Shown in pieces: positions 1 to 64,000 of a stretch of DNA of 64,000 nucleotides (position 1 is its first letter; each line of letters begins with the position of its first letter). Source of the stretch: Thermodesulfobacteriota bacterium. GTDB lineage: Bacteria > Desulfobacterota > GWC2-55-46. The position numbers were made by a program, and so were the translations under genes. The stretch covers positions 880,744 through 944,743 of the forward strand of contig CP129479.1 in NCBI GenBank assembly GCA_030583865.1. The letters are read 5' to 3'. The notes beneath the pieces were generated by a model, which saw nothing but the letters and a program-made list of their open reading frames with translations, made no database searches and was not told the DNA's origin.

Positions 1-1049
1 CCGGGAAGCTCATAAAGAGGATAGAGGAAGAGACCAAGGCCGAGGCCGACAAGAAGGCCAAGGACATAATCGCGCTCGCCATCCAGAGGTACTCCGGCGA
101 GTACGTGGCCGAAAGGACCGTCTCGGTCGTGAACCTGCCGAACGACGAGATGAAGGGGCGCATCATAGGCAGGGAGGGCCGTAACATCCGCGCCATCGAG
201 GCCGCGACAGGCATAGACGTCATAATAGACGACACGCCAGAGGCCGTCATACTCTCCGGCCACAACCCGGTGAGGAGGGAGATAGCCAAGCAGTCGCTAG
301 AGCGCCTCATCACCGACGGCCGGATACACCCTTCGAGGATAGAGGAGATAGTCTCGAAGGTCGAATCAGAGGTCAACCAGGCCATAATGGAGGCCGGGGA
401 GAGGGCGATATTCGACACGGGCCTCCACGGCATCCATAAGGAGATACAGAAGCTCATAGGAAGGCTCAAGTTCAGGACGAGCTACGCGCAGAACGTATAT
501 TCGCATTCCATGGAAGTGGCCTTCATCTGCGGGGTAATGGCGTCCGAGCTCGGGCTCCCGGCAAAGACCGCAAGGAGGGTCGGGCTCCTGCATGACATCG
601 GAAAGGCCGTGGACCACGAGGTCGAGGGGCCGCACGCCGCGATCGGGGCGGAGCTTGCCAAGAAATACGGCGAGTCAGCTAAGATTGTCGCCGCCATAGG
701 CCAGCACCATGACGACACTCCGGAAAACATCTTCGGCATACTGGTGCAGGCCGCGGATACGCTCTCGGCGGCAAGGCCCGGCGCAAGAAGGGAGATGCTC
801 GAGAGCTACATAAAGCGTCTTGACGACCTGGAGAAGATAGCAAAAGGATTCGGCGGAGTGGAGAAGGCGTACGCCCTGCAGGCCGGAAGGGAAGTCAGGG
901 TAATAGTCGAGACCCAGACGGTGAACGACGACTCCGCCGTGGTACTCTCAAAAGACATAGCAAAGAAGATAGAAAAAGAGCTCACCTACCCCGGACAGAT
1001 AAAGGTCACCGTCATACGGGAATCCAGGGCAGTAGAGTTCGCGAAGTAA
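1..1049 (+). CDS. rny: Ribonuclease Y, 5' end outside the window
   Basis: Membrane-anchored endoribonuclease that starts mRNA decay. The reading frame is open from base 3, so the N-terminal membrane anchor and most of the coiled coil are missing. The visible start is the charged Lys/Glu-rich end of the coiled coil. Next comes a KH domain with the GREGRN loop, then an HD domain whose metal-binding pair is in [12 protein letters not shown] and a further histidine pair in IGQHHDD. The C-terminus (SRAVEFAK) is typical of the family. It lies directly upstream of a ymdB homologue, the order known from other bacteria. A GTG within the frame at 105 is internal and not the start. Confidence 0.97.
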
Positions 1050-1052
1050 ACC

Positions 1053-1238
1053 AGGCTGCTGAAAAGACCTTGAGAGGACCTTTTTGTAAAAAGGTCCTCT
1101 CAAACTCTCCCCAAAAACTTTCAGTTCTTCCTGATAAGCACCCCCAAAAGGGGGTGCTATCAGGAACTAAAAGTCTTTGAAGGGGGCTTGGGGGGAACTT
1201 TCTACAGAAAGTTCCCCCCAAAGGACCTCTTTCAGCAG
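1053..1238. repeat. Three-hairpin intergenic repeat, copy 1
   Basis: Fills the gap between rny and ymdB. The ends read AGGCTGCTGAAA and TTTCAGCAG. Between them are three strong hairpins: about 1072-1101 (arms GAGAGGACC/GGTCCTCTC), 1130-1164 (arms CCTGATAAGCACCCCC, imperfect, extended outward by ACTTTCAGTTC pairing) and 1190-1219 (GGGGGGAACTTTC arms). The same three hairpins in the opposite order and orientation occur at 38791-38940. Could also act as a transcription terminator or attenuator between the two genes. Confidence 0.85.
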
Positions 1239-1258
1239 TCATCGTCAAGGGCCGGGGG

Positions 1259-2059
1259 ATGGAAGAGGTAAAGGTATTATTCATAGGGGATATCGTGGGG
1301 CGGCCCGGGAGGCTTGCGGTCAGGGAGCTTTTGCCGAAGCTCGTTGGGAGGCATTCGCCTGATATCGTCATAGCGAACGGGGAGAACGCCGCGGGCGGCT
1401 TCGGCATAACGCCGGAGATAGCCGAGGAGCTTAAAAAGCTCGAGATAAGCGTCATAACCACCGGTAACCACATCTGGGACAAGAAGGAGATATACGACTA
1501 CATCCGCTCTGAGCCGCGGCTTATAAGGCCCGCCAACTACCCTCTCGGCGCGCCGGGGAACGGGTGGGGCGTCTACGAGACGCCCTCGGGCGTAAAGGTC
1601 GGCGTCGTAAACCTCATGGGCAGGGTCTTCATGGAGTGCCTTGAGTGCCCGTTCAAGGCAGGAGCGGATATCGTAAGGAGGCTCAAGGCCGAGACGCCGA
1701 TAGTCATTATCGACGTGCATGCCGAGACGACCTCCGAGAAGACGGCCCTGGCGTGGCACCTTGACGGGCTCGCAAGCGCGGTCATCGGCACGCACACCCA
1801 CGTGCAGACCTCGGATGAGAGGGTGCTCCCGGGCGGAACGGCGTTCATAACCGACGCGGGCATGACCGGCCCGACGGATTCCGTCATAGGGATGAAGAAG
1901 GAGACGGTACTCGAAAGGTTCCTGCGGCAGATGCCGGTAAAGTTCGACGTGGCGACCCGGGGGATCGAGCTGCAGGGCGTTGCCGTGACGATAGGCGCAT
2001 CCGACGGAAGGGCAAGGTCGATAGAGCGCATAAGAGAGCCGCTTGAAAGGGAAGGCTGA
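1259..2059 (+). CDS. ymdB: YmdB-family metallophosphoesterase (TIGR00282 type)
   Basis: 266-residue dimetal phosphodiesterase; characterised members cleave 2',3'-cyclic nucleotides. Metal-binding motifs are all present: GDIVGRPGR near the N-terminus, NGENAAGG, GNHIWD, DVHAETTSEK and THTHVQT. Length is usual for the family. The ATG at 1259 follows a GGGGG Shine-Dalgarno-like run. It sits between rny and tyrS; in other bacteria rny and ymdB are also neighbours, consistent with a shared role in RNA metabolism. The gene starts 21 bp after the three-hairpin repeat, so read-through from rny may be limited. Confidence 0.95.
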   Translation: MEEVKVLFIGDIVGRPGRLAVRELLPKLVGRHSPDIVIANGENAAGGFGITPEIAEELKKLEISVITTGNHIWDKKEIYDYIRSEPRLIRPANYPLGAPGNGWGVYETPSGVKVGVVNLMGRVFMECLECPFKAGADIVRRLKAETPIVIIDVHAETTSEKTALAWHLDGLASAVIGTHTHVQTSDERVLPGGTAFITDAGMTGPTDSVIGMKKETVLERFLRQMPVKFDVATRGIELQGVAVTIGASDGRARSIERIREPLEREG

Positions 2060-2065
2060 ATAGGG

Positions 2066-3262
2066 ATGGAACCCAGGAAGCAGATCGAGATAATTAAAAG
2101 GGGTGTTGCCGGGATAATCTCCGAGGAAGAGCTCATTAAGAAGCTCGAAGGCTCGGCCAAGACCGGAAAGCCACTGAGGATAAAGGCCGGGTTCGACCCG
2201 ACCGCGCCTGACCTCCATCTCGGGCACACGGTCCTTATCCGGAAATTGAAGGACTTCCAGGATCTCGGACACCAGGTGCTTCTCCTTATAGGCGACTTCA
2301 CCGGCATGATAGGCGACCCCACCGGCAAGAACGAGACGAGGAAGCCCTTGACCGCCGATGAGGTAAAGAAAAACGCCCGCACGTATACGCAGCAGGCATT
2401 CAAGATACTCGACGAGAAGAAGACCGAGGTGGTCTTCAACAGCGAATGGATGGGACGACTGAGCTCGGTGGACATGATAAACCTGGCGTCGAGGTATACT
2501 GTCGCAAGGATGCTCGAACGGGACGACTTCCAGAAGAGGTACACGGAAGGGAGGCCCATAGCCATACACGAATTCATATACCCGCTTATACAGGGATACG
2601 ACTCGGTGGTGCTTAAGTCAGACGTGGAGCTCGGCGGAACCGACCAGCTCTTTAACCTGCTTGTCGGCAGGGAGCTTCAGAGGGAGATGGGGCAGGAGCC
2701 GCAGGTGGTCATAACCACCCCGCTACTCGAAGGCACGGACGGCGTGCAGAAGATGAGCAAGTCCCTCGGTAATTATATCGGCATAACCGAGCCCCCGGGA
2801 GAGATATTCGGCAAGGTCATGAGCGTCTCGGACGAGCTAATGATGAAATATTACGAACTCCTTTCGAGCGCCCCGGCAGAGCGGGTAGGGGAGATACGGG
2901 CCGGAAAAGCGCACCCGAGGGACGCCAAGGAGTCCCTCGCGAAAGAGCTCACTGCGAGGTACTGGGGAGAAGCCGAGGCGGAGAGGGCTGCCGTTGAATT
3001 CAAGGCGCTTTTCTCGCGGAAGGAGATACCAGAAGATATCGAAGCCGTTGAGATACGCGACTACCCGAACAGGGGCCTCCTTACAGCCATGAAGTGCGCG
3101 GGCCTTGCCGCGACCACCTCCGAGGCCAGAAGGCTTGTCGAGCAGGGCGGGGTAAGGGTGGACGGCGAGAAGGTGACTGACTGGAAGATTGAACTCCCGC
3201 AAGGGAAGCAGGTGCTAATACAGGCGGGCAAGAGGTTCTTCAAGAAGGTCTCCTTCGCATAG
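2066..3262 (+). CDS. tyrS: Tyrosyl-tRNA synthetase
   Basis: Class I aminoacyl-tRNA synthetase, 398 residues, charging tRNA-Tyr in the cytoplasm. The HIGH motif appears as HLGH (residues 51-54) within the [14 protein letters not shown] block, and KMSKS is at residues 229-233. The C-terminal 60 residues are an S4 RNA-binding domain ([17 protein letters not shown]). Size and motif spacing match the longer bacterial TyrRS type (TyrZ-like, about 400 residues). Starts 6 bp after the ymdB stop, so the two are probably cotranscribed. It is followed by the rrn promoter region. Confidence 0.97.
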
Positions 3263-3389
3263 GATTGACCTGCTTGCTGGAAGGGGCTGGGTAGAGTTGC
3301 TTGGTGCAAGGCCGGGCCGCATAAAACCTGCATGGTTTCAGGCAGCCAGGCCTGCCTTGAAAAACATCTTATTTTTTTGTTTTTTTGTG

Positions 3390-3418
3390 TTGACATGGTC
3401 CAGGGCATGGGTTATATA
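3390..3418 (+). promoter_or_regulatory. rrn promoter P1
   Basis: TTGACA at 3390-3395, a 17-bp spacer and TATATA at 3413-3418. An A/T-rich tract (3369-3389) directly upstream resembles an UP element. It lies about 300 bp before 16S rRNA in the same orientation. Confidence 0.8.
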
Positions 3419-3517
3419 TATAGACCCTGCTGGTGAACGAATGGGCTTTCAACTGTCTGCCCGCCAGGGCTGACGGGGGCGGGCCGAAGAAAAAAACAGG
3501 GTTGCCGAAAAAAGTGC

Positions 3518-3546
3518 TTGACACGGCAAATCTGAAAATGTAAAAT
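3518..3546 (+). promoter_or_regulatory. rrn promoter P2
   Basis: TTGACA at 3518-3523, a 17-bp spacer and TAAAAT at 3541-3546. Second of two tandem promoters upstream of 16S rRNA, an arrangement common in bacterial rRNA operons. Confidence 0.8.
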
Positions 3547-3643
3547 GGTTAGATTCGCTGGGGTTCCGAGATTCACCATAATCCTTGCATGGAACACTGC
3601 GAAATGATATTTTAAAAATGTATCAGTAAGACTTTTAAGCCTT

Positions 3644-3677
3644 CTGCTCTTTGAAAACTAAATAGCAAGCACAGTCA
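3644..3677 (+). promoter_or_regulatory. boxA-like antitermination site and left arm of pre-16S processing stem
   Basis: TGCTCTTTGAAAA resembles rRNA boxA. The stretch 3644-3676 is nearly the exact reverse complement of 5364-5397 downstream of 16S, so the two pair as the long stem that RNase III cuts to release pre-16S rRNA. Confidence 0.75.
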
Positions 3678-3716
3678 AAACCCTAAATCACCCCCTTTAA
3701 ATTCCAGAATCAGAAC

Positions 3717-5278
<1,562 letters not shown>

Positions 5279-5459
5279 TGGAGAACCGGTCCGCGCCCTC
5301 GCTTCGGCGGGGCGCGGGCTATAATCCACACGAAAGACCTTTGAAGGGGTTCGGGTTAGACTGTCGCTTGCTATTTAGTTTGCAAAGAGCAGAGCGTTCT
5401 TTCGCAAGATGGGCCAGGGCCCTCAGGCCCGGGAATCGAATGCGGCCCGCACGCAATAA

Positions 5460-5536
<77 letters not shown>

Positions 5537-5584
5537 AAAACCGTGATCGTAACCGCCGCCTCGTTCGGAGGACGTGCCGGTTCC

Positions 5585-5660
5585 GGGGGTATAGCTCAGC
5601 TGGGAGAGCGTCTGGTTTGCAACCAGAAGGTCAGCGGTTCGATCCCGCTTACCTCCACCA
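5585..5660 (+). tRNA. tRNA-Ala (TGC)
   Basis: 76-nt cloverleaf. Acceptor GGGGGTA pairs with TACCTCC through one G-T wobble; anticodon TGC at 5618-5620; T-loop GTTCGATC; CCA encoded. Ile-Ala spacer tRNAs are the common bacterial arrangement. Confidence 0.97.
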
Positions 5661-5710
5661 AATTACGGGCAGCGAGACAGGCTTTTAAGGGTTCAAAAAC
5701 ATAGTTTCAC

Positions 5711-5786
5711 GCTCTTTGACAATCGAATAGGGTAATAAATCTTCAAGACGCTGAAGAATCAATAACCAAGCGCACAAGTATCTCTT
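5711..5786 (+). promoter_or_regulatory. Second boxA-like site and left arm of pre-23S processing stem
   Basis: GCTCTTTGACAAT at 5711 is a boxA-like sequence. The segment to about 5780 is complementary, with small bulges, to 8766-8830 after 23S rRNA, forming the pre-23S processing stem. Confidence 0.7.
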
Positions 5787-8760
<2,974 letters not shown>

Positions 8761-8841
8761 ATTATACTTGTGATGCTTGGTTATTGATTCCCGGCGTTTT
8801 GAAGAAATTACCCTGTTCGATTGGAAAGCTCGAATTACGCT

Positions 8842-8959
8842 TTCCCGTGGCCATACCGAGGAGGTCACACCCGTTCCCATCCCGAACACGGCAGTTAAGC
8901 TCCTCAGGGCCGATGGTACTGCATGGGCAACTATGTGGGAGAGTAGGACGCCGCGGGAT
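8842..8959 (+). rRNA. rrf: 5S ribosomal RNA
   Basis: About 118 nt. TCCCGTGG at the 5' end pairs with CCGCGGGA at the 3' end. Contains the conserved CCGAACACGGCAGTTAAGC loop and GGGAGAGTAGG. Confidence 0.95.
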
Positions 8960-8967
8960 TTAAATCA

Positions 8968-9002
8968 AAAAAGCCGCCAGAGAAATCTGGCGGCTTTTTT
9001 TG
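8968..9002 (+). terminator. rrn operon terminator
   Basis: Perfect stem AAGCCGCCAG / CTGGCGGCTT with a six-base loop, followed by a run of seven T. An A-run on the left side makes it potentially bidirectional, serving also the minus-strand gene that ends at 9019. Confidence 0.93.
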
Positions 9003-9018
9003 TCCAATGTCGTTTTTT

Positions 9019-9957
9019 TTAAGTACCAATTACCCCCAGCATCTCCGAGACCTTCTCCCTCAGCCCGTATATGGACACGGGCTTCAGCATGAATTCGACT
9101 CGGTTCGCCGTGAAGAAATCCCTGACCACGTCGTCCGGCGAGCCTGTAAGGAAGAGGAACCTCCGTTCAAGCCCCGGGCGCATGGCCGAGGCCCTGCGGT
9201 AGAGCTCCATGCCGTCCATGACCGGCATCCTGACGTCCGAGATCACAAGGGAGTAATCTTCCGTCCCGAGGGCTTCGAGCGCGGCCTCCCCGTTCTCCGC
9301 CGCATCGACCCGCGCATTACCCTGGATAATAATCCTCAGGAGCGAGAGGACGGTTTTTTCGTCGTCCACCACAAGGACGCTTCGTCCGTCAAGCTCCGGG
9401 AAGCTTTCAACCCTTTCAAGAAGCCCCTTGAGCCCGGGCTTTGAGCGGAGATGCCCGGTTATCCGGTCCCTGTGCTTCCTGAGCGACTCGACCAGGTCCG
9501 TGAACTCCGCGGGAAAGTTCCGCAAGGCGTTTACCACGTAGGCGAAGAGCTCGTTATGCTCCGAGAACTCGAGGGCGACCACCATCTCCATGAGGCCGGC
9601 CTCGCTTATGGTACCTGCCTCGACCTCCTCCTCGAACATGCGGATTATGGGCGAGATGCCGTCTATGACCGTGAGGTCGACGGGCAGGGGGCGGGCGAGG
9701 CCGCTTATCTGCCTGCCCGCGCTTACGAGCATGTCGAGGTGCGCGCTCTCATCGACCGAGAGCTCCTCAAGCAAGGCGGATAAATCCCTGTTCGAGGCAA
9801 AGAGCCGGGCGGCCTTCGCGTAGAGCGCTCCGGCTCCGGCTTCGGCGCTGACCAGCCACTCTACGGCGTCGTCAAGGTCCAGGGGAGCGGCGTTTCCCGG
9901 ATTTGCATCGTGGCCCGCGTCGGTAACGCGGCGGCGGTCGTTATGTCCTGAAGTCAT
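9019..9957 (-). CDS. Ferritin-like domain fused to a response-regulator receiver domain
   Basis: 312 residues. The N-terminal part (about 25-165) is helical with diiron-type motifs: EAGAGALY, DESAHLDML, a second-half EEEVEAG and LEFSEHNELF. This looks like a rubrerythrin/ferritin-like four-helix bundle. The C-terminal part (about 190-312) is a CheY-like receiver: VLVVDDE, phosphoacceptor Asp in VISDVRMPVMDG, Thr in LTGS and Lys in LKPVS. There is no output domain. The chosen ATG at 9957 has AGGAGGAC just upstream and avoids overlap with the preceding chemoreceptor gene; a longer frame to 10116 has no ribosome site. It lies 49 bp after that gene, probably in one transcript. Function as a redox- or metal-linked signalling protein is inference. 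Confidence 0.85.
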   Translation of the reverse strand: MTSGHNDRRRVTDAGHDANPGNAAPLDLDDAVEWLVSAEAGAGALYAKAARLFASNRDLSALLEELSVDESAHLDMLVSAGRQISGLARPLPVDLTVIDGISPIIRMFEEEVEAGTISEAGLMEMVVALEFSEHNELFAYVVNALRNFPAEFTDLVESLRKHRDRITGHLRSKPGLKGLLERVESFPELDGRSVLVVDDEKTVLSLLRIIIQGNARVDAAENGEAALEALGTEDYSLVISDVRMPVMDGMELYRRASAMRPGLERRFLFLTGSPDDVVRDFFTANRVEFMLKPVSIYGLREKVSEMLGVIGT

Positions 9958-10006
9958 GGAAGTCCTCCTGCGCCTCTGTCTCTGTGTACGGATACAGACG
10001 CACCTA

Positions 10007-12142
10007 TTAAGCCGCGCAGAGGGGCCGGTCCCCGGGCGTAAACGGCCGCCCGGCGCCGGGCTCGGGTTTCGCGGAGGTGTTGAAGGCCTGCACATTAGTC
10101 TGAAGCACCGCGGCAAGCTCGGCGATTTCGTTGCTGGCCGCGGCTATCTGGCCAGCGCTCTGCAACGTCTCGGACGCTACCAGCGAAACGTTTTCGATAT
10201 CCGAGCTTATCTGTTCGGCGGCAGCCGACTGCTGTTCCAGGGCGACAGTTATCGACTCTATCATGGCGGTCGCGCCCGAAGACTTGTCTATTATCTTCCT
10301 GATCGTATCGCCGGTCCGGGCCGCTAGGGCTGCCCCGTCGCGCACGGCGCTTATCTCCCTGTCCATCGAGGCGGTGGCCTTATCTATGCCTTCCTGCATG
10401 CCCGTTATCACGGCGTCTATCTTCCTTGTCGCGCCTATGGTCTTCTCCGCGAGCTTTTTCACCTCGTCGGCGACCACGGCGAAGCCCCTGCCGTGGGCCC
10501 CGGCCCTGGCTGACTCGATTGCGGCGTTAAGGGCCAGGAGGTTTGTCTGGTCGGCGATGTCCTCTATTACGGTAATGATCGAGCCGATGTCCTTTGACGA
10601 GGACTCCAGCGCCATCACGATGGCGCTCGATTCCCCGGCGGCCCTGGATATGCTCTCCATCGCCTCTATAGTGGTCTCAACGATGGCCCCGCCGTCCTCA
10701 GCCGCCTCTCTGGCCTCCCTGGAGGCCTTTGCCGCGGACGCGATGTTCCTGGATATTTCGTTTACCGTAGCGCTCATCTCGTTAGAAGAGGTCGAGACCT
10801 GGGCCGCCTTGGAGGACTGAAGCCCCGTTCCCCTCTCTATCTGCAGGGAGGCCGCCGATAGCTCCTCGGCGGCTGATGAAAGGAAGCCCACAGACTGGCA
10901 TATGCGGCTTACCACCCCGTGGAAGCTTTCTATCATCCTGTTGAAGCTCTCGGCCATCTGGCCGCTTTCGTCAGCCGACGAGGACCTTACCTTTATCGTA
11001 AGGTCGCCCGTGCGCTCGACCTCGGCCATCATTTCCTTAAGCGAGCGCATGGGCTCTATTACCTTCGTATTTATAACGAACACCGCGCAGGAGCCCATGA
11101 ACGCCACCGCGGCCATGATTACCGCAGCAGTGGCGGCGTTCCGCCTCGAGGCGGCGACCTCGGGCGCTATCTTCGAGCCCACCATCCTCCCTACGGCTGC
11201 CGAGACCGCCAGGATGGAGTCGATGGCCTCGCTCGAGCTCCGTATCCATTCGTCACCGGAAATAGGATAATCGCCGGTCGGGCCGGCTTGCAGGACAGCC
11301 CTCCTCGTCTCCTCGAACCTGTCGAGGAAGACCGTCTCCAGGTTCGATATGGCTTCAAGGACTTCCCTGCTCGTGTTCGAGTCTTCCTTAAGGCGGAGTA
11401 TCGGCTTCAGGTTTATCTCCACGATGGCCCTGTACGTGTTCAAGGCCTCGATATCGCCGTTATCGAAGGCCTTGCCGGTCGATATGAGCCTCGCAAGGTG
11501 CGCCCGTTCCCTGCCCGCGTACTCGCTTACGAGCCAGACGGCGTTCTTGAGCTCGATATTATACCTGAGCCCGTCGAGGTCCGCGCTCAGGCCGGAGCCG
11601 CTGGTGAAGGCGGCCCCGCGTATATCGGAATTCGCGTCTATGTAAGAGGTTATGACCGTGCTCCATTCGCGCGCGGTGTAGTCCCCGGAGCCCGCGAGCC
11701 CGAGGGAGAAATCAGCGCTCCTCCTTGCGGACTCGAGGCGGCCAAGTGCCGTTTCCGCCCTGTCGAGCGCCGCGTCAAGCGCAGGGTTGCCGCCGTCCAT
11801 CTCAGAGAGCATTCTCGCCCTGTCGTACGCGCCTTCCGAAACCCGCCCGCTTTTTCCCCTCAGCTCGGCTATCGTCCGCATTGTATCGGGGCCGGCGGCA
11901 TTGCCGGACGAGAGGGCCATGGCGGTCACTCCGCGCTCCTTGGCCAGGTAGCCTGAGGACTCGATTATCCCGTCCACGAGGGCGTTTGCGGCTTCCATCC
12001 TGGCCATCGTCCTGCCTTCGCCCCTTGTTTGCATCAGGTTGTACAATGAAAACCCCATTAAGAGGAGCGCAAGCAGGCTGACCGTTCCGGTCAGAAATGC
12101 CTTTATGCTCATGTCTTTGAAAAATTTGCGAATTAACCGCAT
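10007..12142 (-). CDS. Methyl-accepting chemotaxis protein with NIT-like sensor
   Basis: About 711-residue transmembrane chemoreceptor. Transmembrane segment 1 (roughly residues 14-38) is followed by a large periplasmic helical region. Its start ([14 protein letters not shown]) resembles the nitrate/nitrite-sensing NIT domain. A second membrane segment near [18 protein letters not shown] leads into a HAMP linker and a signalling domain whose hairpin tip region includes [18 protein letters not shown]. The start is ambiguous: two ATGs (12145, 12142) follow GAGGGAGGG; an upstream ATG at 12184 has no ribosome site. A sigma-28 promoter lies 60-90 bp upstream. Ligand identity is not known. Confidence 0.93.
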
Positions 12143-12208
12143 CATCCCTCCCTCACTCGTCCCTGTGATTCCGCCCTGATGCATGCCAGATTGAACGGGT
12201 TGATTTAT

Positions 12209-12235
12209 ATATCGGCCAAAGTATTTAGAACTTTA
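12209..12235 (-). promoter_or_regulatory. Sigma-28 (FliA) promoter of the chemoreceptor gene
   Basis: On the minus strand: TAAAGTTC, an 11-bp spacer, GCCGATAT. This matches the flagellar sigma factor consensus (TAAAGTTT-N11-GCCGATAA) at 14 of 16 positions. Predicted start about 60 nt before the ATG. Implies flagellar-class co-regulation of the receptor and the ferritin-receiver gene behind it. Confidence 0.85.
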
Positions 12236-12350
12236 TAGGCCAAAAGGATGAGGTAGAAAATCATCCCTGGGCCTGTCAGGATTGAAAGTCCCGACTAATC
12301 TCCTTATGTGACTTGTGAGATTCAGGGCCGTTCGGTGGTCAGGAAAGGAC

Positions 12351-12382
12351 GGCAACGGCCCGCCTGAAAGCGGGCCGTTGCC
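12351..12382. terminator. Perfect 13-bp hairpin between convergent or following transcripts
   Basis: GGCAACGGCCCGC, a six-base loop and its exact complement. No strong T-run on either side, so it may be a weak terminator or a 3'-end stabiliser for the small minus-strand gene ending at 12406. Confidence 0.55.
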
Positions 12383-12405
12383 TTAAGCTATCGCGGAAAA
12401 GGCGT

Positions 12406-12660
12406 TTAATGGAAGGACCTTATCTGGTCGGGCGAGAACTTGTCTACCTGGATGACCTTGGCCTTTTCCCTCACGAAGTCAGGGATCATCTGCTTGACCT
12501 CTGATTCGTTCTTCGCGTCTACTATGGCATAGGCCGTGTGGTCGCCCTTGCTGCAGCCCCAGTAGAAGTTATCGAGGGTCTTTTCGCCCTTTGCCAGTAT
12601 CCCGTCCATCTCCCTTGCGCACTCTTCTTTCGTATGGGGTGATTCTATGAGATATTTCAT
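12406..12660 (-). CDS. Small conserved hypothetical protein
   Basis: 84 residues beginning MKYLIESPHTKEEC and ending DKFSPDQIRSFH. The pattern of a short beta strand, a helix with HTKEEC, a WGC core, a strand AYAIVDA and a basic C-terminal strand suggests a ferredoxin-like alpha/beta fold. The family is widespread but I know of no function. AGGAGG stands 7 bases before the ATG. Upstream intergenic DNA contains an imperfect palindrome (TTTGATTC...GAATCATCAAA, 12688-12715) that could be an operator. Confidence 0.85.
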   Translation of the reverse strand: MKYLIESPHTKEECAREMDGILAKGEKTLDNFYWGCSKGDHTAYAIVDAKNESEVKQMIPDFVREKAKVIQVDKFSPDQIRSFH

Positions 12661-12914
12661 GGCCTAACCTCCTTAGAGAGAACATATTTGATTCTTTATT
12701 CGGAATCATCAAAAGTCAACTTGCGATATCCCGTCCCGCATGGCGCGCGTGCGTGCTGCCGGTAATCTCCTGGTACGCGCTGGCCGCCTTGACCTGCTCT
12801 CTTGGCCCGTAAGGTTTTGAATTGAAACGGATACTTCTGCTGTGTTAGAGTTCATGTCAGGACAAAATCCATGAAAAATCCGACAATTGACGGGTTTTCC
12901 CGGGCAGTTTGCAG

Positions 12915-14615
12915 ATGAAATCAGGGCTCAAGGCAAGCCACATACTTATCGTATCCCTTGCGGCCGTGCTGCCGCTCATCCCTTTCATTGACAAGGCCTT
13001 CCACATAGACGACACGCTCTTTATCTGGACCGCCAGGCAGATACTCGAACGGCCCTGGGACTTCTACGGCTTTACCGGGAACTGGTTCAGCTATGAAAAT
13101 ACAGCGCCCACGTTCATAAAGAACCCACCGCTTACGAGCTATTACATTGCCTTCATAGCCCTTTTCACCGGGTTTTCCGAGCGGGCGCTCCATGTCGCCT
13201 TTCTTGTCCCGGCGCTCTTTGCCGCGCTCGGCGCCTATGTGCTGGCGCTCCGTTTTACAAAGATGCCTCTGGCTGCGGCGCTTGCGGCTGTAGCTACCCC
13301 GGCCTTCCTGGTATCATCGACCAGCCTCATGTGCGATGTCATGCTGCTTGCCTTCTGGAACTGGGCCATTGTCTTCTGGATAAGGGGGCTCGACAGGGGC
13401 AGGGGCCTTGACCTCGCAATAGGCGGCGTGCTTATCGCCCTTGCCGCGCTCACGAAATACTTCGGGGTGAGCCTCATACCCCTCCTTGCGGCCTATTCCG
13501 TATTCCATGGAAAGAAGGGTTTCAAGGCGCTCGCGTATCTCTTCATACCGGTAGCCGCGCTCGCGGGGTATCAGTCCTACACGCAGCACATGTACGGGAG
13601 GGGGCTCCTTGTCGACGCCGCGGACTATGCGAGCGGCATAAAGGTCTTTAGCGCCATGCCGCAGCACGAAAGGGCCTTTACAGGCGTTGTTTTCGTCGGC
13701 GGCTCCATAATAGCGGCCCTTTTCCTCATCCCCTCGATATTCGGCTTGAGGGCTGTCGCGGCTGGCATCGCGCTTGCCGCAGCCGGGGCAGCGTACGCGT
13801 ACCTCAAGGGCTCGTTCGAGGAAGAGGATATCGTCCTCTTCAAGCCCGGCTTCGGCTGGGGCTACATAGCGCAGCTCGCGGTCTACTGGGCTGCAGGTGC
13901 CGGGGTGCTCTGCCTTGCCGTATATGATTTCATGAAAAGGAAGGACGCAGGTTCTGTGCTTCTTCTCTTATGGGTGGCCGGGACATTTGTCTTCGCGGTA
14001 TTCGTAAACTGGTCCATAAACGCCAGATCGATACTGCCGATGGTATCCGCGGTTTCCATAATTCTAATGAGGGCGGCCGAGGGAAAAGGCGCTCTCAGGG
14101 CCTATTTGCCCATAATCCCTGCGTTCGCTTTCTCCTTTTTCGTAACCCAGGCCGATTATATTTTCGCTAACAGCGCAAGGACAGCCGCCCGGCTGATCTC
14201 GGAAGGCTATTCCGGGGAAGGGGCGCTCTGGTTCCAGGGGCACTGGGGTTTTCAGTATTACATGGAGAGCGCGGGCGCGGTCCCGATAGACACGGGGGGG
14301 AGCATAATAACAAAAGGAAGCATGGTCGCCATTCCATATAACAATTACGGCCTGAAGCGCTTCCCGGACAGGCTCGACAAGACGGGCATGGTCGACAGCT
14401 TCCCGCCCCAGTACGTGGAGACCATGCCCCTTGGCGGGGGCGCCGGGTTCTACGCGCACCAGTGGGGCCCCATGCCGTTCATGCTCTTTCCTCCCAGGGG
14501 GGAGACCTATGTCGTATTCCGGATGAACGAGGACTGGGTCCTGCCGAGGGACCTCCTGGCCGAGGACATGCCGCAAAGGGTCGGTTTCCCGGTGAGGCCG
14601 CGTGGCACTCCCTGA
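12915..14615 (+). CDS. Membrane glycosyltransferase, GT39/ArnT-like, copy 1
   Basis: 566-residue polytopic membrane protein. The N-terminal acidic motif DKAFHIDDTLF after the first membrane segment is typical of dolichyl/undecaprenyl-phosphate-sugar transferases of the PMT/ArnT superfamily, which add sugars to lipid or protein on the outer face of the inner membrane. About ten hydrophobic segments follow, then a soluble C-terminal domain (WFQGHWGFQYYME). The ATG at 12915 aligns with the paralogue start; a TTG at 12909 is possible. No clear Shine-Dalgarno. Residues about 67-223 are encoded by DNA identical to the next gene, although flanking parts have diverged. Substrate unknown. Confidence 0.9.
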   Translation: MKSGLKASHILIVSLAAVLPLIPFIDKAFHIDDTLFIWTARQILERPWDFYGFTGNWFSYENTAPTFIKNPPLTSYYIAFIALFTGFSERALHVAFLVPALFAALGAYVLALRFTKMPLAAALAAVATPAFLVSSTSLMCDVMLLAFWNWAIVFWIRGLDRGRGLDLAIGGVLIALAALTKYFGVSLIPLLAAYSVFHGKKGFKALAYLFIPVAALAGYQSYTQHMYGRGLLVDAADYASGIKVFSAMPQHERAFTGVVFVGGSIIAALFLIPSIFGLRAVAAGIALAAAGAAYAYLKGSFEEEDIVLFKPGFGWGYIAQLAVYWAAGAGVLCLAVYDFMKRKDAGSVLLLLWVAGTFVFAVFVNWSINARSILPMVSAVSIILMRAAEGKGALRAYLPIIPAFAFSFFVTQADYIFANSARTAARLISEGYSGEGALWFQGHWGFQYYMESAGAVPIDTGGSIITKGSMVAIPYNNYGLKRFPDRLDKTGMVDSFPPQYVETMPLGGGAGFYAHQWGPMPFMLFPPRGETYVVFRMNEDWVLPRDLLAEDMPQRVGFPVRPRGTP

Positions 14616-14634
14616 GCTTGATCCTGATTTTGCA

Positions 14635-14718
14635 GGCCGGCGCTGTCGGTCCTAAGCCGATTACATGGCCTTTTTAGAATTTAACAGAAGAGCGGGGTTT
14701 GAATTAACAGCGCCGGCC
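14635..14718 (+). promoter_or_regulatory. 12-bp inverted repeat bracketing the gap before the second glycosyltransferase
   Basis: GGCCGGCGCTGT (14635-14646) and its exact complement ACAGCGCCGGCC (14707-14718). The right arm ends 2 bases before the GGAGG of the next gene, so the long stem could influence translation or be a processing site. Confidence 0.4.
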
Positions 14719-14728
14719 CCGGAGGAAA

Positions 14729-16381
14729 ATGAAAACAGGCATCCGAAAAAGCCATCTGATAATAGTCTCGCTTGCGGCCGTCCTGCCGCTACTGCCTTTC
14801 ATTGACAAGGCCTTTCATGTAGACGATACGCTTTTTGTCTGGACAGCTCGGCATATACTCGAGAATCCCTGGGATTTCTATGGCTTCACCGGTAACTGGT
14901 GGAGCTATGAGAGCGCCGCGCACGACTTCATAAAGAACCCACCGCTTACGAGCTATTACATTGCCTTCATAGCCCTTTTCACCGGGTTTTCCGAGCGGGC
15001 GCTCCATGTCGCCTTTCTTGTCCCGGCGCTCTTTGCCGCGCTCGGCGCCTATGTGCTGGCGCTCCGTTTTACAAAGATGCCTCTGGCTGCGGCGCTTGCG
15101 GCTGTAGCTACCCCGGCCTTCCTGGTATCATCGACCAGCCTCATGTGCGATGTCATGCTGCTTGCCTTCTGGAACTGGGCCATTGTCTTCTGGATAAGGG
15201 GGCTCGACAGGGGCAGGGGCCTTGACCTCGCAATAGGCGGCGTGCTTATCGCCCTTGCCGCGCTCACGAAATACTTCGGGGTGAGCCTCATACCCCTCCT
15301 TGCGGCCTATTCCGTATTCCATGGAAAGAAGGGTTTCAAGGCGCTCGCGTATCTCTTCATACCGGTAGCCGCGCTCGCGGGGTATCAGTCCTACACGAAT
15401 TTCATGTACGGGAGGGGTTTGCTTCTCGATGCTGCCGGTTACGCCACAGGCGCCACTGGCGGCAGCAGGGGGATTACCGCAGAGAAGGCCTTTATCGGGG
15501 TCGTCTTTACCGGCGGCTCCGTATTAATGGCCTTATTCCTACTCCCCTCAGTCCTGGGCCTAAGGGCCGCCCTCATAGGGTTAGCGCTTGCCGCGGCTGG
15601 GGCCGCATACGTCTATGGAAAGGGCATAATAGGCGGCATAGCCCTTTTCGAGCCGGGCTTCGGCTGGGGCTATATAGCGCAGATCGCGGCTTATTGGGCT
15701 GCCGGGGCCGGCATACTCCTGCTTGCAATATCAGACCTCGTTAAGAGGAGAGACGCGGCATCGGCCCTTCTTTTCCTATGGATTGCCGGCACCTTCGTCT
15801 TTGCGGTATTCGTCAACTGGACGATAAACGCAAGGTCGATACTGCCGATGGTGCCTGCAGCCGCGATCCTCGCCGTCAGGGCGGCCGAAGGAAAAAACCT
15901 CATGAGGGTGTATATTCCCCTTGTCCCTGCGCTCGCCCTCTCGTTTTTTATCGCCTGGGCGGATTACGCCTTTGCCGAGAACGCCAGGGCAGCCGCCAAG
16001 TCCATCTCGGATAAATACTCCGGCATGGGGAAGCTCTGGTTCCAGGGGCACTGGGGTTTTCAGTACTACATGGAAAAGAAGGGCGCGTTCCCCATAGACG
16101 TGAGGAAGAGCACCGTGGCCGGAGGCAGCCTACTTGCGTTCCCGCTTACTAATAGCGGGCTCAGGGCCTTCCCCGACGGCCTTGACAGGATGCTGCTGGA
16201 TGAGTACGTTTTCCCGGCGGAGCTTTTGGCCACTACGGCCTCGGGGACCGGCGCGGGCTTCTACTCCAGCCTCTGGGGCCCGGTACCTTTCATGCTCTTC
16301 CCCCCGAGGGCCGAAACCTACATGGTCTTCTACATTAGGGAGGACTGGTTCATCCCCGGGGATTTCCTCCTTCCACAGTAG
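14729..16381 (+). CDS. Membrane glycosyltransferase, GT39/ArnT-like, copy 2
   Basis: 550-residue paralogue of the preceding gene with the same layout: DKAFHVDDTLF motif, about ten membrane segments and a C-terminal domain with WFQGHWGFQYYMEKKGAFPID. GGAGG precedes the ATG by 4 bases. Outside the identical block (14927-15397) the two proteins are clearly similar but diverged, for example in the loop after FMYGRGLL, which suggests different acceptor or donor specificity. Probably cotranscribed with copy 1, 113 bp apart. Confidence 0.92.
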   Translation: MKTGIRKSHLIIVSLAAVLPLLPFIDKAFHVDDTLFVWTARHILENPWDFYGFTGNWWSYESAAHDFIKNPPLTSYYIAFIALFTGFSERALHVAFLVPALFAALGAYVLALRFTKMPLAAALAAVATPAFLVSSTSLMCDVMLLAFWNWAIVFWIRGLDRGRGLDLAIGGVLIALAALTKYFGVSLIPLLAAYSVFHGKKGFKALAYLFIPVAALAGYQSYTNFMYGRGLLLDAAGYATGATGGSRGITAEKAFIGVVFTGGSVLMALFLLPSVLGLRAALIGLALAAAGAAYVYGKGIIGGIALFEPGFGWGYIAQIAAYWAAGAGILLLAISDLVKRRDAASALLFLWIAGTFVFAVFVNWTINARSILPMVPAAAILAVRAAEGKNLMRVYIPLVPALALSFFIAWADYAFAENARAAAKSISDKYSGMGKLWFQGHWGFQYYMEKKGAFPIDVRKSTVAGGSLLAFPLTNSGLRAFPDGLDRMLLDEYVFPAELLATTASGTGAGFYSSLWGPVPFMLFPPRAETYMVFYIREDWFIPGDFLLPQ

Positions 16382-16418
16382 GCGTCTGCTCCTTTGTCCC
16401 ACCTGTTCCTTGTGACGC

Positions 16419-16424
16419 TATAAT
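16419..16424 (+). promoter_or_regulatory. -10 box immediately before the pyrimidine-dimer glycosylase ATG
   Basis: Perfect TATAAT whose last base is 7 bases from the A of the ATG at 16431, with no Shine-Dalgarno between. A weak -35 (TTGTCC, 16394-16399) lies 19 bp upstream. Predicted transcription start falls on or next to the start codon, so the mRNA may be leaderless. Confidence 0.55.
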
Positions 16425-16430
16425 GTATTC

Positions 16431-16787
16431 ATGAGGATATGGGACATCCCGCCCGAGCTCCTTTGCGACAGGCATCTTCTCGGCGAGCACAACGAGGCGC
16501 ACGCGCTCTGGAGCATAATAATAAACGGCCTCAAGGGGTTCTCCAGCCACCCTGAGACCGCCCGGTGGCGGGGAAAGCTCAGGGCCCTTTACCTGAGGCA
16601 CGAGGCGGACGCCAGGGAAATGGAGCGGAGGGGCTTCAGGCACCAGAGCCCGCTTGACGAGGCCCTCGCGACCGGCAAGGCGGTCCAGGACGAGCTCAAG
16701 GACACGATGGAGGCGCAGGAGAGGCTCCTTTCGGAACGGGACCAGGACTGCGCCGAAAGGATACGGAAAAGCAAGCGGCGGCCCTGA
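16431..16787 (+). CDS. Pyrimidine-dimer DNA glycosylase (T4 endonuclease V / DenV-like)
   Basis: 118-residue protein of the Pyr_excise family, which removes UV-induced cyclobutane pyrimidine dimers by a glycosylase/AP-lyase reaction. Family hallmarks are present: MRIWDIPPELL, LLGEHNEAHALW, KGFSSHPETARWRGK and RHEADAREMERRG with the downstream H-x-SPLD segment. Phage T4 DenV uses Thr2 as nucleophile; cellular relatives start MR(I/L)WD as here. Length is near the family norm, with a basic C-terminal tail. Stands alone between the glycosyltransferases and the cytochrome operon. Confidence 0.9.
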   Translation: MRIWDIPPELLCDRHLLGEHNEAHALWSIIINGLKGFSSHPETARWRGKLRALYLRHEADAREMERRGFRHQSPLDEALATGKAVQDELKDTMEAQERLLSERDQDCAERIRKSKRRP

Positions 16788-16812
16788 AATCGCCTGCCTC
16801 CTCCGGCCACGT

Positions 16813-16841
16813 TTGACAAATCAATCGGTATCTGATATTCA
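16813..16841 (+). promoter_or_regulatory. Promoter of the mtrAB-like operon
   Basis: TTGACA at 16813-16818, a 17-bp spacer and TATTCA at 16836-16841. Predicted 5' untranslated leader of about 180 nt before the ATG at 17027; I see no known riboswitch in it. Confidence 0.6.
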
Positions 16842-17026
16842 ATACTCAACCTGTTCTTCCTGACCCGGGACCGTTCAGTTCCCCATCACGACAATTCCGC
16901 GGAAACATCCCGTCCAGTTCAAATCCAGGCACCTTGACAGGGCTCTCTCGCTATTTGCGTTACGGAGTAGTCTGCGTCGCATGGGGCAGCTCTGCCCAAA
17001 ACAAACGCAGAAGAAAAGGGGGAGAG

Positions 17027-17965
17027 ATGAAAAGAGGTTTCCTGTTCCTGCCTCTCGGCCTTGCGGTATTCCTTTTCATGGGCCAGGCCGCCGTGTCCGC
17101 CTCCGGGCCGGACTGGGGGCGGCTCAATCCCGCGCAGAAGGACGCGGCCTTCGTGGGCGACAGGGCCGTTTGCGCAAACTGCCATCCGCAATACGTCGAA
17201 AGCTACGCCGGGACCCGGCACGGCAAGGTATTCCCGCACCGGGGCGGCAACGACTGCGAGTCGTGCCACGGCCCCGCTGGCAAGCACGTGGAGGCGCCTT
17301 CAAGGGAGCACATCTTCTCGTTCAAGGACCGCTCGATAAGGCCTGAAAAGAAGAACGGTGTATGCCTGAGCTGCCATGAAAAGGGCATAAGGATGCACTG
17401 GAAGGGGAGCTCGCACGACGTTGCGAACCTCACGTGCAACTCCTGCCATTACGTGATGGAGAAGAGGAGTCCCAGAAACCTTTTCGTTAACGAAGACTCG
17501 AAAAAGGCCTGCTTCCAGTGCCACAAGGAAAGGAGGGCCCAGCTCCAGAGGTCCTCGCACATGCCGCTGCGCGAAGGGCTCATGGACTGCGCTACATGCC
17601 ACAACCCGCACGGCGGCCCGGGGCCGAGCCTCCTTAAGACCGCCTCGGTGAACGAGACCTGCTACCAGTGCCATGCCGAAAAGAGGGGTCCGCTCCTTTG
17701 GGAGCACCCGCCCGTAAGGGAGAACTGCGCGAACTGCCACGACCCGCACGGCTCCAACCACGAAGCGCTCCTTAAGACGAGGGCGCCGTTCATCTGCCAG
17801 TCCTGCCACTCGGTCCAGTTCCATCCGAGCACCATCTACGAAGGGAGCAAGATAGTCGGCGGGGGAGGGAGCGTTGCCCAGCAGCTCGTGGGCAAGGCTT
17901 GCCTTAACTGCCATACGCAGGTGCACGGCTCCAACCATCCTTCGGGGCCGAGGTTCCAGAGATAG
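17027..17965 (+). CDS. Decaheme c-type cytochrome, MtrA/DmsE family
   Basis: 312 residues with a signal peptide (MKRGFLFLPLGLAVFLFMG...VSAS) and exactly ten CXXCH heme sites: CANCH, CESCH, CLSCH, CNSCH, CFQCH, CATCH, CYQCH, CANCH, CQSCH, CLNCH. Repeated CxxCHxPHG units fit MtrA, the periplasmic decaheme that plugs an outer-membrane barrel in extracellular electron transfer. The ATG at 17027 follows GGGGGAG; a longer frame from 16934 would bury the signal peptide. The next gene encodes the barrel partner, 69 bp on. No outer-surface MtrC/OmcA-like cytochrome is in this window. Confidence 0.93.
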   Translation: MKRGFLFLPLGLAVFLFMGQAAVSASGPDWGRLNPAQKDAAFVGDRAVCANCHPQYVESYAGTRHGKVFPHRGGNDCESCHGPAGKHVEAPSREHIFSFKDRSIRPEKKNGVCLSCHEKGIRMHWKGSSHDVANLTCNSCHYVMEKRSPRNLFVNEDSKKACFQCHKERRAQLQRSSHMPLREGLMDCATCHNPHGGPGPSLLKTASVNETCYQCHAEKRGPLLWEHPPVRENCANCHDPHGSNHEALLKTRAPFICQSCHSVQFHPSTIYEGSKIVGGGGSVAQQLVGKACLNCHTQVHGSNHPSGPRFQR

Positions 17966-18034
17966 CCGATCCCGTCATGACCTCCATCCGCGCGGCAAAT
18001 CGATTCCAAAATGCCTCATAAGCAAGGAGGATAT

Positions 18035-20257
18035 ATGAATAGGAAGAAACTTGGGTTGCTGGTACTGGGGCTTGCGGCGCTCTGGTGGCCCGCATTTTCT
18101 TCAGCGGAGGACGGCCTCGGCGGGAGCGTGACACTGGGCGGGGGCTTTATAGACGCAAAGGACGAGTCGTTCAAGCTCGGCGAATATACCGGGTTATCGA
18201 AAGACGAGGCGTTTCTCCTTGCCGGGGCTGATTTGAGCTACGGCGACGGCGCGTATTACCTCGATTTCCGGGCCTATGACCTCGGGCTTGACAACCGGCG
18301 GGCGTATGCCGAGGCAGGGAGGCGCGGGTCATACAGGCTCTTCATAGAGTACGCCGAGACGCCGAAGCTCATATCGAACAATAGCGTGACCGTGCTGGAA
18401 GGCGCGGGCTCGGCGAACCTTACCCTTCCCGGCGCGTTTACGCGGGGCACGAACACGAGTCTCGCACAGATGCCCGACCTCGCGGACCACAGGCGAAGCG
18501 TAAGGCTGAAGCTCGAAAGGAAATCCGGCAAGGCAGGTTTTTATAAGGTGTCAGGCGATACCGAGATGGAGCTTTCGGTCGAGCGTGAGCGTAAGGAAGG
18601 GATAAAGTACATAGGCGGCACATCGGGGTACTCCGGAGGGCAGACCCGCTCAGTGGGGCTGCCCGAGCCGGTGGACTATACGACCGACGTCCTCAAGGCA
18701 AGGGCCGCCCACACGAAGGAGGCTTACCAGGCCGAGGTCCAGTACGCGCTATCGGATTTCTCTAACGGCAGGAAATCCCTGGCATTCGCAAACCCGTTCG
18801 ACGTCAACGCGGGCGGCGCGGTGCTGTACGACTACTGCGACGAGTGCAGGATATCGCTTCCGCCGGACAACCGCCACCACAGGCTGAGCCTATCCGGGGG
18901 CTTAAGCCTTCCGTACCATTCGCGCATTTCGGCTACTTTCGAGTACGGGATAATGAAGCAGGATGACGACCTGCTGCCTTACTCCCATAATCCCGGGAGC
19001 ACCGTTACGGTGGCGGTCCCGAGGGGCAGGGCCGACGCGGAGATAGACGTTACGCACCTTGCGCTCAACCTCTCGTCAAGGCCTCTCTCCGGCCTCGGCC
19101 TCAAGGCCGGGTACAGGCTTTACAAGACCGAAAACAAGCTCCCGCGCGCGCTCTTCCGCTACGTAAAAAACGACACGGCCCAGCCGCAGGCCACGCTGAC
19201 CGAGGCTCACGCTCTCTATAGCCTCCCCTACGACTACACCCAGAACCAGGTGAAGCTCGACGCATCCTATGCGGTCTTCCCGGCGACAACCGTGAGGCTA
19301 GGCTATGCCCGCGACATGATCGACCGGGACCTGAGGGAGGTCGAGAGGACCGCCGAGAACTCTTACAAGGCGGCGGTCACGTCGACATACGTGCCGAACG
19401 TGTCCGTGGGGCTTGACTACCTGCAAGCTGAAAGGAGGGGCACCGATTATGACGAGTCGCTCCTCTATGACCAGTACCACACGCAGGAGTACATGGATGA
19501 CGTGGTCGCAACCCTCGGGGCAGCGGCGCAGTTCGACAACCACCCGCTCATGAGAAAGTTCGACGTGGCGAACAGGGACAGGCTCCGCTACGGCGCGAAC
19601 GCGACGCTTACCCCGACACATAACTCGTCCCTCTCTCTTTTTGTAAACTACGGAAAGGACGACTACAAGGACTCGGCCCTTGGCCTTCAGCAGAGCAAGA
19701 CCGGCTCAGTGACCCTTGACGGCGCGATAGCGCCTTCGGAGAACGCGTCCATATACGCCTTTTATACCTGGGAGGACCTTAGTTCCAGGCAGGAGGGCTG
19801 GGCCTACAGCGGAGGGGCATCGAAGCTTACCCATACAGCCGACGCCAACAGGAAGTGGGCTGCCTTCCACGACGACGACATCGAGACCTGGGGCGTGGGC
19901 GCGAAGCTCGCGTTTCTGGAGAAAAGGGCCGACCTGGACCTGGACTATTCCTTTTCGAGGAGCAGCGGGAGCATACGCCACACTGCGGGAAGCGCAATAT
20001 CTTCGGCGGTCATCCCGACCGATCTCCCGGAGCTCAAGACGAGGCTTAAGACCCTGAGCGTCACTGGCAAATACATGGTCCGCCCGAACCTGAGCGTGGG
20101 GGCCGGGTACAGGTATGAGGACTATAAATCAGACGACTGGGCGGTTGACAACTACGAGCCGTCCTCGGCGGCCATAACGAACGTGCTTACGCTCGTAGGC
20201 CCTGTAGCCGACTATGAGGCCCATACGGGGATGGTCTTCCTTACCTATTCGCTATAG
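18035..20257 (+). CDS. MtrB/PioB-family outer-membrane beta-barrel
   Basis: 740 residues with signal peptide (MNRKKLGLLVLGLAALWWPAFSSAED) and a long series of amphipathic strands with alternating aromatic and polar residues. It ends in a strand with GMVFLTYSL. Features of the decaheme-associated porin family are visible: GxYxLFxEYAETPK near residue 100, repeated turns ending in Y/F-rich strands, and position directly after an MtrA-like decaheme gene. AAGGAGG lies 6 bases before the ATG at 18035. A CDEC pair sits around residue 270 in a loop; Shewanella MtrB has an N-terminal CXXC instead. Likely sheath for the cytochrome across the outer membrane. Confidence 0.9.
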   Translation: MNRKKLGLLVLGLAALWWPAFSSAEDGLGGSVTLGGGFIDAKDESFKLGEYTGLSKDEAFLLAGADLSYGDGAYYLDFRAYDLGLDNRRAYAEAGRRGSYRLFIEYAETPKLISNNSVTVLEGAGSANLTLPGAFTRGTNTSLAQMPDLADHRRSVRLKLERKSGKAGFYKVSGDTEMELSVERERKEGIKYIGGTSGYSGGQTRSVGLPEPVDYTTDVLKARAAHTKEAYQAEVQYALSDFSNGRKSLAFANPFDVNAGGAVLYDYCDECRISLPPDNRHHRLSLSGGLSLPYHSRISATFEYGIMKQDDDLLPYSHNPGSTVTVAVPRGRADAEIDVTHLALNLSSRPLSGLGLKAGYRLYKTENKLPRALFRYVKNDTAQPQATLTEAHALYSLPYDYTQNQVKLDASYAVFPATTVRLGYARDMIDRDLREVERTAENSYKAAVTSTYVPNVSVGLDYLQAERRGTDYDESLLYDQYHTQEYMDDVVATLGAAAQFDNHPLMRKFDVANRDRLRYGANATLTPTHNSSLSLFVNYGKDDYKDSALGLQQSKTGSVTLDGAIAPSENASIYAFYTWEDLSSRQEGWAYSGGASKLTHTADANRKWAAFHDDDIETWGVGAKLAFLEKRADLDLDYSFSRSSGSIRHTAGSAISSAVIPTDLPELKTRLKTLSVTGKYMVRPNLSVGAGYRYEDYKSDDWAVDNYEPSSAAITNVLTLVGPVADYEAHTGMVFLTYSL

Positions 20258-20258
20258 G

Positions 20259-20379
20259 AGGCTGCTGAAAAAGTCCATCTGCGTCGTTGTCTTCGTCGCT
20301 CGTCACTGCGGCGTACACGAAAAGTACGCCTCATTCCTCGCTCCTCGACGCCTCGCATCTGGAGCTTTTTGAGCAGCCT
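20259..20379. repeat. 121-bp palindromic repeat, copy 1
   Basis: Ends AGGCTGCTGAAAAAG and CTTTTTGAGCAGCCT are inverted repeats; the centre carries GGCGTAC / GTACGCC around an A-rich loop. Other copies at 31800, 43938 and 46653. Lies directly behind the porin stop. Confidence 0.9.
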
Positions 20380-20425
20380 GAATTGAAAATAGAGTTTTTC
20401 ATCAAGCCACTATGGGTTTTTCTCC

Positions 20426-20455
20426 GGGGTGCGCCTTCCGGGCGCGCCCCTTTTG
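20426..20455 (+). terminator. Terminator of the mtrAB-like operon
   Basis: Ten-pair GC-rich stem GGGGTGCGCC / GGGCGCGCCCC with a TTCC loop, followed by TTTT. It stands 170 bp past the porin stop, after the palindromic repeat. Confidence 0.7.
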
Positions 20456-21094
20456 CTACTCCTCCACTGCGACCTTCCCTATCATGCCCCTATGTATGTA
20501 GCAGATATAATAGTATTCGCCGGGCTCGTTGAAGACGAACTCCCAGCTTCCTCCCGGCTTTATGCCGGGGGCCGAGATGCCTCCCTTTCCTATGAGCGGC
20601 ATGGACGAGAAGACGTGGTCTATGCCGTCGTTATTGACCCACCTGACCGTCTCGCCTTTTTTGATTATGATGTTGTCCGGCCTGAATATATCCCTTGAGT
20701 CCGCATCTGCCCTGGGTATGTCTACGATGTGGACGCCTTTTCCAGGCATAGAGCGCACCGGTTCCGAGAGCCTTGAATCGAAGGACCTCTTCTTGACCTC
20801 CAGGAGAAGCGCGGTATCTCCGGTAGCGTCCTTGTATGCCATCGCCATCTCATCCGCCAGGTAGAAGAGCCCTTCTTTCTCTTCCGGGGCGGCCTTTTCA
20901 GCCGAATCAAGCACGGACCTGACCTCCGCCGGGATGGAGTCCCTGTTCGCGTCTACGAGTGATGCCAAAGCGGCCCTGTCCCTCTCCTTAAACGCTTCCG
21001 AGAACTTGTCCGCTATCTCCCCTGAATGGACTGCGCGTGAGACGAGTACGGCCAGGGCCGCGAGCGCGGCCACGGTAAGGACGGCTCTTTCCAT
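20456..21094 (-). CDS. Cupredoxin-domain protein (blue copper)
   Basis: 212 residues with an N-terminal membrane helix or signal sequence. Residues about 25-110 are helical and of unknown role. Residues about 115-212 form a cupredoxin: FRPDNIIIKKGETVRWVNND, His ligand in DHVFSS, then CYIHRGM giving Cys, His and Met ligands. The Cys-x2-His-x2-Met loop is the short amicyanin type rather than plastocyanin length. Probably a periplasmic electron carrier. AGGAGG precedes the ATG by 8 bases. It is convergent with the mtrAB-like pair, so the link to that system is only by proximity. Confidence 0.88.
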   Translation of the reverse strand: MERAVLTVAALAALAVLVSRAVHSGEIADKFSEAFKERDRAALASLVDANRDSIPAEVRSVLDSAEKAAPEEKEGLFYLADEMAMAYKDATGDTALLLEVKKRSFDSRLSEPVRSMPGKGVHIVDIPRADADSRDIFRPDNIIIKKGETVRWVNNDGIDHVFSSMPLIGKGGISAPGIKPGGSWEFVFNEPGEYYYICYIHRGMIGKVAVEE

Positions 21095-21234
21095 AATGTG
21101 ACCTCCTTTTCGGATATGCGCCGGGTCCTGTCAAATTCCTGTATGGCCGGCGCTCGAATGATTGTATAATTATATCGGCAATAAGCCCGCTCGCCACGCC
21201 GGGCCGGAAAAGGGCCCAGGATACGGAAAAACAG

Positions 21235-22095
21235 ATGGACGTGAAAAAGCTCAAAAAGCATCTGGACCGGCTCTGCCGCACCTTTGACCGCTCTTTTCTT
21301 GCCTCAGACCCCCTTGAGTTCTTGCACAGGTATGATAGGCCGGAGGACCGGGAGATAGTCGGTCTTGTGGCGTCATCGCTGGCCTACGGCAAGGTCGAGA
21401 CGATAAAAAAGAGCGTCTCAAGGGTGCTGGAGGCGGCAGGGCCGTCCCCGTACCGGTTTGCAAGGAGGTTCGAGCCCGGGAAGGGGCTTGCGCTCTTTAA
21501 CGGCTTCGTCCACAGGTTCAACAGGGGCGAGGACATCGCCTGCCTTTTCTGGTTCGCAAGGCAGATGATAGAGGAGGCGGGCTCCATAGGCGGCTTTTTC
21601 ATGAAAGGGCATGAGCCGTCCCGGAAAAACATAAAGGAGGCGCTTTCGTCCTTCTCGGAACGCGCGCTTGCCCTTGATTCGTCTGCGATATACGGAAGGA
21701 AGAGGCTCCTTCCAAAAGCGGGCATAAGGTTCTTTTTCCCGAACCCGGCGGACGGGAGCCCGTGCAAGCGCCTGAACCTCTATCTCCGGTGGATGGTAAG
21801 GAGGGGCGACGGGCTGGATTTCGGCCAGTGGAAGGGCGTGGAGCCCTGCAAGCTGGTCATGCCGCTCGATACACATGTCGCAAGGATATCGAGGAACATA
21901 GGCCTCTCCGGCAGGGCCAACCCGGACTGGAGGATGGCCGAGGAGGTCACGGACGCCCTGAAAGCGCTCGACCCGGCTGACCCGGTCAAATACGATTTCG
22001 CCATTTGCAGGCTCGGCATACTGGACAGGTGCCCGCGAAAGGCCGACCCGGGCAAGTGCTCCGAGTGCCTCATAAGCCCCATCTGCGTCCTTTAA
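21235..22095 (+). CDS. TIGR02757 / DUF2400 family protein
   Basis: 286 residues. The family has a helix-hairpin-helix-glycosylase-like fold. Seen here: DPLEFLHRYDRPEDREIVGLVASSLAYGKV near the N-terminus, MPLDTHVARISRNIGL, and a C-terminal cysteine cluster C-x8-C-x2-C-x5-C (residues about 265-284) much like the iron-sulfur loop of endonuclease III. The LDTHV block matches the VDTHV segment that holds the catalytic Asp of that superfamily. A DNA-repair role is plausible but unproven. Adjacent to ispB-like and nth genes on the same strand. Confidence 0.88.
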   Translation: MDVKKLKKHLDRLCRTFDRSFLASDPLEFLHRYDRPEDREIVGLVASSLAYGKVETIKKSVSRVLEAAGPSPYRFARRFEPGKGLALFNGFVHRFNRGEDIACLFWFARQMIEEAGSIGGFFMKGHEPSRKNIKEALSSFSERALALDSSAIYGRKRLLPKAGIRFFFPNPADGSPCKRLNLYLRWMVRRGDGLDFGQWKGVEPCKLVMPLDTHVARISRNIGLSGRANPDWRMAEEVTDALKALDPADPVKYDFAICRLGILDRCPRKADPGKCSECLISPICVL

Positions 22096-22131
22096 CGCCG
22101 AATCCATTGTTTTCCCTTGGAAAATAAAACT

Positions 22132-22160
22132 TTGACAGAAACATGTACTTGGGGTAACAT
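22132..22160 (+). promoter_or_regulatory. Promoter of the polyprenyl synthase/nth pair
   Basis: TTGACA at 22132-22137, a 17-bp spacer and TAACAT at 22155-22160, about 70 bp before the synthase start. Confidence 0.65.
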
Positions 22161-22235
22161 CTGTCGATAATATCCCTTATTGTTCCCGGCGGGGCCCCAT
22201 GCGGCCTGAAGGGACAGGTATCGGAGTTTTATATT

Positions 22236-23261
22236 TTGGCGCAGACGACTGGACTCAAGGAAAAGAACGAGACGGCCCCGGCCCGGATGGACATCCAGGA
22301 GGTCTTCGATCTCGTAAAGGCCGACATAGCGGAAATGGAGCGGGGCTTCAAGGCCAGCCTGAACTCGAACGTCTTCCTCGTAAGCAAGGTAGGGGAATAT
22401 ATCCTTAAGAGCGGCGGGAAGAGGTTCAGGCCCATGGTGATGCTCCTCGCATCGAGGCTCTGCGGCTACAGCGGAGAAAGGCACATACCGCTCGCGGGCG
22501 TAATAGAGTTCATACATACGGCAACGCTCCTCCACGACGACGTGGTCGACAACGCGAACCTCCGGAGGGGGAGCGCGTCAGCCAACACGGTATGGGGGGA
22601 CGGGGCCAGTATCCTTGTCGGGGACTACCTCTTCTCCAAGGCCTTTTTCCTTACGGTCAAGTACGGGGACATGAGGGTGCTGCAGGTCCTCTCCGACACC
22701 ACGACGCGCATGGCCGAAGGGGAGGTATTGCAGCTCCTGAAGCACAGCGACGCGGACACGACCGAAGAGGAGTACCTCGACGTCGTGACTAACAAGACAG
22801 CGGTCCTCATATCGGCTGCGGCCCGCATAGCCGCGATACTCGCCGGGTCGGGACCTGAAAAAGAGGCGGCCCTCGCAAGCTACGGCATGGGCCTCGGCAT
22901 AGCCTACCAGCTCATGGACGACTGCCTCGACTACGTATCGACCGACGAGAGCCTCGGCAAAACCGTGGGCAACGACCTCAAGGAAGGCAAGGTAACGATG
23001 CCCCTTATCCGCGCCGCCCTCCTCGCCTCGGAGGACGAGAGGGCGGTCATAAGGGAAGCTGTCGAGGGCGACGACCTGGACCAGACCGGGCTAAAGAAGG
23101 TCATTTCGATAATAAACAGGTACAATGGCATCGAGTACACCATCGACCGCGCCAAGGCCTACGTGGAAGAGGCCAAGAGGGAGCTCGATATATTCGAGCC
23201 CGGCCTTGAGAAGGCGGCCCTTCTGGCAGTGGCCGATTTCGTGCTCGACCGGACGCACTGA
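22236..23261 (+). CDS. ispB: Trans-polyprenyl diphosphate synthase (IspB-like)
   Basis: 341 residues; makes the long isoprenoid side chain of quinones from FPP and IPP. The first Asp-rich motif is in LLHDDVVDNANLRRG and the second in LMDDCLDYVS; GGKRFRP and the FSKAFFL region are also conserved. The start is uncertain: TTG at 22236 has GGAG ten bases upstream, while ATG at 22287 (MDIQEVFDLV) gives a start more like that of relatives. The nth gene follows after 6 bp. Confidence 0.9.
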   Translation: MAQTTGLKEKNETAPARMDIQEVFDLVKADIAEMERGFKASLNSNVFLVSKVGEYILKSGGKRFRPMVMLLASRLCGYSGERHIPLAGVIEFIHTATLLHDDVVDNANLRRGSASANTVWGDGASILVGDYLFSKAFFLTVKYGDMRVLQVLSDTTTRMAEGEVLQLLKHSDADTTEEEYLDVVTNKTAVLISAAARIAAILAGSGPEKEAALASYGMGLGIAYQLMDDCLDYVSTDESLGKTVGNDLKEGKVTMPLIRAALLASEDERAVIREAVEGDDLDQTGLKKVISIINRYNGIEYTIDRAKAYVEEAKRELDIFEPGLEKAALLAVADFVLDRTH

Positions 23262-23267
23262 TAGGCC

Positions 23268-23924
23268 GTGGACCCCAAAGAGAAGGCCCGGAAGGTCCTG
23301 GACATACTCGAAAAGGAGTTTCCGGACGCCCGCACCGCCCTCGAATTCAAAAACCCGCTCGAACTCCTCATAGCGACCATCCTCTCCGCGCAGGCTACCG
23401 ACAAGCTCGTAAACAAGGCCACGGGCCCGCTCTTTAAAAAATACCGGACCGCATCGGACTACGCTGAGGCAAGCCTTGAAGGGCTTGAAAAAGACATAAG
23501 TTCGATAAACTTCTACAGGAACAAGGCCAAACACATAAAGACCTGCTGCGCGAAGCTCGTCGTGGAGTTCGGCGGCAAGGTGCCGGATACCCTCGAAGCC
23601 CTCGTGGCCCTGCCGGGTGTCGGAAGGAAGACCGCCAATATAGTCCTGGGGAACGCCTTTGGCAAAAACGCCCTCGCAGTGGATACGCATGTGAAGAGGG
23701 TTGCCGGGAGGCTCGGCCTCACGTCATCTGACGACCCTGACAGGATAGAGGCGGACCTTGCAGCCATAATCCCTCCTGAAAGATGGACGAAGACCACCCA
23801 CCTTTTCATCCTCCACGGCAGAAGGACCTGCAAGGCCGTTAACCCGGACTGCCTCAACTGCCCCATCCAGGCCTACAGCGTTTATTTCAGGGAAGTCTAC
23901 TCGAAGGATAAAAAGAAGAGATAA
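23268..23924 (+). CDS. nth: Endonuclease III with altered iron-sulfur loop
   Basis: 218 residues; DNA glycosylase/AP lyase for oxidised pyrimidines. The helix-hairpin-helix (LPGVGRKTANIVL) contains the catalytic Lys and VDTHVKRVAGRLGL the catalytic Asp. The C-terminal [4Fe-4S] loop normally has four Cys spaced C-x6-C-x2-C-x5-C; here the fourth position is AGC (Ser) at about 23876-23878, giving C-x6-C-x2-C-x5-S, one base from TGC. The rest of the protein is intact. GTG start 6 bp after the ispB stop; probably cotranscribed. Confidence 0.95.
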   Translation: MDPKEKARKVLDILEKEFPDARTALEFKNPLELLIATILSAQATDKLVNKATGPLFKKYRTASDYAEASLEGLEKDISSINFYRNKAKHIKTCCAKLVVEFGGKVPDTLEALVALPGVGRKTANIVLGNAFGKNALAVDTHVKRVAGRLGLTSSDDPDRIEADLAAIIPPERWTKTTHLFILHGRRTCKAVNPDCLNCPIQAYSVYFREVYSKDKKKR

Positions 23925-23933
23925 GCGCAGGGT

Positions 23934-25703
23934 TCATGCCGCGCTCGCGGCGAGCCCCCTGGACTGGCATTCGACCAGGCTCGCGTAATAGCCGCCGGTC
24001 TTTAAAAGCTCATGGTGGCTTCCGGTCTCGATGATGTTCCCGTCCTTCAGGACCATTATCCTGTCAGCGCCGACTACCGTCGAAAGCCTGTGCGCTATCA
24101 CCAGGGTGGTCCGGCCCCGCATGAGGATATCGAGCGCCTGCTGGACCGCCATCTCGGATTCGGCGTCGAGGGCGGATGTGGCCTCGTCGAGTATGAGGAC
24201 CGGCGGGTCTTTTATGATGGCCCTTGCGATGCTTATCCTCTGCCGCTCGCCGGCCGAGAGGAGCCCCCCCCGCTCCCCGATGAGCGTATCGTAGCCCTTC
24301 GGAAGGCGCGCTATGAAGTCGTGCGCGTTGGCCAATTTCGCGGCTTCCATGACCTCGTCCGCAGACGCGCCGGGCTTGCCGTATGCTATGTTGTTCATTG
24401 CCGTGTCGTTGAAGAGAAGGGCGTCCTGCGATACGACACCTATCCTGGCCCTTAGCGAGCGCTGCTTAAGGTCTCTCAGATCAGTCCCGTCGATGAATAC
24501 GGCGCCGGAGGACGGGTCGTAAAGCCTCTGGAGGAGAGCGGCGATTGTGGATTTGCCCGCGCCGCTCGGGCCGACAAGGGCCACGCATTCGCCGGGCTTA
24601 AGGTGCATGCTTATCTCGGTCAGTATCGGCCTCTTGCCGTCGTAGCCGAAGGAGACGCCGTCGAAGAGGACGTCCCCGCGCAGCGTCTTTACTGGCGCCG
24701 CGTGGGGCGCATCGGACATGTGGTCGTCTGCGTCGAGGATGGAGAATATTATGCCGAGCGAGACAGTGGCCTTCCGCATGGTCTGGTACGCGCCCGTAAG
24801 CCCCTGGACCGGCGTGAACAGGCCGGTTGCGTAGCCGAGGAAGGCGACGAGCGTGCCGGCGGTTATCTCGCCCTTTATGACGAGATAGCCCCCGGCAAGG
24901 AGGGCCGAGACCCTGGCCAGGACGCCTACGATGTTCTTGGCCGCGCCGACGCCCGTGTCAATGCCGACGCCGCGGAGCACCATCCGGTTGGCCTTCTCGA
25001 CGCCCGTCATGAAACGGCGCTTTTCCGCGTCCTCCATCGCGAAGCTCTTTACGGTGAAGATGCCTGTGAGGACCTCGTTAAAGCGGGAGAATATCCTCGT
25101 CCACCGCTCCATCAGCATACGCTCCCTCTGCGTCTGCTCGTTCGCGGCCCACATGCCTATGATGGCCGGGAGCGGCGCGAAGAAAAGGACGATGAACGAG
25201 AGCCTGTGGTCCAGCCTGAACATGACCGCGAGAGAGATCACGAGGTAGACTATCCCCGGGAAGACGTTGAAGGCTATGTCCGAGACCGCGCCAACGAAGC
25301 CGTTCACGCCCCTGTCGAGCTTGGTCATGATGCCCCCGACCGTCTCCTCCCTGTGGTAGGCCACGGGAAGAGCGTGCAGGCGCGCCACGGTCGCATCGAG
25401 TATGCCGTGGTTGACCTTGAGGCGCACCTTCCAGGCGAGCCAGTTCGACAGCCCGCCCAAGCCCTCGCGCGCGAGGCTCAGGCCTATGAGCATCCCGATG
25501 CCGTAGAGGAGGGGAGACATCGTGCCCGTCCCGAGCTTGTCGAAGATGTATTTCATGACGAGCGGCTCTAGCGCGCCGAGGGCCGCCATAGCCAGGGTAA
25601 GTGACATGATGAAGGCTAGCGCCCACCTGTGTGGTAGGATGAAACCGAGGGCGCGGCGCGCCTGTGGCAGCCAGTTTACGTTAACTTCATGTGGGATATG
25701 CAT
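23934..25703 (-). CDS. ABC exporter, MsbA/lipid-exporter type
   Basis: 589-residue half-transporter with an N-terminal six-helix export domain and a C-terminal ATPase. Walker A is GPSGAGKST, the signature is LSAGERQR (Ala and Glu in place of the commoner LSGGQ), Walker B is VLILDEATSALD and the H-loop is IAHRLSTV. It works as a homodimer or heterodimer in the inner membrane. Substrate cannot be told from sequence; lipid A/phospholipid or drug export are both possible. Divergent from the alcohol dehydrogenase gene. Confidence 0.93.
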   Translation of the reverse strand: MHIPHEVNVNWLPQARRALGFILPHRWALAFIMSLTLAMAALGALEPLVMKYIFDKLGTGTMSPLLYGIGMLIGLSLAREGLGGLSNWLAWKVRLKVNHGILDATVARLHALPVAYHREETVGGIMTKLDRGVNGFVGAVSDIAFNVFPGIVYLVISLAVMFRLDHRLSFIVLFFAPLPAIIGMWAANEQTQRERMLMERWTRIFSRFNEVLTGIFTVKSFAMEDAEKRRFMTGVEKANRMVLRGVGIDTGVGAAKNIVGVLARVSALLAGGYLVIKGEITAGTLVAFLGYATGLFTPVQGLTGAYQTMRKATVSLGIIFSILDADDHMSDAPHAAPVKTLRGDVLFDGVSFGYDGKRPILTEISMHLKPGECVALVGPSGAGKSTIAALLQRLYDPSSGAVFIDGTDLRDLKQRSLRARIGVVSQDALLFNDTAMNNIAYGKPGASADEVMEAAKLANAHDFIARLPKGYDTLIGERGGLLSAGERQRISIARAIIKDPPVLILDEATSALDAESEMAVQQALDILMRGRTTLVIAHRLSTVVGADRIMVLKDGNIIETGSHHELLKTGGYYASLVECQSRGLAASAA

Positions 25704-25857
25704 GAGGGGTCTACAGTCCTTGCAAGCTGAATCACGTTAGTCAGGGCGCGGCGCCCCCGAAAATCGATGCATTCATGATAGGTTCATTGCAAGTACCTTA
25801 ATGTGATAAAAGTCACGCCCTGCATTTTTCCGGGTGCTTTGGATGCGCGACATTTGA

Positions 25858-25863
25858 TATAAT
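25858..25863 (+). promoter_or_regulatory. Extended -10 box next to the alcohol dehydrogenase ATG
   Basis: TGATATAAT (TATAAT at 25858-25863, TG one base upstream) ends 10 bases before the ATG at 25873, with no Shine-Dalgarno between them. Suggests a leader of only about 2-4 nt. Confidence 0.5.
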
Positions 25864-25872
25864 TTACGCATC

Positions 25873-26829
25873 ATGAAGGCGATCGTTTTTGACGGCGGGA
25901 AACTCCGTTTCGAAGGGGCGCGCACAGCACCCAGGCCCGGGCCCGGAGAGGCGCTCATAAGGGTTGCGCTCGCGGGCATATGCCGGACCGACATCGAGAT
26001 AGCCGGGGGCTACATGGGCTTTAGCGGCATCCCCGGCCACGAGTTCGTCGGCGTCATAGAGGAATGCGGCGACGAAAGGCTCAACGGGAAGCGCGTGACC
26101 GGGGAGATAAACATCCCTTGCGGGAGATGCGCGTACTGCAGGCGGAGGATGGGGAACCACTGCCCGGAGAGGAAGGTTCTGGGGATACTCGGAAAGGACG
26201 GCGCGTTCGCCGAGTACCTTACGCTCCCGTTCAAGAACCTGCACCCGCTCCCGGATTCCATCTCGGACGAGGAGGCGGTCTTCATAGAGCCGCTCGCCTC
26301 GGCTTATGAAATACTGGAGCAGGTGAGGGTGGACGAGGACACGAGGGTCTGCGTCCTGGGCGACGGCAGGCTGGGGCTACTGGTCGCGCAGGTACTGGCA
26401 GGGACGGGCTGTTCGCTCCTTGTGGTGGGCAGGCACGAAGAGAAGCTATCCATACTCAAGCCCAGGGGCATACCGACGAGGACGAGCATAGAGGGGCTTG
26501 CCAGGGAGCTTGACCTGGTCATAGACTGCACCGGGAGCGCGGAGGGCATAACAACGGCCCTTGAACTCGTGAGGCCCGCAGGGACCGTGGTCGTAAAGAC
26601 GACGGTCGCCGGAAAGAGCGAGATAGGCCTGAGCCGCGTCGTGGTCGACGAGATAGCCCTTATAGGCTCGAGGTGCGGCCCGTTCCAGCCCGCAATACAG
26701 GCGCTCGAGGAAAAGAGTGTGGATGTCAGGCCCCTCGTATCGAAGGTCTTCCCGCTTGACGAGGGAGTCGAGGCGATGAGATACGCGGCTGAAAAGGGCG
26801 TTTTGAAGGCGCTCCTCAAGATGAGTTAA
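25873..26829 (+). CDS. Zinc-dependent alcohol dehydrogenase-like oxidoreductase (MDR)
   Basis: 318 residues. Catalytic-zinc region is GICRTDIEIAGG with GHEFVGVIEE. The structural-zinc loop has four Cys (CGRCAYCRRRMGNHC). The Rossmann segment VCVLGDGRLGLLVAQ binds NAD(P). Shorter than the usual 340-360 residues, trimmed in the C-terminal half. Substrate not predictable from sequence; no pathway partners adjoin it. Confidence 0.92.
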   Translation: MKAIVFDGGKLRFEGARTAPRPGPGEALIRVALAGICRTDIEIAGGYMGFSGIPGHEFVGVIEECGDERLNGKRVTGEINIPCGRCAYCRRRMGNHCPERKVLGILGKDGAFAEYLTLPFKNLHPLPDSISDEEAVFIEPLASAYEILEQVRVDEDTRVCVLGDGRLGLLVAQVLAGTGCSLLVVGRHEEKLSILKPRGIPTRTSIEGLARELDLVIDCTGSAEGITTALELVRPAGTVVVKTTVAGKSEIGLSRVVVDEIALIGSRCGPFQPAIQALEEKSVDVRPLVSKVFPLDEGVEAMRYAAEKGVLKALLKMS

Positions 26830-26859
26830 GCGGTTCCGTGTCCGTGATGATAGGGATTT

Positions 26860-26893
26860 AAAAATGGGCCGTAAAGCTACGGCCCATTTTTAA
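26860..26893 (+). terminator. Terminator after the alcohol dehydrogenase
   Basis: AAAAATGGGCCGTA / TACGGCCCATTTTT stem with an AAGC loop followed by AA; the A/T ends make it usable from both directions. Confidence 0.85.
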
Positions 26894-26904
26894 TTTCAGG
26901 CAAC

Positions 26905-27035
26905 CCTCTAAAAATTAGAAATTTTTCCCGCAATCAAGAAAGGCCGGGAATAAAAAGCGGAGCATATATGACAATATGTGGGCATTTTTACTAACGGCCT
27001 GACACAGAGTCCGGGGAAAAGATCAATTTTTAGAG
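26905..27035. repeat. 130-bp intergenic repeat, copy A
   Basis: Begins CCTCTAAAAATT and ends AATTTTTAGAGA, with internal GCATATATG...ATATGTGGGCAT and CTGACACAGAG. The reverse complement of 47240-47369 matches over its whole length with scattered substitutions. Confidence 0.85.
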
Positions 27036-27047
27036 AAACGGTCAGAA

Positions 27048-27175
27048 ACCCCCGGCCTTTCAAGGCCGGGGATGAATGGCCGCCCGTAGCGAAGCCAGCG
27101 TAAGCTGGCGTAGCTGAGGCAATATCGCCTCACGGTTTCCCGATACCCCGGCCTTCAGGCCGGGGAGAGGTTCAT
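27048..27175. mobile_element. Structured remnant resembling an IS200/IS605-type end or omega-RNA scaffold
   Basis: Three hairpins in about 125 bp: ACCCCCGGCCTTTCAAGGCCGGGG (from about 27049), GCCAGCGTAAGCTGGC (27099-27114) and CCCCGGCCTTCAGGCCGGGG (about 27146-27165), then GAGAGGTTCA. CCCCGGCC-TTCA-GGCCGGGG hairpins followed by a TTCA end are typical at the right end of IS605-family transposons and in TnpB guide-RNA scaffolds. No tnpA or tnpB frame remains. Identification rests on pattern memory only. Confidence 0.45.
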
Positions 27176-27194
27176 AGGTTGCCTTCAATTATGG

Positions 27195-28214
27195 TCAGCA
27201 GATCCTCGGTAGCTGCTCGCCCGAGAGCATGTCGAGTATCCTTCTATTCCCTATCGAGGTCTCGATAAGGACCCTGGCTTTCGGCCCTTCCTCGACAGTT
27301 CCAATGACGGCGGCGTCCCTGCCGTACCGGTGGGAGCGCATGGCGTCCAGGGCCGCGTCCGTCGATTCCTTCGAGACGACTGCAACGAGCTTCCCTTCGT
27401 TCGCGAGATAGAGCGGGTCGAAGCCGAGTATCTCGCAGGCCCCTCGCACAGCCTCCTTTACCGGGATGTCGTCCTCCCGCACAGATATCGAACGCCCCGA
27501 CGACGCGGCGAACTCGTTAAGTACCGTCGCGAGCCCGCCTCTCGTGGGGTCGCGCATGGCCCTTACGCCCGAAGGGGCGGCTTCGAGAACGGCTTTCGCG
27601 AGGGTGTGGAGGGGCGCGCAGTCGCTCTCTACGGGCGTTTCCATCCGTATGCCTTCCCTGTGGGTGAGTATTGCGATGCCGTGGTCGCCCATTGTCCCGG
27701 AGACGATGACCGAGTCTCCGGGCTTTATACCGGAAGGCGCAAGGTCAAGGGAGCCGCTTATCCTCCCTATCCCCGCTGTATTGATGAAGAGCTTGTCTCC
27801 CTTGCCGCGCTCTACGACCTTGGTATCTCCCGTCACTATCATGACCCCTGCATCGAGAGCGGTCTTCGCCATCGAGGCGACGACCCTTTCGAGCTCGTCC
27901 ATTGGTAGTCCTTCTTCGATAATAAACGAGGCGCTTAAATAAAGCGGCTCCGCGCCGCCCACGGCGAGGTCGTTTATGGTGCCGCAGACCGCGAGCTTCC
28001 CTATGTCGCCGCCGGGGAAGAAAATGGGCTTTACGACGTAGGAATCCGTCGTGAATGCGAGCCGTCCTGAAGGGGAGGCGAATACCGCCTGGTCGTTAAG
28101 CGGCGCAAGGAGCGGGTTGGTGAAGGCCTTTGCGAAGACGTCCTCCACGAGCCTCCTCGAGTGGCTTCCGCCGCTGCCGTGCGCAAGGAGTATGGTCTTT
28201 ATGTCCTTCGTCAT
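27195..28214 (-). CDS. hypE: Hydrogenase expression/formation protein HypE
   Basis: 339 residues. Dehydrates the carbamoyl group carried on its C-terminal cysteine to thiocyanate, giving the cyanide ligands of the NiFe site. AIR-synthase-like fold: LLAHGSGGSHSRRLVEDVF, FTTDSYVVKPIFFPGGDIGKLAV, and the C-terminal tail PRIC that carries the modified Cys. The ATG at 28214 overlaps the hypD stop as ATGA, which fixes the start; a longer frame to 28358 runs inside hypD. Confidence 0.97.
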   Translation of the reverse strand: MTKDIKTILLAHGSGGSHSRRLVEDVFAKAFTNPLLAPLNDQAVFASPSGRLAFTTDSYVVKPIFFPGGDIGKLAVCGTINDLAVGGAEPLYLSASFIIEEGLPMDELERVVASMAKTALDAGVMIVTGDTKVVERGKGDKLFINTAGIGRISGSLDLAPSGIKPGDSVIVSGTMGDHGIAILTHREGIRMETPVESDCAPLHTLAKAVLEAAPSGVRAMRDPTRGGLATVLNEFAASSGRSISVREDDIPVKEAVRGACEILGFDPLYLANEGKLVAVVSKESTDAALDAMRSHRYGRDAAVIGTVEEGPKARVLIETSIGNRRILDMLSGEQLPRIC

Positions 28215-29302
28215 GCGGCCCTCCTGTACTTGAAGAAGGCCGCGCAGGTGCCTTCGGATGATACCATGCATGGGCCTATGGGGAACTCCGGCGTGCAGGC
28301 CTTCGCGAAGAGCGGGCAGGCGTCGGGCGTAATTAGCCCCTTCAGTACCGAGCCGCACTTGCAGCCCCTGGGCTCCGCATCCTCACCCGGAGGTATCGAG
28401 AACCTCTTCTCCGCGTCCATGTCCGCGAACTCGTCCCGTATCCTCAAGCCGCTGCCGGGTATGTTGCCGATGCCCCTCCAGAGGCTGTCCGCGGGCTCGA
28501 AGACGCTGCGCATTACCTCCTGGGCCTTCAGGTTCCCGTCCCAGGTGACCACGCGGTCATACTCTATCTCGATGTCCTTCCGCCCCTCTTCGAGCTGTCT
28601 TACGAGCATGTATATGCCCATTATGGCGTCTATGGGCTCGAACCCGGCGACCACGCAGGGCGAGCCGTATTCGGTCGCGAGGAAGCCGTAAGCGCCCGCG
28701 CCTATTATGGCCGTAACGTGCCCGGGGCAGATGAACCCGTCTATGTCTATCTCGCCCGTGTCCATAAGCGCCCGCATTGCCGGGGGAGTGAGCTTGTGGA
28801 GCGAAAGTACCGAGAAGTTCTTAAGGCCCTCCTCCCTTGCCGCGAGCATGGTCGCGGCTACCGTCGGGACGGTAGTCTCGAAACCGACCGCAAAGAGGAC
28901 CACCTCGCGGCCAGTGTCCTCCCTTGCGATATCTAGAGCGCCGAGGGGCGAGTACACTACTCTTATGTCTCCACCCCGGGCCTTTTCCTCCTGGAGAGAG
29001 GAGGACGAGCCCGGCACCTTCATCATGTCCCCGAAGGTGGCTATGACGACGTCGCGGCGCGACCTGCTGAAGTCCAAAAGGCGGTTTACGTCCGCCGCGG
29101 ATGTTACGCATACAGGGCAGCCGGGGCCGGATATGAGCCGTATGTTCGGAGGGAGCGCCTCCCTTACCCCGTACTTCGATATGGAGTGGGTGTGCGTGCC
29201 GCATATCTCCATTATGCTCACTTCCCTGCGTGATATCTCGCGGATCTTCCTCAGAAGCCCCTGCGCCTCTTCCCTTTTCCTGAATTCGTCAACGTATTTC
29301 AT
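28211..29302 (-). CDS. hypD: Hydrogenase formation protein HypD
   Basis: 363-residue iron-sulfur scaffold on which Fe(CN)2CO is assembled together with HypC. CGTHTH near residue 34 and GPGCPVC near residue 65 carry the conserved catalytic cysteines. The C-terminal part has the [4Fe-4S] cysteines (GCKCGSVL, ACPLF, ACTPEFPIGPCMVSSEGTC). Both ends overlap neighbours by ATGA: with hypC upstream and hypE downstream, indicating translational coupling. Confidence 0.97.
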   Translation of the reverse strand: MKYVDEFRKREEAQGLLRKIREISRREVSIMEICGTHTHSISKYGVREALPPNIRLISGPGCPVCVTSAADVNRLLDFSRSRRDVVIATFGDMMKVPGSSSSLQEEKARGGDIRVVYSPLGALDIAREDTGREVVLFAVGFETTVPTVAATMLAAREEGLKNFSVLSLHKLTPPAMRALMDTGEIDIDGFICPGHVTAIIGAGAYGFLATEYGSPCVVAGFEPIDAIMGIYMLVRQLEEGRKDIEIEYDRVVTWDGNLKAQEVMRSVFEPADSLWRGIGNIPGSGLRIRDEFADMDAEKRFSIPPGEDAEPRGCKCGSVLKGLITPDACPLFAKACTPEFPIGPCMVSSEGTCAAFFKYRRAA

Positions 29303-29514
29303 TTGCCCGCTATCTCCTTTATGAGGTCAAGCGTATCCCTGGCCTTGGCCTCGTCGACCTTTTCTATCGCAAAGCCCGCGTGGATTATGACGAAGTCTCC
29401 GGGCCGCGCCTCCTGCATGAGGCGCAGGTCAGCCTCTTTCATCGCGCCTGCCACATCGACCCTTGCGACGAAGCCGTTTATCTCTATTATTCTCCCCGGT
29501 ATTCCAAGACACAT
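29299..29514 (-). CDS. hypC: Hydrogenase maturation chaperone HypC
   Basis: 71 residues. Starts MCLGIPGRI, with the essential Cys2 that binds the iron precursor and partners HypD; the core VDVAGAMKEADLRLM and GDFVIIHAGFAIEKVDE is standard. 6 bp after the hypF stop and overlapping hypD by ATGA. Confidence 0.97.
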   Translation of the reverse strand: MCLGIPGRIIEINGFVARVDVAGAMKEADLRLMQEARPGDFVIIHAGFAIEKVDEAKARDTLDLIKEIAGK

Positions 29515-29520
29515 ATTCGT

Positions 29521-31791
29521 TTATCTCCCTTTAATAATTTCAATCGCGACAGCGGCCTGGCCGAGCGATATGCCGCCATCGTTTGCCGGGACGCGCTCCT
29601 GCCGGTATACCTCAAACCCCGCGGCCCGGAGCTTCCCTTCCGTAAGCTCCGAAAGGAGCCTGTTCTGGAAGACCCCGCCGCTCAGGACGACATCGTTTAT
29701 GCCTGTCTCGCTCCTGAGGATTTCGGAAACCCTCAGGACCATCTCCGCTATTGTCGAGTGGAACCTGCCGGCCATCCTGCCCACGGGTATTCCTGAGTTA
29801 GCGTCTTTCACCATCGCCCTTATTAACGGCCGCGTGTCTATTGTAATCGGCCCTTCCCCTTCCAGCTCGAACTGATAGGCGTCTTCCCCTTCGGAGGCGA
29901 TGCTCTCGAACTCTATCGCGGCCTCGGCCTCGAAGGTTATATCATCCCTTACCCCTGCAATCGAGGCCGCGGCGTCAAAGAGCCGCCCCATGCTCGACGT
30001 GAGAGGCGAGTTTACGCCCTTCTTTATCATCTCGGCGACGATCCCGGCTTTGCCGCCGATGCGCTCCTGGAAGCCCTTGAGCGCATCCATCGTGCCGCAC
30101 GAATCGACAAGGCAGGATAGCGCCATCCGCCAGGGCTCTTTTGCCGCCGCATCGCCACCCGGGAGCCTCATGTAGCGGAGGTGCGCCGCCCTCTTGAAGT
30201 CTTTTCGTGTCGCTACAAGAAACTCGCCGCCCCAGATGTTGCCGTCCATCCCGAGGCCGGTGCCGTCGAAAGATATGCCTATTACGGGGCCGGAGAGCCC
30301 GTGCTCCGCCATTGCGCTCGCAATATGAGCATGGTGGTGCTGGACCGCTATGACCCTTTCATCGGGGATGCCGTGCTCTTTCGCGTACTCGACGGCAGAC
30401 CTGGTGCTCAGGTAATCAGGGTGGAGGTCGTGGGCGACTACGGCCGGCTCGGCCCTGAAGGTATTCTTCAGGTTCCTGAGGGTCTCGCGGTAGAATTCGA
30501 GCGCCTCGATATTTTCGAGGTCGCCCATGTGCTGGCTCAATATCGCGTTCCTGCCTTTTGTAATGCAGAAAGTGTTCTTGAGGAGCGCGCCCGCCGCGAA
30601 GACCTCAACGGAACCGCCCCCCATGTCAATGGGCTCCGGCGCGAAGCCGCGCGCCCGCCTCAAAACCATCCTCCTTTTCCGCTCGACCCTCGCTATAGAA
30701 TCGTCCACCCTCATGTAGATGTCCCTGTCATGCAGGAGGAAGTGGTCCGCGAGGCCTGATAGCTTTTTAAGGGCTTCACCGTTGGATATGACTATGGGCT
30801 CCTCAGAGAGATTGCCGCTCGTCATCACGAGGGCCTTGAGTCCCGAGGCCCGGAAGAGGAGGTGATGGAGCGGCGTATACGGAAGCATGATTCCGAAATG
30901 GCCGTTCCCGGGCGCGACCGCTTCGTCTATCCCGGAAGCGGTCTTTTTCTTCAGGAGCACTATGGGCCTTGTACGGTCAAGGAGCGCGCATTCCTCTTCA
31001 GGAGAGACCTCGCTTATGAGCTTCGCGGCATCCAGATCAGGGACCATGAGCGCGAAGGGCTTATTCGAGCGCCGCTTCCTTTCCCTGAGCCTCGAAACCG
31101 CAATGGGGTTCATGGCGTCGCAGGCCAGGTGGAAGCCGCCGAGCCCCTTTACCGCGACGATTGCGCCCTCTTTGAGGAGCTTCCCGGCTTCCTCAATAGC
31201 CGCGTAATTATTCTCGGCCCGGTTCCCGTGCATCCACGCAGAAGGCCCGCAGGCCGGACACGCGTTGGGCTGCGCGTGGAACCTCCTGTCAGCCGGGTCG
31301 TGATACTCTCTGGCGCAAGCCGGGCACATCTCAAAGCCGGCCATCGTGGTCTTCGGCCTGTCATAGGGTATGTCGAGTACGATAGAGTACCTCGGCCCGC
31401 AGTTCGTGCAGTTGATGAAGGGGTATAGGAAGCGCCTGTCCGATGGGTCGAGCATCTCTCTCAAGCAGTCAGGGCAGACTGCCATGTCCGGAGAGACGAG
31501 GACGGATTTGCCTGGTACAACCCTGCTCTCGCGTATGGTGAAGTCCTCGTACTCGGTCCCGTTTTCGAGCCGTTCTACCTTTATCGAATCTATCCGGGCA
31601 AGCGGGGGAGGGGACTCCCTTAGCTCGTCGATGAACGGGCCGATGGATGCGCCCTGCACCTCTATGACGACGCCCTCGGAGTCGTTAAGGCAATATCCCC
31701 TCAGGCTGTGCCTCGACGCGAGCCCGTAGACATAGGGGCGGAAACCAACGCCCTGCACTATGCCTGTTATCTGTATCCTTGCGCTTTCCAT
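29521..31791 (-). CDS. hypF: Carbamoyltransferase HypF
   Basis: 756 residues in the usual four-part layout: acylphosphatase domain (GIVQGVGFRPYVYGLA), two zinc-finger units (CPDCLREM..CTNCGPR and CPACAREY..CPACGP), a YrdC-like nucleotide-binding domain and a Kae1-like carbamoyltransferase domain (VQHHHAHIASAMAEHGL, SFDGTGLG, SGGVFQN). It makes thiocarboxamide on HypE from carbamoyl phosphate. Separated from hypB upstream by 158 bp that contain a palindromic repeat. Confidence 0.97.
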   Translation of the reverse strand: MESARIQITGIVQGVGFRPYVYGLASRHSLRGYCLNDSEGVVIEVQGASIGPFIDELRESPPPLARIDSIKVERLENGTEYEDFTIRESRVVPGKSVLVSPDMAVCPDCLREMLDPSDRRFLYPFINCTNCGPRYSIVLDIPYDRPKTTMAGFEMCPACAREYHDPADRRFHAQPNACPACGPSAWMHGNRAENNYAAIEEAGKLLKEGAIVAVKGLGGFHLACDAMNPIAVSRLRERKRRSNKPFALMVPDLDAAKLISEVSPEEECALLDRTRPIVLLKKKTASGIDEAVAPGNGHFGIMLPYTPLHHLLFRASGLKALVMTSGNLSEEPIVISNGEALKKLSGLADHFLLHDRDIYMRVDDSIARVERKRRMVLRRARGFAPEPIDMGGGSVEVFAAGALLKNTFCITKGRNAILSQHMGDLENIEALEFYRETLRNLKNTFRAEPAVVAHDLHPDYLSTRSAVEYAKEHGIPDERVIAVQHHHAHIASAMAEHGLSGPVIGISFDGTGLGMDGNIWGGEFLVATRKDFKRAAHLRYMRLPGGDAAAKEPWRMALSCLVDSCGTMDALKGFQERIGGKAGIVAEMIKKGVNSPLTSSMGRLFDAAASIAGVRDDITFEAEAAIEFESIASEGEDAYQFELEGEGPITIDTRPLIRAMVKDANSGIPVGRMAGRFHSTIAEMVLRVSEILRSETGINDVVLSGGVFQNRLLSELTEGKLRAAGFEVYRQERVPANDGGISLGQAAVAIEIIKGR

Positions 31792-31799
31792 ATCTTATC

Positions 31800-31920
31800 A
31801 GGCTGCTGAAAATGCCCAATCTGCTGTGTCGTCTTCAAAATTGGACACTCCGGCGTACAAAAAAGTACGCCTCATTCCTGATCTTTCGACTCCTTGCACC
31901 TTGAGCATTTTGAGCAGCCT
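31800..31920. repeat. 121-bp palindromic repeat, copy 2
   Basis: AGGCTGCTGAAAATGC at one end, GCATTTTGAGCAGCCT at the other, central GGCGTAC/GTACGCC. The terminal change (T instead of A) is compensated on the other arm. It splits hypB from hypF. Confidence 0.9.
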
Positions 31921-31949
31921 GCGTATGATTTTTAGATTTTTGCAACCTG

Positions 31950-32618
31950 TTATCTCTTGCCTCTAACGGCCACGGCGAGAAATCCCGCCCATTCCGCGAC
32001 CCCCGCGCCTGTCCTGCATGAGGTCTCGAATACCTTCAGATACGGGTTTACCTTGAGCGCGTTATCCCTGGCCATCTTGATGTCGAAATCCGTATGGGGC
32101 GCGAGGTCGGTCTTGTTTATTATGAGCACCTCGGAGGCGGCGAAGATTGCAGGGTATTTCAGGGGCTTGTCGTCCCCTTCGGCAGCGGACATGACCATGA
32201 CCTTCATGTCCTCGCCGAGGTCGTACTCGGCGGGGCATACCATGTTCCCGACATTTTCGATAACCAGCAGCTCTATGCCGGTCTGCGCGAATACCCAGGG
32301 GAGCGCGTGGCTGACCTGGTGGGCGTCGAGGTGGCAGGCCCTGCCGGTGGTTATCTGGAGCGCCGGGATGCCGTGCCTCTCTATCCTCCTTGAATCGAAG
32401 TCGCCTTCGAGGTCGCCTTCCACTACCGCGAAGCCGATTCCGATAGCCTTCAGCTCCGCAGCCATCCGTTCTATGAGCGAGGTCTTTCCGGCTCCGGGCG
32501 CGCTTACCATATTAATGGCGTAGACGCCTTTCCCCGAGAGGGCCTTCCTGTTCCGGGCCGCTATCTCGTCGTTTCTCGCAAGTATCTTTTTCTCTATCAG
32601 TATCTCGTGCATATTCAT
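31950..32618 (-). CDS. hypB: Hydrogenase nickel-incorporation GTPase HypB
   Basis: 222 residues. G1/Walker A is SAPGAGKTS; the metal-binding segment VEGDLEGDFDSRRI and CHLDA, G4 as NKTD. Delivers nickel to the hydrogenase large subunit with HypA. There is no His-rich N-terminal nickel-storage stretch. Start may be the ATG at 32618 or the one two codons in (32612), which has the better spacing from AAGGAA. Confidence 0.96.
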   Translation of the reverse strand: MNMHEILIEKKILARNDEIAARNRKALSGKGVYAINMVSAPGAGKTSLIERMAAELKAIGIGFAVVEGDLEGDFDSRRIERHGIPALQITTGRACHLDAHQVSHALPWVFAQTGIELLVIENVGNMVCPAEYDLGEDMKVMVMSAAEGDDKPLKYPAIFAASEVLIINKTDLAPHTDFDIKMARDNALKVNPYLKVFETSCRTGAGVAEWAGFLAVAVRGKR

Positions 32619-32686
32619 GATTCCTTACGGGAAGCCCGGTCGCTTTCTGACTTTGATCTCCGGACACCCTGACGATAGCCAGGTGG

Positions 32687-33028
32687 TCAAACGCCTTCCA
32701 TCGATACCAGGTCGAGCTCGTTACCCCCGGCTATTTCTATGGAGCTGCCGCCGCACCCGGCGCAGTTCCTCTCGAAAAGGGCCATCCTGAATACATTGCC
32801 GCAGTCCTTGCACCTGCCCCTGAGCGGAGCTTCTTCGATTTCAAGGGCCGCGCCCTCGAAGGGGGTGCCCTTTATGGACGCCTCGAAGCAGAACCTGAGG
32901 GCCTCCGGCTCAACGGCCGTAAGCTCGCCCACCCGTATACTGACGCTCCTTAGCTCCTTGAGCGCCGCCTTGTCCATCTCCGCCCTGACGGCATCGAGGA
33001 GGCTCCTCGTTATTGACATCTCGTGCAC
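32687..33028 (-). CDS. hypA: Hydrogenase nickel-incorporation protein HypA
   Basis: 113-residue nickel chaperone. The start is a GTG at 33028, required so that the protein begins MHE with the nickel-binding His2. The zinc site has two CxxC pairs (CKDC and CAGC). 68 bp before hypB. Confidence 0.95.
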   Translation of the reverse strand: MHEMSITRSLLDAVRAEMDKAALKELRSVSIRVGELTAVEPEALRFCFEASIKGTPFEGAALEIEEAPLRGRCKDCGNVFRMALFERNCAGCGGSSIEIAGGNELDLVSMEGV

Positions 33029-33072
33029 TTGCGAACCGCCCTATTAGAATCGACCGTGTTGTCCACGGGTAA

Positions 33073-33120
33073 TCCGAAAATCCCCCTCTTATCCCCCTTT
33101 TTCAAAGGGGGAGGGTTTTT
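33073..33120. repeat. Short CCCCCTTT/AAAGGGGG inverted repeat at the end of the endopeptidase gene
   Basis: ATCCCCCTCTTATCCCCC...AAAGGGGGAGG forms a strong hairpin of a type often seen between genes. It supplies the last codons (PSPFEKGG) of the endopeptidase frame, so its insertion seems to have extended that protein. Confidence 0.55.
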
Positions 33121-33610
33121 TCCTCTCCGCCTTGAAACCGAACCTCGAAAGCTCTTCCCTTACGGCCTCGGCAGCCTTGGGCACGGATTCAGCCGTCTCA
33201 GGGGTAAGCTCAAGGCCCGGAGTAATGTCCTTAGGGATTATCCCTATTATTACGAGCTCGGGGCTCAGGCCCTGGAATCTGGCTATTTCGATTAAGTCCC
33301 TGAGGCCGATCTGATGGGCGCTGGTCGACTTTAGCGCGGGCCATTTTGCGACCTCCTCCCCGGGTATCCGGATGACCTTCCCGGGAGGGCCGCTTGCTGC
33401 CACTGCGTCGACCACGATGATGTGAGAGTAGTCTTTTATATAAGAGAGAAGGCCCAGGCCCGAGGTGCCGCCGTCAAGGCAGTCGACGTCCGGGCCGAAG
33501 CCGTAGCGTTCAGAAAAATACTCTATCGCCCTTACCCCCAGGCCCTCGTCCCTCAGGAGCACGTTCCCTATCCCGAGCACAAGGGCCCTTTCACGTTTTG
33601 CATCATTCAT
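33089..33610 (-). CDS. Hydrogenase maturation endopeptidase (HybD/HycI type)
   Basis: About 173 residues. Cleaves the C-terminal tail of the NiFe large subunit after nickel insertion. Nickel-sensing residues: Glu in GNVLLRDEGLGVRA, Asp in VVDAV and His in SAHQIGLRDL. The ATG at 33610 is preferred over a TTG at 33616; neither has a clear Shine-Dalgarno. The last ~8 residues come from an intergenic repeat. First clear gene of the minus-strand hyp cluster. Such proteases are usually specific to one hydrogenase, but the structural genes are not in the window. Confidence 0.94.
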   Translation of the reverse strand: MNDAKRERALVLGIGNVLLRDEGLGVRAIEYFSERYGFGPDVDCLDGGTSGLGLLSYIKDYSHIIVVDAVAASGPPGKVIRIPGEEVAKWPALKSTSAHQIGLRDLIEIARFQGLSPELVIIGIIPKDITPGLELTPETAESVPKAAEAVREELSRFGFKAERKKPSPFEKGG

Positions 33611-33687
33611 TCGCAAAGAGGGGCATCAAAGAGGCCTGTATAATGGTATTTTATCAAAAAATGGCGGCCAGGCCAATCAATAAACTC

Positions 33688-33717
33688 TTGTAAATACAAG
33701 GAAATCCGGATTATAAT
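33688..33717 (+). promoter_or_regulatory. Candidate promoter for the bd-like/cytochrome operon
   Basis: TTGTAA at 33688-33693, an 18-bp spacer and TATAAT at 33712-33717 on the plus strand, about 175 bp before the 37-residue ORF. Confidence 0.4.
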
Positions 33718-33733
33718 CCCATCCGGGAAGGCT

Positions 33734-33853
33734 TCAGGAAAGGAAAAAAAGAAGGACGAGCCCGGCTATGACGATGAGGTTCACTGCCGCGCCGATGAAT
33801 ATCAGGATATCCGCGGCCCCGGCCTTTTCAAAAGCTCGTCCAAGCATCCCCAT
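33734..33853 (-). CDS. Possible 39-residue single-helix membrane protein
   Basis: Reads MGMLGRAFEKAGAADILIF... and ends LVLLFFLS, with one hydrophobic helix over about residues 15-38. No strong ribosome site (GGA at poor spacing) and a plus-strand promoter candidate just outside it, so it may be chance. It would be upstream of the hydrogenase endopeptidase on the same strand. Confidence 0.35.
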   Translation of the reverse strand: MGMLGRAFEKAGAADILIFIGAAVNLIVIAGLVLLFFLS

Positions 33854-33892
33854 AGATTAATCCAAGGGCATTTTTTTGTCAAACCGCGAATT

Positions 33893-34006
33893 ATGAAAAC
33901 AGTACTCGCATTCATAGCGTCGGTCTTGGGTTTCGGCGCGCTCTTTCTTGTCCTTGACCTCCTCCTCTTCAATGCTCAGGGCCTGAGCTTATTCTTCAAA
34001 GGCTGA
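33893..34006 (+). CDS. Possible 37-residue membrane protein upstream of the bd-like oxidase subunit
   Basis: MKTVLAFIASVLGFGALFLV... ending SLFFKG: one transmembrane helix then a short basic tail. Its stop lies 8 bp before the ATG of the CydA-like gene. Size and position recall tiny accessory subunits of terminal oxidases (CydX, CcoQ), though I see no sequence match. No good Shine-Dalgarno is visible. Confidence 0.5.
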   Translation: MKTVLAFIASVLGFGALFLVLDLLLFNAQGLSLFFKG

Positions 34007-34014
34007 GGGGACTG

Positions 34015-35793
34015 ATGCCGCTTCCGATGAACAAGGGCCCGATCAGAAGTTCCCTTTCAAGCCCGGCGCTCATCACGCTGATCCTTTTTCTTGCCTCGTC
34101 CGCGCTCTTTTCGTCCGAGGCGTCCGGTTCGGCGTATGCGCCCGCCCCTATTCTCGGTCCTGGCGACTACCCCTCGGTCAAGGGCTTGAGCCCGAGGCTC
34201 GCAGTATGGCTCGCCGCTCAGATGCACGTCTGGTTCGCGGCATTCGTCCTCGCGGTCCCGATATTCGTCGTGATACTCGAATTCATCGGGATGGTAAAGA
34301 AGGACGCCCGCTACGACAGGGTCGCCTACGAGTTCCTCAGGATCAGCACGACCGCGTTTTCGCTCACCGCCATAACCGGCGGCATGCTCCTTGCCGCGCT
34401 CATCGTGTTCTATCCGGGCCTCATGAAGTACCTCGCCTCGATCTTCGGCCCCACCGCGATCTTTTACGCGCTCTTTTTCCTCCTGGAAACAGCGGCCCTC
34501 TATACCTACTACTACGGCTGGAAGCGCATGGCCGAAGGCCGGTTGAAGCTCCTCCACCTTGCCGTGGGCCTCGGGCTGAACATCTCCGGGACCGGGCTAA
34601 TGTTCGTGGCCAACGCATGGGTGACCTTCATGATGACGCCGTCGGGCGTGGACGCGGCCGGCGTATTCAGCGGCAATCTCTGGGAAGCGGTCAATAACCA
34701 CCTCTGGAGCCCCATGAACCTCCACAGGTTCATAGCGAACATAGCCTACGGCGGCTCCATCGTCGGCGCGTACGCCGCGTACAGGTTCCTCGGCGCCTCA
34801 GGCGAGGAGGAGAGGGCGCACTACGACTGGATGGGCTACACCGCGAGCCTCATCGCCATAGGCGCGCTCCTGCCGCTTCCCTTCGCCGGGTACTGGCTCA
34901 CTGCCGAAATCTACGCCTTCAGCCAGCAGATGGGCATAACGCTCATGGGAGGGGTCTTTGCGTGGCTGTTCATCATACAGGCCGTAATAATAGGCGCGCT
35001 ATTCCTTGCCGCGAACTATTACCTGTGGTGCGGCTTCGGGAGGGGCGCCTACGGGGAGGCGTATCTCAAGTACGTAAAGTACATCGCCCTGGTCGTTGCA
35101 GCCTCTTTCCTCGTCTGGTTCACCCCTCATACGCTGATACTCACGCCGTCGGAGGCGCGCGCCATCGGCGGGCAATACCACCCGTATCTCGGGCCGCTGG
35201 GTCTCATGCCGGCCAAGAACACGGCCGTGAACATAATGCTCCTTTTCACGTTCCTTTCTTTTATCCTTTACAGGCGGGCCCACAGGAGGCCCGTCGCCGC
35301 ATGGGTTAAATACGGAAACGCGCTCCAGGCAGGCCTCTTCACCGCCGCGGTGGCGAACATATCCTTCCTCGGGGTCTACTACGGCTATTTCACCAACACT
35401 GTATACAAGGTGGCCTCGTCGGTGCCGCAGGTGGCGACTACCCTTTTCGTAATCCTCGCCTGCCTTGTGATCGAATGGCTAATGGGCCGTGGCGGCAAAA
35501 GAGAGGATTTCAAATGGGGGCGCATGCCCGAGAGGAGCCAGTACGCGCTCATACTCATAGCCGTCTCGTTTACCTGGCTCATGGGGTTGATGGGGTTCGT
35601 CCGTTCGGCCATAAGGCAGCACTGGCACGTATATTCGGTAATGAAGGACGCGTCGGGAGAGGCGTTCACGCCTTCCATAGCGTACGCGGCAAAGGTTGTC
35701 TCGACGGGCACGATAATCTTTCTTGCCATCATCGTATTCATTTTCTGGCTCGGCGGCATGGGGCAGGGAAAGGAGGCCGGAAAAGATGAGTAG
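34015..35793 (+). CDS. Cytochrome bd-like quinol oxidase subunit I (CydA-like)
   Basis: 592 residues, about 13-14 membrane segments. AAQMHVWFAAFVLAVPIFVVILEF resembles the first heme-ligand helix of CydA, and NLHRFIANIAYGGSIVGAYAAY resembles the second His-bearing helix; MPLPMNKGPIRSSL leads into a first hydrophobic stretch (possible signal). I do not see the Q-loop GRQPW motif of true bd oxidases. No cydB follows; instead three cytochrome c genes overlap in sequence. GAGGGG precedes the ATG by 4 bases. Probably a quinol-oxidising membrane subunit passing electrons to c-type hemes rather than an oxygen reductase; this is inference. Confidence 0.8.
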   Translation: MPLPMNKGPIRSSLSSPALITLILFLASSALFSSEASGSAYAPAPILGPGDYPSVKGLSPRLAVWLAAQMHVWFAAFVLAVPIFVVILEFIGMVKKDARYDRVAYEFLRISTTAFSLTAITGGMLLAALIVFYPGLMKYLASIFGPTAIFYALFFLLETAALYTYYYGWKRMAEGRLKLLHLAVGLGLNISGTGLMFVANAWVTFMMTPSGVDAAGVFSGNLWEAVNNHLWSPMNLHRFIANIAYGGSIVGAYAAYRFLGASGEEERAHYDWMGYTASLIAIGALLPLPFAGYWLTAEIYAFSQQMGITLMGGVFAWLFIIQAVIIGALFLAANYYLWCGFGRGAYGEAYLKYVKYIALVVAASFLVWFTPHTLILTPSEARAIGGQYHPYLGPLGLMPAKNTAVNIMLLFTFLSFILYRRAHRRPVAAWVKYGNALQAGLFTAAVANISFLGVYYGYFTNTVYKVASSVPQVATTLFVILACLVIEWLMGRGGKREDFKWGRMPERSQYALILIAVSFTWLMGLMGFVRSAIRQHWHVYSVMKDASGEAFTPSIAYAAKVVSTGTIIFLAIIVFIFWLGGMGQGKEAGKDE

Positions 35794-36307
35794 GTTCATA
35801 AAGGCCGCGGCCTTCAGCCTCTTTATCATCGGCCTCTATACCTTCTATTCGGTATTCGTGATACCGCCCATAAACCCCGGCGGTCCGCCATCCGAAAGCG
35901 CAGCCTCCGACGAGCCTGCCACGATCGAGGAGATCCTGGCCCTCGGCGAGGAGGTCTACAACGGAAAAGGGGCGTGCTCGCTCTGCCACACAAAGGATGG
36001 AGGCAGGGCCCCGGCGCTCGACGACTCGGCGCTGGTCGCGAAGGCCCGGCTTTCCACGCCGGGCTACTCCGGCAAGGCCGCGGACATCGAGAGCTACCTC
36101 TACGAGTCGCTCGTCGACCCTTCGGCCTATGTGGTTCCGGGCTACGGCGTAAGCGGCACCGAAGACCGCTTAAGCCCCATGCCCGGCGTGAGGGAAAGCT
36201 CGATAGGGCTGAACGAGACGGAAATACTGGCCGTGATAGCCTATCTCCAGAGCATCTCGGGGGTGGAGATAACGGTAGCGCTTCCGGGAGAGGGGAAAGG
36301 GGAATGA
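35786..36307 (+). CDS. Membrane-anchored monoheme cytochrome c
   Basis: 173 residues: N-terminal membrane helix (AAAFSLFIIGLYTFYSVFV), a proline-rich linker, then a class I cytochrome c domain with CSLCH and a distal Met likely in PMPGV. The ATG at 35786 has GGAAAGGAGG upstream and overlaps the CydA-like stop by 8 bp, so the two are translationally coupled; a longer frame from 35723 is not needed. Ends in ATGA overlap with the next cytochrome. Confidence 0.88.
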   Translation: MSRFIKAAAFSLFIIGLYTFYSVFVIPPINPGGPPSESAASDEPATIEEILALGEEVYNGKGACSLCHTKDGGRAPALDDSALVAKARLSTPGYSGKAADIESYLYESLVDPSAYVVPGYGVSGTEDRLSPMPGVRESSIGLNETEILAVIAYLQSISGVEITVALPGEGKGE

Positions 36308-37053
36308 GGCTACTCAAGTTCATCCTCATAAACCTCTTCTTCTACGCGCTCCTCAAGATGCCAGGCCTCCTTGCCGGGAAGCCCATCCCGTCGAGCGTAA
36401 TCACGATGTACATGTTTTTTATCATCGTGACGGTCCTGCTCGTCATGACCATCACGGACGAGGGCGCGGAAGATCTTTTCGCGCCGGCAAGGTCGCTTCT
36501 GGAGGACCCCTCAAAGGCGTTTGCCCGGAATGTCCTTTTTGCCGTTCTCCCCATAGTAGCCGCGCTCTCGGTTTATTATTTGGCCGCCGAGCCTGCCCCT
36601 CCGTTTGAGCTCCGTAGCGCGCACCCGGCCCCGCCAGGCGCGGTGCGCGCCTACGGGAAGGTCTATGAGCTTGACGGGCTTGAGAACCCGCTCCGGTCGA
36701 TCGAGAAGGAAGACCCCGCCGCCTTTAAGGAGATGGTCCGCGAGGGCGGGGAGGTCTACTTCAGGAACTGCCTTTTCTGCCACGGCGCCAAGCTCGACGG
36801 CAGGGGGCATTACGCCCACGCAATGGACCCGCTCCCAATGCCCTTCACGGGGAGCGATACCATCGCGCAGCTAAAGGAGTCCTACCTTTTCTGGAGGATC
36901 GTAAAGGGCGGGCCCGGACTGCCGAGGGAGGGCGGCCCGAACATATCATCAATGCCCGCGTGGGAGGATGAGCTTACGGAAGAGGAGGTCTGGAAGGTGA
37001 TACTCTTCCTTTACGATTACACCGGGAACAGGCCCAGGAGCTGGAAGGACTGA
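36304..37053 (+). CDS. Membrane cytochrome c with N-terminal multi-helix anchor
   Basis: 249 residues. Three hydrophobic segments occupy roughly residues 4-22, 28-46 and 76-94. A monoheme cytochrome c domain follows with CLFCHGAKLDGRG and a Met-containing SMPAWEDELTEEEVW end. The start is fixed by the ATGA overlap with the previous stop. A frame extending back to 35974 is a shadow of the upstream gene. Confidence 0.85.
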   Translation: MRLLKFILINLFFYALLKMPGLLAGKPIPSSVITMYMFFIIVTVLLVMTITDEGAEDLFAPARSLLEDPSKAFARNVLFAVLPIVAALSVYYLAAEPAPPFELRSAHPAPPGAVRAYGKVYELDGLENPLRSIEKEDPAAFKEMVREGGEVYFRNCLFCHGAKLDGRGHYAHAMDPLPMPFTGSDTIAQLKESYLFWRIVKGGPGLPREGGPNISSMPAWEDELTEEEVWKVILFLYDYTGNRPRSWKD

Positions 37054-37104
37054 GATGGCGCTCCCGAAACGCTATTTAACTGTATTACTGGTCGATTCGC
37101 GAGG

Positions 37105-37195
37105 TGTCATTCTGAGCGGAGCGAAAAATCTCGCGGCGATAATGGAATCGGCGAGCGCTGAGATTCTTCGGTCGCTACGCTCCCTCGGAATGACA
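37105..37195. repeat. TGTCATTCTGAG palindromic repeat, copy 1
   Basis: TGTCATTCTGAGCGGAGCG at one end and CGGTCGCTACGCTCCCTCGGAATGACA at the other, with ATCTCG/GAGATTCTTCG inside. Similar to 49514-49601 and to a repeat often met between bacterial genes. It lies in the gap before the diheme cytochrome and makes an open frame that spuriously lengthens that gene. Confidence 0.8.
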
Positions 37196-37225
37196 GGAAA
37201 ACGCGCGGGAAAACCGCCATATTGT

Positions 37226-38776
37226 ATGAAGCCAGTCCGCGCAATACTGATTCTATACACGGCTATTTTTTTGCCCGCTATAGCGGCCCAGTCCGCTTCG
37301 GCCTCGGACGGCGGCCCGGAAAAGGGCAGGGCTATCTACGAGAAGCGCTGCTCCTGGTGCCACGGCATCGATGGCGCGGGCGACGGCCCGGCAGCCGAAT
37401 TCCTCAACCCGCCCCCGAGGGACCTTACGTTCGGCCTGTACAAGTGGAAGTCCACCCCTTTCGACGAATACTCCCCCTCGGACGAGGACTTTGAAAAGAT
37501 GATCGCCGGAGACGGTTCTCATGCAGGCATATCCGGCTGGGACGGCATGAGCGGGACCTCGATGCCCGGATGGAAGGATGTGATGGGTCCTGAAGGGATA
37601 CGGCACATGGCCGCCTACATGAGGTCGCTTTCAGGGCTTGGCAAGGCCGAGATGCCGGCTATAAGCCTTGCCGGAAAGATACGGCCAGGCCCGGAGAGCA
37701 TCGAGCGGGGCCGCGTACTCTTCAAGGACAGGTGCGCCGAGTGCCACGGCCTTGACGGGAGGGGCGACGGCACGAAGAAGCTCCGTGACGATTGGGGCGC
37801 AAGGACCTGGCCCAGGGACCTCACAAAGGGATGGACCTTCAGGGCAGGGAGCGGCCCCGAGGACGTCTACACGCGGGTGACGGTCGGCATACCGGGCACC
37901 CAGATGCCGAGCTTCGCGGACCCGTCTTCAAAAAAGGCGATGACCGAGGAAGAGAGGTGGGACGTTGCCAATTACGCCGCCTCCCTTGACGAGCCTTCGC
38001 GAAGGCCCGTCCCGGAAACGGTGGTAAAGGCCTTAAAGGTGGAGGGGGGCCTTCCCCTCACGCACTCGGACAAATTGTGGGATTCCGCGCCCGAGGCCAA
38101 CTACTTCCTTTTTCCGCAGATAATAGCCGGGGAGAAGGCCTTTACGCCTTCGCTTGACTCGATTTCAGTAAAGGCCGCACATAACGGCAATGAGATCGCC
38201 TTCCTGCTCGAATGGAACGACCCGACGAATTCGATGCCGTGGGACCCTAAAGCCGTCGAGGTCGCCGACGGCCCGCTCTTTCCGGACGGCGCGGCTATCC
38301 AGTTCCCCGCCGGCGAGGTCAAGGGCGGACGGCCGTACTTCGGCATGGGCGACGGCAGGAAGCCGGTCGAGATATGGCATTGGAGGAGCCCAGAGGACCA
38401 GTCGGGTAAAGAGGCCTTCGGGGTGCTGGAGGCAAAGGGCTTCGAGCGCATATCCCGGAAAACTGTTTCCGAAAAAGCGGGCTTCGAGGCCAGTGGCGTA
38501 TACGAAAACGGCAGGTGGCGCGTCGTCTTTAAAGGCCCGCTAAATTATGAAAACGGCCCGGCCTTCGAAGAGGGCGCTTTCACGCCCATTGCCTTCGCCC
38601 TGTGGGACGGCTCCAACGGCGACGAAAAGGGAAAGCACGTCATGACCGGATGGGAATGGGCGAAGCTCGAAAAAGAAGCACCCGGCCCCTCATACATGTG
38701 GCCGCTCGCAGTGGGCGGCTTCGCCCTCGCAGCCGAGTTGCTCTGGCTCTTCCTAAGGAAGGGCATGAAGGATTGA
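37226..38776 (+). CDS. Diheme cytochrome c with ethylbenzene-dehydrogenase-gamma-like heme b domain
   Basis: 516 residues. Signal peptide (MKPVRAILILYTAIFLPAIAAQSASAS), then two cytochrome c domains with CSWCH and CAECH and methionine ligands in SMPGW and QMPSF. From about residue 265 comes an EB_dh-like domain: FLLEWNDPTNSMPWD, FPDGAAIQFP, YFGMGDGRKPVEIWHW. Related domains are the heme b gamma subunits of ethylbenzene dehydrogenase and nitrite oxidoreductase. A C-terminal membrane helix (PLAVGGFALAAELLWLFL) anchors it. The ATG at 37226 is chosen because the upstream in-frame ATG at 37055 would translate the palindromic repeat. Confidence 0.87.
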   Translation: MKPVRAILILYTAIFLPAIAAQSASASDGGPEKGRAIYEKRCSWCHGIDGAGDGPAAEFLNPPPRDLTFGLYKWKSTPFDEYSPSDEDFEKMIAGDGSHAGISGWDGMSGTSMPGWKDVMGPEGIRHMAAYMRSLSGLGKAEMPAISLAGKIRPGPESIERGRVLFKDRCAECHGLDGRGDGTKKLRDDWGARTWPRDLTKGWTFRAGSGPEDVYTRVTVGIPGTQMPSFADPSSKKAMTEEERWDVANYAASLDEPSRRPVPETVVKALKVEGGLPLTHSDKLWDSAPEANYFLFPQIIAGEKAFTPSLDSISVKAAHNGNEIAFLLEWNDPTNSMPWDPKAVEVADGPLFPDGAAIQFPAGEVKGGRPYFGMGDGRKPVEIWHWRSPEDQSGKEAFGVLEAKGFERISRKTVSEKAGFEASGVYENGRWRVVFKGPLNYENGPAFEEGAFTPIAFALWDGSNGDEKGKHVMTGWEWAKLEKEAPGPSYMWPLAVGGFALAAELLWLFLRKGMKD

Positions 38777-38790
38777 AGGGGCTGGATACT

Positions 38791-38940
38791 GCTGGGGGAA
38801 CCTTTCTGTAGAAAGTACCCCCTTCAAAGACTTTTAGTTCCTGGGAGAACCCCCTTATTAGGGGGTTCTCCCAGGAAGAACTGAAAGTTTTTTGGAGAGA
38901 GCCTGAGAGAACCTTTTTTACAAAAAAGGTTCTCTCAGGA
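38791..38940. repeat. Three-hairpin intergenic repeat, copy 2 (inverted)
   Basis: Hairpins at about 38793-38822, 38831-38888 and 38902-38939 correspond, in reverse order and strand, to those at 1053-1238. Linker sequence around AACTTTCAGTTCTTC is conserved, while stem bases differ in a compensated way (GAACC/GGTTC here, GGACC/GGTCC there). It lies between the cytochrome operon and the convergent radical SAM operon and may terminate both. Confidence 0.85.
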
Positions 38941-38954
38941 AGTTATCCGGCCCT

Positions 38955-39158
38955 TCAGCCTTTTTGCCCTTTTCGGGAGCCGAAGGCGATGAGGGCCGCG
39001 CCTGCGGCGGCCATTGCGATGTAGAAGGGGTCGAGGGGTGAGGCGGCCCTTGCGTTTAGGAGGATGTTCACGAGGCCGAGCGAGACGAGGGCCGCGCCGA
39101 TGAACCTGGGCGCGGCGCTTTTTTTCATGCCATTTCGGTTTCCGTTAGCCCCGGTCAT
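38955..39158 (-). CDS. Small two-helix membrane protein
   Basis: 67 residues with two hydrophobic segments (FIGAALVSLGLVNILL and PFYIAMAAAGAALIAFG) and a basic C-terminus. Its ATG overlaps the radical SAM stop as ATGA, so it is the third gene of that operon. No family recognised. Confidence 0.75.
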   Translation of the reverse strand: MTGANGNRNGMKKSAAPRFIGAALVSLGLVNILLNARAASPLDPFYIAMAAAGAALIAFGSRKGQKG

Positions 39159-40366
39159 CTGCCTGCCTTTTCCCGGAGCTCTTTCATGAGCTCAGGGGTG
39201 ATCAGCTTTATTCCCTTATGCGAGGCGTATCGTTCGAGCCCCTTTTTTATCGTTGGCCTTATGAAGGCAGGCACGTTCTTGAGCCTTTCCTCGGCATCCG
39301 GGCTCCATGCGGGCGGGGCGCTTGTCTCTTTTTTAACGCCCTTCGGCTCGTGCATGCACCAGGGGTCTTCGGCCATAAGGTCGCCCCTTGTGGCAAGGGC
39401 CCTTGCCCTGCAGCCGCCGCATGAGTCCGAATATTCGCATTCCGCGCACCTGCCCTTGTAGACGGGGCTCCGCAGCGTCTTGAATGCCGCGTCGTTTTCC
39501 CATATCTCCAAAAGGGGCTTTTCCCTGAGGCTCGGCGAGCCTTCGCTTACAGGTATGTAGGGGCAGGGGGTTACAAAGCCCTCGGGTGAAATCCTCAGAT
39601 ACCCCCTGCCGGCTATGCAGCCGCTTGTGCCGCCTTTAAGGAGAGCGCTTTCGGGGTCGGATTCGCCTGCCGCCCGGACCAGGTGCGGGGCGCACCGCGC
39701 CCTGACCATTATCCTTCCCCTGTATTCCTTTTCTTTGGCGGCAATGGAGCCGAGCGCGGATTCGTACTCGGCAGGGGTGAGGTCGGTCGTCTTCTGGCCG
39801 CGCCCGGTGCAGACGAGGAAAAAGAAGTTTACCGCCCTTGCCCCCGTCTTTTCTGCGAACTCGACAAAAACCGGGATCTCATTCACGTTTTCCTTTGCGA
39901 GCGTGAACTGGAGCTGGAAGGGTAGTGAAGACCCGGACAATGCCTCTATGCCCTTTAATGTCCTTGCCCATGCGCCTTCGACACCGCGGATGCGGTCGTG
40001 GAGCGCGGGCGTAAGCGAATCGAGGCTTACCCCCGCGCCCTGCACGCCTGAGCCGAGGAGCTTCTTTATCGTTTCGCCAGTAAGAAGCGTCCCGTTCGTG
40101 CCTATGACAGGGGAGAGGCCGAGTTCCGATGCGCGGCCTGCAAGCAGGAATATGTCTTCCCGGAGTAGCGGCTCGCCGCCGGTCAGGACGAGCATGCAGC
40201 CGGGCGAGAGGTTTCCTATCTGGCCGATATAGGAGAGGGCTTCATCCGTGGGGACGGCGTCGGCCCCGGAGAGCTCGCAGGCGTCGAGATAGCAATGGCC
40301 GCAAGAGAGGTTGCACCTTTTCGTTACGTTCCATGAGACGAGGAAGGGGGGTGCGACGAGGCTCAT
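39155..40366 (-). CDS. Radical SAM/SPASM protein with C-terminal PCP_red-like domain
   Basis: 403 residues. Radical SAM cluster motif CNLSCGHC at about residues 18-25, with TGGEPLL. The SPASM-type auxiliary cluster region has CAECEYSDSCGGCRARAL and CMHEP, plus an earlier SGCIAGRGYLRISPEGFVTPC. The last ~55 residues (W.PDAEERLKNVPAFIRPTIKKGLERYA... ITPELMKELREK) match the small PCP_red helix domain found in light-independent protochlorophyllide reductase and some heme-pathway enzymes. Closest functional guess is a heme-related maturase of the NirJ/AhbC/AhbD kind. ATGA overlap with the upstream stress-protein gene. Confidence 0.88.
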   Translation of the reverse strand: MSLVAPPFLVSWNVTKRCNLSCGHCYLDACELSGADAVPTDEALSYIGQIGNLSPGCMLVLTGGEPLLREDIFLLAGRASELGLSPVIGTNGTLLTGETIKKLLGSGVQGAGVSLDSLTPALHDRIRGVEGAWARTLKGIEALSGSSLPFQLQFTLAKENVNEIPVFVEFAEKTGARAVNFFFLVCTGRGQKTTDLTPAEYESALGSIAAKEKEYRGRIMVRARCAPHLVRAAGESDPESALLKGGTSGCIAGRGYLRISPEGFVTPCPYIPVSEGSPSLREKPLLEIWENDAAFKTLRSPVYKGRCAECEYSDSCGGCRARALATRGDLMAEDPWCMHEPKGVKKETSAPPAWSPDAEERLKNVPAFIRPTIKKGLERYASHKGIKLITPELMKELREKAGR

Positions 40367-41538
40367 CCTTCGATATTCTTTCTGACCTTACGCATGAATT
40401 CAGGCGTTATCTCCGCCACAGCCTCTTTCCGCGCGGCGTCCTCGACCATGTTCTTCACGATGCCGCTTGCGAACTTCGGTATGCGCGAGAGGATCTCCAG
40501 GGCGTCTTTTGTCCATGCCGGGGCGTCTTTCGGGGCAACGGGCACGGGTGCGGACTCTCTCGCCGAGACGAGCACGTGGCAGGGGACTTCCCTCAGGCAG
40601 TTCTCGGCGGTCGAGCCTATGTCCAGGCCTTCGACCGCGTGCGCGCCGGTCCTCCCGAGGACGAGCAGGAACGGCCTGGCCTTTCGCGCGTATTTGATTA
40701 TCTCGTCCGAGGCCTTCCCGGAAAGGAGGGCCGTTTTTATTTTTTTCCCTTTTGAGGCCGCCAACCTTTCGGCGGCCTCAAGGTGGCCCCTGTAGATGCG
40801 GGCCAGGCCCTTGTCTATTATCTCGTCATGGAGCCTTTCCTGCTCCCTGAACCTGAAGAGCCTTCCGGCCTCTTCGGTAAGGATGCCTGCGATCGAACGG
40901 AACGCCGCCTGGTGGAACACGGGGTCAAAGGCGCTAATTGCCTCCACTTCGAAGCCGAATACGTCCGATAGTTCCAGCGCGGTAAGGAGGCCGCCGAAAG
41001 AGGCAGGGCTTCCGTCTATGGCGGCTATTATGCCGCGCCCGTCCCCGACTCGCTCCTGCGAGACGAGGACGTCTTTCCGGACCCTCCGGACGACCCTCTC
41101 GCAAACGCTCCCGATCCTGCTCGTGCCGGTCCTCCCGAGGCCCATAAGTCCCATTACGACGAGGTCGTAATCGGCTTCGCCGGCCTCCTTGACTATTTCC
41201 TCGAAGTTTTTCCCTTCCCTGCTTACGCCTCCGGCATCAAGACCCGAGCATTTTGCCCTGGCCTGGAAGACGGCCATGTACGAGTCGGATATTATCTCGA
41301 GGCCCCTGGTTATGAGCGTGTCATGGACCTCGCGCGTGTTCTTGAGAGCGTCCTCTTTCCTGTAGGCCTCGGGCAGCCCGTCCTCCATCTCGATAAAGCG
41401 GGAATTGTGGAGCCTGGCCGCGTAAACGTGGCATCCGGCAAGGCGGGCATCCGATGAGCGCGCAAGCGCAATCGCCAGGTCGGCCCCGGCATTGGCGTGG
41501 TCGGAATTATCAAGGCAGACGAGTATATTACGGTACAT
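40363..41538 (-). CDS. Tandem universal stress protein with C-terminal PCP_red-like domain
   Basis: 391 residues: two UspA domains (about 1-150 and 160-325), each with an ATP-binding type loop (MGLMGLGRTGTSRIGS and LGRTGAHAVEGLDIGS). The last ~50 residues (PAWTKDALEILSRIPKFASGIVKNMVEDAARK... ITPEFMRKVRK) resemble PCP_red and the end of the neighbouring radical SAM protein. Fusion of USP to this domain is unusual. First gene of a three-gene operon coupled by ATGA overlaps. Confidence 0.85.
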   Translation of the reverse strand: MYRNILVCLDNSDHANAGADLAIALARSSDARLAGCHVYAARLHNSRFIEMEDGLPEAYRKEDALKNTREVHDTLITRGLEIISDSYMAVFQARAKCSGLDAGGVSREGKNFEEIVKEAGEADYDLVVMGLMGLGRTGTSRIGSVCERVVRRVRKDVLVSQERVGDGRGIIAAIDGSPASFGGLLTALELSDVFGFEVEAISAFDPVFHQAAFRSIAGILTEEAGRLFRFREQERLHDEIIDKGLARIYRGHLEAAERLAASKGKKIKTALLSGKASDEIIKYARKARPFLLVLGRTGAHAVEGLDIGSTAENCLREVPCHVLVSARESAPVPVAPKDAPAWTKDALEILSRIPKFASGIVKNMVEDAARKEAVAEITPEFMRKVRKNIEG

Positions 41539-41874
41539 ACGCCCATATTTTATCCCAACCGCGCTCCGGTGAAAAGGTTTTAATTCCCAAGTGGAAGGCT
41601 TATCAAGAGAGGATAAGGACGAACTCGACGAGGGGCGTAGAAGGCCTCCTCGACCGTGAAAGTCACGGGGTAGGAGGCCTTGAAATAATCCATTTCCTTA
41701 GGGTAGCGGCAGGAACCGTCCCGATGAGAGGGCCGTGCAGGCCGCCATTATGGTTGTACGGAGCGGCCTGAATGTTTTTCGCCGGCCTGTGCAGCTTGCC
41801 CTGTTCACATGAGTATAGCCGAGGAGTGCGTGGCGGCAAAGGGGCCTGAAAATCGATGCAAGGGTGAGCGGCGC
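41539..41874. other. Intergenic region with strong inverted repeats
   Basis: No convincing gene on either strand. A hairpin at 41641-41681 (AAGGCCTCCT, inner CCGTGA, complements TCACGG and AGGAGGCCTT) and a second, longer pairing of TGCAGGCCG (about 41737) with CGGCCTGTGCA (about 41784). It is upstream of the stress-protein gene and downstream of carbonic anhydrase, so it could hold a leader, an sRNA or a decayed element. Confidence 0.5.
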
Positions 41875-42558
41875 TCAGGGCATATCCTTGCATTCCTCCT
41901 CGCCGGAGCACGGCGCGCCGTATTCCTCGCACTTGCATTCTACCTTCTCATAGGCCCCGGTCTCTTCGTTATAGGCGTGGACGATACCGGCGCCTATCCC
42001 ATAATACCACCCGTGGAGCCTTAACTTGCCGTCCTTCAGGGCCCGGGCCACGAGCGGGTAGGTCTTGAGGTTTTCGAGCTGCTGGATTACGTGCTTCTTG
42101 GCCGTCATCTCCATCTTCGAGGCGTACGAAGGGTCGTTGCTGTGCTTCAATACATAATCCTTCACGCCTGAGGCGCTCTTTATCCATTCCTGCAGGTTGT
42201 CCATGCAGGCCAGTTCCTTTTCGTCGCACCAGAGGGCGTTCAAGGCCCCGCAGTCCGAGTGGCCGCATACGACGATGTCGGTTATCTGTAGCTTTATGAG
42301 GGCGAACTCTATGGCGGCTGCCGTGCAGGTTTTCTTTGTGGCGCCGTCGTTCGGCGGCACCATGTTCCCCACGTTCTTGATGACGAAGAGGTCGCCGGGC
42401 TTGCTTTGGGTCAGGAGGTTAGGGTCCACGCGCGCGTCCGAGCACGCGATGAAGAGGATGTCAGGGGACTGCCCCTTCCCAATTTTCCTGAAGAGGTCCT
42501 GTTCCTGCTTGTAGAAGGTCTGCTGAAACTTGCGGATGCCTTTGTAGAGCCTGTCCAT
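41875..42558 (-). CDS. Beta-class carbonic anhydrase with Cys-rich tail
   Basis: 227 residues. Zinc ligands and catalytic dyad are clear: CSDARVDP, then CGHSDCGAL with His and Cys ligands. It interconverts CO2 and bicarbonate. The C-terminal 25 residues (ECKCEEYGAPCSGEEECKDMP) add four cysteines and many acids not usual in the family, possibly an extra metal site. AGGGAGGTTACC precedes the ATG. Confidence 0.93.
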   Translation of the reverse strand: MDRLYKGIRKFQQTFYKQEQDLFRKIGKGQSPDILFIACSDARVDPNLLTQSKPGDLFVIKNVGNMVPPNDGATKKTCTAAAIEFALIKLQITDIVVCGHSDCGALNALWCDEKELACMDNLQEWIKSASGVKDYVLKHSNDPSYASKMEMTAKKHVIQQLENLKTYPLVARALKDGKLRLHGWYYGIGAGIVHAYNEETGAYEKVECKCEEYGAPCSGEEECKDMP

Positions 42559-42633
42559 GGTAACCTCCCTGCCTGGAACCTGGTTTGAGCGCAGGGCTCT
42601 TGTGCAAACGGCCCTTTTCGACGCGCTAAGGGA

Positions 42634-43890
42634 TCAGAAGAGGGACGGATGGTGCTCCGCGTCCTTCTCTTCCGTGGCCTTGTGGCCGAAGATGCTGATG
42701 CGCCCGAACTCCCCATCGAAGCCGGGGGTTATGGAAATTTCGCCCTCCCTTACTTTCATTATGGCTGAGGCGACCCTGTCTCCGGCGGCCTCCCGTATCT
42801 CGCTCTCTCCCATGTCCAGAAGGTAGCTGAACTCGGGAGCCAGCGCCGTAAGCCTCCTGTATTCGCGCTGCACTTTCTGGCTACCTACCCCTGCCCCGAT
42901 GGACTCGGACAGTACCTCCTCCAGCGGCACGAGGCGCCTTGCCGGTATGGCGTTCTCCGGCCGCGCTCCCTCCGGCCTGTCGGCAAGCTCCTCGACCCTT
43001 GAGAGAACCCCTACTGTAAGGGGCTTGGCGCAGGAGGGGCAGACGCCTGAAAGGGCCTTTGTCTCAGCGGGCTTGAAGCTAACGCCGCAGGCCCTGTGGC
43101 CGTCCGAGTGGTACTTGCCTTCCTCGGGGAAGAACTCCACGGTGAAGAGGAACCTCGACTTGTCCTTTTTTACAAGGATATCCCTTATTTCAAAATAGTC
43201 CATAGGGCAGTCGAAGACGTTCGCCTCCCTGCCGAGCTTGGATGGGGAGTGGGCGTCCGAGTTGGATATCAGGGCTATACGGTCGAGGGCCGAGACCCTC
43301 CAGTTCATCTCCGGGTCCGAGGAGAGCCCTGTCTCCATGGCGTGTATGTGCCTCGAATATTCCCCGAAGCATTCCTCGATGGAGTCGAAGCCCGATTTCG
43401 AGCCGAAGATGGAGAACCAGGGCGTCCACGCGTGCGCAGGCACGAGCATCGCCTCTGGCGAGGCGTCGAAAACGATCTTCGCGAGGTCTTTTGCCGAAAA
43501 GCCGAAAATCGGCCTGCCGTCCGAGCTTATGTTGCCCAGGGACTTGAACGCGGCGTTCATCTTCCTGGCCGCCTCAATGCTCGGAGAGAAGATGAGGCTG
43601 TGTACCTTCCTGGTCCGTCCGCCCTGCGAGAAGATATTGGATACTTCCGCGGTAAGCATGAAATGGACACGGTCTTCGCCCGGCTTCCCCTTGAGCGCGA
43701 AAAGGCCGGTCCCGGCCGGTTCGAGCTTATCCTCTATGGAGGCGAAATGGGCCGGGTGGGTGAAGTCGCCGGTGCCCACAAGACCTATACCCTTGAGCTT
43801 CGCCCAGGACGCAACTGATTCGAGGGACATCTCCCTGCTCGTGGCCCTCGAATATTTGCTGTGTATGTGCAGGTCGGCTATGATGCGCAT
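42634..43890 (-). CDS. Endonuclease Q family PHP-domain nuclease
   Basis: 418 residues. The PHP metal-binding motifs start at once (ADLHIHSKYSRATS) with GTGDFTHP, AHAWTPWFSIFGS and SNSDAHSPSKLG. A zinc finger-like CGVSF...CPSCAKPLTVGV lies around residues 258-285, as in endonuclease Q, which nicks DNA 5' of uracil, hypoxanthine and xanthine. Well known in some archaea, patchier in bacteria. No clear Shine-Dalgarno before the ATG. Confidence 0.88.
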   Translation of the reverse strand: MRIIADLHIHSKYSRATSREMSLESVASWAKLKGIGLVGTGDFTHPAHFASIEDKLEPAGTGLFALKGKPGEDRVHFMLTAEVSNIFSQGGRTRKVHSLIFSPSIEAARKMNAAFKSLGNISSDGRPIFGFSAKDLAKIVFDASPEAMLVPAHAWTPWFSIFGSKSGFDSIEECFGEYSRHIHAMETGLSSDPEMNWRVSALDRIALISNSDAHSPSKLGREANVFDCPMDYFEIRDILVKKDKSRFLFTVEFFPEEGKYHSDGHRACGVSFKPAETKALSGVCPSCAKPLTVGVLSRVEELADRPEGARPENAIPARRLVPLEEVLSESIGAGVGSQKVQREYRRLTALAPEFSYLLDMGESEIREAAGDRVASAIMKVREGEISITPGFDGEFGRISIFGHKATEEKDAEHHPSLF

Positions 43891-43937
43891 GGCTTCTTGT
43901 CCGGTCGGGTGCGGTCTCCGGGCCCAAAGCCCCTAAC

Positions 43938-44057
43938 AGGTTTCTTTAAAAGCCCAATCTGCTTTGTCGTCTTCAAAATTCGTCACTGCGGCGTACAAAA
44001 AAGTACGCCGCAGTCCTAATTTCTCGGCTCCCCGCATCTCGGACTTTTTAAGCAGCC
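43938..44057. repeat. 121-bp palindromic repeat, copy 3
   Basis: The most diverged copy: left end AGGTTTCTTTAAAAGCCC is altered, right end CTTTTTAAGCAGCC retained; the central GGCGTAC/GTACGCC hairpin is extended by TGCGG/CCGCA. Lies between endonuclease Q and fabI. Confidence 0.85.
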
Positions 44058-44087
44058 AGTACATGGTCTTGAGTTTTCAGCAAGCTG

Positions 44088-44858
44088 CTAAATCCCCATT
44101 ATGCTGTAGCCCGAGTCCACATGGATTATCTCTCCGGTTACTCCGCTTGAGAGGTCCGAAAGGAGGTACAGGGCCGTGCCCGCCACGTCCGCCTGGGTCA
44201 CGTTCCTCTTCATAGGGGCCTTGGCCTCTACGACGTCGAGTATCTGCTTGAAGCCGGATATCCCCGCGGCGGCCAGGGTCTTTATGGGTCCCGCGGAAAT
44301 GGTGTTCACCCTTATGCCGCGCGGCCCGAGGTCGGCGGCAAGGTAGCGGGAGCTCGCCTCGAGCGCCGCCTTGGCAACGCCCATTACGTTATAGTTCGCG
44401 ACGACCTTTTCGCTTCCGTAATAGCTGAGGCTCACGATGGACCCGGGCCTGCCTTCCATGAGGGGGGCGGCTGCCCTGGCGAGCGCTACGAGTGAGAAGG
44501 CGCTTACGTCGAGCGCGAGCCTGAAGCCGTCCCTCGACGTAGCAAGGAATTCGCCCTTGAGCTCCTCCTTTTTGGCGAAGGCGACCGAATGGACCAAGGC
44601 GTCAAGCCCGCCCCAGGCGCTGCGGATGGTCTGGAATACGGACTCTATCTGCTTGTCGTCGGTTACGTCGCAAGGGAGAATGAGCTTCGAGCCGAGCGTT
44701 TCGGCGAGCGGCCTGACCCTCGATTCGAGCGCCTCCCCGGCATACGTGAAAGCGAGCTCCATCCCCTCCCTTTTGAGGGCCTCGGCTATTGCCCAGGCTA
44801 TGCTCCTCTCGTTGGCGACCCCGAATATCAAACCTTTTCTGCCGTCGAGCAAACCCAT
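44088..44858 (-). CDS. fabI: Enoyl-[acyl-carrier-protein] reductase FabI
   Basis: 256 residues, NADH-dependent last step of fatty-acid elongation. [25 protein letters not shown] is the FabI N-terminus, [23 protein letters not shown] carries the Tyr-x6-Lys catalytic pair, and the [13 protein letters not shown] segment follows. The ATG at 44858 has GGGGGG upstream; the much longer frame to 45593 is an artefact overlapping rubrerythrin. Confidence 0.96.
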
Positions 44859-45026
44859 ATGGGCACCCCCCTTGAATGGTAGGCCGCAGTGAGCCGGGGT
44901 TAATCGGCTTGGAAAAGCGGCATAATTTCTTATCATTAAACCGCCCGTCCTTTCAACAGTTTTCGTTTGCCCGGAAGGGGCAAGTACGATAAACTCATTA
45001 CAGAGCGACCCAAGGAGGTACCTCCC

Positions 45027-45518
45027 ATGTTCGAGCATATCGAGGAAAAAGAAGCTGTAAAGACGGCCGCCCTGATAGAGGTGAACGGCTACATGTTCTA
45101 CAAGCTCCTCGCCGAGAAAACGGCGAACAGGGAGGCGAAGGCCATTTTGAAAAAGCTCGCCGATGACGAGAAGAGGCACCTTAAGATCATAGAGACGAAG
45201 TTCTTCCCGGAGGCCGGGTTCAGGGACCAGATAACGGAAGAGGAGATAGAGATAGAGGACTATATCGAAAAAGAGGGCAGGGCCGAGATGTTCACAAGGC
45301 GCATAAACGTCGACGAGCTCGTGCGTTCGCTCGACGACCCCAGGAAGGCGCTCCTCCTTGCCCTCGAGACCGAAAAGCACTCGGTCCGTTATTTCGACAG
45401 CCTCGCGGCCTTCTCTGAGACCGAGGAGGGAAAGCGCATGTACAGCGAACTCGCGGACGAGGAGAGGTCCCACGTGAGCCAGATAGAGGCCATGCTCGCC
45501 AATGGCTCCGGGATTTGA
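45027..45518 (+). CDS. Rubrerythrin-like ferritin-fold protein
   Basis: 163 residues. Four-helix bundle with two Glu...Glu-x2-His half-sites: EVNGYMFYK with DDEKRHLKI, and [11 protein letters not shown] with [11 protein letters not shown], the standard diiron set. No rubredoxin domain. Probably scavenges peroxide or handles iron in the cytoplasm. AAGGAGG precedes the ATG at 45027; the upstream in-frame ATG at 44967 lacks a site. Confidence 0.9.
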
Positions 45519-45632
45519 AAAAACCGAAACCAACCATTCGATGCGGGGCTGGATGACGCTTTCCTTAACTCGTTTCCGGCAGTCCCGCTTCATCCAATAC
45601 AGGCTACCTGTCCTAAAAAACCAGTTTTCTGA

Positions 45633-45638
45633 TATAAT
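45633..45638 (+). promoter_or_regulatory. Extended -10 box abutting the galT start
   Basis: TGATATAAT with TATAAT at 45633-45638. The ATG begins 7 bases after the box and nothing like a Shine-Dalgarno lies between, so transcription probably starts at the ATG itself. Confidence 0.6.
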
Positions 45639-45644
45639 GCATCC

Positions 45645-46640
45645 ATGCCCGAGCTGAGATTCAACGTGGTTACCAGGGAGTGGGTAATCATCGCCACCGA
45701 GCGCGCAAAGCGCCCCAAGGACTTCAGCAACAACAAGGAGGCCCGCTCAAGTCCTGAACGCCTGCCGACCTGCCCTTTCTGCCCTGGAAACGAGCACAAG
45801 ACGCCGGCCGAGCGGTTCAGGGTCCCTGAAGGCGACGGCTGGAGGATACGCGTGGTCGCGAATAAGTTCCCGGCCCTTAATCCCGAGGGAGAGAAAAAAC
45901 GGCTCGGGAACGGCCTCAGGACCGCGGTCACCGGAGTCGGCGTCCACGAGGTGATAATTGAAACGCCAGTGCATAACCTCCATACGGGCCTGCAGGACGT
46001 CGGCAATATAGAGGAGCTCATAAGGGTATACATGGCCCGCTTCGTGGAGGCGAACAGGGACCCCAGGGTAGAGCACGCCATCATATTCAAGAACCACGGA
46101 GAGGGGGCAGGCACCTCCCTCAACCATCCCCATTCGCAGCTCATAGCAACCCCGGTCGTACCGGTCCAGTTCAGGGACAGGGTCCAGGCGGCGCTACATT
46201 ATTTCGACGATACGGGCGAGTGCCTTATATGCTCGGTCCTCAAGAAGGAGCTGCAGGACGGCTCAAGGACAATATACGAAACAGCTCATTTTCTTACGTT
46301 CATCCCTTACGCGGCCCTGTCGCCCTTCCACACCTGGATATTCCCCAAGAGGCACTCGGCCTCTTTCAGCTCGCTTACCGGCGAGGAGGCGAGCGACCTT
46401 GCCGCGCACCTCAAGAACATCCTCTCCAGGTTCCATTACGGGCTCTCCGACCCGGACTATAATTACGTGATAAGGTCCTCGCGACCCAAAGACGCGGTTA
46501 ACGAGTATTGCCACTGGTACCTGAGCATCATTCCGAGGCTCTCCACCGCAGCCGGTTTCGAGATGGGGAGCGGCATGTTCATCAACACGAGCCTGCCCGA
46601 AAAGAACGCAGAGTACCTGAGGTCTGTAAGGCCTGAATAG
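45645..46640 (+). CDS. galT: Galactose-1-phosphate uridylyltransferase
   Basis: 331 residues, HIT superfamily. Active-site HPHSQ motif (nucleophilic His), zinc-site CPFCPGNE, and a second-half [13 protein letters not shown] and HWYLSIIPR. Converts UDP-glucose and galactose-1-phosphate in the Leloir pathway, though bacterial relatives can act on other sugar-1-phosphates. Stands alone, with no galK/galE nearby. Likely leaderless. Confidence 0.93.
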
Positions 46641-46652
46641 TAGTCAGCCTGC

Positions 46653-46773
46653 AGGCTGCTGAAAAAGCCCAATCTGCCGGGTCGCTTTCAAAGTTAGACA
46701 CTCCGGCGTACAGAAAAAGTACGCCCGTTCCTCATTTTTAGACTCCTTGCGTCTTGAGCTTTTTGAGCAGCCT
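46653..46773. repeat. 121-bp palindromic repeat, copy 4
   Basis: AGGCTGCTGAAAAAGC and GCTTTTTGAGCAGCCT ends, central GGCGTAC/GTACGCC. Closest in sequence to copy 2. Between galT and the Nudix gene. Confidence 0.9.
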
Positions 46774-46819
46774 TAATGTGATTTTGAGTTTTTCGGCAAC
46801 CTGATAAAAGGAGGGCCTC

Positions 46820-47245
46820 ATGCCGGAGTACAGGAACCCGCTCCCGACGGTAGACGTCATAATCGAGTCCGGCGGCGGCATAGTGCTTATAGAAAGGAAG
46901 AACGCCCCGGAAGGATGGGCCCTGCCCGGAGGGTTCGTTGATTACGGGGAGTCTCTCGAGGACGCGGCGATAAGAGAGGCCAGGGAGGAGACCTCGCTCG
47001 AGGTGACGCTGAGATGCCAGCTCCATGCCTACTCGGACCCGGCCAGGGACCCCCGGAAGCATACGCTCTCGGTGGTCTTCGTGGCGGCAGGAAAAGGCGT
47101 CCTTGAGGCCAGGGACGACGCGAAGGCGGCCGGCGTATTTACGGAGGAGACCCTGCCCGGCCCGCTTGTGTTCGACCACGCGAGGATAATCGGAGACTAC
47201 TTCAGGTGGAAAAGGGAGGGGTGGAAGGCTTTAGGCTATCTCTAA
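46820..47245 (+). CDS. Nudix hydrolase
   Basis: 141 residues. The Nudix box [21 protein letters not shown] (about residues 36-57) is complete in its metal-binding REAREE, with Ser where the consensus has a late Gly. Similar to small ADP-ribose or nucleotide pyrophosphatases. AAAGGAGG precedes the ATG. The stop codon lies inside the following repeat, which therefore set the C-terminus. Confidence 0.92.
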
Positions 47246-47369
47246 AATAGTTATTTTTCCTGAGTCTCTGTGTCAGGGCTGAAATAGAAATGCTCACATG
47301 TTCCCATATATGCTGCGCTTTTATTTCCGCCATTCCTTAGACCTCAGAAAAACTCCTGATTTTTAGAGG
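47240..47369. repeat. 130-bp intergenic repeat, copy B (inverted)
   Basis: Begins CTCTAAAATAG and ends ATTTTTAGAGG with internal CTCTGTGTCAGG and GCATATATG on the other strand. Reverse complement of 26905-27035. Overlaps the last codons of the Nudix gene. Confidence 0.85.
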
Positions 47370-47502
47370 CACCCTTTAGAATATCAAGCCCTCCATTTAC
47401 GGTTTATTATTCACTCCTTACCCGTCCATGACATTGGGGGGATGCCGGAGGGTGAAGAGATAATCGCCTCCCGCCTGATTAACATCCGGGGAGGGATGGT
47501 CA

Positions 47503-47536
47503 AAAAAAAACCCCGCTGCTTGCGGCGGGGTTTTTT
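47503..47536. terminator. Bidirectional terminator before the outer-membrane protein 3' end
   Basis: AAAAAAAACCCCGCTGCTTGCGGCGGGGTTTTTT: GC stem with A-run and T-run on the two sides; serves the minus-strand gene ending at 47551. Confidence 0.9.
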
Positions 47537-47550
47537 CATTGCCGGAAAAA

Positions 47551-48186
47551 TCAGAAGCTGTAGGAGATGCCGCCGTATATCTGGCTTGCCTCGTAGTCGA
47601 CGTCGAAATTGAGGTCGCCTCCGAATGAGAAGTCGGCCCTGGCGTACTTGTATTCCCCGAATATTGAAAAATTGGTTATGACCGGGAAATCCACGCCGGC
47701 GAGGAGATGCCATCCGAGGGTGTGGTCGGAATCACCTGAAAAGGTGTTTGATACTCCGAAGACAGGTGTGGCGAGGGTCCCGTTCGATATCCTCCCGAAG
47801 TACCAGCCGAGGCCGATGCCGGCATAAGGGCGCAGCGCCGGCTGCGTATAGCGCGCGATAGCGTTCACCGAGGCGGAAAGGACCCTCACGTCCGCGTCCA
47901 TCGCCGCCCTTACTCCCCCTGCGCCCAACTCGTCCGTGTCGGGGAAATGCGCGTTAAGGTCGACCTGGAGCCCGAAGATGGAACTCGGGTCGCGGAACCA
48001 TCCGCCTTTGACCCCGACCGACGGGCCAACCTCGAACTCCATCCTGCCCGCCTGCCCGCCGCCCTCTACATCAGCTTTGTGCGGGATCGCCGCCCCCAGG
48101 TAGGCCTGGATGTAATTCTCCGCCCTCGAATCCGTCGAAAGCCCAAGTACCGCAGCGGCCAGAATGAAAGAGTAGAATATCCTTTT
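47551..48186 (-). CDS. Outer-membrane beta-barrel protein (small porin-like)
   Basis: About 211 residues with a signal peptide (KRIFYSFILAAAVLGLSTDSRAE), then eight amphipathic strands ending in YGGISYSF, a C-terminal Phe as recognised by the BAM machinery. Looks like an eight-stranded OmpA/OmpW-type barrel. The GTG at 48186 is preferred: GAAAGGAGA stands 6 bases upstream, whereas the earlier GTG (48207) lies upstream of that site. Confidence 0.85.
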   Translation of the reverse strand, partial: KRIFYSFILAAAVLGLSTDSRAENYIQAYLGAAIPHKADVEGGGQAGRMEFEVGPSVGVKGGWFRDPSSIFGLQVDLNAHFPDTDELGAGGVRAAMDADVRVLSASVNAIARYTQPALRPYAGIGLGWYFGRISNGTLATPVFGVSNTFSGDSDHTLGWHLLAGVDFPVITNFSIFGEYKYARADFSFGGDLNFDVDYEASQIYGGISYSF

Positions 48187-48383
48187 CACCGCAGTCTCCT
48201 TTCTCACTATGAAGGTTTCTCCTGTATGTTCTTCAGTTTATAGCGGAAACCCCGGTTGTCAAATCAGGAAGAAGGTGTTTTGACCTGCCGGGGAACTGGC
48301 TGTATGATTTGATATGGGTGGAACCTGACGGAGCGCGGTCTTTCCTGAGCAATGCAGGTAAGCCGCGGGAAAGGATTCGGGCC

Positions 48384-48821
48384 ATGAGAAAGAGCCTTGT
48401 CGCGATAGCGGTCATTCAGTTTTTCCTGGCGGCCTACACCTTCGCGTACCAGCCGAAGTTTTTCATGGATCTGGAAAACATAAGCGGCGGAGAAGGCTAC
48501 GGCAGGTTGGAGGCGGAAAGGATGAAGTTCATGCCAGGGCTGAGGAGCATCGGGATCGACTTCTTCAGGTTGAGGCCGGATACGGTCTATTCGGTATGGC
48601 TCGTGAACGAGCGCGGAGAGAGGGCCCCGGCAGGAGTGGACAGGAGCCATTTCAGGACCGATGGCAGCGGAAAGGGGAGGTTCGTCACCACCACCTACGA
48701 CGACCAGCTCTCCCGCTGGAGGTATATTGAAGTCTACTCGCATCCCGGCGGCGACCCGGCGAATACGCGGGACATGGTGGCGGAACTGAGGGGCGACCTG
48801 GTTTACGGGAGGCGGTCGTAA
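48384..48821 (+). CDS. Secreted protein of unknown function
   Basis: 145 residues with a signal peptide (MRKSLVAIAVIQFFLAAYTFA). The mature part has FMDLENISGGEGYGRLEAERM, TVYSVWLVNERGERAPAG and FVTTTYDDQLSRWRYIEVYSHPGGDPANTRDM, which suggests a small beta-sandwich resembling CHRD/anti-sigma-type secreted domains. The ATG at 48384 follows GGAAAGGA; 25 earlier in-frame codons from 48309 are unlikely. Confidence 0.75.
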   Translation: MRKSLVAIAVIQFFLAAYTFAYQPKFFMDLENISGGEGYGRLEAERMKFMPGLRSIGIDFFRLRPDTVYSVWLVNERGERAPAGVDRSHFRTDGSGKGRFVTTTYDDQLSRWRYIEVYSHPGGDPANTRDMVAELRGDLVYGRRS

Positions 48822-48862
48822 AGCGAGGAATTATAATGGCTATTTGTTTTTTCTTTTACTTA

Positions 48863-48891
48863 TTGAAATAAATCCAGCCTAATGCTAAATT
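48863..48891 (+). promoter_or_regulatory. Candidate promoter of the lipoprotein gene
   Basis: TTGAAA at 48863-48868, a 17-bp spacer, TAAATT at 48886-48891, in an unusually AT-rich stretch. Confidence 0.45.
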
Positions 48892-48953
48892 GTGAGTGCT
48901 TGTGATTTATTTTGTGATGTATGTTGTTTAAAATTTTCAATAAGGAGAAGTTT

Positions 48954-49481
48954 ATGAAGTCACTGCTGAAATTTTCGCTACAGCTATCAACGCTGTTCTT
49001 CGTGGTCATGCTTTTCTATGGGTGTGCTTCAATTATAGGTAAAGGTTCCCCGCAGGTCGTAACCATCAATTCAAATCCATCTGACGCCAATTTGAAAATA
49101 GAAGACAGCAGGACCGGTTCAACAATTTACGCAGGTAAGACTCCCTATACGGCGACGCTTACCAGAGGGGCTGGGTATTTCAAGTCCGCCAGATACGATA
49201 TCGTTCTAGAGAAGGACGGATACCAGACCAGGCAATTTATTATCCAAGGATCTCCAAATGGCTGGTACATAGGAGGGAACTTTATTTTCGGCGGTCTTAT
49301 AGGATGGCTCATTGTGGACCCGCTTACCGGGGCCATGTGGACCCTAAGCCCTGCTTTCATCAACGCAGATCTCGGCACAAAATCATCTTTAATCAAAACA
49401 GGAGATGGCTTGGTTATCGTCATGAAGAGCGAGGTACCGGAAGAACTTCACGATAAACTGGTTCCGGTTGCTGAAAAATAA
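48954..49481 (+). CDS. Lipoprotein with PEGA-like domain
   Basis: 175 residues. Signal peptide with lipobox LFYGC, so Cys is the lipidated residue. The following VVTINSNPSDANLKIEDSRTGSTIYAGKTPYTATL is PEGA-like (surface-associated beta domain). A glycine-rich hydrophobic hairpin (NFIFGGLIGWLIVDPLTGAMW) follows, as in bacterial proteins of this family. AAGGAG precedes the ATG at 48954; the upstream in-frame ATG at 48921 has none. Base composition is lower in GC than all neighbours, suggesting recent arrival. Confidence 0.82.
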   Translation: MKSLLKFSLQLSTLFFVVMLFYGCASIIGKGSPQVVTINSNPSDANLKIEDSRTGSTIYAGKTPYTATLTRGAGYFKSARYDIVLEKDGYQTRQFIIQGSPNGWYIGGNFIFGGLIGWLIVDPLTGAMWTLSPAFINADLGTKSSLIKTGDGLVIVMKSEVPEELHDKLVPVAEK

Positions 49482-49488
49482 TACTAAG

Positions 49489-49634
49489 GAAGCTCTGATT
49501 AATTCTCGTTTCTTGTCATTCTGAGGGAGCGTAGCGACCGAAGAATCTCGTAACTTGCTGATTTCTCAATTACGAGATTCTTCGCTACGCTCAGAATGAC
49601 ATACGTTTGCGAATCAATCAGAGATTCCCTAAGA
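49489..49634. repeat. TGTCATTCTGAG palindromic repeat, copy 2, in a larger inverted repeat
   Basis: Core 49514-49601 (TGTCATTCTGAGGGAGCG ... CGCTACGCTCAGAATGACA) with inner TCTCGTAA / TTACGAGA. The core is wrapped by a second pair of arms, AGGAAGCTCTGATTAATTC and GAATCAATCAGAGATTCCCT, as if one palindrome had entered another. Confidence 0.82.
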
Positions 49635-49640
49635 AAGAAA

Positions 49641-49673
49641 AAGAGGGGCAGTTAAAACTGCCCCTCTTTTAAA
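49641..49673. terminator. Terminator between the lipoprotein gene and gatB
   Basis: AAAGAGGGGCAGT / ACTGCCCCTCTTT stem with a four-base loop and T/A-rich flanks on both sides; suits both convergent genes. Confidence 0.88.
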
Positions 49674-49697
49674 TTTCCAGCAGCATATGAAATCGTT

Positions 49698-51137
49698 TCA
49701 GCCCCCGAGCTTCTCCTTCAGGAGCTTGTTTATGACCTGCGGATTTGCCTTGCCGCGGGTGGCCTTCATTGCCTCGCCCACGAAGAAACCGAAGAGGGCG
49801 GTCTTTCCTGACCTGTAGCGCTCGACATTCTCCGGGTTTGCCGCGATTATGCCGTCTACTATCGCGGCGAGCTCAGCCTCGCCAGATATCTGCGTGAGGC
49901 CCTTTGCCTTGACTATCTCCTCCGGGGTATTCCCTGACCGGTACATCTCCTCAAAGACCTCTTTGGCTATCTTCCCGCTTATCTCGCCGGCCTTGACCAT
50001 GCCCATGACCTTCGCGAGGCCCCTGGGGCTTACCGGGCATTCCCTTACTTCGCGGTTGTCCTCCTTCAAGAGCCGGAGGAGCTCGCCCATTATCCAGTTG
50101 GATGAGGCCTTAGGCTCGTCCGTCTCCTTTACCACCTCTTCATAGTATGCGGCGAGGTCTTTTGAAGACGTAAGGACCCCGGCGTCGTAGGCGGGGATGC
50201 CGTACTCTGTTACGAAGCGCTCCCTTTTGGCCTGCGGAAGCTCCGGGAGAGTAGAGCGCACCTCCTCGACCATTTCATCCTCCACGATAAGCGGAAGGAG
50301 GTCGGGCTCCGGGAAGTACCTGTAGTCGTGCGCTTCTTCCTTCGAGCGCATCGAGACCGTAATGCCCTTTGCCGAATCGAAGAGGCGCGTCTCCTGGGCG
50401 ACCTTGCCGCCGGACTCCACGAGGTCTATCTGGCGCGCAATCTCGTAATCTATCGCCTCCTTCACGAACTTGAAGGAGTTCATGTTCTTAAGCTCCGCCT
50501 TTGTGCCGAGCTTGGATGAGCCCGCGAGCCGGATGGAGACGTTCGCGTCGCAGCGGAAGCTCCCTTCCTCCATGTTGCCGCTGCATATCTCGAGATAGAC
50601 GAGGATGTCCCTCAATGCCTTGAGATAGGCCTGGGCCTCGTCGGAGGCGCGCATGTCGGGCTCGCTCACTATCTCTATAAGCGGCACGCCCGTGCGGTTC
50701 AGGTCCACGAAGCTGAAGGCTTCGTCTTCGGGCCCCTCGCCGTGGAGGAGCTTCCCGGCGTCCTCCTCCATGTGGATGCGGGTTATGCCTATCCGCTTCC
50801 TTCCGCCGTCGAGGTCGATATCGAGCCAGCCGCGCTCGGCAAGAGGCTCGGTATACTGGGATATCTGGTAGCCTTTTGGGAGGTCGGGGTAGAAGTAGTT
50901 CTTGCGGGCGAATACGCTCCGGCTATTCACCTTGCAGTTTGTGGCAAGGGCCATCCTGACCGCGTACTCGACGGCCTTCCTGTTCATGACCGGCAGCACG
51001 CCGGGGAGGCCGAGGCATATCGGGTCTACCTGCGTATTCGGCTCGGCTCCGAATTTCGTCGAGCAGCCGCAGAAGAGCTTGGAATCAGTCAAGAGCTGGG
51101 CGTGGACTTCAAGCCCTATTACAGCTTCGTATTTCAT
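49698..51137 (-). CDS. gatB: Aspartyl/glutamyl-tRNA amidotransferase subunit B
   Basis: 479 residues. N-terminal [23 protein letters not shown] and [14 protein letters not shown] are diagnostic; kinase-like domain, then the C-terminal YqeY-like tail domain ending [15 protein letters not shown]. With GatA and GatC it converts Glu-tRNA-Gln and Asp-tRNA-Asn to the amidated forms. Third gene of the operon. AAGGAAC precedes the ATG. Confidence 0.97.
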
Positions 51138-51167
51138 TTCTGTTCCTTTTTCGGTTTTATGGCAGCC

Positions 51168-52628
<1,461 letters not shown>

Positions 52629-52656
52629 TTCCTTCTCTCCGTTGCCTGTTTGATTG

Positions 52657-52944
52657 TCATTCGATAATTTGAGGGACCTTGAAGCAGCCCCTTTCGGATG
52701 AGGGCGCGTTCCTCAGCGCCTCTTCGCTGGTAAGCGACTGGAGCACGCGGTCCTCCCTGAACGCGGTCCTCGGTGGAACGGTGTGGGTGGTGGGCTCAAC
52801 GCCTTTGGTGTCGAGCTCCGAGAGCTTCACCACGTAGCCCAGGATGCGCTTTAGCTGCACCGTGTAAAGCTCCTTCTCCTTATCGGTTAGCGCGAGCCGC
52901 GCAAGCTCGGCCACGTGCAGCACGTCCTTTTCGGTTATCGACAT
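52657..52944 (-). CDS. gatC: Aspartyl/glutamyl-tRNA amidotransferase subunit C
   Basis: 95 residues, the small belt-like subunit that stabilises Gat[20 protein letters not shown] and [14 protein letters not shown] with FREDRV are typical. GAGGAGA precedes the ATG. First gene of gatCAB; 28 bp before gatA. Confidence 0.95.
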
Positions 52945-53061
52945 GCGGGCATTCTCCTCGGGGTTTCCTTGAAATGGTTACTTAACACACAAGAGGAGAT
53001 GTTGCAAGCCCGTTGCAGGAGCCGCCGAGGTGTTTTGAAAAAAAACTTAAAGAAAATCGTG

Positions 53062-53090
53062 TTGACAGCGAAATATAGTAATGTTAAAAG
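53062..53090 (+). promoter_or_regulatory. Promoter of the histone-like mini-protein
   Basis: TTGACA at 53062-53067, 17-bp spacer, TAAAAG at 53085-53090, about 50 bp before the ATG. Confidence 0.6.
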
Positions 53091-53138
53091 GGAAACAGGT
53101 TCTTTCTTCTCAACACCAAACCCAAAAGGAGGAAGTTG

Positions 53139-53234
53139 ATGGCTACCGCAAAAAAAGCCGCCCCGAAGAAGAAGACCGCTGCAAAGAAACCGGCAAAGAA
53201 GACCGCAGCAAAGAAATCGGGCTGCTGCCGCTAA
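53139..53234 (+). CDS. 31-residue histone-H1-like Lys/Ala-rich protein
   Basis: Starts MATAKKAAPKKK and ends KKSGCCR: Lys, Ala and Pro make up nearly all the protein, arranged as KKxAAKKPAKK repeats, as in the C-terminal tails of histone H1 and the bacterial AlgP/Hc-type proteins. Net charge is strongly positive, so it probably binds DNA or RNA. The CC pair near the end could form disulfides or bind metal. AAAAGGAGG is well spaced from the ATG, and the gene has its own promoter and hairpin terminator, so it is a real unit. Confidence 0.82.
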   Translation: MATAKKAAPKKKTAAKKPAKKTAAKKSGCCR

Positions 53235-53249
53235 GAGCATGAACTGAAC

Positions 53250-53284
53250 GGAAGGGGAGAGGCGGACCGCCTCTCCCCTTCCTG
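53250..53284 (+). terminator. Terminator of the histone-like gene
   Basis: 14-bp perfect stem GGAAGGGGAGAGGC / GCCTCTCCCCTTCC with a five-base loop; only a short T content follows. Confidence 0.7.
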
Positions 53285-53320
53285 CCTCAAAACCACCGAT
53301 ACGCCCCGTTCCTCTTCCGA

Positions 53321-53349
53321 TTGACAAACAAATCCCCGTTGATTATCAT
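53321..53349 (+). promoter_or_regulatory. Promoter of the nitrilase gene
   Basis: TTGACA at 53321-53326, 17-bp spacer, TATCAT at 53344-53349. Confidence 0.7.
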
Positions 53350-53403
53350 ACCGTCCCCTTGAGTTCCGTCCCGATGTCTCTGATTCTTCATTCAGGAGGG
53401 AAG

Positions 53404-54195
53404 ATGAGAGTAGCTTTCATACAGACGTCCCCGGTTTTCGGCGATATCGCCTCAAACGTCGAGAAGGTTGTAAAGAGGATTGCGCGCCTCGACGCCGAGC
53501 TTGTCGTACTCCCGGAGCTTTTCTCGACCGGATACCAGTTCAGGTCCAGAAAGGAGCTACTCGAACTAGCGGAGGAGGTGCCGGGAGGGTACGCCGTCAG
53601 AAGGCTTGCCGACGCCGCCAAATCCAAAGGGGCCTATGTAGTCGCCGGCCTTGCCGAGAGGAGTGGCAAGAAGGCCTACAACTCGGCGGTGCTCGTCGGG
53701 CCCAGGGGGCATATCGGGACGTACAGGAAGGCGCACCTATTCTGGGACGAGAAGAAGATGTTCACGAAAGGCGATACCCCATTCGCCGTTTACAGGGCCG
53801 GAAAGGCCAGGGTCGGGATGATGGTCTGCTTCGACTGGATCTTCCCCGAGGCCGCGAGGACGCTCGCCCTAATGGGAGCGGACATAATCTGCCATCCTTC
53901 GAATCTGGTGCTGCCGTACTGCCCCGAGGCCATGATAACCCGTTCCATAGAAAACAGGGTCTTTACCATAACCGCCAACAGGGTCGGGGCCGAGGAGCGA
54001 GTCGAAGGGAAAAGCCTCCGCTTCATAGGCTCGAGCCAGATAACATCCCCTGCCGGCGAGGTGCTCGCAAGGGCGGGAGGCCGGAAAGAGGAGGCGGGCG
54101 TAGTTGAAATAAACCCCTTTGAAGCACGGCGGAAGCGGATTACCCCGGTAAACGACCTTTTCGGCGACAGGAGGAAAGACCTTTTCAAGCTCTAG
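53404..54195 (+). CDS. Carbon-nitrogen hydrolase (nitrilase superfamily)
   Basis: 263 residues. Glu-Lys-Cys catalytic triad: Glu in VVLPELFSTGY, Lys in YRKAHLF and Cys in MMVCFDWIFPEAAR. Cleaves an amide or nitrile C-N bond; of the sort seen in omega-amidases and N-carbamoylputrescine amidases. Substrate unknown. AGGAGGG precedes the ATG at 53404; 15 earlier codons from 53359 overlap the expected transcript start. Confidence 0.9.
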   Translation: MRVAFIQTSPVFGDIASNVEKVVKRIARLDAELVVLPELFSTGYQFRSRKELLELAEEVPGGYAVRRLADAAKSKGAYVVAGLAERSGKKAYNSAVLVGPRGHIGTYRKAHLFWDEKKMFTKGDTPFAVYRAGKARVGMMVCFDWIFPEAARTLALMGADIICHPSNLVLPYCPEAMITRSIENRVFTITANRVGAEERVEGKSLRFIGSSQITSPAGEVLARAGGRKEEAGVVEINPFEARRKRITPVNDLFGDRRKDLFKL

Positions 54196-54269
54196 GCAAT
54201 CTCTAATGACGGTTGCCGGGTGAGCGGCCACGCAGAGGCGCTTCCCGCGGGTTTCCGAAGGCATTTAAT

Positions 54270-54284
54270 TGTATACAGTATACA
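54270..54284. promoter_or_regulatory. Palindromic operator candidate upstream of the nuo promoter
   Basis: TGTATACAGTATACA is a perfect palindrome around its central base, ending 8 bp before the -35 box. GntR-type regulators often bind TNTATAC-like sites, but the protein is unknown. Confidence 0.5.
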
Positions 54285-54292
54285 TTTTGCGC

Positions 54293-54321
54293 TTGACAAA
54301 AAAATCGAGTTGTTTTATCTT
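54293..54321 (+). promoter_or_regulatory. Promoter of the nuo operon
   Basis: TTGACA at 54293-54298, 17-bp spacer, TATCTT at 54316-54321; about 80 bp before nuoA. Confidence 0.72.
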
Positions 54322-54401
54322 GCGGACTACCCTGGCGAGTTTATTGTAAAAATTGGAACACCGGCAAACCGTCCGTTTTCCGGTGAAAGAATGGGGTTTG
54401 A

Positions 54402-54767
54402 ATGCTTCTTTCCTATCTGCCAGTTCTTATAATGATAGCGGTCGTAACGGCCATGGCCGTCGGGGCCCTTTTCTTCAGTTTCCTTTTGCGTCCGAAAAAC
54501 CCGTACAGGGAGAAGCTCTCTCCCTGGGAGTGCGGCCTCGAGCCCATTGGAGACGCGAGCACCGGGCACTTCAGGATACACTTCTTTCTCATAGCCATCC
54601 TTTTCGTGATATTCGACGTCGAAACCCTTTTCCTTTTCCCCTGGGCCGTCAACCTGACCGACGAGGCCCTGGCAACACCCATATTCATCGAGATGATAGT
54701 CTTCATAGTGGTCCTGGGCATCGGCCTTGTCTACGCGTGGGCAAAAGGCGCCCTGGATTGGGTGTAG
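54402..54767 (+). CDS. nuoA: NADH-quinone oxidoreductase subunit A
   Basis: 121 residues, three membrane helices. SPWECGLEP, FRIHFFLIAILFVIFDVETLFLFPW is the conserved NuoA core with the loop Cys near the quinone site. First gene of the nuo operon; no strong Shine-Dalgarno before the ATG. Confidence 0.95.
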   Translation: MLLSYLPVLIMIAVVTAMAVGALFFSFLLRPKNPYREKLSPWECGLEPIGDASTGHFRIHFFLIAILFVIFDVETLFLFPWAVNLTDEALATPIFIEMIVFIVVLGIGLVYAWAKGALDWV

Positions 54768-54775
54768 GGGACTGA

Positions 54776-55390
54776 ATGGATAATATGCAGAAAACCATGA
54801 ATAACAAAGGCTCCCTGTCGCCAGTCGAGAACCAGCTTCAGGAGTCGTTCCTGTTTACCACACTGGAGAGCGTCGCCGAGGTCCTCCGGAACAACCCGGT
54901 GCTGGACAAGGTGAGGGAGAACTACGTCGCAAAGACGGTGGCGAACTGGGGGCGCGCGTCCTCGCTATGGCCCATGACATTCGGCCTCGCGTGCTGCGCC
55001 ATAGAGATGATAGCGACCGCCTGCTCGCGCTACGATACCGACAGGCTCGGCATAGTATTCAGGCCCTCGCCGCGCCAGTCGGACGTCATGATAGTCGCCG
55101 GGACCATGACCAAGAAGATGGCCCCGCTCGTAAAGAGGCTCTACGACCAGATGGCCGAGCCGAGATGGGTCATAGCCCAGGGCGGGTGCGCATCGGCAGG
55201 CGGCCCCTACAATACCTATTCGGTCGTGCAGGGCACGGACCTGGTCATCCCCGTTGACGTGTACATACCGGGTTGCCCGCCAAGGCCCGAGGCCCTCTTG
55301 TACGGGTTCCTCCTCCTCATGGAGAAGATAAACAAGGAGAGCCCGTTCATCCTCGAAAAGAGGAACATCAGTCCAAACAAGTTCGCCTAA
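54776..55390 (+). CDS. nuoB: NADH-quinone oxidoreductase subunit B
   Basis: 204 residues; carries the terminal cluster N2 that reduces quinone. Ligands are the adjacent Cys pair in GLACCAIEM, the Cys in GGCAS and the Cys in PGCPPRPE. The ~40-residue N-terminal extension varies among relatives; the start could be the ATG three codons downstream. Confidence 0.96.
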
Positions 55391-55397
55391 GGTCGCG

Positions 55398-55901
55398 ATG
55401 AGCCGTATTGAAAAACAGCAGGATATATTGAGGAAACTGAGGGACTCGTTCAGCCGGGACATCCTCGACATTACCGCGTTCAAGGGGGACGTCACCGTCC
55501 TGGTCGAGAGGAAGGCCGTCCTGAACGTCTGCAATTACCTGAAGGACGACCCCTCGTTCAGGATGAACTACCTCGTCGACGTACTGGCAGTCGACCACAT
55601 GCCGCGCTCTCCAAGGTTCGACGTCATTTATTGCCTGTATTCAATCCCCAAAAAGCAGAGGATTCGCGTGAAGACAATGGTGGCCGAAGGCGAAAGCGCG
55701 CCCTCGGTGACCGGCATATGGCTTGGGGCCGACTGGCCTGAGAGGGAGGCGTACGACATGTTCGGGATCGTCTTCGAAGGCCACCCGGATTTGAGCCGCA
55801 TCTACCTCCCGGACGACTGGGAGGGCTTCCCGCTAAGGAAGGACTATCCGCTGAGGGGCTATAAAGACAGGTACAACCCCTACGGAGAGGAAAAGGAATA
55901 A
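55398..55901 (+). CDS. nuoC: NADH-quinone oxidoreductase subunit C
   Basis: 167 residues, separate from NuoD (not fused as in enterobacteria). GADWPEREAYDMFGIVFEGHP and LPDDWEGFPLRKDYPLRGY is the 30-kDa subunit signature. Overlap-free, 7 bp after nuoB. Confidence 0.96.
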   Translation: MSRIEKQQDILRKLRDSFSRDILDITAFKGDVTVLVERKAVLNVCNYLKDDPSFRMNYLVDVLAVDHMPRSPRFDVIYCLYSIPKKQRIRVKTMVAEGESAPSVTGIWLGADWPEREAYDMFGIVFEGHPDLSRIYLPDDWEGFPLRKDYPLRGYKDRYNPYGEEKE

Positions 55902-55988
55902 CAGCGGCGGCGCGGACCGGCGGCTCGTTACAGGGTTACGCAGCCGGCTGATGCCTCCGGTTTTATATTAAAAAACAGTTACGCGGTC

Positions 55989-57188
55989 ATGATAAAAGAC
56001 AACAACGAAAACGACCTTTTAGCCACTAAGGAGCTGACCCTTCACCTCGGGCCGCAGCACCCTTCGAGCCACGGCGTCCTGCATCTCGTTATCGGGCTGC
56101 AGGGCGAGATGGTTACGAGCTGCAGGCCCGATATCGGCTATCTCCACAGGGGCACCGAGAAGATAGCCGAGAACCTCCTCTACCACCAGTTCGTCCCCTA
56201 TACCGACAGGCTCGACTACATGTGCTCGTCAAGCAACAACCTGGCGTACGTCCTCGCGGTCGAGAAGCTCCTGGACATAGAGGTCCCGGAAAGGGCCAAG
56301 TACATAAGGGTGATAGCGGCCGAGCTTTCGAGGATAGCCGGGCACCTCATAGGCATAGGCGCCTGGGCGGTCGACCTCGGGGCCATGTCCATCCTCCTCT
56401 ACGCCATAAGGGAGAGGGAGATGGTCCTGGACATATTCGAGAAGCTCTGCGGCGCGCGCATGACGCACTCGTACATGAGGGTCGGCGGCGTAAGATACGA
56501 CTTCAACAATGTATGCAGGGAGGCCTGCGAGGAGCTCGTGAGGGTGCTGCCCGCCAGGGTGGACGAGTACGAGACCATACTCACCGGGAACAGGATATGG
56601 CTCGAGAGGAACAAGGGCGTGGGCCACATACCCCCCGAGCTCGCGATATCCATGGGCCTTTCCGGCCCTGCGCTCCGCGCGAGCGGAGTAAATTGGGACA
56701 TAAGGAAGGACGAGCCCTACCTCGTATACGACAGGCTCGCCTTCGACGTCGCCCTCGGGGAGAACGGTGACTGCTTCGACCGCTACATGGTGAGGATGGT
56801 CGAGATAAGGCAGTCGCTCCGCATGGTCGAGCAGTGCCTCGCGGAGATGCCCGACGGTCCGATAAACGTCGACATACCCGAGATAGTGCCGCCGCCCAAG
56901 CAGGACGTATACAAGAACATGGAGAACCTCATCCACCATTTCAAGTACGTCTCGCAGGGCTTCAAGGTGCCGGAGGGCGAGGCCTACGCCTCGATAGAGG
57001 CCCCCAAGGGCGAGCTGGGCGTATTCATAGTAAGCGACGGCTCGGAGCGCCCCTACAGGCTCAAGATCCGGGCCCCGTCGTTCATGAACCTGCAGACGCT
57101 TGGCCGCGTCGTCAACGGCCTTTACCTTGCCGACGTCATAGCGGTCCTTTCGAGCCTCGACCCGGTCTTCGGTGAGTGCGACAAGTAA
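55989..57188 (+). CDS. nuoD: NADH-quinone oxidoreductase subunit D
   Basis: 399 residues, 49-kDa type. LGPQHPSSHGVLH near the N-terminus and RPDIGYLHRGTEK carry quinone-site residues; the family is related to the hydrogenase large subunit. 87 bp gap after nuoC holds no visible gene or signal. Confidence 0.97.
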   Translation: MIKDNNENDLLATKELTLHLGPQHPSSHGVLHLVIGLQGEMVTSCRPDIGYLHRGTEKIAENLLYHQFVPYTDRLDYMCSSSNNLAYVLAVEKLLDIEVPERAKYIRVIAAELSRIAGHLIGIGAWAVDLGAMSILLYAIREREMVLDIFEKLCGARMTHSYMRVGGVRYDFNNVCREACEELVRVLPARVDEYETILTGNRIWLERNKGVGHIPPELAISMGLSGPALRASGVNWDIRKDEPYLVYDRLAFDVALGENGDCFDRYMVRMVEIRQSLRMVEQCLAEMPDGPINVDIPEIVPPPKQDVYKNMENLIHHFKYVSQGFKVPEGEAYASIEAPKGELGVFIVSDGSERPYRLKIRAPSFMNLQTLGRVVNGLYLADVIAVLSSLDPVFGECDK

Positions 57189-57200
57189 ACAGGGAAGATT

Positions 57201-57671
57201 ATGCTCTCAGAAGAGTCTAAAAAGGAACTGGAAGCGGCCCTCGGGAAGTACCCGAACAAGAGGTCCGCGGTCATGGACGCGCTGCGCATAGCGCAGAAGG
57301 GGAACGGCGGGCATTTGACGAAAGAGGACATGGACGAGATCGCGTCGATGCTCGAGATGCGGCCGGTCGAGGTGAACGCCGCCGCCGCGTTCTACACCAT
57401 GTATAACATAGAAAAGCCCGTAGGCAAGTACCACATCCAGGTGTGCAGGAACATCTCCTGCTCGCTCCTGGGCGCTGAGCACTTGATAAAGCACATGGAA
57501 AGGACGCTCGGGATAAGTACAGGCGGTACGACCCCCGACAAGCGCTTCACCCTTTCCACCGTAGAGTGCCTCGGCTCTTGCGGAACGGCCCCCATGATGC
57601 AGATAAACGACGACTACTACGAGAACCTGACCGAAACGCGGATAGACGAGCTGTTGAAGACGCTGAAGTGA
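57201..57671 (+). CDS. nuoE: NADH-quinone oxidoreductase subunit E
   Basis: 156 residues, 24-kDa type, with the [2Fe-2S] N1a ligands in CRNISCSLLG and ECLGSCGTAPM. A 99-bp gap separates it from nuoF. Confidence 0.96.
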   Translation: MLSEESKKELEAALGKYPNKRSAVMDALRIAQKGNGGHLTKEDMDEIASMLEMRPVEVNAAAAFYTMYNIEKPVGKYHIQVCRNISCSLLGAEHLIKHMERTLGISTGGTTPDKRFTLSTVECLGSCGTAPMMQINDDYYENLTETRIDELLKTLK

Positions 57672-57770
57672 ACGCGGAAGCTGGACTGGAGCTTAATCTT
57701 AAATCTCAAAGTTGAAGCGGATGGGGCCGAGGCACTGCAAAAGAGCCTTGAAGGATAATTAAGAGAGAAG

Positions 57771-59033
57771 ATGGAAAGAGTGCTGCTTAAAAACCACGGC
57801 AAGCCCGACTCGCACAGGATAGCGGGCTACCTGGCGTCCGGCGGGTACAAGGCCCTCGAGGCCGCCCTCAGGATGAAGCCCGACAACATCATCCAGATGG
57901 TGAAGGACTCGGGCCTCCGCGGACGCGGTGGCGCGGGCTTCTCGACGGGCCTCAAGTGGAGCTTCATCCCTAAGGACCCGACCCTGCAGAAGTACCTCTG
58001 CTGCAACGCGGACGAGGGAGAGCCGGGCACCTTCAAGGACAGGGGCATCATAGACCACGACCCGCACCTCCTCATCGAGGGTATGATCATAACGAGCTAC
58101 GCCATAGGCGCCACCAGGTCCTATATCTACATAAGGGGCGAGTTCGACTTCGGGGCGAAGAGGCTCGAAGATGCGATAAAAGAGGCGCACGCAAAGGGGT
58201 ATCTCGGGAAGAACATCCTGGGGAGCGGCTTCGAGCACGAGATGTACGTGCACCGGGGCTACGGCGCCTACATATGCGGCGAGGAGACGGCCCTCCTCGA
58301 GTCCATTGAGGGCTACAGGGCCCAGCCGAGGAAGAAGCCGCCTTTCCCGGCGCTCGCCGGCCTATACGGAAAGCCGACCGTCATCAACAACGTCGAGACA
58401 CTCTCGTGCATCCCGGCGATAATCGAGAAGGGGGCTGAGTGGTTCAAGAAGCTCGGCCCGGAGAAGAGCCCGGGGCCCAAGATATACTGCGTAAGCGGGC
58501 ACGTCAAGAAGCCAGGCCTCTACGAGCTCCCGATGGGGACCACGGCAAGGGAGCTCATATACGGGCACTGCGGAGGGATGCTCCACGAGACGAGGCCCCT
58601 CAAGGCCTTCATCCCGGGCGGCGTGAGCGCGCCCATGCTGACCCCGCAGGACATCGACACCCCGCTCGATTTCGACTCGCTCGCGGCAAAGGGCTCGATG
58701 CTCGGCTCCGGCGCTGTCATAGTGATGGACAACTCGACCTGCATGGTGAAAATGGCGTACATCATCAACAGGTTCTTCAGCCACGAGTCCTGCGGCAAGT
58801 GCACGCCGTGCCGCGACGGCACGCCCTGGCTTACCAAGGTGCTCCGGAGGCTCGAGCACGGCGAAGGCAGGCCGGGGGACGTGGAGCTCCTCGAAAGCCT
58901 CTGCACGAACATATTCGGACGCACCTTCTGCCCGCTCGGGGACGGCGCGGTTATGGCCCTCCGGGGCGCGCTCAAGCACTTCAGGCAGGAGTTCCAGTAC
59001 CACGTAGACCACAAGATGTGCCCGGCGTCATAA
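57771..59033 (+). CDS. nuoF: NADH-quinone oxidoreductase subunit F
   Basis: 420 residues, 51-kDa type: binds NADH and FMN (GRGGAGFSTGLKW, CNADEGEPGTFKDR) and holds cluster N3 (SCGKCTPCRDG plus a downstream Cys in GRTFCPLGD). Entry point of electrons to complex I. Confidence 0.97.
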   Translation: MERVLLKNHGKPDSHRIAGYLASGGYKALEAALRMKPDNIIQMVKDSGLRGRGGAGFSTGLKWSFIPKDPTLQKYLCCNADEGEPGTFKDRGIIDHDPHLLIEGMIITSYAIGATRSYIYIRGEFDFGAKRLEDAIKEAHAKGYLGKNILGSGFEHEMYVHRGYGAYICGEETALLESIEGYRAQPRKKPPFPALAGLYGKPTVINNVETLSCIPAIIEKGAEWFKKLGPEKSPGPKIYCVSGHVKKPGLYELPMGTTARELIYGHCGGMLHETRPLKAFIPGGVSAPMLTPQDIDTPLDFDSLAAKGSMLGSGAVIVMDNSTCMVKMAYIINRFFSHESCGKCTPCRDGTPWLTKVLRRLEHGEGRPGDVELLESLCTNIFGRTFCPLGDGAVMALRGALKHFRQEFQYHVDHKMCPAS

Positions 59034-59049
59034 GGGCGGAAAAGCCAGA

Positions 59050-61521
59050 ATGGTAACCGTAAAGATAAACGGCATAGAAGTCACGGTAGAGGACAACACC
59101 CTCATACTGGACGCGGCGAGGCAGGCGGGCATCGATATCCCGACCTTCTGCTACCAGGCCGACCTCATGGGCGTGGGCTCCTGCAGGATGTGCATCGTCG
59201 AGATCGAGGGGCAGAAAAAGCTCCAGCCCTCGTGCGTAACGCCGGTGCTGCACGGCATGTCCATTAATACCGAGACCCAGGCCGTGCAGGACGCGAGGGC
59301 CGGGGTGCTGGAGTTCTTCCTCGCGAACCATGCACTCGACTGCCCCGTCTGCGACAAGGCCGGCGAGTGCGAGCTCCAGGACATGGTCTACAGGCACGGG
59401 CCCCACACGGGCAGGCACGCGGAGCCCAAGTTCAAGTTCCATGAGAAGGACTACATACTAAGCCCCGTAATCGTAAAGAACTCGAACAGGTGCGTAAACT
59501 GCATGAAGTGCGTCCGGGTATGCCGCGAGGTCGTGGGGGCGAACGTATTGGGCGCGCTCGGCAGGGGCGACCACCAGGAGGCCACGAGCTTCGCGAGGGG
59601 CCTCCTCGACTGCGACCACTGCGGGAACTGCATAGAGGTCTGCCCGGTCGGGTGCTTCATGAGGCTCCCGTACAGGTACAAGGCCCGGCCCTGGGACCTT
59701 AAGGGCGCGGATTCCGTATGTTCGTACTGTGGAACCGGCTGCAGGATAGTGCTCGAGGAGCGGGACGGGGTGGCCGTAAGGTCCAGGGCCCAGCTCGGAG
59801 TGGGCATTAACAATGAAACACTCTGCGCGAGGGGCCGCTTCGGGTTCGACTACATGACGAACCCAGCGAGGCTTACTACCCCTCTTATAAGGAAATCCGG
59901 CGGTCTCGTGCCCGCAAGCTGGGAAGAGGCCTTCGAGTACATACGGGACGCGGCTGCTTCCATATCGCCGGATTCGATCGGCGGCATAGCCTCCCCGAGG
60001 CTTACGAACGAGGAGCTCTATACATTCCAGAAACTCATTAGGGAGGCGCTCGGAAGCCCTAATATAGATTCGAGCGCGAGATGGGACCACGAGGCGGTCG
60101 AGGGCTTCATCTCCGCGATGGCGATGGACAGGGGCGGGGTTTCGGTCCTCGACTGCGTGAAGGCCGATACCGTATTCGTCATAGGCGCGTATGTGTCCGA
60201 GGAAAACCCCGTAACCGATTACCTCATCAGGCGTTTTTCGGCTACCCGGAATATGAACGTCATCATAGCCTCGCCGAGGGCGATGAAGCTCGACAGCTCC
60301 GCAAACCTCGTCGTAAGGCACATGCCCGCGGCCGAGGGCGCGCTCCTCGACGCGGTCTCCGTTGCCATGAGCGGGCAGGAGCCTGACCCCAAGGCGCTCG
60401 GCCAGGCCGGGATTTCGGCTGACGAGGCGAAGAAGATAGCCGCGAAGCTCAAGGGCTCGGAATCCGTCAGCATAATGGCGGGGACGGACTTCCTCAGATA
60501 CCCGTCCGGCATAGGCTCTCTTGCAAAGATATCGGCGGCCCTCGAAGGGCTCGGGAAAAAGGTGCTGAGACTGCCTCTCCTCGACAGGTGCAACCAGAGG
60601 GGCGCGTGGGAGATGGGCGTCCATCCCGCGCTTGGACCTGGATACAGCCGTCGCGAAACAGCCGGGGCCGGGACCGACAGCATGCTTGACGCCGCAAGGG
60701 CCGGGTCGCTTAAGATGCTCTATCTCGCCGGGACCGACCTCGTGGCCCTGAACGGGGACCGCGGGACAGCCCGGGACGCTCTCACGAAATTGAAGCTCCT
60801 CGTAGTGCAGGACATGTTCCTCACCGAGACTGCAAGGCTCGCGCACGTGGTCCTGCCCGGAGCGGCGCTCGGCGAAAAGGACGGGACCGTCACAAACCAG
60901 GAAGGCAGGGTGCAGGCCGTAAAAAGGCTTACCAGGCCGCCGGGCAAGGCAATGGCCGACCTCGACATCATGACAATGCTCGGGAACGCGGTAGACCCGG
61001 GCTTTCCTTCAAAGATCAAGAACGCATCGGTCTTCGATGAGATACGGCGGGAAGCCGGGGCTTACGAACTCGTAGACCTGGCCTTCAACAACAAGAAGAG
61101 CAAGGGTAACGGCCACGACAACAAGGAGGCCCTTGTAAGGGCCGCAGCGGCCCGGCTCGAGGCCAGGCTTGACCTCAATGCCGTAGCCCCGGCCGGGCCC
61201 GAGAGCTACCCATTCGTGCTCGTCACTGGGAACCATTTTTTCCACTCGGGGACTGTGTCGCTCTGGTCCGAGACCCTTGTCGGGCTTGCCAGGGAGCCGG
61301 TGGTCGAGATAGGCGAGGAGGACGCGAGGAAGCTCGGGCTCTCAGGCGGCGAGCGGGTGCGCGTGAGGGGTAAAAACCACGAGGCTACGATGCTTCTCCG
61401 CGTCCGGAAGGGCACGAAAAAAGGCGTGGCTTTCATGCCGGAGAATTTCGAGGGCGCCCCTGCCAACATGTTTTCCAGGCGGGGCGAAGGTATCCAGAGG
61501 GTCTTGATAGAGAGGTCGTGA
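59050..61521 (+). CDS. nuoG: NADH-quinone oxidoreductase subunit G
   Basis: 823 residues. N-terminal [2Fe-2S] domain (CYQADLMGVGSCRMC), His-Cys3 cluster (CPVCDKAGEC), two [4Fe-4S] sites (CVNCMKCVRVC, CDHCGNCIEVCPVGC) and a further C-x2-C-x3-C...C site (CSYCGTGC, ETLCARG) like cluster N7. The rest is a molybdopterin-oxidoreductase-like domain without cofactor function in complex I. 16 bp after nuoF. Confidence 0.97.
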   Translation: MVTVKINGIEVTVEDNTLILDAARQAGIDIPTFCYQADLMGVGSCRMCIVEIEGQKKLQPSCVTPVLHGMSINTETQAVQDARAGVLEFFLANHALDCPVCDKAGECELQDMVYRHGPHTGRHAEPKFKFHEKDYILSPVIVKNSNRCVNCMKCVRVCREVVGANVLGALGRGDHQEATSFARGLLDCDHCGNCIEVCPVGCFMRLPYRYKARPWDLKGADSVCSYCGTGCRIVLEERDGVAVRSRAQLGVGINNETLCARGRFGFDYMTNPARLTTPLIRKSGGLVPASWEEAFEYIRDAAASISPDSIGGIASPRLTNEELYTFQKLIREALGSPNIDSSARWDHEAVEGFISAMAMDRGGVSVLDCVKADTVFVIGAYVSEENPVTDYLIRRFSATRNMNVIIASPRAMKLDSSANLVVRHMPAAEGALLDAVSVAMSGQEPDPKALGQAGISADEAKKIAAKLKGSESVSIMAGTDFLRYPSGIGSLAKISAALEGLGKKVLRLPLLDRCNQRGAWEMGVHPALGPGYSRRETAGAGTDSMLDAARAGSLKMLYLAGTDLVALNGDRGTARDALTKLKLLVVQDMFLTETARLAHVVLPGAALGEKDGTVTNQEGRVQAVKRLTRPPGKAMADLDIMTMLGNAVDPGFPSKIKNASVFDEIRREAGAYELVDLAFNNKKSKGNGHDNKEALVRAAAARLEARLDLNAVAPAGPESYPFVLVTGNHFFHSGTVSLWSETLVGLAREPVVEIGEEDARKLGLSGGERVRVRGKNHEATMLLRVRKGTKKGVAFMPENFEGAPANMFSRRGEGIQRVLIERS

Positions 61522-61568
61522 CGCATGATGCAGCGGCCTGGAAAGAGCCTCTCGGAAGGAGGTAGTAG

Positions 61569-62042
61569 ATGATCGACCCGAAGTTGCTGAGAGAGGTGCA
61601 GTTTTTCGCGGACCTTACGGACCCCGAGGTGGCGGCGATATCCCCGATAGTGAAGAAGAAGAGCTTCAAGACAGGGGAGACCATCTTCAGGGAGTCCGAG
61701 GACGGCCAGTCGCTCTATATAATCAGGAAGGGCGAGGTCAAGGCCTGCAAGACGGCCCCGGACGGCGAGCTATTCACCCTGACCATAATGAAGGACGGGG
61801 ACATCTTCGGGGAGATGAGCTTCCTGGACGGCAGGCCCCGGTCGGCCACCATCGTGGCGGTCTCGGACCTCGAGACTTATTACATCGACAAGAACGACTT
61901 CGAGACCCTGGTCGACGGGAACCCGAGGGTCATATACAAGCTCCTCCGTAACATCGTCTTCACCATACACTCGATAGTGCGCGGCATGAACTCAAGGTAC
62001 ATCGAGATGATAAATTACATGTGGGGCAGGAAAAGGGGTTAG
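61569..62042 (+). CDS. Single-domain cyclic-nucleotide-binding protein inside the nuo operon
   Basis: 157 residues: a Crp-type beta-roll (IFRESEDGQSLYIIRKGEVKA, GDIFGEMSFLDGRPRSATIVAVSD with the phosphate-binding-cassette-like GEMSFLDGRPRSAT). No helix-turn-helix follows; the C-terminus is a long helix ending YMWGRKRG. GGAAGGAGG precedes the ATG. It sits between nuoG and nuoH, 47 and 24 bp away. A ligand-gated regulator or assembly factor of complex I is a guess. Confidence 0.85.
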   Translation: MIDPKLLREVQFFADLTDPEVAAISPIVKKKSFKTGETIFRESEDGQSLYIIRKGEVKACKTAPDGELFTLTIMKDGDIFGEMSFLDGRPRSATIVAVSDLETYYIDKNDFETLVDGNPRVIYKLLRNIVFTIHSIVRGMNSRYIEMINYMWGRKRG

Positions 62043-62066
62043 CCCCCAAGGGCCCTGGACGGAAAA

Positions 62067-63101
62067 ATGCCGGATTTAGCGACACTGCTTGAAATTCTTA
62101 TAATCGTTGTGAAGGTCTCGGTGATAAGCGGGATCCTTTTCAGCCTCCCGTTGCCCCTCACCTGGATCGAGAGGAAGGTCGCTGGGCACATACAGGTGCG
62201 GCTCGGCCCCTGGAGGGTGGGCCCGCACGGCGTGCTCCAGCCGTTCGCGGACATGGTAAAGCTCCTCATTAAGGAGGACATAGTCCCGGACAGGGCGGAC
62301 AAGTTCCTCTTCAAGCTCGCCCCGCTACTCTCGATGATACCTGCCTTCCTGGTATTCGTCGCCATACCGTTCGGCGAGAAGTTCGCCATCCCGTTCGTAG
62401 GGAAGGAAATAACGCTTTACCTCTCCGACATGAACGTGGGGATACTCTACATACTCGCGATAGGCGGGCTCGGAATATACGGCATGATACTGGGCGGCTG
62501 GGCCTCGAACTCGAAGTACTCGCTCCTCGGAGGCCTCCGTTCTTCCGCCCAGATGATAAGCTACGAGATATCCATGAGCTTCGCGGCCATAGGCGTCGTT
62601 ATGCTCACGAATTCGCTTAACCTCCTCGAGATGGTGAGGAGCCAGTCGGGGAGCTTCCTCGACTGGAACATTTTCTACCTGCCGGTCGGGCCGGTGTGGT
62701 TCGTGATATTCATAATCGCGGCCCTGGCTGAGATAAACCGCATACCCTTCGACCTCCCGGAGGACGAGGGTACTCTTGCGGCAGGGTTCCATACCGAGTA
62801 CAGCGGAATGAGGTTCTCGTTCTTCATGCTCGCCGAGTACGTGGCGATGGTGACGATATCGGTCTTGACGGTAATCATGTTCTTCGGGGGCTGGAACCCG
62901 CCCCTGGACATCTCGATATTCCACCTTGTGCCGTCGATATTCTGGTTCCTCGGGAAAGTAATCCTCTTCATATACTTCTTCATGTGGCTGAGGTTCACGC
63001 TTCCCAGGTACAGGTATGACCAGCTCATGACCATAGGCTGGAAGGTGCTGATACCGCTCTCGCTCGTAAACATACTTGTGACCGGGTTGATGATCATATG
63101 A
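62067..63101 (+). CDS. nuoH: NADH-quinone oxidoreductase subunit H
   Basis: 344 residues, eight membrane helices. ERKVAGHIQVRLGPWRVGPHGVLQP and the EINRIPFDLPEDEGTLAAGFHTEYSG loop that forms the quinone chamber are clear. ATGA overlap with nuoI. Confidence 0.97.
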   Translation: MPDLATLLEILIIVVKVSVISGILFSLPLPLTWIERKVAGHIQVRLGPWRVGPHGVLQPFADMVKLLIKEDIVPDRADKFLFKLAPLLSMIPAFLVFVAIPFGEKFAIPFVGKEITLYLSDMNVGILYILAIGGLGIYGMILGGWASNSKYSLLGGLRSSAQMISYEISMSFAAIGVVMLTNSLNLLEMVRSQSGSFLDWNIFYLPVGPVWFVIFIIAALAEINRIPFDLPEDEGTLAAGFHTEYSGMRFSFFMLAEYVAMVTISVLTVIMFFGGWNPPLDISIFHLVPSIFWFLGKVILFIYFFMWLRFTLPRYRYDQLMTIGWKVLIPLSLVNILVTGLMII

Positions 63102-63670
63102 GCAAAGGGCCGAGCAGGATAGCGGAATTCATAAAGAAAGCCCTCTTCATCGATTTCGTGAAGGGGCTCTCGATAACGCTCAAGTACAACGTTTCGAGGA
63201 GCATAACCCTCAAGTACCCGGACGAGGAGAAGTGGGTCCCGGACAGGAGGTTCCGCGGCCAGCACACCCTCAACAAGGACGAGAACGGCAGGGAGCTCTG
63301 CGTGGCCTGCGAGCTCTGCGCAAAGGTGTGCCCGACCAAGTGCATAACCGTCATCCCGATGGAGGACGACACGGGCAGGGGCATAGCCGACAGGGTGGCC
63401 AAGGTCTGGAAAGTGGAGCTAGCGAGGTGCATGTTCTGCGGCTACTGCGAGGACGCATGCCCCACGAGGGCGGTAAGGCTCGGGCGCGACTACGAGCTCG
63501 CCTGCCTGGACCTCTCGTGCACGACCAGGGAAAAGGACGAGCTCCTTAAGCCCCAGTCCATACCCGAGACGATACAGGGCGGCTTTGTCGTAAGGTCGAA
63601 ATTCGAGAGGACGCCGGAGGGCATAAGGGTGGTGCCGGACCTCCGGATGCAGAAGAAAAGGAATATTTAG
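63098..63670 (+). CDS. nuoI: NADH-quinone oxidoreductase subunit I
   Basis: 190 residues, ferredoxin-like with two [4Fe-4S] clusters: CVACELCAKVCPTKC and CMFCGYCEDACPTRA, clusters N6a and N6b. Start overlaps the nuoH stop. Confidence 0.96.
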   Translation: MSKGPSRIAEFIKKALFIDFVKGLSITLKYNVSRSITLKYPDEEKWVPDRRFRGQHTLNKDENGRELCVACELCAKVCPTKCITVIPMEDDTGRGIADRVAKVWKVELARCMFCGYCEDACPTRAVRLGRDYELACLDLSCTTREKDELLKPQSIPETIQGGFVVRSKFERTPEGIRVVPDLRMQKKRNI

Positions 63671-63731
63671 GAAGCCGAATAACGGCGGCCCGGCCCGGCC
63701 CGGCTCCGATGGAAAACAACAGGGAAGGCTG

Positions 63732-64000
63732 ATGGAAAAGCTATTTTTCTTGATGTTCGCGGCGGTCGCAATCGCCTCGGGCCTGGCGGTAGTAACCGTC
63801 AGGAATCCGGTGCACAGCGCGCTCGCGCTCATAGTGTGCCTCATACAGGTCGCGGCGCTCTTCGTGCTCCTCCGGTCGCCCTTCCTGGCGGCGGTGCAGA
63901 TATTCATATACGTGGGCGCGGTCATGGTGCTCTTCCTCTTCGTCGTCCTCATACTCGACATGAGGAAGGCCGTCCTTCAGGCGTTCCCGCCGGTGAAGAA
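63732..64000 (+). CDS. nuoJ: NADH-quinone oxidoreductase subunit J, 3' end outside the window
   Basis: First 89 codons: MEKLFFLMFAAVAIASG, then VTVRNPVHSALALIV and VQIFIYVGAVMVLFLFVVL, which are standard NuoJ membrane segments. GGGAAGG precedes the ATG. Continues past base 64000. Confidence 0.93.
   Translation, partial: MEKLFFLMFAAVAIASGLAVVTVRNPVHSALALIVCLIQVAALFVLLRSPFLAAVQIFIYVGAVMVLFLFVVLILDMRKAVLQAFPPVK

Follow-up and report, generated by a model that had tools for sequence, protein, structure and literature searches.

A CydB-less bd-like cytochrome cluster with three cytochrome c genes and a conserved 37-aa membrane protein in a Thermodesulfobacteriota genome

Genes of the locus and the host genome

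The stretch of 64,000 nucleotides analyzed here (the window), from contig CP129479.1 of a Thermodesulfobacteriota bacterium, contains four genes coding for a CydA-like polytopic protein, two membrane-anchored cytochromes c (cytochromes c1 and c2) and a diheme cytochrome c that carries an EB_dh domain (Table 1). The cytochrome c1 gene overlaps the 3' end of the CydA-like gene by 8 bp, the cytochrome c2 gene overlaps that of cytochrome c1 through an ATGA, and the EB_dh gene comes next and ends at 38776, all of it as in the original prediction. The four genes are one coupled unit, and they are real, conserved genes of a probable membrane electron-transfer complex. The span described originally begins at 33893, which is the start codon of a 37-aa ORF that had been left undescribed; the small protein that it encodes ends 8 nt before the CydA-like start codon. 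The open frame of the EB_dh gene reaches upstream to 37055 (a 573-aa ORF), through an interspersed repeat (37160-37195) that has a second copy at 49514-49549. Because this 5' stretch contains the repeat, the start at 37055 is probably artefactual; the one that gives a signal peptide is at 37226 (516 aa).

Table 1. Features of the bd-like cluster and its conserved neighbours (positions in the window)
Feature	Position	Strand	Basis
Single-helix membrane protein, 37 aa, MKTVLAFIASVLGFGALFLVLDLLLFNAQGLSLFFKG; proposed fifth subunit	33893..34006	+	HMM matches directly upstream of CydA-like gene
CydA-like polytopic b-type cytochrome (bd-like), 592 aa, no Q-loop	34015..35793	+	PF01654 (E=5e-21), profile alignment, ligand census
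Membrane-anchored monoheme cytochrome c (cytochrome c1), 173 aa	35786..36307	+	8-bp overlap; conserved CxxCH and Met132
Membrane-anchored monoheme cytochrome c (cytochrome c2), 249 aa	36304..37053	+	ATGA overlap; PF13442 (E=5e-9); conserved CxxCH and Met217
Diheme cytochrome c of the alternative NxrC type (516 aa), with EB_dh domain, anchored by its C-terminal tail	37226..38776	+	PF09459, two cytochrome c domains
Radical SAM/SPASM protein with C-terminal PCP_red domain, NirJ2/AhbD-like; conserved neighbour	39155..40366	-	Homologues at relatives' loci
Universal stress protein (Usp) with C-terminal PCP_red domain; conserved neighbour	40363..41538	-	Homologues at relatives' loci

The genome is complete (2.75 Mb, single contig), and the 592-aa protein is its sole CydA-family member, with no tandem second copy like that of Nitrospira. 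No PF02322 match was found in it, nor was CydB encoded in any of the 42 good genomes of the class (0/42), 37 of which have a CydA-like match, so that the claim of a CydB-less cluster holds. The genome also encodes COX1-family (heme-copper) proteins, some of them strong matches, a cytochrome b complex (PF00033, E=5e-69) and NarGHJI, with a cytochrome c gene upstream of the latter; ActD was not found in it. The presence of this cytochrome b ruled out the CydA-like complex as the sole complex III of the genome. None of the three molybdopterin matches of the genome qualifies as a periplasmic NXR: one is NarG (TIGR01580, above cut-off), and the others are NuoG and a further NuoG-like protein. One further EB_dh protein is encoded, not near any molybdoenzyme, and neither is there a dedicated molybdoenzyme near the operon, i.e., no alpha (Mo) or beta (FeS) subunits lie beside its EB_dh protein.

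Conservation and neighbours of the cluster

Scanning one genome per GTDB species, we recovered at least 586 relatives, and the best 80 loci were used for comparison. Wherever there was room, the cytochrome c1 gene came next after the CydA-like gene (77/77 loci) and that of cytochrome c2 was in place (66/66, counting fusions), as was the EB_dh gene in 63 of 64 loci (the exception is L061). The four-gene order is, as predicted, a conserved unit, and neither of the two findings that had been named as speaking against it, a cydB always paired elsewhere with this subunit or relatives missing the order, was encountered. By record title, the hosts are Delta-, Alpha-, Beta-, Gamma- and Zetaproteobacteria, Nitrospirota and Nitrospinota; the nearest named relative among the matches listed is Deltaproteobacteria bacterium GWA2_55_10 (L056), with 81% identity. 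Many proteobacterial loci carry a second set upstream, 35-44% identical (tandem sets), and in the tree the CydA-like proteins of the two sets fall on opposite sides of one fully supported branch. In one other subclade, cytochrome c2 is fused to the EB_dh protein.

A hidden Markov model of the small protein, built from 13 sequences, was searched against 33,025 ORFs. Counting the building sequences among the positives, 68 of the 80 loci had a match at E<0.05 immediately before the CydA-like gene, and five weaker matches bring this to 73/80. Only two other matches at E<0.05 appeared in the 80 loci, both in L106, and the small protein was absent from two Nitrospinota loci with room for it. In its consensus, a hydrophobic helix containing an Asp precedes QGLSLIF. 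Compared with the three closest relatives of the genus, synonymous codon changes were in excess over replacements (6/4, 6/2 and 11/3), and two more distant members of the genus had no synonymous excess (8/12 and 8/14). We found no earlier report among the papers that we consulted, which is weak evidence of novelty, and the protein seems to be previously unreported. We propose it as a putative fifth subunit of the complex.

Homologues of the two PCP_red proteins encoded downstream recur in the 52 loci with at least 7.5 kb downstream (the radical SAM protein in 26 and the Usp in 29), and 14 of these 52 also have a protoporphyrinogen-oxidase-like gene. The NirJ2/AhbD-type matches of the radical SAM protein are below the curated cut-offs; a dedicated heme modification by this linked AhbD/NirJ-like enzyme is possible, although only suggested. 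In five loci of Alpha- and Gammaproteobacteria (L126, L127, L128, L131 and L134), an iodate-reductase-like cluster lies directly downstream, encoding two CCP_MauG proteins, a Rieske protein whose leader is Tat-like (above the TIGR02694 cut-off in L134) and an AioA/IdrA-type molybdoenzyme. The combination of IdrA-like, IdrB-like and two CCP_MauG proteins was found in these five loci and not within the window, and their gene order (P-P-B-A) differs from the published idrABP1P2. This iodate link is limited to one subclade, that with the fusion of cytochrome c2 and the EB_dh protein. For Denitromonas, it has been noted that the iodate-reductase cluster lacks a quinone oxidoreductase (PMC8692401), and in the five genomes the bd-like complex is a candidate for filling this role. 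With a NarG query, no NarG/NXR-type enzyme was recovered beside the cluster within the examined flanks of the 80 loci.

The bd-like and EB_dh subunits and related systems

Local profile alignment of 100 members of the CydA-like family with 32 canonical CydA gave two matched segments, residues 60-265 with E. coli 8-214 (E=7e-11) and 534-592 with E. coli 448-506 (E=1e-3). The known quinol residues of cytochrome bd are in the Q-loop; no counterpart of it (K252, E257) was aligned, these two segments of the canonical protein being the only ones matched. Among the main copies, the equivalents of H19 (H71, in 73/73 with a residue there), E107 (E158, 79/80) and H186 (H237, 80/80) are kept, and R448 and W451 of the canonical RQPW align with R534 and W537. 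E99, W441 and E445, invariant in the 32 canonical CydA, are replaced by Tyr151 (Tyr in 100/100 family members), Gly527 (Gly in 100/100) and Ser531 (Ser in 98/100), the last two positions being extrapolated a few residues outside the second aligned segment, and hence the oxidase site is not kept in its canonical form. As a set, the canonical heme ligands are incomplete, with H19 and H186 kept, E445 replaced and M393 not alignable to the family. Additional near-invariant histidines are found at 181, 269, 372, 389 and 538. A pairing by eye of W294/E298 with W441/E445 and of M273 with M393 was dropped after the profile alignment. The best PDB matches of an AF2 model of the protein (mean pLDDT 76) are CydA chains, with a poor whole-structure superposition (TMq 0.4, rmsd 15-23 A) that we take as family support only. 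No profile match indicated a fused CydB in the C-terminal half; canonical CydA and CydB have no sequence match with each other either, and a relation at fold level is possible.

The protein shares with cytochrome bd (CydAB, CydX) the N-terminal CydA helices, the equivalents of H19, E107 and H186 and an RQxW motif, but differs in having neither CydB nor Q-loop, in the three replaced residues and in extra C-terminal helices. A small one-helix protein is encoded alongside in both systems, here upstream of the CydA-like gene; it is likened to CydX by size and single helix alone, not by sequence. The bd-like proteins of the OR-N type in the classification of Murali et al. likewise belong to the CydA superfamily, without the quinol site, linked to cytochromes c and with no CydB (PMC10839748, PMC12342949), although their CydA' partner subunit has no equivalent in this genome.

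The EB_dh domain (PF09459, E=1.2e-22; also TIGR03477 with 112 bits, below its cut-off of 169.85) belongs to a protein with two CxxCH motifs and a C-terminal helix. The diheme part is nearest to 6h5l_B and the EB_dh part to EbdC (2ivf_C) and NxrC (7b04_C), i.e., the gamma subunits of type II DMSO reductases, from which it differs in being fused with both a diheme cytochrome c and a tail anchor, and in the lack of adjoining alpha and beta subunits. At the positions of M108 and K201, which we take to be the heme ligands of EbdC (Met/Lys ligation), the family has Met in 42/65 and His in 14/65 sequences, and His in 59/65, respectively.

The arrangement is already known in outline, which takes away the novelty implied by the original prediction. 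It corresponds to the “bd-like oxidase + two cytochromes c + alternative NxrC” cluster known from nitrite oxidizers and from anammox bacteria, where the genes of a CydB-less bd-like CydA, of two cytochromes c of the membrane and of a diheme EB_dh protein that has a transmembrane helix lie together. In Nitrospira moscoviensis, it consists of alt_NxrC_2, two cytochromes c and bd-like_3, with bd-like_4 nearby (PMC6606698), and the same cluster has been described for Nitrospina and Kuenenia (PMC3578206, PMC8026999, PMC6423088), in the latter as kustd1709-1712 (PMC6423088). The missing Q-loop was noted by these authors (PMC6606698, PMC3578206, PMC8026999, PMC6423088), whose proposals for the cluster were reverse electron transport (PMC3578206, PMC6606698), a terminal oxidase or an NXR anchor. 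In contrast to those systems, here a single copy (tandem in Nitrospira) is found in a deltaproteobacterial-type genome that has NarGHJI but no periplasmic NXR, and a conserved 37-aa ORF is recognised upstream.

Electron transfer proposed for the cluster

With moderate confidence, we read the cluster as coding for a CydB-less complex through which redox proteins of the periplasm would exchange electrons with the quinone pool. This retains, as the best reading, the quinone/cytochrome c exchange of the original prediction (quinol to cytochrome c or the reverse), and leaves its feeding of an MtrAB conduit unsupported. The complex, probably of five subunits, would link periplasmic redox proteins to the membrane. 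A periplasmic partner would dock on the EB_dh domain, and electrons could then pass by way of this protein's two c hemes, and of the hemes of both anchored cytochromes c, to the b hemes of the bd-like core, which would exchange them with the quinone pool. In lithotrophs, the net direction may be energy-driven quinone reduction (reverse electron transport), while with a periplasmic reductase as partner, e.g., an iodate reductase, the complex would run in the direction of quinol oxidation. We infer the formation of the complex, the number and ligands of the core hemes, the quinone site and the direction. In favor of quinone exchange we count the conservation of gene order and of three c-type cytochrome genes over several phyla, the loss of the canonical form of the oxidase site, the other respiratory genes of the genome, the retention of the cluster by anaerobic anammox bacteria (PMC3578206; PMC6423088), the iodate-reductase-like cluster adjoining in five loci and the earlier proposal of reverse electron transport. 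Against it stand the absence from the CydA-like protein of the Q-loop that bears the quinol residues, the restriction of the iodate link to one subclade, the classing of related proteins as putative O2 reductases (PMC10839748), and the genome's own cytochrome b complex, which makes a second link between quinone and cytochrome c not obligatory.

The main rival is an oxygen reductase driven by cytochrome c, a terminal oxidase of bd-like/OR-N type fed by a cytochrome c or the EB_dh protein and reducing O2 in the bd-like core, and we regard it as rather unlikely. It would agree with the retention of H71, E158 and H237, and related CydA-like proteins have been classed (OR-N; PMC10839748) and discussed (PMC10839748, PMC12342949) as putative cytochrome c-oxidizing O2 reductases. 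However, the equivalents of E99, E445 and W441 are replaced in 98-100% of the sequences, one CuB His and the high-spin heme His are reported to be replaced by Gln and Phe, respectively, in the bd-like protein of the conserved cluster (PMC8026999), and the cluster is found in anaerobic anammox bacteria. The genome already has COX1-family oxidases and, with these genes, the cytochrome b complex and NarGHJI, does not need a further oxidase.

A different role, as anchor and wire for a periplasmic oxidoreductase to which the complex of each lineage would be dedicated (NXR in the case of nitrite oxidizers), would involve only c-to-c transfer, with the bd-like subunit as a scaffold devoid of quinone or O2 chemistry. 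We find this improbable. The partner genes do vary among lineages, type II DMSO reductases have EB_dh domains as their heme b subunits, and alt_NxrC has been discussed as an anchor point for NXR (PMC6606698); yet the histidines that correspond to canonical heme ligands never vary in the bd-like subunit, which is hard to explain for a scaffold, and this genome has no dedicated molybdoenzyme near the operon. Still far less probable is that the operon is part of an MtrAB extracellular electron conduit of the organism. The MtrAB-like pair that had been predicted ca. 14 kb upstream is indeed present (PF11854, E=3.5e-132), and MtrAB lies near the operon in 4 of the 6 genomes of the genus, but this proximity occurs only inside the genus, unrelated genes separate the pair from the operon and, in the 80 loci, MtrB-type genes did not recur as a neighbour family. 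MtrB is present in 12/42 good relatives versus 37/42 for the CydA-like protein, and on these figures the link was rejected outside the genus.

The bd-like/alternative-NxrC cluster has been an unexplained part of the respiratory chains of nitrite oxidizers and anammox bacteria and has so far been read in terms of nitrite oxidation. Its presence in hundreds of genomes, among them the present one, which lacks a periplasmic NXR, those of relatives of iron oxidizers (Gallionella, Mariprofundus) and others with iodate-reductase-like operons, indicates a more general function than that. Added here are the breadth of the distribution, the small protein, the residue census, the iodate-type partner operons, a genome without periplasmic NXR and the recurrent AhbD/NirJ-like and Usp neighbours. 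The small conserved protein provides a concrete component to seek in cryo-EM maps and proteomes. Quite tentatively, the cluster might code for a quinone:periplasmic-cytochrome oxidoreductase of wide occurrence and general use, whose 37-aa subunit has been overlooked and whose heme may be modified by the linked AhbD/NirJ-like enzyme. Such a complex would serve many lithotrophic and periplasmic respiratory systems, nitrite oxidation being only one of them.

Gene content around the CydA-like gene

A protein of 37 residues, which was not part of the original prediction, is encoded 5' of the CydA-like gene, and it is kept in that position in most of L056-L135, the best 80 of at least 586 relative loci carrying the CydA-like gene. 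Among these 80, no match to it was found in the Nitrospinota loci L116 and L118. A diverged second four-gene set is located 5' of the main set, in the upstream half of L074-L094, L101, L107, L109, L110 and L112, and next to it no match to the small protein was found. In L061, no EB_dh gene was detected past the two cytochromes c (3' of 11480), the sole such locus with room for one. Within the window, one copy of an interspersed repeat (the first in the table) sits in the 5' extension of the EB_dh open frame.

Features of the window and related loci
Feature	Location	Remark
37-aa protein	window 33893-34006	one helix
Interspersed repeat, two copies	window 37160-37195; 49514-49549	
Radical SAM (AhbD/NirJ2-like) and Usp proteins	window 39155-41538	PCP_red domain at end of both
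418-aa ORF	window 42634-43890	no Pfam match
CydA-like gene divided over two ORFs	L129:28-1917	frameshift or assembly error
Two more partial 37-aa protein matches	L106:9695-9829; 10425-10514	apart from CydA-like gene
Second MtrB/PioB porin gene	G000 C1:2020191-2022095 (window's own genome)	away from window's MtrAB-like pair

Neighboring genes

Homologues of the AhbD/NirJ2-like radical SAM and Usp proteins repeatedly adjoin the cluster across phyla (ca. 30 loci), and the 418-aa ORF is kept close to it in six deltaproteobacterial loci. Immediately 3' of the bd-like cluster, L126, L127, L128, L131 and L134 carry an iodate-reductase-like operon, i.e., two MauG-like genes, a Rieske gene and an AioA/IdrA-like gene.
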